Positions 1 through 64,000 of a stretch of 64,000 nucleotides of DNA are shown piece by piece. The DNA is from Glutinoglossum americanum. Lineage: Eukaryota > Ascomycota > Geoglossomycetes > Geoglossales > Geoglossaceae. Made by a program: the position numbers and the translations under genes. Position 1 is the first letter of the stretch. Every line of letters starts with the position of its first letter. Under the pieces are notes generated by a model. The model searched no databases. It saw nothing but the letters and a program-made list of their open reading frames with translations, and was not told the origin of the DNA. The stretch spans positions 93,273-157,272 of the forward strand of contig JAGHQL010000039.1 in the NCBI GenBank assembly GCA_020080175.1. The letters are read 5' to 3'.

Positions 1-2259
1 GATTGGTCGTCCATACCCGCTGATGAGGTCAAATACCCAAGATGCCTGCCTCTGTCCTAACCATACCTAAATATAAGTGGCTGGTGGCAAGTGCGAACCA
101 TGAGCAGCTGAAAGCTATGCACAACATGCTTTCTTTTTATTGTGCTCGCACAGCGCCATGCAGCCAGGCTACATGACGCATGCCCGGCAGGCTGTAAGGA
201 GATTCTAAGCGCCTGTCAGACATGGGGTTTGCAAGGCTGATCGGGTGGCAGATTTGTAATGAATTGCAAGAGTTTGGATACACACACCTCTTGGAGCGAG
301 CTGAAAAATCGCCAAGGTGTGGCTCATACATGTACCGTGCCCTCTACCCTGGGTAACTGCTACGTGGATCTAGGCTGCTGCCGCCGCCCCGGTCGTGTCA
401 CATTATCAGACCATCGTCCCCATCAAAAGATACGCCCGTAATCCCATCGCGGAGTTCTTCTTTCCGCCCATTAGTTACGTTGTAGAGCAGCCTACGATGT
501 CATACGGTAACCCTGCCACTCCAGCAGCTCCGAGGCCCAAGAAAACTCAAACACCAGTCGTATTATCATTGAGAAACTCTCCCAATAGCGCTTCTAGACT
601 TGAAAGAGCCCCCATCCCGCCTGTAGGCACGGCTTTTTCCTGCCAGAAACGCTACCATCGCAGCATGACGTTACGTTCATTACTGGACAGGTGTCCCAAC
701 TACCTCATGTGCTCGCGGCCTGGTCGCTGATGCGCTGGCACGCCGCACGAGTCTACTCCGTATTATCAGAAGATGGTCTCGTAGTGAGGAAGGCGGTCGG
801 TATGGTGCAAGTATTCTAGGCACGCCGCCCAAACACACTAGATCTACGTAGGATACGTGAGCACTCGGATGCCGCTGTGAGCCAGTGGATTATTTCCATC
901 CGACTGCTGTGCGCTGGCGGAGCAACGAGTTGGATAATCTCCTGTTGAGCCTCCTAAAACCCCGAGCTTGCGCATTCGGATTTGCCGGGATCGCCCACCC
1001 GAAAGTGGGGGCAAACCTGAGGCACAGAGGCTTAGGACTCGATAAAACGGTGTGTTCTGCTTTGCCGCAAACTATAATCGCCCGAGTGCAACCTCGAGAC
1101 GATAGATGGTCACGCCTCGTGTCCACAACGTGCTGCCCTGCGATGGCGGCGTTCTTTTTCTCGTCGGAACCGGGCATCAACCCTGTCTTTTCAAATTCCT
1201 ACCTCCCCTAGAAAAGGATTCACCCCAAGGACTTCATAAACCCCTGCTAGGCTAGTTCCGCACAGTGCAGTGCGTTTGGGCATCGATGTAATTCCTCCCA
1301 TGCATGAGTGCCTAAGAAATGACGTAGAGAAGAAATACAATCGCGGTGTCAAAGGGATCATAAGGAATCAGAGAGCTCCTCCCAACCATGAGGGCAAGAG
1401 GTACATGCATTAGCGCGTGCCCCTGCCAGACAGATGAAGAAGAAGAAGAAGAAGAAAGGATTCCCTGTAAAATTGGGGCAAAATTGTCAGGGTCGTCGTA
1501 TAGGAGATAATATTATCGAATTGGGGCAATTTTGCCCCAGCCAGCGTCCTTTCTTTTTTTTCTGACCCCACCGCGCTTCGGAGCTGACGACCTTCAAACA
1601 TTATCAACCACACGGGTTTATCCCGCGGCGAAAGGTGAATTTTGAAGAATGTCTTCGACCGGCTGCCCAATTACGGTCCACGACACACGCTGCGCGTCGG
1701 GGGCACCAAAGGCCCATTGGGTGCCGCCATCCGACCGTCTCAATGTGCTCTGGCGATTGGCAAGAGTCCCTTGAAGCGAGGGCGCCTTATATTCCGCCTT
1801 CCTTTGAATTGGAAAAATATTCTCTTCATGGTTGCTCCGACATACAGGGAGACGTGTAAGTTTTACCACCCGTTCCGAACGAATCAGATTCGGCCTCACC
1901 CACTGCACTAATACTATATATCAGGACGTCCGCCCCTCTTTGCCCTCGAAGTGAAGTTGTTGCTCCGTCAAGCCCTCGTTCCTCTCTTGCTGCCAGCTAC
2001 CTCTTGGCAATAGTCTGTCCGAGGATACACACGGTACTTCATTAAATGCCATCTGCCCTATTACTCTACAATATTTACAAGTTCCACCCGCCTCCGTTGC
2101 CACGATACTGCGCCTGTCCCAATACCTCTCGTCACCCTCCTTCGTCCATACGGCCGGCCGGTTGAGATATTCCGTCTCAACACTTCAAACTGAGGCGGCC
2201 GACCGGAATCGTTGGACTCGACTATTGTTCTGAAAAGTAAGGGGGCTATAGTACTTACG
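1..2259. other. Gene-poor stretch, no supported gene
   Basis: I see no convincing coding exon with a start, splice sites and sustained frame on either strand. It contains a short GAA-rich tract near 1437-1456 and an imperfect inverted repeat at 1473-1540 built on GGGGCAATTTTGCCCC. A second GC-rich inverted structure lies at about 2150-2205 (TTGAGA...TCTCAA flanked by GGCCGG and CCGACCGG) just upstream of the gene at 2260. Confidence 0.4.
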
Positions 2260-2798
2260 ATGTCTACCTACCTACACGCCTGTGGGCAACCACTCTGCGA
2301 CCACCAAAGCTACAACCACCATGCGTCGTGCGACGAGCACCTTCGGCCGGGAAATGATTTATGTTATACAGGGGCTTGGAGCAATCGCCTACCTCGGGAG
2401 GGCAATCATCATGGCGGTGCCGCCGTCCGTGCCAATGAAACACATGCTCCAGTACTAGGTAATTAACCTCGTTATAAGTTACCTAATGTTCACTAACCAT
2501 ACTACCCATAGCCCAACAACCTACCGTTATCCCCCAACAACCTACCTTCACCATCCAGGCCTCCGCGCGATCCATCGTCCCGACGCCAACCACCACCAGT
2601 TTCGGCACGGGCACTTACGCGCAGCCATCTGATCCTATCTTCTGTCAAGCCAACCCACAGCGGGCCTATACGGTCACCGATCGCGACCGCAGACAAGAAA
2701 GGACAGAACAGTGGGTAGCGGACCCGCAGGGTCCCTGGTCAGGGCTTAACTGCCATGGCGGCGGTGGTGGCGCTTATAATGTACAAGGAGGTTCTTGA
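2260..2798 (+). CDS. Small hypothetical Cys/His/Gly-containing protein, two exons
   Basis: Function not recognised. Model: exon 1 at 2260-2458 and exon 2 at 2512-2798, joined over a 53-bp intron that starts GTAATT, has a CACTAAC branch site and ends CATAG; the phase matches exactly and gives 161 aa. The ATG at 2260 is the first in frame and follows a TATA-like CTATAG stretch. The N-terminal half has spaced cysteines and histidines (ACGQPLCDH, SCDEH, LCYTG) that could bind metal. The second half is Gln/Pro/Thr-rich and ends in a Gly-rich tail (CHGGGGGAYN). There is no signal peptide or membrane segment. The clean intron and frame continuity are the evidence that it is a gene; upstream exons cannot be excluded. 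Confidence 0.5.
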
Positions 2799-5700
2799 AT
2801 AACGGCCCCTACACCTAGTCGTGGAAGACAGCTTTGCTTTGGTCATATTGGAACGAATCGTTTAAGGGTCTCGACACTAGAGGTTTTCTATTAAAAGACG
2901 CCAGACATCTGAAGAGAAACTATGAAATATTCGGGTATGATCTTAGGGGTATCAAGGCGTTGTCAAGAATGACAAGAAGATTACAGGCTCTTTGCATCTA
3001 GGAGTTTTAAAAAAACAAAAGCAACCAGTCACGTTTTCCAGAAAAGCCAGTCCCTTAATGTCCTCTATCGTGGCAACAACGAATAACATAGTTCACCCTA
3101 GAGTTCGCCACCGCGTCAGCGCTTAGGCGCGTCGCCGGGTGAAAACAGCCACTGTAAAGACATGCACGAATAGTAACCTAGTATAGAAACAAAAACGTCG
3201 GAACACCAGGCTACCGAAGCATCAGGATAGATAACTCACCAGGCGAATGCATACCGACGGCCGAGAAGGGCGAGCATCCGTACTATTTCCTAGGGAATAC
3301 GATGATCGAGCAGAGAGGGATGCATGCGAGCCTTGCTAAGGCCAAGCCTCGATCAAAGCGTGCACCTTGTAAGCCCGCAAACATGCCTTTGGATATGCCT
3401 TGCGGCTCTGCCTTCCAGAGTAATATAAACGATCCTCTTTTCTCGCCACCTTCGCGGGCAAGTGGAAACATCGATAGTGTTGAGGAGAGAAGGGAGGGGG
3501 AAACAGAGGGGTGGGCGTGACGGATGCGTTGTCTTTTGCGCGACTAAGGGAAATGAAGCTTACGTCCACAAAGCTAACCAGAACGGGCTTGGTCCAGGCG
3601 TAACCTGGATTTGTTTGAAATGTTTTCAAGTCTTTTGATTTGCGGATGTGAAGGACTAGCAGAGACAGGATATCCCTTGAACCACTAGTGCTGTGTGATG
3701 GAGATGCATGGACTGGGGGGGGGTTCCTAATGGATCCTGTGATACGAATAAACAGATAACTGCGCGAAGCGAGAGTTGTCATCCAGTTGGTTTTTATGCG
3801 TCTTATGCATGCCAGTGTTGTGCATACAACTAGGGTCACTGGATTCGCTGCTGGCCCGCCAGCAGCGAATCGAGCCAGTGGTGTCCACCCTGTTTTTGGA
3901 GGGGAAGTGGGAGCAAGCTTATACCGGAAAAATACATAGATGCGGGAAAAAGAAAATCAGTTGCGCTCTCTCCTGGTGTGCGGCATGGCATGGTTGATGG
4001 GCACGGCGTCTGATCGATTTCGTGCTCGCTAATTCAAAGAAAGCGTATGACTCACAATACATAATACATATAAGGAGAATCTCCTCGGACCAGAGTGCAT
4101 CCATGGTATCGATAAGAATGATTGGATTTGGCCTGGCAATTTACTCTACAGATACGATCTACTCTGTCTACTAGAAATTGTAATACATTTGAAGAAAGTA
4201 AGCGTAGAGTTCATCTATATATATTTGTATGTATGTATATACTGTATAAATTCCTACGGGTTTTACCTCTGTAGAGTGCATCGCACATACGCCCGCCTAG
4301 TACCAACCAACATATCACATCCGTGTACCTGCCTTGTTTGTATGTATGCACAACAATAACCAATATATACACCGTCAGCGCAAGTCACCCCCGACACCCG
4401 CAAAAGCATAATAAAATAATGGTAGACTTCTAAGCTCGGCTTTCGAGCTTCCGAGTCCAGGTTAAAAATCCCCAGCATCTCTCATAACCTGATCGCGGTC
4501 GCGACTAGGATTTTTTGAGGTGTTGTACTTGCACAAGCAGATACTCGTGTTACTCTCGCGGATAACGGAACATCTTCCAATAGGATACCAAACACGAGGC
4601 GAATTCCGTCACATCTTTGGCTTCTAAACACTACCTTTTCCCTCACCAGCGCAGCGAGGACTGATTACAGCATGGACTATGTTGATTTTCAGGGGGACAG
4701 CGGAAACTTCATGATCTGGTGCGGGCATGCATGGAATGTTCTTTCACCGCTTCGATGACGCTGGGCGTGGAGCTCTCCAACCATCCCGACCATGAAAAAA
4801 AAGCAACAAGAAACTTCCCTGCGACCCCCTTTCACAAACATAGCCGAGGCCCCGCAACGTCATTCCACGGCGCGTAGAGTGGCCAGGGTCCATGAAATCT
4901 CAATTTGATCTTGGCTGGGTTGTACAGTGTGGAGGTCTCCAGAGGCAAAATATCTGCTGAGAAAATCAAAAGTCGGTCAGTGAGCCGCATGTGTATTATG
5001 TACATACACCATAGGTTCCCCCCGAAGTCCAATCGGATCCATATCACCTGCGGCTTGTACGCCTCGTAATCGGACGCATACATAAATTCATCACATTGAT
5101 ACTCAAGGCTCTAGTTTTGCCACAAGTGTGAGATTCACCCTGCCAGTTATGCCAGATGATCCCAGGATTTCGTCTCTGCGGGGAAACGGGAGAAGGCCTA
5201 GCTTGCTCACCCAGTAGAGTAGATTACGCCCGCGGCGGCTGCACGCAGCACTTGCTTACACCCTGTAAGCAGTTAGAATAACAGAGTAATACGAAGGCGT
5301 TTCTAGAAGACGAGATCCTCTACTAAGAAATGAGATATGATGTTACAATCTCTCGTTGAACAGAGTCAAAAAAAAAAAAAGAAACGAAGAAGCAAAACGG
5401 TTCACGCATGCAGACGCAACCTAACTTCTCTTCCAGCTTCCTCATCCAGCTAGTTCCCCTTTAATTTCCAAATCGCAATCCTGATCTTGTTCCGTCATAT
5501 TTCCGCTCCCTCCACACCCTCCGAGGCATTGCTTTCTTTTCTTTCCCCGGCTGAGAGGTTATGGTGCAAGGGGTCGAAAAAAGGAAAGTTCCATGGTGGA
5601 GGTTTTGCTACCTCTATGCATATGGCAACGACTTTACCGGAAAAACACCTCATCAAGGCGGCTATTGACGGGGACTTCAGCCGGAGAGGTCGTCCTATAT

Positions 5701-7360
5701 GCTGAGATATCTTAAATACCCAAGCAACCTCCGCACAGCACCACCATCGAAGCTTCCATCGTCATGTATGGACGCGCCAGCTGAGGCCGGCTCCTATTAC
5801 GACGTAAATCAAACACGGGTACATCCGTCCCTTCGAAAATACACAACACACCGCGTCTAATGTTGCTTTTTGGTGTGGCGAGGGATTTAAATCCCCAAAC
5901 TATGGTCCTAGCTTCCATTGGGCCCCCGGCTCCTTTAGCCCTGCATGGAACAAGTAGAACGATGAGAGAAGGGGAGGGAAGCCAGGATCGTAGCAGGCAA
6001 TGTCCACCCTCCAACCGCCCGGCACCCCCCCGAACCACCAAGGCGTGAAATACGCGTGGTACTCCCGTCTACGGCCGACCCTTGCTTATCTCGTTGCCGC
6101 TGTCACGACCCGATCAAAATCTTGAGAAAAAGCAAAAGGCGGACAATCGAAACCCGCGCTCCTCAGCTGAGTGGCGAACGAGACGCATCCAAGCTTCTAG
6201 AATGTTCGGAGGCTAGAACGTTCTTTGGTTGTTCGAATTTCCACGAGCCCAAATCTCAGTGGCGACGCTATAGATCCACCCAGCCCTGCTTGCTGGTCGC
6301 AGAGTGCCCCAAGCACGACTCTACACGTCAAATCCACTCTTCTACTCTTTCCCACACCGGAAACAGGCACTCGGTTCGGGAATCGAGTGCATCTCGACGT
6401 GTACTTCTCCACCATTTCATCGCGGTGAAGGCAGAGAAGGCGGAGAAGAAGAGTCTCATTTGCCCTAATTTAAAATTTCAGATGGGGGCAGAAAAACTTG
6501 CACTATGTCTGGCTACACCGCAAGAAAGCGACGCGCGTTGCGCAATCGGGATTCACAACATCTATCAGATTTGGTCGCGCGTGACCCAGTTATGAGTGGA
6601 AAGGCCACTTTTCCTATGCACGATACTTTGGCTGGGAGGCTTCTAGCATGGTTCAACCAACGATACTTTCTCAGCCTTGCAGGTGGAGATTAGCGGAGAT
6701 CAGTTTCACGGTGATGACCGCCCAGCATCTTGCCAAACCAAGAAAGGACGGATCGCAGCGGAATGAAGCGGGAAATAAATAAATATGGGATTTCAGGTTG
6801 AGAACAAACGTATCGGGCCGTTCTGGGAACCCTGTTTGGTGCTGTCGAGCTGCGCGGCAGTACCTTTACCGTCAGCAAAATGCTGCATGGGTCGTCAGGG
6901 CGACGGGCTGGCTTGACTGGCTTGACACCCAGCACCCCATTCAGGCCGTTACAGAACCAACGGCTGATCGAAAACGCTTGGTTGAATTAGGACTAGTTCA
7001 TGAGTTGGGGGCCTTCCTAGCCTGGTCTTTTAAGGGGTGAATGTGTCTGAACATGTATGAATTAAATAAAAATAGAGAAAAAAACAAAGGTCGTCGGTTG
7101 CCTTTCCGATGTGAGGCTTCCAATGGCGAACATGCCGGACGTAGCACCCAGACAACACGCACGATCGGGGAAATCGAGATGGTAGTTAAATTCGGCGTCC
7201 CTTCTTCCTTCTTTCGAGCCATTATTTTCACATATGGTAGGCAAAAACCCAAGAAATCACAGCTTCCTTTTTATGTCCAGACTCAACACCCACCACCTCA
7301 CCGCAGCCCGTTCTTCGTTTAAAAGAACCTAAGGAAATCATATATACTTCGGTTCCAACC
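2799..7360. other. Long intergenic stretch without a supported gene
   Basis: About 4.6 kb in which only short unsplit reading frames occur on both strands (the longest about 165-180 codons at 3336-3839 minus and 6056-6595 plus). Their composition is arbitrary, they show no recognisable motifs, and I could not extend them with splice sites. A perfect hairpin is present at 3842-3871. I call no gene here. Confidence 0.4.
3836..3880. repeat. Perfect 13-bp hairpin with outer complementary flanks
   Basis: The arms GATTCGCTGCTGG (3842-3854) and CCAGCAGCGAATC (3859-3871) are perfect reverse complements around a CCCG loop. Outside them CACTG (3837-3841) pairs with CAGTG (3876-3880), leaving only a short GAGC bulge. 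It is strong enough to form a cruciform or an RNA hairpin; no neighbouring gene explains it. Confidence 0.7.
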
Positions 7361-8357
7361 ATGGACGAGCCATCATCCTCCACGAGGGAATACGGACGAA
7401 TATTATCGTAAGTTACATTATCATATGGTCAAACAGCACCTTCCTCTAGCGGTTCACTTTTTCCTACCCCCACTTGAACGACGAAGCGTTTTCCTATCTC
7501 ACAGCCACTCTGCAAAGGCTGGTAATCATAAGCAACTCGCTTTTTTATGTTGGAAGGACTCGCTAACTTATAATTTCTAGTCGAGCCCCCGGGCGGCGCA
7601 GACGCGTCAATCATGATGGGGTATCTAATATCGGTGGAGTTGAACATGGACAGGATGAGGAATGTGTCCTTGAGGATGGCTCTTTTCGGACAGCATCCGA
7701 CGACCTCACGCCGCAAACCGAGTCACTGTTCAATAGCGGTAGCGCACCTTCATCCACAGGCACTTCCTCTTCCTCCTTACAAACCAACTACCAAGAGACC
7801 ATCCCTGACGATATTTCGCAAATCTCACAAACAACCTACTCCGAAGGGCCCTACAGCGACCCAGAACACACGCACACCAACCCACCCCCACTTCCGCATC
7901 ACAACCCTAATAACATCAACAACGCTTATTACAATAACTACTTCGGCGACGCTAGTTCCACTTACACATACACCCCGATAACCCCTACATCCCTCGAAGC
8001 CAATAACGTCTACCACTCACACGAACCCACCAGCGCCCGATATCGCGAGGAGGTATCTCGCGGCTTGCGCCACACGGCGCAACAGGACTTCCGCGTTCCA
8101 TACGCCTCCATAATGAGCGAAGCTGTGGGCGACCGACACGACGGGATCGTTCCGATGGAGCGCTATTGGCAGGCCGGAGCGAATAATCTTCAAGGTAAGG
8201 TACCCCTCCCCCAACGTTTCCCCGCCTCAAACACCAATGGGAGGAAGAAAAAATAAAAAATCAAGTCGCGTCGCTGATTTTTTTTCTTTTTTTTTTTTTT
8301 CCGCTGCGATTAGCAAGGACGAACCCACAGCAGCAACCCCCGGTCCGCGATCCGTGA
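7361..8357 (+). CDS. Hypothetical Ser/Asn/Pro-rich protein, three exons
   Basis: Function not recognised. Exons 7361-7407, 7581-8194 and 8314-8357 join in phase to a 234-aa protein. Donors are GTAAGT and GTAAGG; acceptors are TTCTAG and GATTAG, the second after a long T tract. The protein starts MDEPSSSTREYGR, has a short Arg-rich patch (GRRRRV), then a long disordered Ser/Thr/Asn/Pro/His/Tyr-rich middle (repeated NN, YY and PPP runs). A more ordered segment of about 45 residues follows (SRGLRHTAQQDF...SIMSEAVGD...MERYWQAG) and the tail is Gln/Pro-rich. No signal peptide or membrane span is visible. The acidic/polar low-complexity centre with a basic patch would suit a nuclear or regulatory protein, but that is only inference. 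Confidence 0.6.
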
Positions 8358-9514
8358 TGGCGGGGCGTGCCTCCCCCTTGATCTTCCTTGGGTTCTTCTC
8401 TACATGAACTCTTTTTCGCGAGCGCAAATTCAAGCGTGGCAGGCCCTCGTCTTGTTCTTAACCCTCGCGTCGGGGGCTCGAAGGAAGCTGGCCTTCCCTA
8501 GGCCTTCCCGGGGCCTTCCCTAGGCTTTTTTTCCTAAACGGTGAGAATTTCAAGGGAGCCTAGCCCTTTTATTGTTCATTTTTATTTTCCTTTCTCTTGG
8601 GCGGTGGAAAATTCGCGGGCTGTGGGCTCTTTATATTTATGTAGTATCCATCTTTTACTTTCGAGAGTGTCGGAGACGAGCTGCGGAAATCGTGGCGACC
8701 GACGCTTACTGAAATATTCTTCTCGCGGCATCTGTACGAACTATTCCTCATTTTTGTTTTTATTTATTTTTATTTTTATTTTTTTTTTCTCCTCTCCTAG
8801 CGTATTATAGCGTCTTCCTTTTCTACGTACATGAGAAGGGACGGGAAACATGGGATGGAATAAATCATGGGATTTTTTTGGTTGGTGCTTATTGGCGCCC
8901 AAGGATGGCAGGACTTTTTTTTGGCGGAGGCCTCTAAGCCCCCCCTCGTCCGGTGTGGAAGCGCGACTAAAAATAATTAGAAATTCAGAGAAGGGACAGC
9001 TGCTCGAAAACCAATGAATATTTCCTCATCGGCGGATTCAAGCCTGGATCCTTTTGTTTTAGCTTTCTCGTATCTCTTCCCGCCTTTTATTCATGGGATT
9101 TCGTCCCTTCCGCTCGGTGCGGGATGGCTAGCTAGGAGTCCAAGAGTCTTGAGCCTTGGCTGTGTCACCCACCGTCGGACTGCGAAGCTCGCAAACCCGA
9201 ACCCGAGGTTGAATGGCCTTCGACCATCGACCGTGAGCACATCTAAGCTCACCAAGGGTGGCGAGCAGCGTGCGAAACTTCTGCCGGGAAACAGGTATCC
9301 GGTATGTCGTGCTACGTACCTTTTAAGAAACATCTTGTGGGGCCCAAGAAAGCTGAGGGAAAAGAAGGTCTCGGTAGAAAGTGCCATGGAATGGTGCGGG
9401 ACAACCCTCTGGTTCTTGCATGGGCTGTGCTTGGCAGATCCCACAGACGCATTCGTCCGTCTTACCGCATCAACGTAGACCAAAAGAGCCCACGAGCCTT
9501 CACGGCAACACGTC
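8358..9514. other. Intergenic stretch, T-rich and low-complexity
   Basis: No supported gene. Near 8487-8527 the GGCCTTCCCTAGG motif is repeated in tandem, and there are long T-rich tracts (8750-8800, 8870-8925) of the kind found in fungal promoters and terminators. The overlapping open frames at 9014-9588 on both strands lack motifs and splice support. Confidence 0.4.
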
Positions 9515-9824
9515 ATGATCATCACGAGAAAATCTGCGCCTACCCTTCTCAGCCAGCTCCATCGACGAACGATTGGGATCGCGTCCATGGTAAGTTTTGG
9601 CGCGATTCCGAGTTGGTTTTTTGGAGGATCTGGGCGCGGGCTTGTGGGGGTGTGTGGGCTGCGCCCCCTCCCGTGTTCTTCCTATTTGCCTCTAGACGAT
9701 ACAGAGTAGATTGGAGAGCAGGGCTGAGCGAATTCCGCAGGCTGGATCCCAAGTTTGGATGGCATCCTGCCCCACCCTGACCAATCTCTGCGCGAGTCCC
9801 ATCCAAGCAACGAAGATACTATGA
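9515..9824 (+). CDS. Possible small two-exon gene (weak)
   Basis: Tentative. A 25-codon exon (9515-9589) ends in ATG followed by a perfect GTAAGT donor. A TTTGCCTCTAG acceptor at 9695 reopens the same frame (9696-9824), giving a 67-aa basic peptide with no recognised domain. The strong donor and phase match favour it; the short length and absence of a known family argue against. It may instead be the 5' end of a longer transcript. Confidence 0.2.
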
Positions 9825-10183
9825 CAAATTGGCACTAGGCTCTCCGGAGTTGGCTTGGGGTGCCGAGCCTGTGGAGCCTATCGGCAATCTTACGACTATT
9901 TGGGCTGGGAGCTCAAGGTGAGGGCGGTCTAAATTTGACTTGGCCAGCAAACCACATGCTTGCTTTGTTCCGTGCTGCCGGACAATAGGGCGTGGCTGAG
10001 GCTTCGAAACCACGCAGCTCCGCACAAAGGAAACCTTCGTCGCTCCTCCATCTCCATCCTTCCTACATCATCCCATCGTCCTCATCGCGGGGGAAAAAAA
10101 AAGAAGAGAAAGTCTGAATTTGGGTTTCGTCGTATCGAGATCGGGATTGGAGGCCGTTTTTCGAGAAGAAAAGAAAAAGAAAT

Positions 10184-12013
10184 ATGAAGGCTTTGTCGCG
10201 GTTGTCACGGTCGTCGTGCTGGCTCTCCTTGAGCCTGCTTGTTCTTCTGGTGGGAGGTGGTCAGGCGGCCGCACAGCTAGGGACGACTAGTGCGACGGTC
10301 GGTACGGCTACTGCAACGAGCAGTGCAGCTGCGTCAACGTATACTATTACTGTTGGGAAGGTGAGTTTCTTCGTCCTGTTCGATTTGAAGGGGTGTTTGC
10401 TGTTATCCTGAGGGAGAGGGTGGATGTTGCGCGAAGTGGGGATCGGCCTGCTGACGGGTATTCTGGTGTGACTTAGGGCGATCATCGGATGGTCCCAGAT
10501 GTAGTGCAGGCTAATATCGGCGATGTCATCGGTACCTTCTTCCTCTCCTCCACGCTCTAACATCTATCCTTCCGTTCGAAACTCCCGCCAACACTTATCG
10601 TTTCTATCTAACGGGTCGTTCTAATGGGTGGATAGAGTTTCAATTCTTTCCCCTCAACCATTCGGTTGTTCGCGCGGAATACATGAGTCCCTGCATTCCA
10701 TACGAAAGGTCGGGTAAAGGCAAGATTGGGTTCTTCTCTGGGTTTCATCCTGTCGATGCTATCCTTGACAACGTATGGAAACGTTTCTTTATTGACAACG
10801 CTCACCTTGCCCCTCCGGTGTTTCATCACCCGCTAACCGTTTCCCTGTCTCGAAATTAGCCACCGAAATGGCAAGTCGTTATCAACGATTCACTCCCGAT
10901 CTTCTATTACTGTTCCGCGCCTGGATCATGCATCAACTATCAGATGGTTGGGGTTATAAACCCGGTTAGTAACAGTCACCCCGGATCCGTCGTATCCTAC
11001 CCCGGGGGGGGGACAATTGCCGTGCGAGCTATGTTAGACAACGTCGAGCTAACGGCCAACTCTTACAAATAGAACGCCTCCGTCTCACTCGCTGCGCAGA
11101 AGCAAGCTGCGAAGGACTCTCAATTCATGCTCCAACCCGGCGAAGACTTCCCCGCGGAGGGCGGCACTTCGACCTCCACCAAAAGCTCAACGGCCACATC
11201 CACCTCAGCGGCAACATCCACAGCCGCAGCCTCCACAGCCGCCGCGGCGGCTGCTAGTCATCCTGTGCTGAGTAGCGGTGCCATCGCCGGGATCGCAATC
11301 GGCTCCAGCGTCGTAGTCCTCATGGCGGCAGCCCTCTTTTTCCTCCTCGGCCGACAGAGAACTCTCGACGATGTGATTAAAAAGCGGGAGAGCTACTCTA
11401 CTAGCGGTCCCGATATGCGTCACGCCAGCATGGGCGGAAATTACGGCTCCGGTTTCACACCTGGAAGCATGAGCGGTAGCAATAGCGATGCCGGGCGGAA
11501 GCAGCAGCAGTACAGGGATTACTATGACGGTAATGGCTACCACGCCGGCCCGGATGAGTATCTGGCTCCCGTACCGATCGCGCCGAGAGCGCACAGCCCT
11601 GGCATGCTCGCAGATGCGTCCGACGATGGTTCCAACGCCCAAATGAGCCCTCCAGGAAGTGTAGTTGGCGGAAGGTTCGTTATTTAATCTCCACACACAC
11701 CCCTTCATTCTTATTCCCACCCATCGTCCCCCCCCCCGCCCTCCGTACCCCTATTATCACCTTCCCCAACCTAGCGCAACACCCAGGTTAACCTTGGAGT
11801 TTACCTAGAACGTCTAGACAATCCTACACGTCTTACACCCCCGGCGACGACCGTCTGCAGGTGGGCAGAATCCCGACAAGCGCGTCCCGGCGGGGTCCGC
11901 ACGAACTGTTCACGCCCCTGGACGAGGATGTGCCGTATGAGGATCATAGCGCGCCGCCTTCACCGCGCCGGAAGCCGGTGGACGGGAGTGGTGTGGAGTA
12001 TATTCGACGTTAG
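10184..12013 (+). CDS. Cell-wall/plasma-membrane cupredoxin-fold, Ser/Thr/Ala-rich protein
   Basis: Six exons (10184-10360, 10477-10531, 10636-10772, 10860-10964, 11073-11674, 11809-12013) join without phase conflict to 426 aa. Residues 1 to about 30 are a signal peptide. A cupredoxin-like domain follows (about 50-165): TITVGKGDHRMVPDVVQA, IGDVIEFQFFPLNHSVV, then FYYCSAPGSC before MVGVINP. Next come a Ser/Thr/Ala-rich stalk, one transmembrane helix (GAIAGIAIGSSVVVLMAAAL) and a polar cytoplasmic tail. This matches the fungal extracellular serine-rich cupredoxin proteins anchored at the surface. The His normally found between the two cysteines of the Cys-loop is Ser here, so copper binding may be lost; the family role is cell-surface and not well defined. 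A T-rich run lies after the stop. High confidence in fold and topology. Confidence 0.85.
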
Positions 12014-12422
12014 GAGGGGATGGAGGAGGAGGAGGAGACGGCGACTGGCCTCTCTCTTATCTATCCATATATATGATTGCGGAGGCGGGGAGGCATGTGT
12101 GATCGCCTCGATATTCCCCCTCTGATCGGATATCGGACATCATCCCCCCCCCCCGGCGCTATATCTAATATTTTACATGATCCGGTGTGTTTCCTTTCCA
12201 CCATCCTCGGGGATCTTCAGCGGGAAAAAAAGAGTCGGGAGTTCTCTGGTGTACAAAAAAATCCCTCTGGCTTTGTTTCTTTTTCTTTTTCTTTTTTTTT
12301 TTCCCCCAACAGTGTATATATTATGTTATTGTTATTTTTTATTTTTTTGATGTAGCGATGGTGATCTTTTTTTTTTTTTGGTCTTTTTTTCTTGTCAAGG
12401 CATGTATGTATACATATATACG

Positions 12423-12453
<31 letters not shown>

Positions 12454-12848
12454 CTACGCGGGGAAGGACAGAGAAAGGGTATCGCGGCTATGAGGGGGTG
12501 GGGACCTCCTGTCTTGTCTGTCTTGTCTGGTTTTGGAGTAACGACCTACCCGCCTGACCGGGGAAAAAAAAAATTAAAGATTAAGAGAGATATAAAAAAA
12601 AAAAAAAAAAGAAAACTTTTCGTTTTTTTTTTTTTTTTTTTTTACAGAGCCTCTTTTTGTTTGGTGCGTCGCACCTTACCTTACCCTGCATATTCCATTC
12701 CATTCTATTCTTGAAGGGGGTTGGGCGATGTGATACGGACGGTAGTACGTACATAAACGTGTCGTTTTGACCGCCCTGCCGCGCCTTTTTTTCCTCGGGA
12801 CTTTGGCTTCCACTCTCCGACGTCGCGGTTCGTCTGATGGTGCTGCGC

Positions 12849-13037
12849 TGCGCCCCCCCCCCCCCCCCCCCCCCCTTCCCCCCCGCCCGGGGGTTTTTGG
12901 GGGGGGGGGGGCGGGGCTTGTGTGGTAAAGGGGGGGCCACCTGGGGGGGGGTGGGGGGTGTTNNNNNNNNNNCCCCCCCCCCCCCCCCGGGTTGGGGGGG
13001 GGGGGGGGGGGCGCCCCCCCCCCCCCCCCCCCCCCGT
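12849..13037. repeat. Poly(C)/poly(G) block containing a 10-N assembly gap
   Basis: About 190 bp consist almost entirely of runs of C and G up to about 25 long, with unknown bases at 12963-12972. The true length and sequence are uncertain. Such tracts can form G-quadruplex or triplex structures and are also prone to sequencing and scaffolding artefacts. Translations through this block are meaningless. Confidence 0.9.
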
Positions 13038-13362
13038 CTTACCATGGTTCGGTGGTTTTACGGGTGGTTGGGCGATGATCTGATGTCGTAAAGGGCGTGT
13101 CATCTGGCTGTTGTTGGGGTGGTTATTTCTCGGTTGTGGGTAGGGCTTTCTAGCTTGGGGCCTGGTATCTAGAAAATTGGATACTTTTTTTTTTCTCGCT
13201 CGTCACGACTGACCAACGGGTCCCGCCTGGATATCATACTGCGTGTCGCGGACTCAAGAAAAAAAAAAAAAGGTTAAAGACGAGCCCATTTGTTTTTGGC
13301 TTTCAGCCTTACAGCACGCAGTCTCGCCTCTTCCCGTCTTCGTCTCTGCTCGCGTGATTAAG

Positions 13363-13436
13363 GGTTGGTCGCCGGTGCAATAACCCGGCAATTGGCAGGG
13401 CATGCGCTTCAGTGGTTATGCACCGGCGAGCCAACC
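13363..13436. repeat. 22-23 bp near-perfect inverted repeat (stem-loop)
   Basis: The arm at 13363-13385 (GGTTGGTCGCCGGTGC...) is the reverse complement of 13414-13436 (GGTTATGCACCGGCG...) except for two small bulges, with a 28-nt loop. It is intergenic with no flanking target-site duplication that I can see. It could be a MITE remnant or structured RNA. Confidence 0.6.
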
Positions 13437-14386
13437 TGCCGAGTAATATTGAGAGTTAAACCCGGGTGTGCTGAAACGTACCGACAAAAAGTCCCGCCGT
13501 TTCAGTCTTCTTCACCGAGTCTGGAATAAATGTATATGCACGCCAGAAACATGACGTACCCTAAACAGGGACTTTTGAAAGACAGCGGCCGTGGAGAAAT
13601 ACAAAGCTTTGGATCTTTTGGGGTCTTGCGGGATTTTGTTTGTCTCTTTTCCTGTAGGGTACAGTAGTAAGATGCACAGCAGCGGCTGCTCACTCCTGGT
13701 CAACCTTCCCCGCCCGTTACCACAATAGTCATGTCCCCTTGATATGCAATTTTGGGTTCTAGAGGGTGTTGTAATCATGGTGAGTTTCTATCTTCTACGA
13801 TATCCCATAGGATCTGCTCTCCCGCTTATACATATGTATTTGTCAAGTGGTTGGGAATATTGCAAGTGGAGCTATATCTGTATGTATGTACATTGCAGTC
13901 CAAACCACTCCGGTCTCGCATGGGCCCCGATACCGCTAGCCCATTAATATCCTATAGCCCGTGTGCACATTTCTGACAACCCTGTGCAGCACCACCCTGT
14001 CGGTCCTACTTGATGTTGTTCCGGGGTACCATCTACCTCGCCATTTCGAAGCAAGGATGACTGATATAGTCACATGTATCGTGATATGCGTTTCGTGTCT
14101 CCCGGTCCATAGCTTGGTAAAGGAGATCTATGGCTTGTATTAGGGGGCCAGTGGACTTTGGTATTTTGAATCAATATCTTGTTGCATGGATGGACCATCT
14201 CGAGGATCGGCTTGTTGGTGTCGACACAGCCTTCCGGGCCTTCCTCGAGCGGGTAGGAGAGCGGCGTCGGGTATGGTGCGGTTGAGTAGGATGAGAGGCT
14301 CAATCCAGGTCCCCTCAGTGACGGAGCCGCATGCAGGAGGAAATGATATAATTCTGCTCTCGCCACCCTAGCGACATCACTGCCTG

Positions 14387-16404
14387 CTAGTAGGTTTGTC
14401 CTGAAGCCGACGTGGCATACTCATAATCTTGCTGGAGGGGCAGGATAACGCTCTGATAGAAGCGCTCCCTAAAGTCGTCGTCATCGAGACTATAGGTGAA
14501 GGTTTCGAAATTACAACGTATGCACCTGATGACAGCCCTGGCGTAATTCGTAAGCTCGCGCGTTTCAATTGTTTCGATAAGTCGATTCGCGATAGAAAAC
14601 TCGGTGAAGTTGGTTTCATTCCCTTGACTATCAAGATCTTCGGCAGTCTTGAAGGATAAGATAGGTTTACCGTAAGATAGCTCCAGTAATGCTATGCCTA
14701 AGGCGAATACCATCTCGTTTTTGATAAAGCTGCGGGACTTTAATTGCGTAGATTGCTTGGGACATGGTGTGGGTGCAAAGCTTTTCGATACATATGGCTG
14801 ACTGACGAGCGAGATTTCTTTGCTCTTGATGAAGTATATATCCTTCATTCCCCAGCTCCGGCTCAGCCAGGGCGTGTCGTGAAGTTGCAAAACTGCGAAA
14901 GCTAACGTGAGAGCAAGAGTGCACCTATAGAAGTCGGTTAACTTAGTAGCGAGGGGTGGGTCGGGGTATTACTTCTCCTTGATAGCTATGTTTCTCCGAC
15001 AGAGAATTTCTTGACAGGATGCGTACTCTCTGGTCCCGCCCTCAGGGCTGGGCTGGGTAATGGAGTAGACGTGATGCTGCCAAGGCTGGTCGTCGAGGAA
15101 ACCAAGACAGCACATCGTCTGGATTTTTCGACCGAGGCTTTTGCACAGATCATCTATCCTGGCTGTTGGCGGCGAGGGTTGCTGCGAGGGAGTCGAAACT
15201 GACGAGAGTGATGAAGACAGCATGACCGTTGGTGGAGTTGCAAAGCGAGCAGTTTTTTTGATTGAAGGATGAATGGAGGTAACGCGCGTTGCCCTAAACT
15301 GTCAGCATCATGCAAAGCAGATATGAAATTGGCATTAAATGTTCAGACCCCTTGAAGTCGGGATCTGGCTGGCTTCATTCGTGATGTGATCTCCGGAAAA
15401 GCCAAGAATGCAAAGCAAGGGAACTCACGGAGTATTTGGAGTCTGCAAAGGTTCGATTTCGACATCTCGCCAATCCCAGGGTAGTGAGGCTGCCGTAGAG
15501 GCATTTATATCGAAGGAGAATAAAAAACCAAACCGGATACTCCTGTCTCTAGTCTCACCCCCATTTCGCACGTCTAGTCGTAAGTGGGCACGGTGAGGGT
15601 TTTTACATGAACAAGCACAAGACCATCGCGAGCTGAGGGTCTCGAATAGCCTCCGTGCGTGATCCCGGATGCTTACCCAGTAGGCGGCATTTATGCGGCG
15701 TTTTCGCTCTAGGCGGAGTGGTTCAAGTGCGATTGCTCCTTTAGTCAAAGCCGCGACCTGGTTGATGTCACCAACGATTTCGGCTAACAGGTTAGCGTAC
15801 CTATTGGAGTCGAAACCACCCTTGATACGCGTCAAGGGTTTTCCGAAGAATCTGTCGCGAGCTGCTACGTCGACAGTGCCGTCCTTCGTAATCCAAGGTG
15901 GCTAGTAGAGTAGGGTCAGTGCGGTAACTTAATTCGGGAATTTGATTTGACGCCGACCCTCATATCATCATCCAGCTTCAACTTCTTGCTGAATAGGATA
16001 ATCTTCTTGTTAAGCTGCTTGATGGATGATCTGTATGGTCCGTAGTCCGATCCAAGCCGTTCATGCAGACTTTCGCCAAGCTCCGCATCCTTCCAGGCAT
16101 TTCCTTCAGGCTTCTCGAGCAACTCGTAGAACTTGTTATCTGGAAGCATCAGAGGGCTTAGAAGCTGCTCGCAGGAATCTCTGTATATGGATAGGCCGGT
16201 AATAAACGAGGTGTGCAGGTTTTCGAAAACGCTTTCATAGTCCTTCATGTGCTTGATTGTCGAAACCTGTAATAATTAGCGTTAGCTCTCTGCGCCTCGA
16301 TATGAACCACTTCAGCTTCTAACCCCGTCGGAATAGTGCTCGAGCGCACTGATTAGTAAAGGGATAGAGCCAAGGACTGCTCCCGCCACCTCGAAGCCGC
16401 TCAT
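14387..16404 (-). CDS. DUF7580-family protein (fungal, possible NLR partner)
   Basis: Five exons on the minus strand (16404-16324, 16266-15958, 15901-15429, 15293-14973, 14924-14387) join in phase to 573 aa. It begins MSGFEVAGAVLGSIPLLIS, the small hydrophobic helix that opens many fungal DUF7580 proteins, followed by an all-helical region (KDYESVFENLHTSF... to KLKLDDD). Then comes the family-typical block with GGFDSNRYANLL, AIALEPLRLERKR, YWVSIRDHARRL and SSRWSC. A linker with KKTARFATPP leads to the C-terminal domain with VLQLHDTPWLSRSW and IKSKEISL...FALGIALLELSYGKP, which resembles the end of a degenerate kinase-like fold. Donor GTCGGC at 15957 is non-consensus. It lies divergent to the NLR at 16674; a helper or effector role for that NLR is inference. 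DUF7580 function is unknown. Confidence 0.8.
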
Positions 16405-16673
16405 GATGGCAAATGGCGGTAGTAGTAGAGATGAGCGTAGTGAGGTGGGTTCCCCGCACCTTTCGAGGATTCAGCTTCAATCTTTTCGGACTGAGCCGGG
16501 TTTCGATTTTCTTTAGGGCGGCGTCAAGCATTGGCTACCTAAACCCCACTTCAATGCCGCCTTAAACCCAGTTGAATGTGTCAGCCTCGCCGGCATCTCC
16601 TCAGCTTCACAGTCCACGGTATCAACCCCTACATTCAAAGTCGCTCACTATATGGGGCCCACCGATAACTAGA
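16405..16673. promoter_or_regulatory. Shared divergent promoter of the DUF7580 and NLR genes
   Basis: Only 269 bp separate the two start codons, so the genes must share upstream control elements. A CTATATGGG element lies about 25 bp before the NLR start. The plus-strand frame stays open some 100 bp upstream without an obvious earlier conserved start, so the intergenic part could be even shorter. Confidence 0.5.
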
Positions 16674-19600
16674 ATGGAATGCCGCATCTCTGAAGCTCAT
16701 GCGAAGTGCTTTCTCTCTTTCGTAGAGCTTATTTCCGTCATCGAAAATCCAGTGCGAGACTTCCGAGATCAAGCGCCTCTGAAAGACGTCCTGGAGGAAT
16801 TTGACAGATATAAATTATGGGCAGGGAATGTCGGTGCTGCGCACTCTGGCAAGTACTATCAGATCTCTCTTGACTATCGTCTGAGAGAAGCGTCTTTCTA
16901 CAAAACTCAGGTACGTTGGTGACAATTCTCAGCACTGAGTATATCTTCCTCGTTTCTGTTCATGTAGGACGTCTCTAGGAGCCTAAATTTAAAGTTCAAC
17001 CTTTGTGCGGACTCTAGTGTATACCCGCATGACCGACTTCTTACTTCCTCTTGACAACCCTAAAAGTCACATATCCATCTCAAATATTTCCCCTGCGCCT
17101 CGCATATCCCAATTCAATACCTGTGCTAGGATTGCCTCAACATAGACCACCATTTGTCTTAATCACAATTTGTCTCGCATTCTGTCCGTTGCTAACTTTC
17201 ATCTTGTTTTCAAAGGTATTGAAACTTCTAGGAACGTTAGACAACATAGTAAGGAAATCAATCTCTTTTGATGTTCAAATTTGCGCGGGCAGACCGCAGG
17301 ATGCTCCACCAATTTTACAAAGAGACCAAGTTTTGTAATGGAGACCTACATGGGCCTCTGGGAATCGCCCTTCTTGGTCACTGCATGCTTCGTACCGCTG
17401 AATTTACCATCAATTCTGTAGGTGCAGAAAAGTAAGCTCAGTATAGCCTTGAATGGGCCGCACTGCTAATAAACGACCTTAGCTATATCACTTCTTCAGG
17501 GCAAGAGGAAACCGTTTGAGGAGTTGTCATTCTTAGATGATAAATCCCAATCGGATCCAACACCGCCCTCGGATGGTGACTCCGACGGGCAGGCTGAGAC
17601 AGACGACTCGCCGTGGGAAATTTCATCAAGCTCCGGTGATGATGATCAACCTGACCCTGGGGACCGCCCAAAGCTTTTAGACAAGTATGGTACCTCTTCT
17701 AGCACGCAACAGGCAACCGTTGGCACCCAGCAATTCAGCTCAGCTATGATTCCGGTCCAGAAACCGGCCATGGAGATGCCCCAATTAATCGAATCTGTTA
17801 AATTCACGATCACCTGCCTATACAAGATGCCTATTCGACGGCCAGCTTCTCTTGATCGGCTTATACAAAAGGCGTCAGTTGATGCATCCTTCTATCAAGC
17901 TTTTGATGTACTATACGTTAAAGATAAGTTCCCGCAGCTAGATACGATGGTAGCGACTCGGCTGGGCAAGATGATATCTCGTCGTCGTCAGTTGCTCTTC
18001 TACCGGCTTTCTCATAACGATGGCCTTCAGACATCAAAGGTTGAGCCCAAAGTCGCACTATCAGCTCCATTAGCTACAAAGCCGCTATCGCTAGAGAAGA
18101 GCGACAGCGGCCTGGAAGCAGCGAGCGAGGCTGCCGTCAGCAAAGTAGCCCAAAGCCAAGCAGCGAGTAGTCGATACACTCTACACACAAAAGCTACGAC
18201 CTTGCGCCTTAACGCCCCTCAAGTTGATACCATAGCCACCCTCTATGCTCCTTCAATTGCCGAATCTGAGTTATCAATGCCATCCAGTTACTCTGGTGAA
18301 AACCTGCGAGTCGAAGTGCCGCCACGCCCAAAGGGGAAGGATAACAAAGATCTTGACCGCTTTGAGTGTCCTTACTGTTTGGTGGCTCAATTCGTTAAAA
18401 CTGACAGAGCTTGGAAGTACGTGTTGTGAAGGCTGCGAATGATTGGGTCCTGTCTAATAATTTCGTGTAGGAAGCATGTCCTTGGAGACTTGCAACCGTA
18501 CGTTTGCACATATCCAGACTGTGACTTATTAGAACACTTTTTCAATAGCCGAGAAGAGTGGTACAAGCACGAGATCCAACGGCATAGAGTTGAATGGTTC
18601 TGCAACATCGAGGGCCATCCACGATACGCGGAGCGATCTGATTTTCTAACGCACATGGAACTAGCTCACAGCACGACCTTCAATGATAACCAGCGGTCGC
18701 TGCTGCTCAACATGTTCCAATGCGCCTCGCGAAGTCTTGTAGGAAATTGCAATCTTTGCTTGAGATCTTCCGTCAAGCTTAAAAGCCATGTCTCTCGTCA
18801 TTTGGAGCAAATTGCTCTATTTGCTCTCCCAAGGGTCAATGAAGCAGCAGGCACCGGGACGGCTGAGCTGAACTCGCATTTCTCTGAACAGAATGTGAAT
18901 GGTTCAACTCATCGGGGCCGCCCCCAGAAAATATCCCAAGAATCCGAAAGCAGTTTGTCGAGGTCGCAGAGCAAGCAGTCCCAGCCGGCCGACGCGCAAC
19001 CAGAGGGACCGAGCAACGACGACCCTGTTGACCAGATCACCATTCCGGACGGAGCGGATTCCTCTTGGGATACGATAACAGACAAGTTCTCCAAAGCCAG
19101 AATGGACCTTCACCAAGAGACGGCGCCGGAATCAGAGCCAAAACCGGTACTGAGGTCTGTTTCGGGGCTAGAACCATGGAATCTCCAAAAAGGTAATGGA
19201 AAGGCCCCGCACCTCGCCATTTACTCGGTTGCAGAGATGCTAAATGTAAGCCTTAGATCAAGTGAGACGAGATATTATGACCTGGATATCCCCTCTGAAT
19301 TATTCTACTAAACAGGATGATATTTTCCGTAGGCGTCAAGAAGGAACTGGGGAGTGGCTATTGAATGCCGATGCCTTCGAGAAGTGGCAGGATGGAACCG
19401 AGAGGACTCTATGGTGTCCTGGAATCCGTATGATACTCCCATTCGGCAGCTTTAACACTGTTGCTCTCTACTAACGGGCCTAAGCGGGTGCTGGTAAAAC
19501 CATCCTTACGTATGTGCATCTTCTTGGTAAATTACTCTGTATGCACGAGTTAACTGGACGTTCTTAGATCAATTGTCGTGGACTACCTCGAGCGGTCCTT

Positions 19601-22600
19601 TGGAGGAGGGAATATCGCCGTTGCGTGCATATACTGCAGCTATAAGGAGAAAGAAGGCCAAACAGTCGTCAATCTTATCGCGAGCCTGTTGCGGCAGCTA
19701 ATCCAGAAAAACGCCTTCATTTCTAATGAGATATCATCACTTTATCACCACCATATCGAGAAGCAGACGCGCCCTACATTTGACGAATGGTTTAAATTGC
19801 TACAGTCAGAGGCCCATCATCTTTCGAAGGTGTTCATTGTCATCGATGCTCTTGATGAATGCCCTGAAAGCAACGGCACCAGAGATGGCTTTCTCACCGA
19901 GATTCAAAAGCTGCCAAACATACATCTATTGGTTACCTCGCGGCACATCCCATCTATTGAGCGTGTGTTTGGAAAGGCAGCGCGTATGGAAGTTCAGGCA
20001 AGCAATGGGGATGTTAGAAGATATCTTGAATGTCGGATTATGAGGGATCATCGATTGGTACGCCGTATTGAAGCGGATCCTGCTTTGCAAGAAGCCATCA
20101 TAAATGCTATTATTGAGAAGGCTAAGGGAATGTAAGCACCCGATAGCAAGCCCTTAGCAAAGTCATATATGCTTTTGCTCATTCGTTCCTGGAAGGTTCC
20201 TTCTGGCTCAGCTTCATATGGACTCCCTGTTAAGAAAAGAAACTTGCGAGGACGTTCGGAAAGCTCTGGAGACTCCGCTAGAGGAGTTGGATGATTTCTA
20301 CAAGGAAGAGATGCGGAGAATTGAGAGCCAAGACACCGGTGATAAGCGACTGGCCGAGCGGGTCCTTTTCTGGGTCTCCTGCGCTCTGGAGCCGTTGACT
20401 TTGAAAAAGCTTCAACATGCACTAGCAGTCAAACCAGGCGAATCATGGCTTGACGATGACAGCATTTTAGACGCTGACATCTTGACATCTGTGTGCGCTG
20501 GATTGATCATTATCGATCTGGAGACTAGCATAATCCGTCCGGTGCATTACACTACCCAGGAGTACTTTAAGCGTATCCGTATAGCCAGGTTTCCGGGCGC
20601 CCAGACGAGTATCGCAGCGACTTGCCTCACATACATCTCATTCGATATATTTGCTGCGGGCCCTTGCCATAGCGACCAGGAGATGGAGATTCGGATGCAT
20701 AAATATCCTCTCCTTGAGTATGCCGCTCGACATTGGGGTGATCATGCACGTGGAGACCCGGAAGAGACGATCAAAGAGCTAGCTCAGGAATTTCTCGAGC
20801 ACAACTCGAAAGTGATGTGCTCCAACCAAGTCATGCACATTCCAGGATCTCGATATCCTGGGTATAGCCAGAGATTTCCGAGACGTCTAACTGGATTGCA
20901 TATCGCCGCATCTATCGGCTTGGCGAAAGTTGTCTGGCTACTACTCGAGCGCGAAGGCGCCGATGTGGACCCCAAGGACAATAACGGTTGGACACCTCTG
21001 TCGTGGGCCGCGAATAAGGGGCATGAAGTAGTGGTGCGGCTTCTGATCGAGCGCGAAGGCGTCAATGTAGATTCCAGGGATAACTCCGGTCAGACGCCGC
21101 TGTCGTGGGCCGCGGAGAGTGGGCACGAGGCGGTGGTGCGGCTTCTGTTCGAGCGTGACGACGTGGATGTGGACTCCAAGGACAATTGCGGTCGGACGCC
21201 GCTGTCGTGGGCCGCGAGGAACGGGTATGGAGTGGTGGCGCAGCTGCTGGTCGAGCGTGAAGACGTCGATGTGGACTCCAAGGACGACTCCGGTCGGACG
21301 CCACTGTCATGGGCCGCGGAGGACGGGCATGAGGCGGTGGTGCGGCTTCTAGTCGAACGCGAAGGCGTCGATGTTAACTCCAAGGATGATTTCAATCGGA
21401 CGCCGCTGTCGTGGGCCGCGAGGAATGGGTACGAAGCGGTGGTGCGGCTTCTGATAGAGCGTAAAGGCGTCGATGTAGACTCGAAGGATGACTCCGGCCA
21501 GGCGCCGCTGTTATGGGCCGCAGAGAACGGGTACGAGGCGGTGGTGCGGCTCCTGGTCGAGCGCGGAGGTGCTAATGTGAACTCTAAGGATAATTCCGGT
21601 CTGACGACGCTGTCGTGGGCCGCTGAGAAGGGGCGTGAGGCGGTGGTGCAGCTTCTGGTCGCGCGAGACGACATCGATGTGGACTCTAAGGACAATAACA
21701 GTCGGACACCGCTGTCATGGGCTGCGGAGAGTGGGCACGAGGCGGTGGTGCGGCTCCTAGTTGAGCGCGATGACGTCGATGTGAACTCCAAGGACAATAG
21801 TGGTCGGACGCCGCTGTTGTGGGCTGCGGAGAGGGGACACGAGGTGGTGGTGCGGCTCCTAGTTGAGCGCAATGACGTCGATGCGAACTCCAAGGACAAT
21901 ATCGGCCGGACGCCGCTGTCGTGGGCCGCCGGGAGGGGGCATGAGGCGGTGGTGCGGCTGCTGGCCGAGAGCGAAGGCGTTGATGCGAACACCAAGGATG
22001 ACTTCGGTCGGACGCCGCTGTCGTTGGCGGCCGGGGATGGGCACGAGGGGGTAGTACGGCTTCTGGTCGAGCGTAAAGGCGTCGATGTGGACTCCAAGGA
22101 CAATAGCGGTCGGACGCCGCTGTCATTGGCGGCCGAGAATGGGAGCGAGGCGGTAGTGCGGCTTTTGGTTGAGCGCGGCGATGTCAATGTGGACTCCAAG
22201 GACACTAGTGGTCGGACGCCGCTGTCGTGGGCCGCCGGGAGGGGGCATGAAGTGGTGGTGCGGCTACTGGCCGAGCGCGAAGGCGTCGATGTGGACTCCA
22301 AGGGCAGTTACGGTCGGACGCCGCTGTTGTTGGCGGCCGAGAATGGGCACGAGGCGGTAGTGCGGCTTCTGGTCGAGCGTGGCGACGTTGATGTGGACTA
22401 CAAGGACATTAGCCGTCGGACGCCGCTGTCGTTGGCGGCCGAGAATGGGCACGAGGCGGTAGTGCGGCTTCTGGTCGAGCGTGGCGACGTTGGTGTGGAC
22501 TACAAGGACATTAGCGGTCGGACGCCGCTGTCGTTGGCCGCGTGGAACGGGCATGAGGCGGTGGTGCGGTTTCTGGTCAAGCACGGGGGCGCCGATGTGA

Positions 22601-22701
22601 ACTCCAAGGACGATCGGGGTCATACGCCGCTGTCATCGGCCGTGATCAACCGGCATCAAGCCATAGTGCGGCTGCTGGCTCCGCTCACTTCAGGCCCCTA
22701 G
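16674..22701 (+). CDS. NLR-like STAND protein: helical N-domain, C2H2 fingers, NACHT, 17-18 ankyrin repeats
   Basis: Nine exons (16674-16910, 17216-17248, 17422-17431, 17483-18416, 18471-19245, 19316-19427, 19485-19509, 19568-20131, 20196-22701) join in phase to 1731 aa. The N-terminal helical domain (residues 1-115; DEFDRYK-type, ISLDYRLREA) is typical of fungal C2H2-NACHT proteins. C2H2-like fingers lie at about 387-470 (FECPYCL, YVCTYPDC, EEWYKHEIQRHR, CNLCLRSSVKLKSHVSRH). The NACHT has Walker A GAGKT split over introns (about 702-708), Walker B FIVIDALDEC (about 797) and a winged-helix-like linker. Ankyrin repeats run from about 1128 to the end with 34-aa periodicity. STAND proteins of this kind sense a ligand through the repeats and oligomerise through NACHT; in fungi several control incompatibility and cell death. 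It is intact, with all catalytic motifs present. Exon 3 is only 10 nt. Confidence 0.9.
20990..22690 (+). repeat. 102-bp tandem DNA repeats encoding the ankyrin domain
   Basis: Within the last NLR exon about 17 units of 102 bp encode TPLSWAA.xGHEAVVRLLvER.dVDVdSKDnSGR-type repeats. The units are much more alike than normal ankyrin repeats, including synonymous positions (CGGACGCCGCTGTCGTGGGC recurs many times). The high GC and lack of stops also create long antisense frames. This indicates recent unit duplication or conversion. Confidence 0.9.
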
Positions 22702-23777
22702 CCGCCATCCGGCCACCAGCCTCACCCACCACCTCGACCCTCATCTCCTTTTTTTATATGCAGTTTTTCTTGCTTTTTGGGTTCTAGGAGATATACCATA
22801 TCTAGTCATGATGATATTTCTATACCTTGGATAAAGTTACTTTTAGCCCAAGCGGTGCGTAACAGATGTTGCAACACTCTGCATGACTGACACTGTTGTT
22901 TATGACAGCTGTTATTTCCCGAGAGTACGGCGATCAGCCAAACTACCTAGGATAGGATACTATATCGGATGGTAATATAGGTTCGACCTTCCCCGCGTTG
23001 TTCCGGATCCCGCTTCATCTTTGTTCGTTGGCGTATATATATGCAATAAACAAATACGGTATCCATGCCTTTGATGAGCTTTCACCCAGACATCTTTTGT
23101 TGTTCTCCCCGGTAATCGCCGTTCGATCAGGGGCCACCTAGTGCGTTCTCGGGGGTGAGGCGAGCGCAAAATTTTTTTCCCCGGGAGAGGAACGGGATCC
23201 CTGGGAGCAAGGGAAGTGGATTATTTGGTTGCAACGATTTGAATTTCTATCACGGCACGGCTGCGTCGAGGCGGATATGTTTGTTGGGCTAAAAGGTGGG
23301 GGGAGCACAGGCGCAAACTTGGTAGAGGGAATGGACTTTTGTCGTCTCTCCGCCTCGTTCGAGACGCCCTTGCCCCGATCAGACATTTACCGGATGGATT
23401 ATATCCAGGTTTCTTTCTTTTCGCCCGGCCAGACACGTATCCAAAAAACGGACGACCGTTAAGTTGTGGTGCTTTTTTTTTTTTTTCAATTTTTTATTTT
23501 TATTTTTTCGAAGAAAAAAAAATTTATTGGTTCGTGCTAGTTACAGGAAAAAGAAAACAATGGTGAAGGGGGGGAGGGAAGGGACCTAGAAGGGGGGGAG
23601 GGTTTTATTTTTTTGGGAAAAAAATACCCGAGCCGCCCCGACCCCCGTACCCCGTAAAAACATGGGGGGACTTCTTTTCTTGGTGCGGCGGTGCGTATGT
23701 AGTATGACAAGTAGTCCGCCCATCCGTCGTCGTGTCGCGTGCATGCGGTAATCTAAACAAAGGCCCCACCCGCCCGT
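22702..23777. other. Intergenic stretch between convergent genes
   Basis: This holds the 3' region of the NLR and of the minus-strand P450. T- and A-rich tracts (23470-23525, 23607-23625) may serve as transcription end signals. I see no gene. Confidence 0.5.
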
Positions 23778-25586
23778 TCATTTCTCGCGTGCCTCGAAGG
23801 CAAGGATGAGCTTGCCGCTCTTGGGCCCCACGATGAAGCCGTCCTCCTGCTCGATGCCCTCGTCGTTCACGACGCGGGTCGTGTAGTTGCGGTAGATGGC
23901 CGAGAGGATGTGTTTCATGGCTGTTTTATTTAGCTCGTTAGCTTTTGGAGATGCTAATGTGTGTGTTGGGGGGAGGTGCGGCGGGGAAAGCACGTACAAA
24001 GTATGGCCAGGTGGCTCCCGACGCACATCCTCCCCCCGCTCCCAAACGCCCAGAACCACCGCTCCTTCCGACCGGCTTCGGTGTCCTCCTCGAACCACCG
24101 CTCCGGCGACCACTTGTCCGGATCCGGGAACACGTCTGGGTTCCGGTGCAGCGTGTACGCGTTCGAGTGCACGATCACGTTGGCGGGGAGGCCCGTGTAG
24201 GGGCCCAGCGTGGCGTCTGGGGGCGTCACGCGGTGGAGGGGGCCCTGGAGGGCGGAGTGGCGGCGGAGGGTCTCCATGAGGACGGCGTCGAGGAGCGGGA
24301 GGGAGTCTGTCGTTTTCGGGGGGGCGATGGAGGGTGTGGCTTTGTGGAAGGCGGATGACGGTTCGAGGGTTTGGAGTTCGGCGTGGAGGCGATTTTGGAG
24401 GTCGGGGTTGCGGGAGAGTTCCCAGAGGGTGTAGGTCATTGTTATGCCGGAGGTTTCGTGGGCGGCGACTGTGAGGGAGGGAGAGCGGATATTGTGGTTA
24501 GTTTTAAAGGGGAAATCAATAGGGTATGAGGGGGGGCAAATACCAAGATCATCCAGCATCTCGCTAGCGACCTCAAGCCGACATTGCTGAAGCATCTCCG
24601 GTGTCATTTCCTTCCCCTCCTTCCTCCTCTCCTGCTCCCACGCCGTCCGGATCTGCCTCCAAACCACCGGGTTATCCCCAGCCTTCAGCTCCTTCCCGGC
24701 CGCCTTCGCCTCGCCGACCGCCGCCTCCGCCTTCCTGCACATAGCCATGCACCAATCCTCAATGTATGAGGTGGCCTCGCCCACGAACTTGGGGACGAGC
24801 GTGATCCCCGTCCACTTCTCTACCCACGCGGTGAAGTTCGGGAGGTAGAACAACCAGAAGAAATGCGGGATGCGGCCGCGGTAGCCGGAGAGCCAGCGCC
24901 GGCGCGTGGGGACGTCTTGGAGGAAGTTGGAGCTGTTGGGGAGGCCGAGGAGGTAGGCGGACGCGATGTCCATCATCGAGGAGTAGTTTAGCTCGACGAT
25001 GTCGACGGGTTCGCTGCGGGAGGCGAGGCCCGCCAGGAGAGGGAGGTAGCGCTCGTAGAGGATCGTGCGGGCTGCGACGAAGAAGTCGGCCGAGGCGTGG
25101 AGATAGGATTTCGAGAATATGTTTGAGATGCGGCGTTTGCGGATCGCGTGAGGGCCCGACCAGCGGGTCGAGAAGAGGTTGGGTACCCTGTGGTTCGTGA
25201 CTGTTTTTCAGCAAACCAAACGAAGAAAAGGAAGACGGCCGGGATCTTCCTTACCCGAAATTCATAAACACTTCATGCCACTGCGGCTTCTCCCACCCCT
25301 TGCCGTATATAACCTTCACCCCGCCCTCCTGACACGCGACGCTGACCTCATTCGGCCCGATCCTCACCACGGGCCCCAACTTCTTGTGCGCCTCGTAGAG
25401 GGTTATGTTCTCGCAGGCGCGGTAGCGGATCGAGAGGCACCAGAGGGGTGTGATTGGGGCGAGGGGGTGGGCGTTGGGGATCCGAGAGAGCGGAGAGAGG
25501 AAGACCGGGTAGATTATGTGGTGGTAGATCAGGAGGGCGAGGACGATCAAGGAGGAGAGGATCAAGATGTTGAGCATTTTTACCAC
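23778..25586 (-). CDS. Cytochrome P450 monooxygenase
   Basis: Four exons (25586-25255, 25187-24544, 24468-23998, 23920-23778) join in phase to 529 aa, the usual size. The protein starts with a hydrophobic ER anchor (LNILILSSLIVLALLIYHH). It carries the I-helix motif AAHETS (about 327-332), the ExxR motif in METLRRH (about 388), a PERW motif (DKWSPERWF) and the haem loop FGSGGRMCVG with the cysteine ligand (about 472). It would be a membrane-bound haem-thiolate monooxygenase using electrons from a P450 reductase; the substrate is unknown. No other secondary-metabolite backbone gene is near, so a cluster role is not supported. The intron after DDL interrupts exactly before the I-helix and has a CTAAC branch site. 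All key residues are intact. Confidence 0.92.
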
Positions 25587-27499
25587 CTTTTTTTTTTTTT
25601 TTTTTGGGTTTTTTGGTGTCCCTTATCTCTCGGGATGGTGAAGAGAGAGTGAGGGAGAGGACCGCGTCGGGTACCAGTTCTGGCGATTGCGCAGCTGAAT
25701 TTGGAAGATTGGGTGAAATTGACTGGTATCGTCGTCGTCGTAGTCCGTCTCTGGTCTCCCTGAGACCGACTTAGCTGGCTTGGGACGACCAGAGAGCCGG
25801 GCGGGAGGGAGAGCCAGCCAAGCTATATGTGCGTCCCCAGTCCCCACCGCCGAAAATGTCCCCGCCCCTGTGCCGCGTCCTCGCACCATCTCGACGCATG
25901 GCCGTGCACGATTCGTCCGATCGTCATTCCGCGGCCCATACACCACGTCCACCGCGTCCATCACATCCACCCTTCCAATTTTCCCCTCCCGCTTCTTTTC
26001 CGTGGACTCTCCGTGGCCGTTTGTGGAGTTCTGGAGTTGATCGATGGCGAGGTTGGTTAGCGTAAGGTACTTGGGTACTTGTTGCGCGAACAAGAGGGAT
26101 GTTTGAAGGTTCGGTAATTTTCGATGGGGTTTTAAGTGCCGAGTTCCGCTTTTTGTGGCTTGCGCTAGATGGCGAGGACATGCACACCCTCGTTTGCCTG
26201 TTCAGATCTCAAAGCCACCACCCTCTTCTCGTCGGTGTCGTGTGTGTGTCGTGTGTCTGTTGGTATCGTGTGTTGGTACTCAGAGCAACATACCCTGCTC
26301 TGATCTCCCTGTGCCTCTCTCTCGCACGATCCCCACCGCACCCCCCCCCAAAGTCGGCTCGTCGAAGGTGGTTCTTGCGCAAACCACGAGCCAAGCGATC
26401 TGTCCCAAAGCTGAAGATAGCGCGGGTCGGACATTACTAGGGTCTCACCGTGCCGTGTTGGCTAACGGGCCGCACAAGCCGCACGAACAAGCAAAGCAAA
26501 TAGGGAAGCGAGCAGAGCACTCTGCGTAGGTAGTACTCTGCTATACACGGTCCCCAAGGGTACAGATAATCTTATCCTATCGCAGCATCGTATCGGCTCC
26601 TCATTAACTTCGGCCGTGTATGCATATGGCCCGCTTGACGTATCGCAACGCACTGTGCCGCTTCGAGTGCATGGTGAATGATAAGCCCGTTTGATCCTGC
26701 CTGGCTGGTTGGTTCGGTCTTTTGGTCGGTCGTGTTTCGAAAGGGTGGAGAAACTGATTTTTCTGGGTTTTCCTCTTTGTAAGGTGGAGGTAACACAACG
26801 ACTTGCTGCGGTATCACGAGAGGTACTCGTGCCAAGGCACCACGCGATAAAGCGGCGGCCTCTCCAGGTCGCCGTGGTAAAGAGCGGAGCCTGAACGAGG
26901 ACCCGCTGCTTGGCGAACTCCGCTTGGCTTCTTGACACCAGCATTCTATAGCGGCGCCCTAAGATCTCTGCTGCGAAGACGGGGACGCTCAAAGCGGCCG
27001 TATAGACGCGTCACGAACTCTTTTTGTTATCTGCATGCTCAAGGGTGGTATTTTTTTTTCTTTTTTTCTTTTTCGCAGTGACGGATACGTTTAAAGAGGT
27101 GATTGTGTTTTGAGCCTATGAGAATGCGCTGATCGTTGAAAATTTAGGCAAAGAAAACCAGTCGATTGGGTTCCCTGCAACAGGCAGATTAATTGCGACT
27201 TTCTCAGTAGAACCGGACAACTAAACCCCGACGGACACGGACCATGCTCTTGCGGGAAAAAAAGAAACCAAACATCAAGCTATCGAAACCCAGGGATTTA
27301 AATACCCGCAAGGAATCGGCACTAAAATTCTATGCGGGCCCGGGTCTCGTTTCTAGAGCAAAGGACCTTGGGGTTTTTTATCCAAGCGAGTCAAAACCCC
27401 AAGGAATGATCCCCCACGACGAGAAAAAAAAAAAAGAATATATTCTACGGCACAGGCTTAACACCGACCGCGCATAACATATTCCACCAAGGAGATTAA

Positions 27500-27576
27500 A
27501 AAATAAATAAGTAAATAAATAAATAAGTAAATAAATAAATAAGTAAATAAATAAATAAGTAAATAAATAAATAAAA
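27500..27576. repeat. AAATAAATAAGT-type microsatellite
   Basis: About 77 bp of (AAAT)n interrupted regularly by AAGT, giving a 12-16 bp higher-order period. It is simple-sequence DNA with no coding value. Confidence 0.9.
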
Positions 27577-28015
27577 CAAGATAGGATAAAATAGAAAAAA
27601 AAAAATTCGCAGAGGATCACGCGGACACCCTCCCCGCCGAGGCCACCATCTGTGACGGGTGCCCGTGTGTATGTATATATGTATATATATCTGCGAGGCC
27701 GGGTGGCGGTTGGACGGGCGGAACGGCCTTCTGCTCGTCCGCGCAAGGGGTTCTTTCAAACCCGGAGTCGGGTGGGATGCTCCTCTGATGTGGACGTGTT
27801 TGTCGCGGTGGGTGGCCTGCGTGTGGCACGACTCGATCTTTCCCCGGCTGGCGGTGTATCGGGGGACTGGTCCTGCATTGCGGAATCCAGTTCCAGCAGG
27901 TGGCGGCTTGGGTGTGGCGGCTGGCTGCTCGCCGGCCTTACCCAAGCGCTGGAACACGCTCGACGATGGCCCCTTTTGGCTTTGTATCCGTCGTGTTGTC
28001 ACCTATCGCCGCTAG

Positions 28016-28441
28016 TTCCGGTCCCTCCACGGATGCTGCAGCGCGCCACCCTACCGCTCCGCTAACCGGCGGCCGGCTGCTCTGTCACCCTCCTACCCTC
28101 CAGCCCCCATATCCACAAGCAAACCACCATACAACTACGGCGCCCTAAGGGTCTGTTTATCAGTGGGTCTTCCCCTCGCATTCCTGGCTCTTGGCCTCGC
28201 CATATTCGTGTGCATTCGCGAGTGCCGCTGTTGGAATCCGAGGAAGGCTGGGGGCAGCACAGAAGGAGGCCAATCGCCACCGGATGGCATGAAGGTGGGT
28301 GTGGGTCTGCTGTAAGTGTATGCGCTCGCTGATCCTGTTGATCTTGCTTATCTTGCTGGCTACCGATATATTGGTGCTAATCATTACCCTTTCTCTTTGC
28401 TTATTCGTTTTTTTTGCTTTGGCAGTTGCTCCTTCAGCTAG
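28016..28441 (+). CDS. Possible single-pass membrane protein, partial (weak)
   Basis: From the acceptor-like CTATCGCCGCTAG (ending 28015) a frame stays open through a Ser/Pro-rich stretch into a clear membrane helix (CLSVGLPLAFLALGLAIFVC) followed by basic residues (IRECRCWNPRK) and a polar tail. A GTAAGT donor at about 28315 and a T-rich GGCAG acceptor at 28425 would end the protein a few codons later at 28441. Upstream exons were not found with confidence, so function and start are unknown. Many fungal wall-sensor-like proteins have this Ser/Pro-rich stalk, membrane helix and short tail. Confidence 0.25.
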
Positions 28442-28669
28442 TGGGCATCAGAAAATGGTTCATTCGCCTATTGACTAGATAGTGGCGCCTTGGCCGAGAA
28501 TTCGACTCTGATTTGGGAGGGATTGGACCGGGGTGGTTTCCGCTCATAGCAGGTTAACAGGATTGCTCTATCTAGTTACCTTTTACTTTCTATTCGTTTT
28601 TTTGTATTTCCAGCAAACCTCTTTGGGATATTTGCCTCGCCCCTGGAATACCACCCATCAACATGCTCT

Positions 28670-31600
28670 TCACATCCCCCAGAACTTCTTCCTTCTGATC
28701 AACCGCCCGTTTTTTAGCACCCACCCTGCCGGCAACTGAACCCCTACCTTCTCTAAGAACCCCGCTGCTATTGGGTCCCGCTTGTCGATCGCCAAATCCA
28801 TCGCCGACCTGCCCGTCGCCGTGATTGCCCGCGGATCCGCACCGAACTGGTAAAGTAGCTCGTAGGGATCGGGCTGCCCAGAGGGCATGTCGACTATCGC
28901 GCGATGCAGTAGCGTGAGGCCGTCGCGGTCGGGGGAATTGATCGTGGCACTTGCGGACGGTATGCCGAAGGTGTTGGGGGTCGCGGAAGCACTGAGGAGG
29001 AGCTTTAGGATCTGGATGTCCGGCCTGGAGATCGCTAGGTGTAGCGGCGTGCGCCCGCTCGAACTCAATGCTTTGGTGTCGATGGCGGGATCTGCGAGCA
29101 GCGCCCGACATGTCTCGATTGCGTTCGTCATGATCGCCGTGTGCAGCGCTGTATACTCTGATGTCCTGCATTTCGCATTCACCGGCGTTCCATATTTCAG
29201 GAGCACTCGCACGACCTTGGCGACGGCCTCGTCACGATTCCGGCCCTGGTCTGCGGCAATGTGGAGCGAGGTTCGGCGGGCACTGTCGGTTGCATGGGGG
29301 TTTGCACCTCTGGAGAGGAGCAAGGTCACCATGCCTACCTTCCCGTTTTCAGCGGCGTGGTGGAGGGGCGTGTATTTCAGGTCGGAGCGATCGGGGATAT
29401 CGATAGAGGCGCCTTCGTCAAGGAGAAGGGAGGCGATCTTTTTGTGGCCTTTGATGGCTGCCACGTGGAGCGGCGACTTTTCTTTGTCGTACTCTCGGTC
29501 TATGTCCACACCAGCAGCTATGGCGTTCCTGGCGTCTGCTACTAGTCCGAAGGAAACAGCAAGGAGGAACTCCGACCCATCATCACCGCGGTTTGCCGCA
29601 AAACTGGCTAGCTGCTTCCGCAACAGTCGCAGTGACGCCTCGTTCCCGTTCCGGGCCGCCAATCGCATCACCGACTCGCCCGCTATAGTTTTGGCTAGGA
29701 TATCGGCACCCTTGTCTAGGAGTAGCCACACGATGCTATCGTGGCCGCGGTCCACTGCCTTGTGTAGCGGCATCCACCCGGAGCGGTCCCGTGCGGTAGT
29801 GAGGGCTCGGTTTGCCAAGAGGATTCGTACGGCTTCTACATGCCCGTTAGAAGCCGCGAGGTGGAGAGGCGTCTGCTTGGTCGAGTCCCGCGCATTTACA
29901 GAGCCACTGTTGGCCAGAACAGCCTGACGGACTATCTGTTCATAGCCAGTTGCTGCTGCCCAATGCAGTACTGTCCAAGATCTGTCAATCCCAAGCTGTG
30001 TGGCACCTCTTGTTAATAGCGAGGACACCTGCTCGTCCCCACCATTTGCCGCTCGGTCCAAAGCAGCCTTTGATGGAGTCTCCCATGCAAGAGTTGTGAC
30101 GCTCTCAAGGAGGATGCGGGCTGCCACACATCTCTTCTCCACCGCAATGCCTAGCGCTGTGACTCCTCGGTGATCCGTTGTGTTGATGTCTGCTCCTCGC
30201 ACGAGTAAGAGCATAACCATGGCGTCCATGTCGTGCTCCGCTGCTATATGGAGCGCCGTCAGTCCCGACTCGTTCTTCGCTTCAACTGTGGCCCCCTTCT
30301 CTATGAGTTGTTCGGCTGTACGTGTGTGCCCACCTCGCGCGGCGTTGTGGAGTGGGGTTCCTCTCCACTGATTCTGTGCATTGACATCTGCTCCGTAGCT
30401 CAATAGTTCTCTAACCATCGAATCTTGCCCACGGGCAGCCGCTGGGTGGAGCGCTGTACCCCATTTGGTTTTTGCTTCAACGTTAGCACCCATCTTTAGC
30501 AAGAATCGCACCATGTCGTCTTGCCCACTCGCTGCAGCAATGTGAAGAGCTCGTGAATCTTCTGGTCCACCAGCATCAATGTTGGCCCCTTTCTCGAGCA
30601 GCAACTCCACGATATTTCTAGCCCCTTCTTTAACTGCGTAGTGCAGTGCCGTTGACCCATTGTTGCACCTTGACTGGATGTTGGCCCCTTTCTGTAGTAG
30701 CTGTCGGATTACTTGCTTATGTCCATTTTCAGCCGCCCAGTGTAGTGCCGTCCGTCCGTACTCAGCATCCTTCAAGGCTATGTTGGCGGATCCTTCCAAT
30801 AGTAGTCGGGCGACTTCTGTGTATCCACGGATGGAAGCCCAATGCAGTGGCACTCGCCCTCTCAAGTCCTTCGCGTTGGCATCGGCACCAGACTCTAGGA
30901 GTGGCCGTATTAAATCCGGGTAGCCCTTGATCGCCGCGAGGTGTAGTGCCGTTCTTGAATGCTCTTGAACTTCCATTGTTAGCGATTTATCGTTCCCAAG
31001 AAGCTTTCGCAGTAAGGACGCGTTCCCAAGGGTGGCTGCAACAAAGAAACGCTTAACTTGCTCCTGTAGTATCCCTTAGTGAACGCTCGGGAAGGGGTTA
31101 TCAAGAACTTACGTCTCTGGGAATATGGCATTCTAAGAGATCTGCTATGGGTTGTGGTCCTTTCTTCCTGGCCAAGTCAATAGCTGTCTCCCCACTCCTA
31201 TCCTTTAGGAGCAAAAGGCTTTCTGTGCCGTTCTTTGAGTGATTCTCGTGATCGAAAATCTGATTAATAATTAAGGAAGCCTGGTGGAAGTCAGACACAC
31301 GGAGGACGAGGTGGAGCACCGTGTAGCCTTCAGGGGTTTGCGCCCGATAGTCTGCTCCTTGTTGGAGCAACCACGAAACGGCGGCCGACTGCCCTTCACA
31401 TGTGGCTAGGTGGAGGGGCATATAGCCTGCGAGTGCTTCTGGGGCGGGGCCTGTTGGCTCACTGATAGAAGATCCTGCCCGGAGGAGGAGACCAAGTGCT
31501 TCGATGTTGCCTTCAAAAGCAGCAGAGTGTACAGCTCCGATACCAACAATATGTGGCACTCGCAGCTCCATTTCTTTCACATAATTTTGCTCATATAACT

Positions 31601-33871
31601 CCAGGAACCGTCTACAGATGCAGTCTGCTCTATCCGCATTTCCTACTGCCCGGAGGAACGAGTCAACTCTTGAGTACATTAAGATTGCTGCTCTGTTGAG
31701 CCCTTGACGTCGGGTTGCCTCCAGTATGAGAAGCTCATATTGCATGACCAAGGGCAGATACCGGGAATGCCCACCCGCTTGCAAGAGGCTGGTCATGCTA
31801 TCTTCTACTCTGTCTCGGTTGGTTGCTACGTCTTCTAGCGGGGAACCAATATGGGGAATTATTCTGGTAGCTAGGCCCTCTGCGCTGCCGCCATCTAAAT
31901 CGACTCTTGGTAATCTTGGCCCGCATTCCAGGAGTAATGTCGCACCTCTGGAGCTTGATGTTTTTCTTTGGTTTCCGGGTATTAGCCCAAGCGTTATGCA
32001 TCGTTGGTAGGTGGCTGCTTACCCATCTTTCACTGAGAGAATCTCTAAGTCAGGGGCTCGGTTGGCTAGGCTGGACCTGAAGTTCATTGTAACGTAAGGA
32101 CATTCGCTCAGGGCTCCGCTCAAAAGCAACACGGTCTTTTGTCCACTGGCATTGAGGGCCTCTAAGGTTTTCATCGCATGGACTAATTTGGCCAGAACAG
32201 GGTCAAAAACACCTTTACGAATGACGCTACTATCGATTTCGAGTCTCGAGTCGTGGATCCCGTTCTCCTGGTCGTTGGGGACGCTCCATGGTACTACGAT
32301 ACGATGACTTAGTGAGGCGGGAGGCGAAAGAGGAGAGTATTAGTTGTAGACACACATCTGGCACTGTAAAGCTTCTCTCCATCGAACCTAGGCAGATACT
32401 AGTATAAATCGGTATTGTCAGAGTGTCCGGGGTGCAAAGGGCGGGATTTACTCCAAGTACCTCTTCTAGAAAATGTTCCCTGATCTGCCCATGAAGCCGT
32501 GGTCAGCCATACCAATCTTGCCGGCGGGGTGTGTTCTTGCGGTGACAAAGCCGTCACAGACTGCCCGTACATCGAGCTCTGATTCCTGGAGAAGCGGTCC
32601 TAACTTGGCCCACGCCGTGGCTACAAGCCTTTCACCAATTTCTACACAACCTTGGGCGAGAATGTCGCAAGGAAGGTTGGGGTTAGATTCTGCATGCGCT
32701 TCTTCGGCAATATGGAGAGGTTTTATTCGCAATGTTGTAGCGGTTCGGCCGCCTGGACCGGGGCCACTTCTAGCGGCCTGGGTGACTTGGGCCACGGTGT
32801 ATTGGGTGAAAGTCTGGTAACGAGTCATCAGGACGCCCTTAAACCCAGTGAGGGGATGGGCTAACACACAGTCACTTCCTCCTCTATATGGCAGGAGAGT
32901 AGGATGCTGTCTTCTCGATAACGGCGGGACTCCGCCCGCCCAGGTAGTATGTGAGGCACGCCTCTGCTTCTGTGACCAGTCGTTTTGGCTCGAGACCGCT
33001 CTGCCTCAGGAGCTTGTCTAGTCTCGGTGAATTCGCCCCTAGCCAGGTGGGAATAACGATGCAATACTCCTCCACCGCATTCGCTTTTGCAGTAGCTGTT
33101 AGCACGGTCTCGCCGGGGGGAATGTGGCACTAATTGTGTTCCACCTACTATTGCTGAATGCGTTTGAAATCTGCAGGGCGACGTGGGCTTTTAGGGCGGT
33201 GAGGAAAGTAAGTAGACATGATTCGTCCTGCAGATCGCCAGGGCTCTCTTCCAGCGCGGGGCGGCACCGGTAGGTATATCTGCCATTTCTGTCGTAAAGC
33301 TCTGAAAGAATCTGTCGAGCAGCTGTGGAACCAAATGATCTTGTTGCTTTGCTTGGTGTTGGTCAGTATAGTGGCTAGGACGGACTAGGGAGAAGCCCCG
33401 AAACATGTAGAAGTTTTACAGAAGTAGTAGTCTCTCGGATTTTTCGTAGGCTGTGACTCGATAGCCCCAGGCAGAGTTCCCTTCCGGGAAATCCTCGCTG
33501 CATCTCAGCTGACTGATTTACGGAAACATTAGCAATTCATCAATTGTGAAGCCCTGGACAGGCTCTCACATTGGAACCGATTCATGGTGAATGGAAGGAG
33601 CATCAGGCCAGTTATGGATGATTTGGGGGTCCCGATTCTACAAGTATCTGAGGGGTCAGTCTAGCCTTGGAAAGGCTGGCAACTGGAAAGGCATCTGATA
33701 TAAAACCTACCGGACCAGATAACCTGAAGGACACCGATGCCGAGCCTGATCCCAACGCTATCCCGACCTGAATGAGTGAGCACGAACGTCGGGCTTCTTT
33801 TCGTGCTTGAGCCGGGTTCTGCTCCACAGAGGGCGAGGACTCACTAGGATCTTCTCCGACTCAACGCTCAT
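28670..33871 (-). CDS. Hsp70-like (degenerate ATPase) - ankyrin repeat fusion protein
   Basis: Minus-strand exons: 33871-33845, 33767-33711, 33637-33570, 33512-33420, 33351-33149, 33095-~32571 (one unresolved junction near 32930), 32484-32461, 32398-32356, 32293-32023, 31965-31113, 31063-28670. All other junctions keep phase. The N-terminal part follows the fungal Hsp70-like nucleotide-binding domain and shares intron positions with the gene at 34254. Key motifs are altered: VGIALGSGS in place of the phosphate-1 IDFGTT, HIEEEVT in place of DAGGGT, LLLSGALSECPY in place of LLVGGFGxSxYL. A 57-bp intron with a CTAAT branch then joins it to about 23 ankyrin repeats (3 before 31113, 20 after). It is probably a pseudo-ATPase or scaffold fused to a recognition domain. 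One apparent frame change near 32930 could be a missed intron, an assembly error or a lesion. Confidence 0.7.
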
Positions 33872-34253
33872 CTCACCTTATTTCGGCATTTAAGGTAAGG
33901 CAATTAGTGAGTTGCGATGTGGGGACGGCGACATCCGTGATGCGAGGATGAGGTAAGGCACTTAGTTAATGTAATGGCGGGATTTTCGGCCAGCTCTGTC
34001 AGCATTTCGCCTTCATCCTACAGCCTCGCCCCAGGGGTTCTCCAACTATCTTATGGGTTACCCACATGCATGGTTCGGATGTGATTCACGCGCGATTTGC
34101 TGTACACTTTTGCTTTTTCCAATCTGGCTTTTCTTGGCTCTGCAACCATCCGACTCTCCACGGCCTCACAATCGCTTAGCTAATTAGCAGCCTCAACTTT
34201 TCTGCTCTACTTCGGCTGTCACTTTTTTCTGCACCTTTTTGAACCAAACCATT
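33872..34253. promoter_or_regulatory. Shared divergent promoter of the two Hsp70-like genes
   Basis: 382 bp separate the two start codons. The stretch contains a 16-bp direct repeat (AGGTAAGGCAATTAGT at 33893 and AGGTAAGGCACTTAGT at 33951) and pyrimidine-rich DNA before the plus-strand start. I do not see a clear array of heat-shock elements (alternating GAA/TTC). Confidence 0.45.
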
Positions 34254-36822
34254 ATGGCGAACCAAAAGATTCTTGTAACAGCAACAACCTGCCTTAACCA
34301 GTCGATATCAATGGCTGACTGACTCTTCTAGTGCGCCATCGACTTCGGCACTACATTTTCTGGGATCGCATTTGCTTACCATTGCGATGGCATGGGCGTG
34401 GGATATCCCCGCAACCCCAACATCTGAAAGTGGGCAAAAGGCTGATGGCGTTGTGGAAAGAGCGCGGATTTCGAAATCGAGCTTGTTCGAGAAGACTGGC
34501 CGGGCAGAATTGGCAGAACATCCGAGAAGGCTCCATCGTGAGTTCGTCATATCCAAACGCCGCTCTGACTGCCTACAAAAGTCGTTGATAGCGTCTTTAA
34601 ATTCGATCCCACTGATCCGGATGGCTTCAAATGGGGATTTCAAGTGGAAGATGACCCCGACAGGGTAGCTTTCGCAAAACTGTAACTCTCTCGCCCGCCT
34701 GCATGAGGCTTGTCCCTGATCGTTTTAACTACTTAGATACCTAGACCCGGATCAGATCAAAAACGCAGAGGCCCTGGCAAGATTCTCCCTCAAAGCTGAG
34801 AGACTCCCACCAAACCGGACCATTACGGAGGGTATCACTAAGTATCTCAAGGCGTTACGTGAGCGCGCAAGGGACTGCATGGCCCTTACCTGGGGAGAAG
34901 GTCCGTTCCTGCTCTCGCGCCATTTAACTGTCCCCATCCCTAGGCTCGTGGCCGCTGACATGGGGCAAAAACCTCTGAAACCCCTCTAGAATTCGTCAAC
35001 GGGATGCCTATAGAACACATTCTGACGGTTCCTGCAATCTGGTCCGACAGGGCAAAAGCGCAGACTCTTTATTGCGCTACGGAGGCGGGGTTGGTTGGTG
35101 CAGGGGGTAGGGGACCTCGACTGATCAGTGAACCGGAGGCGGCGGCTCTGTATACCTTCACGACGGTAAGTTTTTCTGGCCAGCTGACGCTGCCCAATAT
35201 CGCCCTAGATACTCATAGTATAGGTGCCAAGCAGCAAACTCAGACCTGGCGAGGTCTTTCTCGTCTGCGACGCCGGCGGGGGCACAGTCGTGCGTCAACC
35301 CCGATCTGATTTTTTTTCGTAGATTTTGAAATGTATTCCACTCACCTGGGACCTCGTAGGATCTCACAACCTACGAGATCATTAAAAACAACCCCCTAGA
35401 AGTCAAGGAGGCAGCTGTAGGCAGCGGCGGGGTATGCGGGTCCGTAATGCTCAACCAAAGGTTTGCGGATCTGGTGAAAGGGAAGCTGGGGACGTGGCTG
35501 AATGGGTCAAGGTTGAGGGACGAGGTAAATATTGTAGGTCTTTCCCTTGACCAATTTGTGGGTGGCGTTTGCTAATAATTAGGGGTAAGATGCGAAACCA
35601 TTTTAACGATAAGGTGGGATGACATTGCGCGTTTGTCCTTGCGTTGTCGAGGTTTCACTCCTGACAGCGGGGGTGTATAGATTAAGCCTCTCTTCGACGG
35701 CGATGACAGAGTTTTCCGCATCCAAGGTAGATAGCTCTCCTCGCTCCACCTCGCCGCCTTGTTTTGATAGGAAAATACCTTCCCACACTGACCCCCCCTA
35801 GTACCTGCCGGCGTCCCCGACGACCCTGCTGTCGGAATAACCTCCGGCCACCTCGAGATCACCCCTTCCGATCTCCGCAAAATATTCGACCCCGTCATTG
35901 GTGCCGTCGTGATGCTTATATTCCAGCAGAACGCTGCGGTGACTAGCCACGGGGGTGACCGTGTCGCGGCGATTCTGCTGGTGGGCGGGTTCGGGGGTAG
36001 TGCTTATTTGAAGAAGCAGATTGAAGCGAGGGTCGCTGGGGTCGCTGTTAGTCAGCCGCCAGAGGCGTGAGTAGATGTCCCTCCCGAGTCGAAGGGCCAG
36101 GCTATGCAATTTGCGCGGTTACTGCACGACTGACTGGTATCGTAGCTGGTCTGCGGTAGTCCGCGGCGCTCTCCTCCGCATCCTGAACGGCGCGGGTATC
36201 GTCCAAACACGCAAGATCCGCGCCCACTACGGTATTTCACACAAAGAACCCTGGACAGTCGAGAAGCATGAGAGGGGGAGTTTGCGGACGTTGGCGGGGC
36301 TGCATCGGAACTACGATGCGTACGAGGAGAAGGATTTTTGTGAGGGGAGGATGATGTGGTATGTCAAGAAGGTGGGTTGGTTTTTCATGGGAATTTGGTA
36401 GGGTGGATGGTGGCTGAAGGCTTTTTGCGTAGGGCGATGAGTTCTCAGAAGACAGGACGAAATCTTTCACCTTCTACAGGACGTTCGGTATCAATTCTTC
36501 CTTCAGGCCTGAGATCGACCTCTTTATTTTCACCGATGGGGATGAAGGCGGGGAGGGGCCTAGTTTTAAGGATGGAGGTATGTAATCCTATCTCTTTCTC
36601 ATACGCCTTTCCTTGAGAAACCCCAAGGACAGTTTTAGGGCTAACACCGTATTGGAAGACTGCCGCGTCGTCGCGACCTTGAAGCCGGACCTGTCCGTCA
36701 TCAACAAATCCGAGCTTCAGACGTTTCGGTCGAAGGCGGGGGAATACTATAAGGTATCCTATGAACTGGAGATGAGCTTCGAGGCCGCTATCGCGTTTAA
36801 GTTAAAGTACCAAGGTGTGTAA
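34254..36822 (+). CDS. Hsp70-like (HSPA12-type) ATPase-domain protein
   Basis: Fourteen exons join in phase to 564 aa: 34254-34274, 34332-34397, 34461-34537, 34592-34681, 34737-34900, 34990-35165, 35224-35289, 35360-35524, 35590-35613, 35681-35726, 35802-36066, 36146-36371, 36433-36577, 36659-36822. The Hsp70 nucleotide-binding signatures are complete: CAIDFGTTFSGIAFAY, HILTVPAIWSDRAK, LISEPEAAALYT, VCDAGGGTVDL, LLVGGFGGSAYL and VVRGALL. There is no classical substrate-binding domain or EEVD tail, as usual for fungal Hsp70-like proteins related to HSPA12. It is expected to bind ATP in the cytosol; clients are unknown. Donor GTGGGA at 34398 is weak. Remains of a further C-terminal segment lie at 36912-36970 but I could not splice it in frame. 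Confidence 0.85.
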
Positions 36823-38587
36823 TCACGTCTCCTCCACTCGTTTTTTTTCAGTCTCTCTTCGGTACTTTCTAGCTATGGCTTTTCCTGAACTTCCCCCAGC
36901 TGCCTTGCTTCACCTGGGGAATTCGGGAAGCAGTTTGAGTATGCTGAGAATGGTGGTCAGGTCAGATACTAGGGATCGTGCAGGCGGATTATAGTAATAG
37001 ACCGGGGATGGCGGGTACGATTGCAGGGGAGCGATAGGGTGAGGAAAGTCTCGAGTCAGCTGATTCCAGCAGCGTCAGCAGCGTCAGCAGCGCAGGTGTC
37101 TGAATGTCGATCTGCTGGTTGATGTATACCTTTGGGCATTTTTTGCATTTTCAACCTCCTCTGGCTTATGAGACTACGAGGGCATGTGTACTAGGGCTGT
37201 GTCCTACGCCTACGACCTCCTATGGCCTATGAGAACATAAAACCGTATTTCCTGTGTCCTACCGTCCCTTGTGATTTGCGAGGATAAAAAGCACGCCTAG
37301 AGTACTAAGGCCGTGCCTTTAATAAGCCCGCTGTGCGTATGGTGCCGCATCCGCGCCGTATTCGTTTATTCTCGGAGGAGGTGCGGGATGTTATCGTTAT
37401 CTCGGGTTGCAGGGGTTGTGCAGGCACCCGCACAGCCCGCGCTCACTCTCGACGGCCAATTAGGGGAGGGTGGTGGAGCAATGAGGTCTGGAATAGGCCA
37501 AAAGAAGCGACTGGAATCCCTGTCGTTGGGTGGCAACATTAGCCGGGATGGTGGATCGGTTCCGACCGCCTTAAGCAGCACTGCTTGGTACCTGGGATAC
37601 CCTCAGTAGTACCATGGGTATTCTAGGGGATGGGATCCAGGGCTAATTAGTCGGTAGCGACCGATCATGCTGCTTTTATTTGTCTACGGGCAATTCGAGT
37701 TTATCGGATCGTCGCTCCGAGTTCTCCGGACAGAGTCATCCCCAGCCCTCCGAAGTCCTGGGGGACCTTAATACGATCATCGCGAGCCATTTGCGACCGT
37801 TTGGGCTTCGTTCGTTTCCTGTTCACTCTCGTCTCACTCGCCCGTTGTTTTGTTTTGTTTTGGTTTGCCGTGCCTGGGAAAACAAACCAGCACTCCCTCC
37901 CCCTGCCCGCGCAACACCCATCCTTCCATGTTGGATTAGAGTACTTTCCAAACATCTCTCATCACGAGCTTTCTGACGACGAAAAAACCCAGGACCAGCC
38001 CCGCTCGAATGACTCGAAAACGAACTTGCTTTTTCAACTGAGCGATTTGGGTATAGATCCCAACGCATTGCTGTTAGATAAGGTTACGACTTGCAGGAGT
38101 TGGCTCCGGGGATTAGATCCAAAAGCGTGCTGAGGAAGTCTCAGACCAAAGCCTAACTATTGGTGGCGGGAAGTTTTACCAACCCCTGCCCATTTTTACG
38201 AGCAAGTCTGGGCCCAGGCAGCGGGCCCAAACCAATTGATCCGCTGGATTGGACGCTTGGATGCATCTGCGGGAACTCCGAATTACCAGATGGCGCGGCA
38301 CCGATTATTTGCCAAGGGTCGCGTCGCTCAAAAGGGTCGTGGTTTGTTTCTTGGCTATACGTTTTGGGGTCTCCGTGCGAATCAGACGCGGCGCATTGCA
38401 TTGTGGGTCTTGGCCCCTTAATTGCAAACCCCGAGAACGCACAACATCCGGATTCTGTGCACCGGATGGTACTTGGTTGCGCATAGATATACCGACGTCA
38501 CCTCGTCAGTCCCGACCGAGAGAAGAGTGTGGATACTTCTCACCGTCCTTCGTGGAACTGACCCTCGCCCGATAGAGAAAGGAAAGA
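36823..38587. other. Intergenic stretch
   Basis: Just after the Hsp70-like stop a frame encodes EFGKQFEYAENGG (about 36918-36960), which resembles the usual C-terminus of that family but lacks a canonical in-phase acceptor. From about 37140 to 37310 there are loose direct repeats (CCTCCTxTGGCxTATGAGA). A short (GCAGCGTCA)n run lies at 37070-37092. I see no independent gene. Confidence 0.45.
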
Positions 38588-39124
38588 ATGGTGTTAATCA
38601 GGCTCCTCCCACCCATCGCATGCCTCATCTCCTTCGCTCTCGCCAAACCCCTCGATCTCTCTGGGCTTGGTATCGCCAATAGCCCACCACCTGCGTTCCT
38701 GGTCGACAAACCCCCCTCCCCAGAATGCGTCCCGATCAACAACGGCACCTTGCTCTGCTGTGCTGTCACCACCAAAGGCGACCAGCCAGCCGTGGTAGAT
38801 TTGGCAAACGCGACGAACTACCAACTGAACCCGAATGATATCAGTGGGCTGGGATGTGAGGGCGCCTTTGCTCATCGGATATCCGGGATCTCGATAATGG
38901 CTAACTGGGTTGTACAGGCAGAAAGTGTTCGGCTCCCTGTAATTCGGATGAGAAGACTGTGTGTTGCCAGGTCTCCAAGCTGGTGAGTTTTTTTCCTTCC
39001 GCCAATTTCCGTGTCGAGGCGGATTTGAAGTCGGGGCGAAAGGCTGACTATTGAGAAGACCCTTCCAGCTGCACTCTGGTGCCAGTACTACGGTAATGGA
39101 CCTACGAACCTCATCAATCCCTAG
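38588..39124 (+). CDS. Hydrophobin-like small secreted cysteine-rich protein
   Basis: Three exons (38588-38855, 38918-38982, 39059-39124) join in phase to 132 aa. A signal peptide is clear (MVLIRLLPPIACLISFALAKP). Mature cysteines follow the pattern C-x9-CC-x32-C-x2-C-x3-C-x7-CC-x13-C, close to the hydrophobin pattern of eight cysteines with two CC pairs, but with one extra cysteine between the fourth and fifth. Introns have GTGAGG/ACAG and GTGAGT/GAAG ends with a CTGAC branch in the second. Hydrophobins coat hyphae and spores with amphipathic layers. An alternative acceptor (CTTCCAG) would give a longer, cysteine-free tail; I prefer the model that keeps the last cysteine. It could also be another kind of Cys-rich secreted protein. 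Confidence 0.6.
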
Positions 39125-40696
39125 CAAGCCGCTGCAGCAGGCTCCCCATCGGTTCGTTTCCGGGGGGTTAGGTACAGGCATGGCATTTATAAGGATATCG
39201 CTGCGAGAGTTCCTCAAAATCTCAAGCTCCGTGTAATCTCTTCGACATTGTGATCATGATTTTATCACGTGCTTGTTTCTGATTTCGAACATCTTTGTTC
39301 CGGGAAAGGTTAGAGGTTAGGATATGTATTAAATCAGAGATGGGAGGGGTCTCACCACCTCAGGGTATATAATCTCCCTAATGAATAATATTTTGTTCCC
39401 TCTCTGTCGCGCCTGCTCCCGCCTGGCCAATTTGGATCCGTGTCAGTCCGCCGGTAAGAAATTTGCGCGCCGTACATCCAGCGCTGTCACCTGAGAAATT
39501 GAAGATCGGTATGGCTTTCCAAAATGGAAGACTTGCCGCTCGATCGACCTCTAATAACGACCAACGGCAATAAGGAAATGGATGAAATGTCCACTGTTTT
39601 CGCGAAGATCTATCTACATGAGTAGAAAGGATATATTTTTAGGGCTTAGTGACCACCTAGTCCAACGCTTGATGCCCTCACCGTCCTGGAGCCTGAGATG
39701 ACCACCGGAGGGGTTCACTGGGCCTGACACTCCGCGGCGGGTAAAATGGATAATATCGAAGTGTTTTGGATGATTCAATACCGTCTTGGCCTTGGGTTGC
39801 TGCAACAGTTGGACTGCGAATGCAGGTTCAATGACTGTCCGTACTTTGGGTATCTCGTTTGTTGCCCCGTCAAGTGAGTTTGTACTAGGCTTTGTAGGCA
39901 TTGTAGGCATTGTCACTATCAGGAGCTTGTAATCCTAGTACCATTGTTAGTGGGCGGAGGCCCAGGTGCCTCATTTCCAGTGCCCATGACGATGTCGTTA
40001 TCCTCAAGGGTCATTTACATTGGCTAGAACAGGGCCGCTCGTTCACATAGGCAGCATCCTATCGCCTCAATCCTCACGACCTAGCGTTTATTAAACCGTT
40101 CTATACTCGTACTATTCTACTACATACGCTAGATGCGTATGTTGTGACTAATCTTTCAATATAGCTTTAGTTGTAGCTGTTGATGTTGGGATGTGCCATG
40201 AAGTTGCTCGACTAAACGTGTTCCCAGTATTAGTAGCATGAGATAACAGGAAGCTGGCAATACCAACACCAATTCACCGTATCCAAGGGAAGGTATGTGG
40301 CACTAGCTTCCTAGATACCACTTTCTAACTTGTCTAGTATTGGTTCAACAAACTTTGACCACAACCAGGATTGCAACCCCCGATAACGCTTGTTTTTAAT
40401 AATCTTCGGGTCTCGGTATCCCTAAACCTCCTTTCGTTGCAGTTACACCCCCAACTTTAGTGCGGTCACGCCCCGCCTAGTTCCAGCTAAGGCGGCCGCT
40501 CATCCAACTCCACCCTAACGCAACAGCATTGGCGTTAAATCAACTTCCATTAGGCAATCTAAAGCGACACTCCAACGAGATATTGCTAGAGTCCACCATA
40601 TTCCTACAGGGGGCTGTGAGGATACTGAGGCCCTAATGAAAAGCACCTAAACTAAGAAAATGCTGGGCAGAAGCGCTCAAAAACATACACTCCATC
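39125..40696. other. Mostly non-coding; contains a CHAT-domain relic
   Basis: Apart from the minus-strand CHAT fragment at 39616-39934, I see no gene. The rest shows no sustained frames or motifs. Confidence 0.4.
39616..39934 (-). pseudogene. Relic of a CHAT (caspase-like) domain, fungal TPR-CHAT type
   Basis: A minus-strand frame begins after an acceptor-like CACTAACAATGGTACTAG and reads through TMPTMPTKPST, VIEPAFAVQLLQQP, then DIIHFTRRGVSGPVNPSGG and LRLQDG before running into a stop. Fungal CHAT domains normally read MPTTPG..., a conserved VVEP.F stretch, then HFACHGvSdPxxPSxSxLxLQD. Here the HFACHG motif is HFTRRG, so the catalytic His is lost, and the downstream half with the catalytic Cys is missing. 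No TPR region was found on the upstream side. It is therefore a degraded fragment. CHAT proteases are associated with regulated cell death in fungi and bacteria. Confidence 0.65.
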
Positions 40697-43369
40697 TCAA
40701 AACCAACAGCTACTGCAGGAGGGAATGGAGGTCGGTCCACTCAATGACGCTGACTCTTGGATGGACAGTGTAGCATCGTAGAAAACGTCCTCTAGGTCTA
40801 CCGCTGTGTCGAGATTCCGTTGCGGATAATCTGTAGCCACCAGTGCGTGGTACGACATATATTGCCGAATATTCATAGGTGAGCTCCTCAAAATATCAAG
40901 CAACCATCCGTTTACGCGATCGCGAGTGCTCTTAAGATCCCCAATGGGACCGCCAGCTTCAGGAGCCCGCTCGCACTGAATGATTCCCTCATTAGAGATT
41001 ATCATGGTTCCTGACCCCTCTGTCCGCTGCGTTTCTTCACCCTCGGGCTTCACTAAGGGAGTCTTCACACTAAGTTCAGGTGATGCAACAAGCGAATACT
41101 CTACTGGCAGGTCGTTGCTAAGTAGGCCCTCAGAGATGCACCTTAACTTCAATTTATGGGCCCCAAGCTCAAGCTCCCTAAGCTCGCTTTCTAGCCCTTC
41201 ATGAGTGGGCTCAAAGGTAGCGAGGAAATTTGCGTTCTCCTCGCTCATCCCAATACCATAATCCTTTCTGAGTTGCTGTTCTTTGAAGAGCTCCCTTTGG
41301 TGAAATTCAAGTTCGTGAATTCTTTCTCTCACGATATTGACATCACCCGTCTTGGCAAAGTAGTCTTGTAGAAGTGGGTGATAGACTGGGGCTTCTTCGC
41401 TGTTGGTGCTTGGGGATTTGGATGTGGTGCCCTTAGTAGCCTTGAATCCTTTAGAACCGCAGCTAGAGGGACGAGTCGCGGTATGGCACCGTTTATATAA
41501 CTGTATGTACTTTTCTAAAGCTTGGTCACACAGTGGCTGAATCATTCGTGATTGGTTTCTCATTGGTGTTTCCCAGCGATTGGTCCGTGGTTTTGGATCG
41601 TAGTTCCCTCCCTGGTTTGCGAAGCTGTCTATCTTAGCTATGCTCTTAGATAGTATTTGAGTTTCAACAGGATTCAAAAATTCTCTCGCTAGCTCATGGT
41701 TCCCCTCAGATCCTTGCAGGGAAGCCGAACTCAGCTTAAGAAACCGTTCGTACGCAGAGCTTGGGCCGGCGTCATGGTTCTGTTGCACTAGAAGTCCTTT
41801 GATATCCATTTCAATACTAGAGACGGAGGCCGAAGAATCGGTAGTGCCCGTATCGGGCACCAATTTGTCGATAGATTTTGGCTGCCTTTGTGGAGGACCC
41901 TTGGTCTCAGTTCGGTTCCCGTAATTCATTCTGGTCCTACTTGGAGCAATCGCAGCGAGGGTCGGCTGCATCCCAGCCTGGTTACACTCGCTAACTTCCA
42001 GTTTCGCGCGCAGTTCAGCGATCTCGGCTATGCGGACATTGCCCTCAGTTCTTAGCTTTTCTTGAGTAAGTTGGAGTGCCGATTCGAGCTTCCTGACCTG
42101 CTCCGCTAACGTCTTACTTGAATTTTCGGCCAACTCCTGTCGAAGCTTGCTGTCTGAGAGCTGCCCCTGCAGAAATAGAAACTCGGATTTGTGTAAGGCG
42201 GTCTCCATCTTACGCTCTTCTCTACTGGATTGGAGAGCTTCTTCAAGTTGAGAAATTCGATAATAGAGTCCTGTTATCTCGGCTTCGTGTAGCTGTTCGC
42301 TCCTTTGCATGGCTGAGTTAAAAACTTGGGATAGCTCTACCGATATAGGGAGCCCATTGCAGCAAGGCGCGTGCAGCACCGATAAGTCACCCCCAAGCTT
42401 GGCGATCTCCATGCTCACATTTGAGGCTTCAGGGCGGTCCGCGGGGTTGGTGCCCAACATTCGCCTTATCAAAGGGAACATCTTGACTTCTAGGTGTTCT
42501 GGAATTGTCTTTTCTGCTAGCTTTTCAACCCACAATTCCGTTTGGATCGGGCATAGGTGGAAATGGCTGTTCCCGGTCGATGTCCGCTGAAACGCTTTAA
42601 GGTCGGTTAGTGATTCGGCATGTAAGACAGTGGCCATTTCTAGAAAGATGCACCCTAGCGAGTATATGTCCGCTGGGCGGCCACGGAGGTTCCAATTCTC
42701 AAGTTCCGGTGCGAAGTATCGGACGCTTCCCCTCTCAAGTCCATCAGATTCGCTGCGATCTCGCTCTGAAAAATCAGTGGACACACCAAAGTCGGTTACC
42801 ACGATGCCTCTTTCGGTGACCAAGATGTTTTGAGGTTTGAGGTCTTTATGCCGAATACCGTTCCCATGAAGGTAGGTAATCGCATTAGCAAGACAACCAA
42901 AGTTTCTCTTCAGGAACAGAGCTGGGTGTGCGAGTTTCTCAGATTGCGAGGCCTCCATGATAGAAAATCCTAGTCTCCTCCATGGGTCCTTCGACTGGTG
43001 CTCAAGAGGTGATTCGAATCTTAGCAAAAGCGTATTCAGGTCACATATCGCCACTGGCCACAGCAGGATTCCTATCCAGCCTCTGTAAGTGTAAGAGCCA
43101 ATATATCTGATAATGTGAGTACCCCGCAGTTTGCGTAGGATGTTGATCTCGTTTTGTATTGCCTCTTTGCGACGTGTGAATTTCCTAGCCAATCTGACGC
43201 CTTTGCAAACGACCTCATACACTTGGCCACTAAGTCCCTCTCCGATGGCATGTCCAACATCCAAAGGGACACTGTCGTTGTCGTCGAAATCCACGTGTGG
43301 AAGCCCGCGACCTGACCAATTATCCAAAACGGATTCAACCTCCTCCATCGCCCTGGATCTACAATCCAT
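40697..43369 (-). CDS. Large Ser/Thr protein kinase with C-terminal coiled coil
   Basis: A single uninterrupted exon of 890 codons. Kinase domain at about residues 38-335: glycine loop GEGLSGQVYEV, lysine in RLARKFTRR, helix-C Glu in IQNEINIL, catalytic loop IRHKDLKPQNIL (HKD in place of HRD, catalytic Asp present), DFG in VTDFGVS, APE as FAPELE, and GRPADIYSLGCIFLEMA. All catalytic residues are present, so it should be active. After about 345 comes a long predicted coiled coil (EEALQSSREERKMETALHK and following), a disordered linker, and a second helical, charged segment (VRERIHELEFHQRELFKEQQ). The C-terminus ends in SCSSCWF. Fungal kinases of this layout are common in expanded lineage-specific families; substrate unknown. 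The ATG at 43369 is chosen; one at about 43348 would also suit. Confidence 0.9.
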   Translation of the reverse strand: MDCRSRAMEEVESVLDNWSGRGLPHVDFDDNDSVPLDVGHAIGEGLSGQVYEVVCKGVRLARKFTRRKEAIQNEINILRKLRGTHIIRYIGSYTYRGWIGILLWPVAICDLNTLLLRFESPLEHQSKDPWRRLGFSIMEASQSEKLAHPALFLKRNFGCLANAITYLHGNGIRHKDLKPQNILVTERGIVVTDFGVSTDFSERDRSESDGLERGSVRYFAPELENWNLRGRPADIYSLGCIFLEMATVLHAESLTDLKAFQRTSTGNSHFHLCPIQTELWVEKLAEKTIPEHLEVKMFPLIRRMLGTNPADRPEASNVSMEIAKLGGDLSVLHAPCCNGLPISVELSQVFNSAMQRSEQLHEAEITGLYYRISQLEEALQSSREERKMETALHKSEFLFLQGQLSDSKLRQELAENSSKTLAEQVRKLESALQLTQEKLRTEGNVRIAEIAELRAKLEVSECNQAGMQPTLAAIAPSRTRMNYGNRTETKGPPQRQPKSIDKLVPDTGTTDSSASVSSIEMDIKGLLVQQNHDAGPSSAYERFLKLSSASLQGSEGNHELAREFLNPVETQILSKSIAKIDSFANQGGNYDPKPRTNRWETPMRNQSRMIQPLCDQALEKYIQLYKRCHTATRPSSCGSKGFKATKGTTSKSPSTNSEEAPVYHPLLQDYFAKTGDVNIVRERIHELEFHQRELFKEQQLRKDYGIGMSEENANFLATFEPTHEGLESELRELELGAHKLKLRCISEGLLSNDLPVEYSLVASPELSVKTPLVKPEGEETQRTEGSGTMIISNEGIIQCERAPEAGGPIGDLKSTRDRVNGWLLDILRSSPMNIRQYMSYHALVATDYPQRNLDTAVDLEDVFYDATLSIQESASLSGPTSIPSCSSCWF

Positions 43370-44716
43370 CGGGGGGAATTATCTCTTCCCGATTCCTTCC
43401 AGATGTGCCGTCTAGCTCTGGGGGAGATTTCGAGAGATTCCGATAGCGCCACAGCAAAGCCAATGGTGGCCTCGTTGCTTGCATTTGTTTCTCAGAGGCC
43501 AGACTAGCGGTTTTGGATCCTTCACAAGAGGGCGGAAATACCACTGATGTAGTGTGAATAATCTAGGCTAAAGAGGCTAGACTATTGGAGAGCTATCCTC
43601 GACAGCTCGATTAGTTCTCGATGAGTCGATCTCCCAGAAAAAAGTAGACGTCTGGGCGATGCGGAGTGCGGGGCTGTGGAGATGCTAGGTATTGAAGATT
43701 TTCCTGGTCAGGTGACACGTCATGAAGTAGCTATTCGCTACAATCTGCTGGGCTCTTAAACAGGAAAATTTTAAAATCGCTTTAGTTTTATACTGCTGAA
43801 AGGCCAGAGCTAGGAAGCTATGCGAATAAAATCCCAAAATTTCCAGATTGGCATGATTATTGCAGCATGAATGCTGGTTAGGGTTGCGAAACTTGAGGGA
43901 GTAAACAAATTCTGGTTCTAGAAAACCTTGCAGGCCTGTTCAAGAGAGTCTTGGGATATGCGAGCCAATACAACTGCTGTACTCACCTAATGTCTCGACC
44001 GAAACGTTGGACTTTAACTAGCGGAATAGACACCTCTGACTTCGTTTTTTTAATTTCTCTACCATGTTGGGCGATAGTGGCTGGGTCGCAGAATGCTTCA
44101 CCTTTGTCAAATGGCCAACACCGTCCTTACCTGGAAGAGTAGAGGATGAACTGGTAAACGACCAGAACATAATCTCTATCAGAAGTAGCTAGAGTAGTAG
44201 TGAGAAGAAGAGGAAGTGACTGAGCATGGGGTGCGTGTCGAAGGTATGTTTTTGAGGGTGTCCTTGGGTGTTTTAGGAACGCATATAACCCAATAGATTT
44301 CAACTGACTGGTGGACTCGGGATTGGACCGATAGGTGAAGCTCACGTATTAGTGGAGTTTGGATGGACACCTACTAGGCACTCTAGCCCGAGGCCCTAGC
44401 AGTGTTTTTGGGCCTAAAGTCACGGCAATTTTAGCTTTTTGCTGATTAACTTATCGTTGCTTAAGCATCTAGCTCTATGTCAACGAGTTGCGCTTATGGC
44501 TGCTAGGCCCGTCATTATTCTCTCCCCTCAGACTTAAATAACCTCCGAACTGCTGACTGGACCGTGATCTGGGACAATCTAAGTCTGGCGTGTTATATCT
44601 AGTCAAGTTAGGCTTAGCCATGTTGAATGTATGTACTTGAGTTAGGTAGATATTCGTTTGTTATTTGCACAATCAAAAAATCACGAGCCACCATCTATCT
44701 ATCTACACGCAGCCCC
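43370..44716. other. Intergenic stretch upstream of the kinase
   Basis: No supported gene. Reading frames are short and lack motifs. It contains the promoter of the minus-strand kinase and the 3' region of the AAA+ gene. Confidence 0.45.
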
Positions 44717-47597
44717 TCACCTTCCCCTCGATCTATACGCCACAATCTCTCCATCAGGTTGTACATCGAACTCAAACTTTTCCGCCTCACCATCTTCACA
44801 AATTTCGTCATTCAGGCCCAAATACGCCATCACTAATGGCTGAACAACCGTCTCATCGACCCCATTCTGTAGACTCCTCGCCCCCAAATCTGGGCTATAC
44901 TCGTCCTTCGCCAACTGAAGGCACAACGAGGCATCACGTCGCACTATGAGATCGATATTCCCGAGTAGATTTTCGGCTTCGGAGGGGTTCTTGGGGATTT
45001 TTACAGGGGCCCGGACGGACCGCGCGAGTTGGAGAACGAATTTATGAGCTACGACGGCCTGTTCACCAAGGGAGAAGGGGAGGAAGGGAAGGATGGCATT
45101 TATGCGACCAGCGAGGGGGTGCTGTGTGGTGTGGGTTAGTGATGATTGGATGCTTAGGTAAGGGCATTTTTCCCTTTAGAGGTTGATAAACTCACCCCAA
45201 ATTCGTCGCTCAGAGCAGGTTTCAGCTTCTTCTGCAAGGCTTTTACCACTTTCTTAATCTTCCCGTGATCTTCGGTACTGGATAATTCTTTATCGTGTGT
45301 ATCGCAGAATGACTTGATCCTCCTGTCGAGCGCGTTGGTGGCGAGGATCCAGATGGTTTTTGAGCAGTCGACTACGTTAGATTTGCCGCGTCGTCTGGGG
45401 TTGGGAATTAGCTATTGTGGGGAAGCGAGAGGGATTGGAGGAGAGTGTCTTGCCGTCGGTCTGAGTAGCGTCCTATTAAGAGGTGAGCCTTCGTTTTGCG
45501 AGCTAGCTAGGCAATTTTCCAGAAGTAAGAAGTGACGAACGAACCTTCATCAAATGGAATCAGCAGCGCGTTCCGCACCCCCGGCCCTGACTTTTCAAAC
45601 TCGTCTAGAAAAACTATCGATTTCTGTCCCCCCATATGTACTAGGAAGTTGTTGAGTGGTGACCCTTCTTCTGACCCCACATATGGCGCCTTAGGTCCGA
45701 AAATGTCTGTTTCGGATCGCATTTCTGTCATGTCGACGCGCTCCATCTGGATGGATAGGAGGTCACCTAGGCGTTTCGCGAGCTCAGTCTTGCCGTGGCC
45801 GCTGGGTCCTGCGAGGGTTCTACGGTTAACGTGGAGATAGATAGAGAGAGATGGTGGGTTAAGGGGTAGAGTACCTGCAAAGACGAGAACTAGAGGCCTT
45901 TTCTTCGGGAGGACCATATAGCTGAGGAGCCTCTCGATCAGCCACCCTGCGGCTGTGGGTTGACCGATTAGGAAATACGATATCCCTAGCATCGCTGTCG
46001 AATTATTCCTCTTAGCAACCCACCGATGCCGGAACGAAGGCTGCTCCGTCCTCAAAGTCTTGTCCAGAAAGTACCGCTGGGACAAATTCAGCGCCGCCGC
46101 CAGCTTTGGGCGTATGTAATCTTTACACCAGTCCCTTTTGTCATCATCGATATCGGTAAGCGACTCCCTGGTGGGACCCTTTGCAGGGAGGTCAGTTAGG
46201 TAGGGCGTGAAGAATGCATTGGGGATCACTGAGGCGTCTGCACCGAGGCTTAGGAGAGCTGTGAGGACGTCTGTTGTGTCCTCGTCACAGTGCTCGGTGG
46301 TCAGAATGGCGAACGCAAGAAGGGGGATGTTGTAATTGTCTTCGATGACGTTGACGTCGCCGCCATGGTCCGCCCAAGTTCGTACGATAGCTTCGTCGTT
46401 AGTGGCGACAGCATAGAAGATCGCAGGGTAGTCCTCAACTTCAGCATTGAGATAGCTCGCCAGTGCCGCGGGTTGGCCGTTGTAATAAGAGAGGTAGGTC
46501 TTGAGTCGGGCGTTGGTGAGTCCATTCTGTAGCCCATTGATCACCTTCTCGATCGAGAAGGGCCCTGGCGCGGCGCCCTCGTCTGGAAACCGGTTATCTT
46601 CCGTTTCATCGAGCTCAATGATGGGAAGTTTGAAGTCCCATTGCTCGGGCCTGGGCGGGGGTCCAGGCTCTGGATCTGGACCCGATTCTGGGTCCGATTC
46701 TGAATCCGGCTCTGAGCCTGGCTCTGAGCCCGTGTCTGGGTCGGCAACGTCGGAGACTGGGGTGATGCTCTCTACGGACGGAGACTGAGGCCCTAATTTT
46801 GTCATTAGCTTCGAGTTTGAGAGAAGGGAGGTATGTATGGATTGTATGGGTTAGGAGGGTAGGAAAGTGATTTACTTGTGTGGAGCTTCGCTGGCGATTC
46901 TGGCCGTGGACTGTTTGAAAAGTTCGGAGGTGTAGGATTTGCATGCTTGCCTAAGCCGGCATCATGGGCAGTTGTGTCTGGATCGGCGTATATGCCGGGC
47001 GGATTTTTGCTTACTGGTGAAGATTTGTTCATGTTACTTTGGGGTAGATCCTTCGATGATGGTGGGCCGCGCAGGCTGTTTGTAGGCGAAGGTTCTGAAG
47101 GAGACATGCCCGGACCTGTAGCCGGTTCTCCAATGAGGTGTGGTTCGCCACGACCACCTTTTGACGTGTTGCCTGGGGTTAATGAATCTTCTGGACTTGG
47201 AATGTCGTGGTTAGTAGAGCTGGTAGGGAGTTGGGAATTGGGTTCGCCCTCGAGGGTTCTGCTGTGCTGGGATGCTCCACCTCCTGCTTCGCTATTGGGC
47301 GGATTGATTCGTCGAGGGGAGGGTGCTACCTTATATGGGTCAATGTGACAATCCCTTCAATGTTGAAGCGTAACCTACCTCGTTTAATATCTTGAGGGCA
47401 CCGAGCGCATCATCGATGTTTTGATTGCATGCCTACGTAGGAGGCTAAGTTTCTCGACCAATTATAGAATAGGATACTCGAGAAGGAAGGATGCATAGTT
47501 TATATCGTACCTTCCATGCGCAATCCGCAAGGGCTGCGTCGCAACCCGTCTCCTCTTGTAGCCTTCTAACGGCTGCCCTCGCTCGCTCAGCAGTCAT
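44717..47597 (-). CDS. UBA - ankyrin - ClpB-type AAA+ protein (CLPB/Skd3-like architecture)
   Basis: Seven exons (47597-47511, 47432-47379, 47329-46876, 46792-45875, 45808-45541, 45394-45196, 45121-44717) join in phase to 794 aa. Residues 1-48 look like a UBA domain (AVRRLQEETGCDAALADCAWK, then NQNIDDALGALKIL). A Ser/Pro-rich then Asp/Glu/Pro-rich disordered stretch follows, then ankyrin-like repeats (AIFYAVATNDEAIVRTWADH and next). The AAA+ core has Walker A GPSGHGKTELAK, pore loop PYVGSEEGSPL, Walker B SIVFLDEFEK, sensor 1 IWILATN, and sensor 2 GARSLQNGV. This is the Hsp100/ClpB second-domain type; ankyrin plus one ClpB AAA+ recalls animal CLPB (Skd3), a disaggregase. UBA suggests binding of ubiquitinated clients. 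The intron removing 46875-46793 contains an ATG that a simple frame search would take as the start. Confidence 0.85.
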
Positions 47598-48522
47598 GGC
47601 AGCAATCAGGTATCCAAGTAAACAGAATATTCCATTCACCCACCCAAGCTGGAGAAGTGTCCTAACCAGCGCGATACAAGCTAAGGCATGAGGAATGGAT
47701 TGGGTCAAAAAGCATAGACTAGGTGATTTAGGATGGTTGAAATACAGTAGTTAGCCACTGGAATTGCCGGTGGTGGGGGGTCAGGACAACGAAGGACGAC
47801 AACGAAGGACGAGGCTGATGCCAAGCTCAAAATGTGTCTATTTTCCGAGACACTTCAGAGCTGCACTCCATATGCATGCTGCACCTTAACGCGCACCCTG
47901 CGCGTCCGTACCAATCCCCGAAACGAGTCTCGATTAATGGGCATTTATTTCATCTTGGCACAGGGCTGTATTTATTGTTTGGACCAAGGCCGGCGTGGCT
48001 AGGCAGCAACAGCGAGTTAGAAGTACAAATATCGTCTCGTGTGGTTCTGTCGGCAGTGCCAACACAGTCGAGGGTGGTCATTGGCCAGCATTTTGGCCTC
48101 GGTTTACGGACGTATCGCACCGAGCTCGGAGTGAGGCAATCAACTAAGGACTCATCCGTCTGTTAGCCACCCTGTCCCCCGCAGCCAGTTAAGATGTTTC
48201 TCACCCTTGCCGTACCGGTTCGGTGAACGTAGCGAGTAAGTTGACTACCTTTTACACGCTGATGCGGGGACATGCATTCTCGGCGACAAGCGAATTTCGC
48301 ATTCGCCTTCCTTGAGGTGACGCATTGATACAGTGGGAGCCCTAGCGCTGGACTTTCTAAGGTGGTTGTATGGCAGCCGGCGGCGTAGCTTGTGCTCCGT
48401 CTCATCAAACGGCAACTGCTTCGTTCTATCCTAGTCACTCTACCCTATCTTACCACCTTTTAACATAGCTACCATTGAGTCGCTGCGTCACACGCTGATA
48501 CTGAAGCATCCGCATCGCTAAA
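47598..48522. other. Shared upstream region of divergent AAA+ and vWA-E2 genes
   Basis: About 925 bp between the divergent starts. A short tandem GGACGACAACGAA repeat lies at about 47784-47810. No gene is supported. Confidence 0.45.
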
Positions 48523-51500
48523 ATGGTACGCCCTAAGCAAGAGAAAGGAGGGAAAGCCTTGCCGCCACTTCAACCCACAAGCCCCATAGCGGAAATTGGC
48601 CATAGCCAATCTCTGCGAGATGACTTGCCCTCGACAAAGGGAGGGAAAAGTCTAGCAAGAAGTATTCAATTTACTCTTGGGTCGCCATTACAGGTAGATA
48701 TCTCATCCCGAGTGTGCCATAGCCTAACCACGCTAAAAGTATCTTGGAGTCGAGTGCGCAATCACGAGGCACTCTTGAGAGCCATGCGGGAATTACAGCG
48801 GCGAACCAGCTGGCGCCAGCGCCAGCTGTAGCCAAGCATACAGCGGCAACAATATCCACGAAACCTGCCAAAACGAAGCGGGTCAAAGGCAGGGGACGAG
48901 GGGATATCATAGGCCAAGCTGACGCGATCTCGCGTGAGAAGGAATTGGCGAAAAGCGAACACGAGAGACTCCAAAAGGACATGGAAAACGTTCTACGTGA
49001 GAGAGACGACGCGAGGGTTGAGGCTGAGAGGCTCCAGAGGACTGTATAACCAATCCTGCTAGAGAGGCTCCAGGGAGCCATGGACAAGGCCCTATTTGAG
49101 AGAGACCAAGCGAAGGCCGAATCGGATGGACTCCAAAGAACCCAATTCGAGAAAATGATAAAACTGACACTTCAACTCCAGTCAGAATGAGGTTCTTGCG
49201 CAGAGGAGATTAGAGGTCTAGAGAGTGAAGTCACACTGCTTCATGCGAAACTTGACACAGTTGCGGGCGACAGTACCGCAAGCATTAAAATCCTGGAGGA
49301 ACAAAATTAGCCCTCCAGGTAGACCTAGACATCAGCTGTCGAGAGATGGTACAGAAAACAACTGATCTGGAAACCGAGAGGGACCGACTCGCCGCCGAGA
49401 TAGGAGGCCTAGAAACCAATATATCGGCACTGAGAGCCGAATTGGGCGGCGTCCGTCAAGAGGCTCAATTGGAAGTCGACACTCTGAAGGCCAAAAATCT
49501 CACACATCTTGAGGAACTCGCTGCCAACACAGAGACGATCGGTTACCTCGCACAAGAAAATTCTTCTCAGGCAGGTGTGGTTAGAAACCTAACCCGAGAA
49601 AATATTTCCCTCCAGGAGAAAGGAACAAGCCTAGCTTATGATCTCGAACTCTTGAGGGGGAGACCTCCTCTCTAAGGGAAGCTGCCACTAGCGCGGAAAC
49701 CTTGGGTGAGGAGATAGCCGTCCTCAGTGAAAAGCTTACAAGAAGCTCAGAAGAGAAGGTCGGCATGACCGGCCAGATCGAGGAGCTCCGACGCGAGAAC
49801 GCTGACATGGCTGGCGAGATTAAAAGCCTATTAATGGCTAATGAGATTCTTAATAGTGGCATTCTAAATGTAACATACGGCCCCAAGGGGCCGGCTGATA
49901 ACAGGACTCCTATAGCTGCCAGAAGGCCCCCAGACCCATCGCCTGTCATACTTACTCAGCCCAACAGCCTCGGCACCCAAAAAGCTAGTCGCTCCCCCCA
50001 GCTCAGAAATTCCGCGGCTCCTGTGCCTCCTAGACCCCGGAGGCCTGTGCCTACGCCCGGCATTCTGGCCTCCAGCCTAGAGCCGAAGTCTACGATAGTT
50101 GTACCGAGGAGGCCGAAGCCTCTGCCAGTTGTTCTGGAGGTTACAGAGGCTACGCCAATTGTGCCGGAGATCCCGGAAACCTATCAACTTCATGTGCGCT
50201 ATATCCACATCTACTCGGCCTTATCGAAGTCCCGGCTATGCGACATCCCACCCTACCCTACCCCACTCACATCAGACAAGACGGTCAGTGACCTAAAGTG
50301 CCTCCCGCTGAAGGAGCCGCATTCGTATCCGGGGAATCGCACCGGTTCGTCTATCGAACTCTTCGTCAGTTCCTTCCATGCTTCGACAGTAGATCAACAG
50401 GTTGTTTCCCTAGCGGACCTAGGGCTTAGGGGGACGGCACAGGATCCGGTTGATATTTACGCCATCCAACTCTCTGGTGAGCCTGAATCTAGTATGAGCA
50501 TCAGATATACCAGCCGTGGAATCGCTACATTTAGAACATGTCTAAGGATACTCCTGGCGGGCGTCAGAGCCCAAAATTGTCTTGCTAGTACGCTGGAAGT
50601 CATCTGGGAGGTGACACATTTCCCTCCTGCCGTGATCTCGCTCAAGGAGCTCTACGAGAGGGGCGATGGGGTGCCATTATCTTGCGCAATAGTGGCAATT
50701 TGTGTTGGAGAGCTGGTCCAAAAGGTAGTGACTGGATGGTCGCCCAAACCAAGCGAATCGCTCGAATTTTCCCGACCAATATTTGCTGGAATCTATAATT
50801 TAACCTTGAGACGCCATAAGAAAGCCAAAAAGGGACAGGCTATTGCGAGAAGTGTAATACTGGCAGAAGTGGCAGAAGCGGCAGAAGGATCGCGCACAAG
50901 CCGGAGTGTCGTGAACATTGGCGTTTGTCGGACGGCTTTCCAAAAGCCGAAGCATATGAACCCTGATGGAAGGAAGTCTACAAAGACAACCCGCGTCCGC
51001 AGGGAGGCGGAGGACGATATAGAGTCGACATTCCTTGCTCTCGCCAAATGGGGCAGGTACGACAGCGTCGCCGACTACTATTTCTATCGGCCCGGATATC
51101 CCTCAGAAGAATACACATATCCCCTCCAACAGGAAAGCTTTCTAGCTTTCCTTGATTCGGCAAATCGAGTCGAGAAGTTCAAAGTTATCGGTCCGCAGCA
51201 GCTTGGTATTCTGCAACCTCCATGCATCACCCTTAACAGGGATGGGTACGTTTCTGTTTATAACCCTAAAAGTATTCCCTGTGGGGAAGTCTATCCATCG
51301 ATCTGGAACGCGATATCCGGGGAGCAGTCGTTAGCGGGGGAAGATCCTGGGCAGTCTTTGTTGCAGATCCTACAGCCTATCATTAAGAAGCGGCAAAAAG
51401 AAGGCACCTGGGAGGTAGATGCTTGGACCACTGAGCAAGGGATAGCTGGGGGTGCCGAGTCTTCGGGAGAGGGCATCGTCATTTGTGTTGACTGCAGTAT

Positions 51501-53006
51501 AAGCATGGCTGGGGGTATGGGTGGCGGATGGGGTAGTGACTCAATGGCTTCAACGGACTCTGGACGAACCTGGTTGAGCAGAGTGTCCGAAGCGAAAGAA
51601 CTGTTTGAGGACCTGGTCGCCCGAATGGCCGCATATAAACTCCCAACTTACCTCGGTCTTCTCACCACCCCGGAAACCCCTGGTATTGACCAGCATCCCA
51701 CCCCTGTGCTCTACGACGTCAAGGACAAGCTTAAAACGATCTACCCGAACGGCTGCGAGGAGATCTGCAAGACGCTTGATAAGGCGCTGCACATGCTAGT
51801 TAAGTTTCACGAGAAGCATCCTGAAGCGAAACTGCGCATTATTTCCTATCGGATGGGGGGAGCAGCATCTACGAGCCTTCCCCATGGAAGACATGCGAAG
51901 CGCTTTGTACTGCAGGTATTGTGGTAGATTCTATCTTAGTGGGACCACACCCTCAAGGCTTGCTTTTTAAGGTACGTATAGCCTGCGTAGCGGTTCGGAA
52001 ATTCGGGAAGGATCCGCGCGCTGAATTACACGGCGGAGCCAGATGAGCAAATTAACCGGTGGCTACACTATCCGCCCCGAAAATCGCGACGCCTTCTTCC
52101 AGATTCCCCTCCTCGAAAGCCTCCTTGATATTCGCCACCGCCCTAACATCCAACGCCCCGTCATGCGGCTGACATCTCTTGCCTTCGATGCTATGGTAGT
52201 GCCAGACGCAGACTTCAAGTCACGCTTCGACTGCCCACCCATAAGGCCACACCCGCACCAAATCGACTCTTTCATCCTTCTTCAACACACTGTGCGCCTC
52301 GGCGACTCCACTATTACTATTGCGCGCCCCTCGGAGCTTGGCCGAGCATCAGGAGCAGGGAGAAAACGGATTCTCCTGGAGGAGCTGCGACTCATGTCGC
52401 GAACTCGCATACGTACATGGACGTCTATGTTAGCGAGAGTAATATTGGGTTTTGGAAGATTGCAATGCAGGGGCCGCCAGATCCACCTTATGCCCCTGGA
52501 GCATTTATGCTGTATGTGGATATGGGGGAGTCATACCCAAGGCAGCCGCCCAACGCTAGATTCATTACCCCAATACTGCATCCAAACATCACCAAGGTGA
52601 GTTGCGCCTTGTCGATGACTCTGTTGCCCTTTAGAAGTTAATTGCCTATGTAGCAAGGGCGAATCTGTCATCCGATCTTGGACCGCGAATGGGATCCAAA
52701 GACGCGGATCTACGAGGTGCTGCAGCAGCTCTGGGGTATGCTTATGGTTGTTGAGGTAAATGCATATCCTCCCCACAGATGCCGTTACAGGACTCACAGC
52801 ACCACATTACTAAGATTCGAGACTCCGTGAACCCGATATTTGCTATGAGAATTTGGGCAGACGCGGAGAGTGGGCGGAGAGATATAGCTGACCATGTAAG
52901 ACCGTTTCAATATCCCATTAGCCCCATTGCTTTCTGACGACTATCGTAGATCCGGCGGTTTGCCTCCAGAACCCGGACGCAGCTGAAGGCTGAGATTGGG
53001 GTGTAA
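48523..53006 (+). pseudogene. Decayed vWA - E2 (UBC) fusion gene with coiled-coil N-terminus
   Basis: The frame starts at 48523, splices cleanly (48693 to 48750) into a coiled coil, and then meets three in-frame stops: TAA 49047, TGA 49188, TAG 49308. Frame changes are needed near 49310-49345, 49655 (G-run), 51860 and 52400. Between 49702 and 51927 a 741-codon frame is intact. It holds a Vint-like/beta region and a vWA domain with the MIDAS motif DCSIS (EGIVICVDCSISM). The vWA part continues as LTGGYTIRPENRDAFF (about 52050). The E2 fold follows: MDVYVSESNIGFWK, HPNIT, then after an intron GRICHPIL with the catalytic Cys, WGML, and three further exons ending at 53006 (52654-52755, 52791-52895, 52950-53006). 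Neighbouring genes read cleanly, so the lesions are probably real decay. Confidence 0.75.
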
Positions 53007-53617
53007 TGGGCAGGGGAGCAGGGATTCGAGCGGGGGGTCGGTAGGGCGAGGCAGCACGATAGAAGGGTTAATCAGTTTAATCAGTTACACCAGCAGATGT
53101 GTTAAATTAGCGAATAATACTCCCTCCGTTCTCCACCGGAGCCTTATGTAGGTAGCCAAAGTGGCCCTAAGCCTATTAAAGTACCAAGTTTCGGTTCCCC
53201 AACCCCACACCCCCTAGCTGATCCTTCATTTCCGTGGGAGGATATCTGTCTGGCTGTCTGCCTGGATACTCATTTTGCACCTAGCCGCGACCCTGCACAC
53301 TGAGGGAATTCGTAACTAGCATTGCAATACGTATATGCCTTACAATAACTTAACTCAAACCAATTGCCCAATTCGTATAATCATCACCCCATGTTACCAC
53401 TCGTCAACCCAACGCCGCCACAAATGAAGAGAGTACGATACCCGTCACTTCAGTCGGTAGTCAACCCAAACAACTTAAATCCCTAGGGAGACCCTTAGGG
53501 CTAAACCCTGTGAATAGAACCTCGGTTGGTTGGCAGGGTATATTGCACTTTATGACTGGGGGTGAATCATTATCCCCAAAGTGCTAAAAATATCGCCAGG
53601 GAGTAGAAACTGCGGCC
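53007..53617. other. Intergenic stretch between convergent genes
   Basis: No gene seen; this is the 3' region of both neighbours. Confidence 0.5.
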
Positions 53618-54899
53618 TTAGCGCTGATCCTCCTCCAAGACGCCATAACCAGCTTTCCGCTTCTTAGAACCGAGGATCTCTTGCGGGCTCACCGCACGTC
53701 CCAGCTGCTCGGTCAACTCTCCGTCGAGGGTCGCCATGCTCTCGGAGATGGGGCCTCGGGGAAGCAGCTGTCCTTCTTCCGGTCGAGGGGCCGAGCATGA
53801 TAGTATGGCTCGCTCCCCGCGTGCGACCCGAAGCCTCTTTTCACCTTTTTTCCCCGGGAGCGTTGGTCGCATCTGGTGATCTGTGGGTCGATCGCCTGAG
53901 TGTGTGACCCGATCTCGCTCGACCCGGAGCCTCATCTTATTCTGTTCCTCAAGGAGGGCCAGCTGCATATGGTAGTCGGAGAGGGCATCACTCCTTGCTG
54001 GCCTCACATAAAAATCACTAAGATACTCTCCGAGTGACCCCCCGGAATGTTTGTCATTTGCCGGATTGTTCTTCTGCAAAGCTGCTTGTCGGTGTTGATT
54101 CCGATTCTGGGCATACATCTCAATCGTCCTCCATTGCAGTTCTGGGGGCTGCTGTTGAAATGAGTTAAAGTGCGTTTTCGCAAGCTCCTTTGGTTTTATT
54201 CCATGGGAAATCAATAACTTGTTGGTATATTTAGCATACCGAATGGAGACAGGGTCCACCTTTCCTTGATCCGCCTCATTCCGCCGAGATATGTGGGAGC
54301 CGCTCGAAGGCCACTTTGGATATGCTGGCGGGTTTACTGGTACCTCCATAGCGGAAAGTTCCCCGTTTAGGTCCCCATCTGGCTTTTCTTGTGACCCACC
54401 CACATCCAGTTCTGGCGGTGCTGAGGGAGACGGTAACGGCGATTTAAGGTTAATTGTATCCATATGGTAGTTCCGAAGATGCTTGTTCAGGTGGTCCAGC
54501 CGGGTAAAGCCCTGGGCTCCTTTCCGAGCGCACCGTTTCTTTGGACAATCAAAGTACACAGGTTTCGCGTTATGCTGAGTGCGCATATGTCGCTCTAGAT
54601 CGCTTCTCCTGGTGAAAGTGTTACAGCCATACAAACAAACCCAATAGTTCTTCCAACTGAGTATTGTGTTAGAATTGACCATACTGCTTCAGAAAAGAAG
54701 CTAACCTGCTCTCGATGAGGATGGTTGGGGGAAGGTCCTCACGTTTCCAATACTGGGGGCTCAGTACCCAGTATTCTCTGTCTAGACCATCGACCTCAAT
54801 GGAAGGATAGTAATATTCATCAACGTTAACAGTATGACTGGTTTGATCCTGACCGCTCTCTAGGCTGCCTGGACCCAAGGACACCCTATCCGTACTCAT
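53618..54899 (-). CDS. C2H2 zinc-finger protein
   Basis: Two exons (54899-54706 and 54656-53618) join over a 49-bp intron (GTTAGC, CTAAC branch, CTCAG) to 410 aa. Two tandem fingers lie at about residues 70-130: CLYGCNTFTRRSDLERHMRTQH, then CPKKRCARKGAQGF with LDHLNKHLRNYH. The rest is disordered, rich in Gln, Arg and Pro, with a basic stretch near the end (GSKKRKAG) that could be a nuclear localisation signal. It would act as a DNA-binding regulator in the nucleus; targets unknown. The N-terminal domain (EYYYPSIEVDGLDREYWVLS) is not recognised. Nearness to the chaperone and ubiquitin cluster suggests but does not show a regulatory link. Confidence 0.8.
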
Positions 54900-55739
54900 A
54901 TTTGTCCGTCCTGGATTGGCCAGAGGGAATCCTCTTACTTACTACGGGGCTTTCTCAATGAACTTGAAGATTCTGGAATTCGCGCAAGGCCTTGTGGGCA
55001 GCACTGCAGTGACTCTTTATGGTGGTTGGTGATTCTCGACCCCACCTAGACAGCTCACGTGGCCTCTCGCCCCGACGAATGGGTGAGTGGGGGTTCTACC
55101 CACCATTGGTGACCAACACACCCCTTCCGGTTAGCCTGGTTATCTGGGCCTACACCGGTCGGGGTTAATATCCTTGGCTTAAAGTTGATGCCCAATTTCA
55201 CGTCCACGATACCCCCCATCAATTGGGTACCAATGCATACTTGTTCAATATCTGCGGTATTTATGAAATTGGCAGGCTAGAGGCCCCAAAATTCGAGAAT
55301 GGAAGGTCGTAAGCCTCGAATATCGCCTCCGGACAAATGGTCTATCTTCCCCAGCGCACTCTCTACCAAGCCCATCATTGACATGAGGCGACCCTTGCCA
55401 CTGGATATCATGTCGATGCGTACTCTGGGTGTTTACTGCTATTAGCATTGGTGGGCCTTCGTGGGGGGCTAAGTCCCCTTTTATCACGCTTGCTTGTTCA
55501 TATTCATTATCCTACGGTTGGACTAAAGGCTTCATTCTGTCGATATGCTTCGCACCCCCGGCTCATTGGCCACTTTACTCCCCGGGCTTCTCCATAATGC
55601 CAACAGCTCAACAGGCGAGTCGCCACTGGCCCTTTTGCAGACCCAATCTATTTAGAGATCCAGAATATTGAAGTCACTGCCGCCGGCAGTATAAATTCTA
55701 CTTCAGCCAGCATCCACGCCGGATCTCCCGTCTTCACCT
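54900..55739. other. Intergenic stretch
   Basis: No supported gene; short frames only. It contains the promoter of the C2H2 gene. Confidence 0.45.
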
Positions 55740-56599
55740 CTAAAGAGTTGTATCCCTGGTACCCGCCCCTAAGCTGCCCCCAAGCTGCCCCTCATCGGCT
55801 ATGTCGCCCCGATTCCATATCCCGGCATGACATCGCCGGTCCGTAATGGCGAAGCATCTCCTGGCTATGGACACAGGGTCGTAATGGCAGATCCTCTCTT
55901 GCCAGGGAAAGCCGCCTGGGAGAACGGTTAGTTCGACGACCCAGACCAATGTATGGCCAATAAGAGGGACAAACGGCAATTCAAGGCCCCCTATTCTGTA
56001 CGGGAACCACTGCTGCGGGAGCAAGCATGCTGCCTAGCGGTATACCCGCACCCACAATACAGCGATTTCAAACGTCAATAAGCTCAGCCATTCAGATAGG
56101 TCGATGGGCTATGACTAGGGTTTGAACTTGATGTCCTAGCGGCGACGTACGGGGAAGGAGCCCGGCATAGATGCGGCCGCAACCAACGTAGTCTTCTGGA
56201 ATTGAAAACATTGGGATGGTTCTGGAAAGGCCGTGATTCCAGCTAGCCCTTGCATCTCTTGGGCATCTAGATCGACATCCCAGACACTTATTGTTGGTCT
56301 ACAGGGGATCCAAGCAGCTTTCGCTGTAGCCGTCCACACAGAGGGGAAGGGAGCTGTGCCAAACCACCCGACCTCATATGTAGATTTCCCGCTAGCCCTT
56401 GGAGGGCTCCTTAGACTTCCGGCGGCTCTCTGGCTACTTTGACTAAAGAGCATGGTATCGGGAAGGCGAAGATCCTCAGGACGAAGCACAACCTTTACTG
56501 ATGGTAGTGATCTATCCTTCCCAATAAGTATACAACCCGTTAATCTATTCTATCCACACATTACACTACAAACCCCATCGATTGGGGCCCGGATGCCAT
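55740..56599 (-). CDS. Hypothetical protein, three exons
   Basis: Not recognised. The proposed exons 56599-56570, 56516-56151 and 56012-55740 join in phase to 222 aa. The second intron is well supported (GTACGT donor, CTCCCGCAG acceptor); the first has a weak GTAGTG donor. A TATATAA box lies at about 56627-56638, some 30 bp upstream of the ATG. The protein has aromatic-rich segments (STYEVGWFGTAPFPSVWT and QWFPYRIGGLELPFVPLIGH) and no signal peptide or clear membrane helix. The start could also be an internal Met at 56453. It may be a lineage-specific gene. Confidence 0.4.
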
Positions 56600-57005
56600 T
56601 TGTGAAAATTTCCGCCTTGCTTGAAAGGATTATATAAGCCGCTCGAATTAACTACCACACCAACCCCTGGAGCATCTATATTGCGACCCCGTGGTGCGAA
56701 TCACATTAGTTAACACTAAAGCGGTACGGATTCAAGGCGATTCATATTAAAAGACGACCATACGATTTAGGAGCTTCGCTTTCCCAAGCAGGACGCATAC
56801 ATTCTCGGGCTAGATCTCTAAGCACATCTCTATTTATTAGGGAGTCTGCCCGGTAACAACTCCTATTGCCGGTGCACCAGTGCGCCAGTTCTCCTGCAAT
56901 ACATATATATATAGACCCCGCTCCCGCTGTGTAATCTAAAACAAAGCATGCTCCGATAGGAGTTCCCTCAACGTAAAGAATAAATGTCATCAGACCACGC
57001 AACCG
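56600..57005. other. Short intergenic stretch
   Basis: Holds the putative TATA box of the preceding gene and an 85-codon minus-strand frame (56742-57002) without recognised motifs. That frame may be read-through 3' sequence of the epimerase or a leftover exon. Confidence 0.35.
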
Positions 57006-58115
57006 CTAAGTATTGACACTGACCTGTAGCCGGTGAGACTCTATGGGCTTCGCCGACTCCTCGTGACCTCTTGTGCGTAGGCCTCTCTTCCGTAGCTCCA
57101 AGTAATGGCCTACAACGCTCTTCACCTGCTCTTCGAACCCCAAATGCGTAAACCCAAATGTGTCTTCCGTCAAGCTCGCATCGATGGTAACTTCGTGCGT
57201 CTCAGCCGAGCCATTGTTCGGCAGTAGGCGTTTCTGCACTGCATCCGGGAATTCCCTCTGCACTATGCTCTTCACATCCTCCCATCGCGCCTTCTGGTTG
57301 AGGATATAACTGGTGTTACCGGGGATCTCCGGGTTGAGCGCCTGCACGTGAACCCTCGCCACATCCTCATTGTGCACCGAGGCACTGGCATTCGACCCTA
57401 GTTTCTGGCCAAGCACAATACCCAAGACGATCGCATTCGTGCCCTTCATCGCCTCCCGCGTATTCATGGCGAGGTCGTTGCGGCCCTCGACGAAAGACGG
57501 GTGGAGGTAGACGACTTCAAACTCGGGCCTTTCCCTTGCCATCCAGGCCTCGGCCTCTTGCAGGGCGGCAACTTTGGAAGCGGCGTAAGCGGCGAACTCC
57601 GTCTTATAGGGCCCGGGGACAAACGGCACGCGATCCGTCGGCAGGGCTACTCTGTCCGAGTGCTCGAGTCCGTTAAGCCGAGAAGCGGGAACGATTGCCA
57701 CGATCGAACTCGTGATCACGACGCGTCGCACGGTTCCGCTCTTCCTCGCCGCCTCCAGCATCCCGATCGTGCCGCGCACGGCGGGCCGGATGAAGTAGGC
57801 TCCGCGCTGGCTTTGCGCCACATCTCGGCCGGCCATCAGGGGCGAGGCGATGTGGATGATGTAGCTGACATCCTGGACGGCTTCATCGTAGGCGCAAGGA
57901 GCGGCGAGGTCGGGAACGATGGTGAAGGTGAGCCGGGAGCCCGGGTTAAGGAATTGAATGTGGGGATGCGAGAGGATAGTGTTGGCTTTGGCTTGGGAGC
58001 GGACGGCAGCGCGGACGGGGTAGCCTGCGCTCAGGGCATGGATGAGGGTGCGGAAGCCCAGATGGCCGGTCGCGCCGGTTATAAGAACGAGGTTGGGGAC
58101 CCAGCTGTCTGCCAT
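57006..58115 (-). CDS. NAD(P)-dependent epimerase/reductase (extended SDR, GRE2/DFR-like)
   Basis: Single exon, 369 aa. The Rossmann fold begins with VLITGATGHLGFRT (the TGxxGxxG motif of extended SDRs), followed by RAAVRSQAKA, a typical NADP-contact position. Catalytic elements are the VVITSSIVAI serine and YAASK (Tyr-x3-Lys), and VVYLHPSFVEG follows where substrate is contacted. Relatives (yeast Gre2-type methylglyoxal reductases, dihydroflavonol-4-reductase-like, ketoreductases) reduce carbonyls with NADPH; the substrate here is unknown. The C-terminal 30 residues (RKRGLRTRGHEESAKP) extend beyond the usual end. The start at 58115 gives the standard N-terminus. It is intact. Confidence 0.92.
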   Translation of the reverse strand: MADSWVPNLVLITGATGHLGFRTLIHALSAGYPVRAAVRSQAKANTILSHPHIQFLNPGSRLTFTIVPDLAAPCAYDEAVQDVSYIIHIASPLMAGRDVAQSQRGAYFIRPAVRGTIGMLEAARKSGTVRRVVITSSIVAIVPASRLNGLEHSDRVALPTDRVPFVPGPYKTEFAAYAASKVAALQEAEAWMARERPEFEVVYLHPSFVEGRNDLAMNTREAMKGTNAIVLGIVLGQKLGSNASASVHNEDVARVHVQALNPEIPGNTSYILNQKARWEDVKSIVQREFPDAVQKRLLPNNGSAETHEVTIDASLTEDTFGFTHLGFEEQVKSVVGHYLELRKRGLRTRGHEESAKPIESHRLQVSVNT

Positions 58116-58150
58116 TGGCGTGATCTGGAGTCGGGCGACGGGGAAAGGAG

Positions 58151-58182
58151 TGGTGGAAGGTGGAAGGTGGAAGGTGGAAGGG
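58151..58182. repeat. GGTGGAA heptamer tandem repeat
   Basis: About four to five copies of GGTGGAA directly upstream of the epimerase start. A possible promoter-length polymorphism. Confidence 0.8.
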
Positions 58183-58648
58183 AGAGGTAGATAGAAGGCG
58201 AAGGGAGACTGGTTGTTCTGGTTCTTCCTCGAGCGGATTCAGTCGTTACCGACGACAAAGGCTATTGTATAGATACTCTGCGACGATAGTGCGGTGATGC
58301 TGAGCCGACCGAAGTTGATACCCCTTTGCCATGTTCTTCCCTCCTTTATATACATTGGGGGCATGTACGTAGTGGTACTGGGATGCGGAATGCTGACGGT
58401 GCTGGTGGTGGTAGCGGACGCGCAGACTCGCTCGGTTATCGCCGAAAAAACTTGACGTTGACTGACTCGCGCGGGGTTGCTCCGCGTGGTGCGGCATTTC
58501 CGAGCGGCGTCGAGGGATTCATTGGGTGGCGCGACCCAGACGCGGAGTCGATTCACGTGGCGTGACTCGCGGGCCACTCGCTGAATCGCTTCGAGTGGCC
58601 CTGACTTACTCGCTGGGTCGTGTGGCGACACTTGGTCGTGCGTAGGTT

Positions 58649-58759
58649 CAGTTGGGGTCCAGTTGGGGTCCAGTTGGGGTCCAGTTGGGGTCCAGTTGGG
58701 TCCAGTTGGGTCCAGTTGGGGTCCAGTTGGGTCCAGTTGGGTCCAGTTGGGTCCAGTTG
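58649..58759. repeat. CAGTTGGGGTC 10-11 bp minisatellite
   Basis: About eleven head-to-tail copies of CAGTTGGG(G)TC with alternating 10- and 11-bp length, the difference being one G. The length variation shifts frame between copies. Confidence 0.9.
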
Positions 58760-59089
58760 CTCTGTCGGTGGCGCGATTCGAAGGCGCGTGGAGCTTTTCC
58801 GTCATAGGGCGTGACTTACTCCCTCGCGTGGTCCTTCCGCGGAGCGACTTCGGCCTCCCCGTGGCCAGCGGTTTCTAGAAAGGCCTGGGCCAAGCCATCG
58901 CGCAGGAGGGGCGGGACTGGGCAGAACTGCGCAGGTTCCAGCTTGGAAGGATCAAGCGGCGTCTCGAGCGAGGTCTTGGCGATCCTGCATCTCCGTTCTT
59001 GACGTAAAGTCTGGGTTGCGTTGCGCGGTTTTCTCTGGCATTAGACTTTGCGATGCATGAGGCACGGCATGAAAAACCCTCATAAGGGG

Positions 59090-59172
59090 CGAAAAGTCTG
59101 AGCGAGGAGCAAAGAGTCTGGATCAGGAATGAAAAAGTCTGAGCGAGGAGCGGAGGGTCTGGATCGAGAATG
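59090..59172. repeat. About 41-bp tandem repeat, two copies plus partial
   Basis: The unit contains AAAGTCTGAGCGAGGAGC and then GTCTGGATC. Two good copies are followed by degenerate fragments carrying AAAAGTCTGCA up to about 59215. Confidence 0.7.
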
Positions 59173-59257
59173 AAAAGTCTGCATGAGGCCCAGGAATGGG
59201 AACGAAAAGTCTGCACGAGGCGGTGAAAAGCTCCAGTCGCGGTCTCTCGCTTAACCA

Positions 59258-59304
59258 CGAGTCGAGTCGAGTCGAGTCGAGCCGAGTCGAGTCGAGTCGC
59301 GTCG
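59258..59304. repeat. GAGTC pentanucleotide microsatellite
   Basis: About nine copies of GAGTC with single-base variants (GAGCC, GCGTC). Confidence 0.9.
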
Positions 59305-61459
59305 CCTGCAAACCCAACACCCAACCCCAACCCCCCGACACGCAACACCCAACACCGTAAGCGATTCATTCCCACCCAGGAATTGGTTCGTTCGCGCAGC
59401 AACAGGTAATTTAAAATCAATTTTCAAGTCCCGTCTCGGTGGCAGCCACACGACACAGGATCAGTATCAGGGGCTAAATGCCTCACCGGATCGATGCAGT
59501 GAGGTGCTGGGACACCAGCATACCAGCATAAAAGCTCGTTCGAGATTGGCGGTGGTAATATTAGTGGCGAACGGGCTATTATTGTCGTGCCTGCACCCGG
59601 CACCAGGGTAATGGTTTGCACTGCAAAGTATATCGCATATCACGCAAGTAGATTATGCGGATTAGCATCGAGTGGCGTCAAATGTCCACATACAATACTT
59701 ATCCCCGTAGCGGCGATTATCTGCCTAGGGCGCGGTCTTTGGCTTGGGCCCAGCTACCGGTGGCAAATCCACCGAAGCGGCCCGCAAGGTCGAGATGGCA
59801 TTTGCACTGCGATAACCAGGGGGTAAACTAACCAGAAGATAACCAGTGGATAACCAGGGGACCCCCACCATGGCCTTGGTAGCGATCCCGCCTCCCTCAA
59901 ATCGCCTCTAACCCCAGACTGGCAATGCAAGCAATCTCGCGAAAAAATTGATGAGGCTGCCGATACAGGTCCAGGCGTCTTTCTCGCGAGTCAGGCCGCT
60001 CAACCGCGGAGAACAGGCCGATGTCCGCATTAGGTGCGCGGAGAGATTGTGAGCGACCGCGGGAATTCCGGGCCCATCCCGGTTCCGTTTGATGCACCGT
60101 ACAATTTGGGAAAAAAAGCTATAATGCCCTTCGAGACCCAAGCCAAGACAATAAGCCAACTCCATATCAACTTCGCAGAAAGCCGACAAGGGGTAACCAG
60201 TCAAAACGGCTTGTTCGAGATTGGTGAGAAGGGTATATAGATAAAGGATAAAGGTGAGTGAAGCGCTCTCGATAGGCTGGGGCGACCTTCTCTCGGTCGC
60301 CGGAGCACAAATAATATTGCGAGCCACACCATCGTGCTCCCCAGCCTCTAATTTTTCGAGTTTCCGTTTTCGCTCCCCGGGAGCATGGCCAATGCTACTT
60401 ACTACTTACCCAAACGACGCCGCTAACCTAGACCTTTCCGTGCCGCCGTCCAATTCGATTCGATCATGGGGACCGCCCTGATCCCATCGTTCGCGATATT
60501 TGTTTGCCTAACGATTCTGCCAATTGGTAACGAAGGGCGACACGAATACCCTGGCTTATTCGTATTTTCAGAATTACTTGCCGCTTGCCGACCTAGGAGG
60601 AGTGTCTAACCGGTGTATGTACTCAGGTGCCGGTCTCCGTACCCCCTTCCGTCTTTAGCGACTCTTAGGAACCACTTTTCTAGTACGTTAAGCACAGCCG
60701 GGAGGAACGGTGAGACTGTTGAAGTAGCAATTCTCATAATAGGGCTACGAGGAGGTAGCCGACCGGTGGTCCCCTGTGACTCGACCCACGACACCAAAAA
60801 GTGTGCTGCAGTAATAATGCCGCCGGCTAAGATACCGCTCGAACCGGGTCGGCGACCAAAGATGCCTTCTGCATCCTTCTCCTCCTACGGCTCAAACACC
60901 AACTCTTTCTATTGCGGCCAAGGCAGAAATTAGGAGCAGTGCTTGGTGATTCGCGCTTCTTGGGTTCAGGTTTTTATTCGCTTTTAGAGGGTTTAAAGTA
61001 GTCTAGTGAGGTGAATATTCGGCCTTCCATCATGACAACATCCAACCCAGACTCCAACCCTACCACCTGCCAGTGCGTCAGCTCATAGCACAACGTCAAC
61101 AAGATCGAATATCGCCTGGGCGGCGGCTCCAACCCTGAACGCCCATATTACTCGCCATCTTCCATCTTGCACCCCGACTAACCACCAACCCTGTATAGTC
61201 CATCGGTTGACAATTTTGGTGATTCACGCGACAGAGTCTCAAACATAAACTTGTCATAAAAATCGCAGGCAAGGTGGAAGCAGGCATGGCGAAAAAGATG
61301 CAGCGATCAGAATGACAATATCTTAAGAATTGATGAGTGCATGAGGTTTTGAAGTTGATTTCCGGGTAGTTCTTTTTGGTGGGGTTGGTCGGTAATAAGG
61401 TAAGCGAGGCAACTGGCCAACCGGAGAGTAGAATTACAAGGGCCAATAAAATTAGCTTG

Positions 61460-61513
61460 AGGTTACCGAAATCCTATTGGCTATATGCAAGGTTACCGAA
61501 ATCCCATTGGCTA
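61460..61513. repeat. 24-bp direct repeat, 30-bp period
   Basis: AGGTTACCGAAATCC is followed by C or T and then ATTGGCTA, present twice (61460-61483 and 61490-61513). Confidence 0.8.
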
Positions 61514-62236
61514 GTAGATATTGTAGCTTAAAATAAATAATAGAATAAATGGGAATGGGAACGGAGTCGCTTAGTCAGGGTTTAACCAAAAATCTGGTTA
61601 GACGTTGACTAAGCAGAACGAAGCATAAAATTTCAAAGCGATCGCACGCCGACGTAAGCAACGCGGATTAGGTCCATTTTTTGAGGCGAATCAAACGCCA
61701 GTCGCGGAATTGCGATTGGACGTATGGTCGCGAAGTTATGAGGTGCGAAAGTTGAGGTACTTAGGTTTATGGAACCCCGAGTGGGGTAATGGGTGACTCG
61801 GTGGGTTACTCAGTGCCAATTGAAGTGGGCAACCCAGCCGTGGGCCACATAGCATGAGGCTCGGCGAAATAAGCGAGGCTCGGCACCTCAACAAAAATTA
61901 AAAATAGAGAATAACGACTTTACATCACAACAACGCAACAACGAAGTAAGTTATTAAAATTCTGAGGAGGCCATATTCTCCGCAGCGCTGTATTTAGTAA
62001 TGGATGTTATTGGTGGAAAGGTCGGATAGCGTTGAGTAGGGTAAAAAAAATAGAATGTGATTTTTTACCCTAACACTTATTATCCCAGTTATTACGGCGT
62101 AATAACTGAAATTTGTATGAGGAAACCTTAATTGAGCTATGACCGCAACGCCAAGGTACAGCCTAATAACTGAAACATCTACACCATAATAACTGAAGAT
62201 AAAAATAAATTAATTATTAACGAGTTTTAATAACTT

Positions 62237-62239
<3 letters not shown>

Positions 62240-62271
<32 letters not shown>
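62240..62271. repeat. (AT)16 microsatellite
   Basis: An uninterrupted AT dinucleotide run of about 32 bp marks the entry into the AT-rich terminal block. Confidence 0.95.
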
Positions 62272-62275
<4 letters not shown>

Positions 62276-62364
62276 CATATTAATTCTAATAAGTTATTAT
62301 TCTATTACAGGTAAGTTAGGTAAAATCTAATTGAGAAAAAAAAAAAGAAATGTCAAAAATCAAT

Positions 62365-63190
62365 TGATATAATCTGGAAATTTTAGATCAAGTCTAGTAA
62401 GATAAACTAAAATTTCTAGATTAGGTTAGGAGAGGTAAATTAGAATTTCTAAATAAGGTCAGGTGAGGTGAACTAGAATTTCTAGATGAGGTCAGGTGAG
62501 GTGAATTAGAATTTCTAGATCAGGTCAGGTAAGGTAAAGTAGAATTTTTAGATAAGATTATATAAAATGAACTAGAATTTTTAGATAAGATCATATAAGG
62601 TAAACTGAAATTTTCATATAAGGTTAGGTAAGGTAAAGTAAACTAGAATTTTCAGATAATATCAGGTGACGTGAACTGGAAATTCCAGACCAGGTCATGT
62701 GAGGTGGGAGTAAAAACTCCAAACCAGATCATACAAGATAAAGTGAAAACTCTAAGCTAGGTCATGCAAGGTGAAGTGAAAACTCTAAGCTAGGTCATGC
62801 AAGGTGAAGTGAAAACTCTAAGCTAAGTCATGCAATGTAAATTGGAAATTCCAAGTTAGGTCATGTAAGGTGAAGTGGAAATTCCAAGTAAGGTCATGTG
62901 AGGTGAACTGGAAATTCTAAGTCAGGTCATGTGAAGTGAACTGGAAATTCCAGACCAGGTCATGTGAGATGAACTGGAAATTCCAAACTAAGTCATATGA
63001 CGTGAACTGGAAATTCCAGACCAGGTCATGTGACGTGAACTGGAAATTCCAGATCAGGTCATGTGAGGTGAGGTCATACAAGATGAAGTAGAAACTTTAA
63101 GCTAAGTCAAACAAAATGAATTGGAAATTCCAAGTCAGGTCATGTGAAGTGAACTGAAAATTCCAAGTCAGGTCATGTGAGGTGAAGGAA
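62365..63190. repeat. 33-34 bp minisatellite array (about 25 degenerate copies)
   Basis: Repeating unit of the type GTGAACTGGAAATTCCAG followed by a CAGGTCATGTGAG-like half. The left copies are AT-shifted (AACTAGAATTTCTAGAT), the right ones less so. Each unit carries a short palindrome (TGGAAATTCCA or TAGAATTTCTA). No coding frame crosses the array. The gradual change from left to right fits an old array accumulating transitions. Confidence 0.85.
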
Positions 63191-64000
63191 AAATATAAGA
63201 GGGTTTAAAAAGGATTAAGGTATAGAGTTATTAATAGTATTGAAGACTTCAATGAAGTTAAAAATAGTTAAGATATTTCAAAGATTAATAAAATTAAAAT
63301 ATTAAAAGGATTGACAGAGTTAATGTAATGGGTTTGATAAAATTAAAAGAATTAATAGAAGTAATAGGGGTAATAGAAGTAATAAGGATAATGGGATTAA
63401 TAGGGTTCATAAAAGTTAAATATAATAGGATAAGTATAATTAATAAAGTTAAGAGAATTAAAACGATAGAATTGGTAGGGTAAATTGGGTTGATTAATAG
63501 GATTAATAGTATTAATGAGATTAGAGTGATAGGATTGGTAGAGTAAATGAGGTTAGTTAATAAGATTAATAAGGTTAATGAGATTAATGCAATAAGATTG
63601 ATAAGGTTAAAAGGGTTAAAAGGGTTAAAAGGGTTAATATGATTAATAGAATTAATAAAATTAATGAAATTAATAAGGTTAATAAAATTAATTTAGTAGG
63701 ATTGGTAGGGTTCATAAAATTAATAGAATTAATATAATAGAATTGGTAATATTTAAAACATTAATGAAATTAATTTGATGGAATTGAAAGAATTGGTAGT
63801 ATTTATAGCATTAATAGAATTAATATGATAGAATTGATAGAATTAATGGAATTAAAAGAGTTAATAAAATTAATAAAGTTAATAAAATTAATGCAATAGG
63901 ATTAGTAGGGTTAATAGAATTGGAGGGGCTGATACAGTAAGATTGATAGAGTTAATGGAATTAATAAAATTAATAAAATTAATGTGATTAAGAAGATTAA
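63191..64000. repeat. AT-rich, cytosine-poor degenerate short repeats
   Basis: Degenerate TTAATAGAATTAAT / GGTTAAT-type short units fill this stretch to the window end. On the given strand C is rare while G persists (GGATTAATAGG, AAGGGTTAAAAGGGTTAA), so the strands are strongly asymmetric. It is non-coding, and is probably subtelomeric or heterochromatic satellite-like DNA that continues beyond the window. Confidence 0.8.

Follow-up and report, generated by a model that had tools for sequence, protein, structure and literature searches.

The non-canonical fungal Hsp70s SSZ, SSE and LHS retain the C-terminal parts of Hsp70 and, to our knowledge, carry no ankyrin repeats. They act on canonical Hsp70s or on their J-protein (SSZ is described as partnering the J-protein Zuo1, and SSE as the nucleotide release factor of canonical Hsp70s), which is the kind of role that we would propose for the protein considered here; the word ankyrin is absent from the main text of this source (PMC3879978). 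Fungal NLRs with ankyrin repeats, as presented in PMC4986451 and PMC9815663, resemble it in carrying a switch-type domain ahead of the repeats, but their switch is a P-loop NTPase of the NACHT or NB-ARC type, in many cases preceded by an effector domain at the N terminus, whereas here it has the ASKHA fold and its ATP loops are not intact, and the parts scanned with Pfam include no match to NACHT or NB-ARC. In the oyster DED/TRADD-N proteins (PMC8195603), the C-terminal regions vary and contain ankyrins or HSP70 domains, so that HSP70 does occur in architectures of the immunity type; these are animal proteins with other partner domains, and an Hsp70-then-ankyrin order is not described in the passage concerned. 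The word Hsp70 does not occur in the main text of three papers on fungal NLRs and cell death (PMC4986451, PMC9815663, PMC12881547) and, among the literature matches listed, no title or start of an abstract names a fungal Hsp70-ankyrin fusion.

The fungal HSPA12-type proteins encoded in the same genome (at the neighbouring gene, 34254, and at nine other loci) share with this protein the order of the nucleotide-binding domain (NBD), conserved introns and the final VVRGAL helix. They differ in that the protein described here is without the catalytic loops and has a linker and ankyrins in place of the post-NBD region. We know of no role that has been assigned to HSPA12-like genes in fungi. We use the terms HSPA12, ASKHA, phosphate-1, phosphate-2 and adenosine motif, with the functions of the corresponding residues, in their usual sense.

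The window analysed is the whole 64,000-nucleotide stretch at positions 93273-157272 of contig 251, in a draft assembly of 25.8 Mb and 317 contigs, whose introns and gene content point to a filamentous ascomycete. On its minus strand, a single spliced open frame of 1481 codons runs from 33871 to 28670, free of internal stops in both models built. It encodes a very divergent full-length HSPA12-like Hsp70 NBD, then a linker, then ankyrin repeats (Table 1). The ankyrin part lies in two minus-strand ORFs (28670-31075 and 31101-32018), and 5' of these the Hsp70-like reading is broken into many short frames. Splice sites are the choices of our own spliced aligner, apart from exon 1 and the phosphate-2 exon, which were placed by hand with the plus-strand neighbour as guide (the first exon of that gene was itself set by eye). 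Two of the donors, 32959 and 32570, are weak. In codon usage the model ranks 64 of 3000 random stretches of the window, compared with 1513 and 2738 for the other two frames, and the model's frame scores best in eight of ten exons; in the linker, codon bias fails to single out a reading frame.

Table 1. Features of the minus-strand gene and its divergent neighbour (positions in the window)
Feature	Position	Strand	Remarks
Exon 1, MSVESEKIL	33845..33871	-	Followed by phase-0 intron 33844-33768, as after MANQKIL in the plus-strand gene
Exon 2, degenerate phosphate-1 loop VGIALGSGSASVSF (family: CAIDFGTTFSGIAF)	33711..33767	-	Spliced family alignment
Exons 3 and 4 (33637-33570, 33512-33420)	33420..33637	-	Phase-2 intron between them, common to the plus-strand gene; alternative acceptor at 33498
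Exons 5 and 6 (33351-33149, 33083-32960), LTFLTALKAH..., EYCIVIPTWLG...RLVTEAEA	32960..33351	-	Phase-1 intron 33148-33084 common to the plus-strand gene; exon 5 acceptor differs by profile; exon 6 could extend to 32923
Candidate phosphate-2 exon ILLSCHIEEEVT	32870..32906	-	Phase-0 donor 32869, like that of the plus-strand gene; may be skipped
NBD exons 32813-32571, 32484-32452, 32398-32356	32356..32813	-	Borders of the two short exons vary by profile
NBD exon, adenosine-motif region (VFDPVLAKL...VLLLSGALSECPYV...LEILSVKD)	32023..32293	-	Profile matches
Joining intron, phase 2, NBD to ankyrin exon	31966..32022	-	Conserved family position before the VVRGAL helix
SRGATLLL (last NBD segment), linker and first ankyrin repeats, one exon	31113..31965	-	Family profiles, Pfam
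Last exon, ankyrin repeats and stop codon	28670..31063	-	Preceded by phase-0 intron 31112-31064
Space between the two start codons, 382 bp, presumed shared promoter	33872..34253	.	Inferred from the start codons
Canonical HSPA12-type Hsp70-like gene, IDFGTTFSG and DAGGGTVDL intact	34254..~36580	+	3' end approximate

The Hsp70-like exon that had been read 5' of the ankyrins from the sequence alone is borne out. ORF 32339-32022 (minus strand) is found by hmmsearch at E 1.5e-7 among 1640 ORFs of the window, and 32294-32025 by hhalign with a probability of 94% and E 1.1e-7, both with a profile that includes the plus-strand neighbour. The ORF is 33% identical to that neighbour, which is also its sole other match in this genome (E 0.0056), and is the only minus-strand ORF significant by itself. 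Homology extends over the whole NBD, with no Pfam HSP70 match in the N-terminal part; the neighbour also falls below the Pfam HSP70 cut-off (14.7 bits against 20.6, E 0.0088). With a profile of all ten family members the local spliced score is 63, compared with at most 32 for 100 dinucleotide shuffles and 34 for 52 other stretches of the window; with a profile of subfamily B, which excludes the neighbour, it is 86, compared with at most 39 and 42. When the NBD is forced end to end, three profiles give 39, 56 and 42, whereas 150 shuffles per profile never exceed -159, -118 and -157. Under stiffer gap and intron penalties the first exons alone align (scores 48 and 43), and in local mode two profiles built without the neighbour reach no further than the first three exons. 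Nine of ten single family members used as queries score above their own 20 shuffles (the exception is L042, 48 against 51), the best two local scores being those of the neighbour (128) and L035 (121). The single protein L012 gave no Hsp70 match in the minus-strand region as a spliced query (score 44, in the ankyrin exon); family profiles are needed. A PDB search with ORF 32339-32022 returned chance matches only. Predicted structures were poor (pLDDT 44 and 54), and a fold search with the low-confidence model, whose top match was glucokinase at a non-significant E of 0.23, was set aside.

The NBD has lost both phosphate motifs of the Hsp70/HSPA12 family. Phosphate-1 reads VGIALGSGSAS, compared with CAIDFGTTFSG in the family. 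For phosphate-2, we enumerated 48 stop-free joins that reach the exon end at donor 32869; HIEEEVT is read in frame with EAEA, from a GT donor and with all of ILLSCHIEEEVT, solely by intron 32959-32907 plus intron 32869-32814. The donor of the first of these (GTGCCT) is weak and the aligner favours skipping the exon, but DAGGGT is absent whether the exon is included or skipped. The alteration of phosphate-1 and the kind of change at phosphate-2 thus stand as originally described, while the specific reading HIEEEVT is uncertain. Nor does the protein have the layout of a canonical Hsp70 chaperone, with intact ATPase loops and a substrate-binding domain: the NBD is followed by the linker and ankyrins. 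A pseudo-ATPase Hsp70 domain fused to ankyrins, as proposed in the original prediction, fits the open frame, the domain order and the lost motifs.

The canonical gene divergent from this one on the plus strand is absent from that prediction. A genome search with one divergent Hsp70-like query gave 16 matches which, once four contigs with ordinary Hsp70s were removed and pieces merged, correspond to ten HSPA12-type loci: the neighbour and nine elsewhere (L034-L042), each analysed over 9 to 9.9 kb of sequence. Searched against PDB, a six-member family profile hits chains of DnaK and Hsc70 (best E 1.9e-18), and Pfam HSP70 is found in four of six members at E <=0.01. Our spliced aligner places recurring introns across the family models. 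Counting as matched those within five alignment columns and in the same phase, 6, 8 and 7 of the nine introns of the minus-strand gene (three profiles) match the neighbour, compared with means of 0.63 to 0.76 and maxima of 3, 2 and 3 in shuffles (150 each). By the same count L035 shares 4, 5 and 4, and none of the remaining eight loci more than 2 (range 0 to 2). The phase series of the NBD (0,0,2,2,1,2,0,0,0,1,2 on the minus strand; 0,0,2,2,1,0,0,0,1,2 on the plus) is not independent evidence, because the plus-strand gene guided our choice of exon 1 and of the phosphate-2 exon. In a tree, the minus-strand copy has a branch of 6.6 changes per site and receives no placement. The case for duplication therefore rests on intron positions and adjacency, by which the two genes look like head-to-head duplicates. 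A search for inverted repeats gave none inside the presumed promoter and a single weak 19-nt pair (79%) in the two flanking genes. A scan for promoters and terminators was empty; it uses bacterial models and says nothing for a fungus.

That branch length would fit a decaying Hsp70 pseudogene, or an untranslated leader, in front of an ankyrin protein made alone, and the damaged phosphate-2 region and weak splice sites point the same way. Against this, more than 400 NBD codons remain in an open frame despite so much divergence, the introns have retained their positions and phases, and in-frame codon usage is coding-like. We consider this explanation unlikely, though marginally the likeliest of the alternatives.

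The intron joining the two parts (32022-31966) is 57 bp long, with GT-AG borders and a CTAAT branch site, and its removal in phase 2 leaves one open frame, just as had been proposed. A phase-2 intron at this position is present in nine of the ten family models (it is absent from L042). The original prediction also held that the terminal VVRGAL segment had been replaced by ankyrin repeats, and on balance this is wrong. The exon 3' of the intron opens with GKTSSSRGATLLL, the counterpart of AWSAVVRGALLRI, to which its 13 residues, counted from the split codon on, align without gaps. The score of this segment is matched by 185 of 79356 13-mers of the window, or by 274 of 79356 when the profile omits the neighbour. 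The family profiles place SRGATLLL, immediately past the intron, on the VVRGAL segment; when the neighbour's protein is the only query, acceptor 31915 is chosen instead, SRGATLLL is dropped and the linker is aligned to the neighbour's post-NBD sequence. The exon with the first ankyrins thus appears to begin within the Hsp70 domain, and what is missing, on this alignment, is the region after the NBD and not its last segment. Since VVRGAL would be retained, the fusion, which as far as the DNA alone can tell is real, is partly confirmed and better supported than was known when it was proposed.

A VVRGAL counterpart at the head of the ankyrin exon is the strongest argument for one gene. It bears on the possibility of two, in which a truncated Hsp70-like gene with the intron kept would end at TAA 32021 and a separate ankyrin gene would start at a methionine of the linker. 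The unspliced reading does stop directly after ...SVKDG, and the linker offers in-frame ATGs at 31796 (the first), 31745 and 31679. The frame before 31796 is nevertheless open, and its first residues, next to the ancestral intron, are the counterpart of the last NBD segment, so that a gene end and a gene start would hardly fit in between; we rate this arrangement as improbable, slightly below the pseudogene.

The C-terminal part consists of tandem 33-residue ankyrin repeats. Pfam finds 17 Ank stretches (16 from the last exon, 1 from the preceding one), and an HMM built from 11 of the protein's own repeats also finds 17. The figure of about 23 given originally holds only if degenerate units are counted. 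Mean pairwise identity is 0.38 among 13 hand-picked units; for the ankyrin gene at 20158-22701 it is 0.69 among 16 units, a value biased upward because these were picked by pattern. Ankyrin matches in the genome number at least 220 (150 of 973 candidates scored), so that a donor array would be at hand. No donor was identified among them, the best-scoring other array being 46% identical. At E 1 no paralogue of the linker turns up in this genome, and the 2.4-kb DNA has no second copy there. The linker also has no Pfam match and is helical in a poor structure model. Some 6 kb from the fusion gene there is a gene of NLR type, with winged-helix and ankyrin parts.

The explanation that we favour, with a confidence only a little above even, is a single gene for a dead HSPA12-type NBD, a linker and ankyrins, arisen by head-to-head duplication and acting as a targeting or sensing partner of the canonical copy. 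An Hsp70-like gene would have been duplicated head to head; the plus-strand copy would have stayed canonical while the other diverged, lost its post-NBD part and gained the linker and ankyrins. An intact copy standing head to head with an altered one suggests that the two work together, the altered partner having lost its enzymatic parts and acquired a binding arm. The two would presumably share a promoter and be co-expressed, and the dead NBD may still fold and dock on its canonical partner, by analogy with the regulation of canonical Hsp70s by SSZ and SSE. If the ankyrins select what the complex binds, the minus-strand protein would be the targeting or sensing subunit and the plus-strand protein the ATP-driven switch. 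By this analogy, a pseudo-ATPase targeting subunit beside a canonical paralogue is the best-supported mechanism, and a marginally probable one. With some ten divergent HSPA12-like loci in the genome, the pair offers a concrete example in which the possible function of such genes can be tested. A canonical copy beside an ankyrin-bearing pseudo-ATPase would show how a chaperone-type fold could become a recognition module.

The canonical head-to-head paralogue points to a regulatory Hsp70 pair as readily as to a receptor. One form of the latter would be a paired receptor, a counterpart of paired NLRs outside the P-loop class, in which the fast-evolving, catalytically dead fusion protein would be the ligand sensor and its canonical partner the ATP-driven switch; we consider this quite unlikely. 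Slightly less probable is a receptor proper, in which the fusion itself is NLR-like, with Hsp70 replacing NACHT, and triggers a death or defence response. An NBD-plus-ankyrin order and the NLR-type gene nearby are in keeping with it, but the NBD is without catalytic motifs, the clear repeats are not highly alike and Pfam finds no N-terminal effector domain (this covers Pfam domains only). The NLR-like role originally suggested is a guess. An assembly or gene-model artefact, for which a draft of so many contigs gives some occasion, is very improbable given Hsp70 homology on both sides of the join and an ancestral intron between.

Apart from the targeting partner that we favour here, the family shows no ankyrin fusion: our ankyrin HMM finds none at the nine other loci of this one genome (0 of 9). 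The sole ankyrin ORF there, at L041, is convergent with the Hsp70-like gene and unfused.

The fusion gene is arranged head to head with a canonical HSPA12-type Hsp70-like gene, which was absent from the original prediction. Elsewhere in the genome, four Hsp70-like loci (L037, L039, L040 and L041) form one subfamily in which phosphate-1 is changed (GTT to GLT or GMT) and LSGGLGSS or LSGGLCSS is present. Despite this change, DAGGGTTD or DSGGGTTD is retained. An ankyrin ORF is convergent to the Hsp70-like gene of L041.

A further ankyrin gene in the window encodes a winged-helix domain (GPIID_WHD) together with 16 repeat units with a mean identity of 0.69, a value biased upward since the units were chosen by pattern. 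This gene is of the NLR type, and its putative NACHT part would lie upstream.

The window also includes a protein kinase ORF (893 codons) and an AAA_2 domain gene whose long N-terminal region matches nothing in Pfam. At positions 62001-64000, G+C falls to 28%, with a strong skew of G over C and repeated words.

Coordinates and strands of the features described
Feature	Position	Strand
Hsp70-like gene, canonical, HSPA12-type	window 34254-36580	+
GPIID_WHD + ankyrin gene	window 20158-22701	+
Ankyrin ORF	L041:8348-9778	-
Protein kinase ORF	window 40697-43378	-
AAA_2 domain gene	window 45507-46850	-
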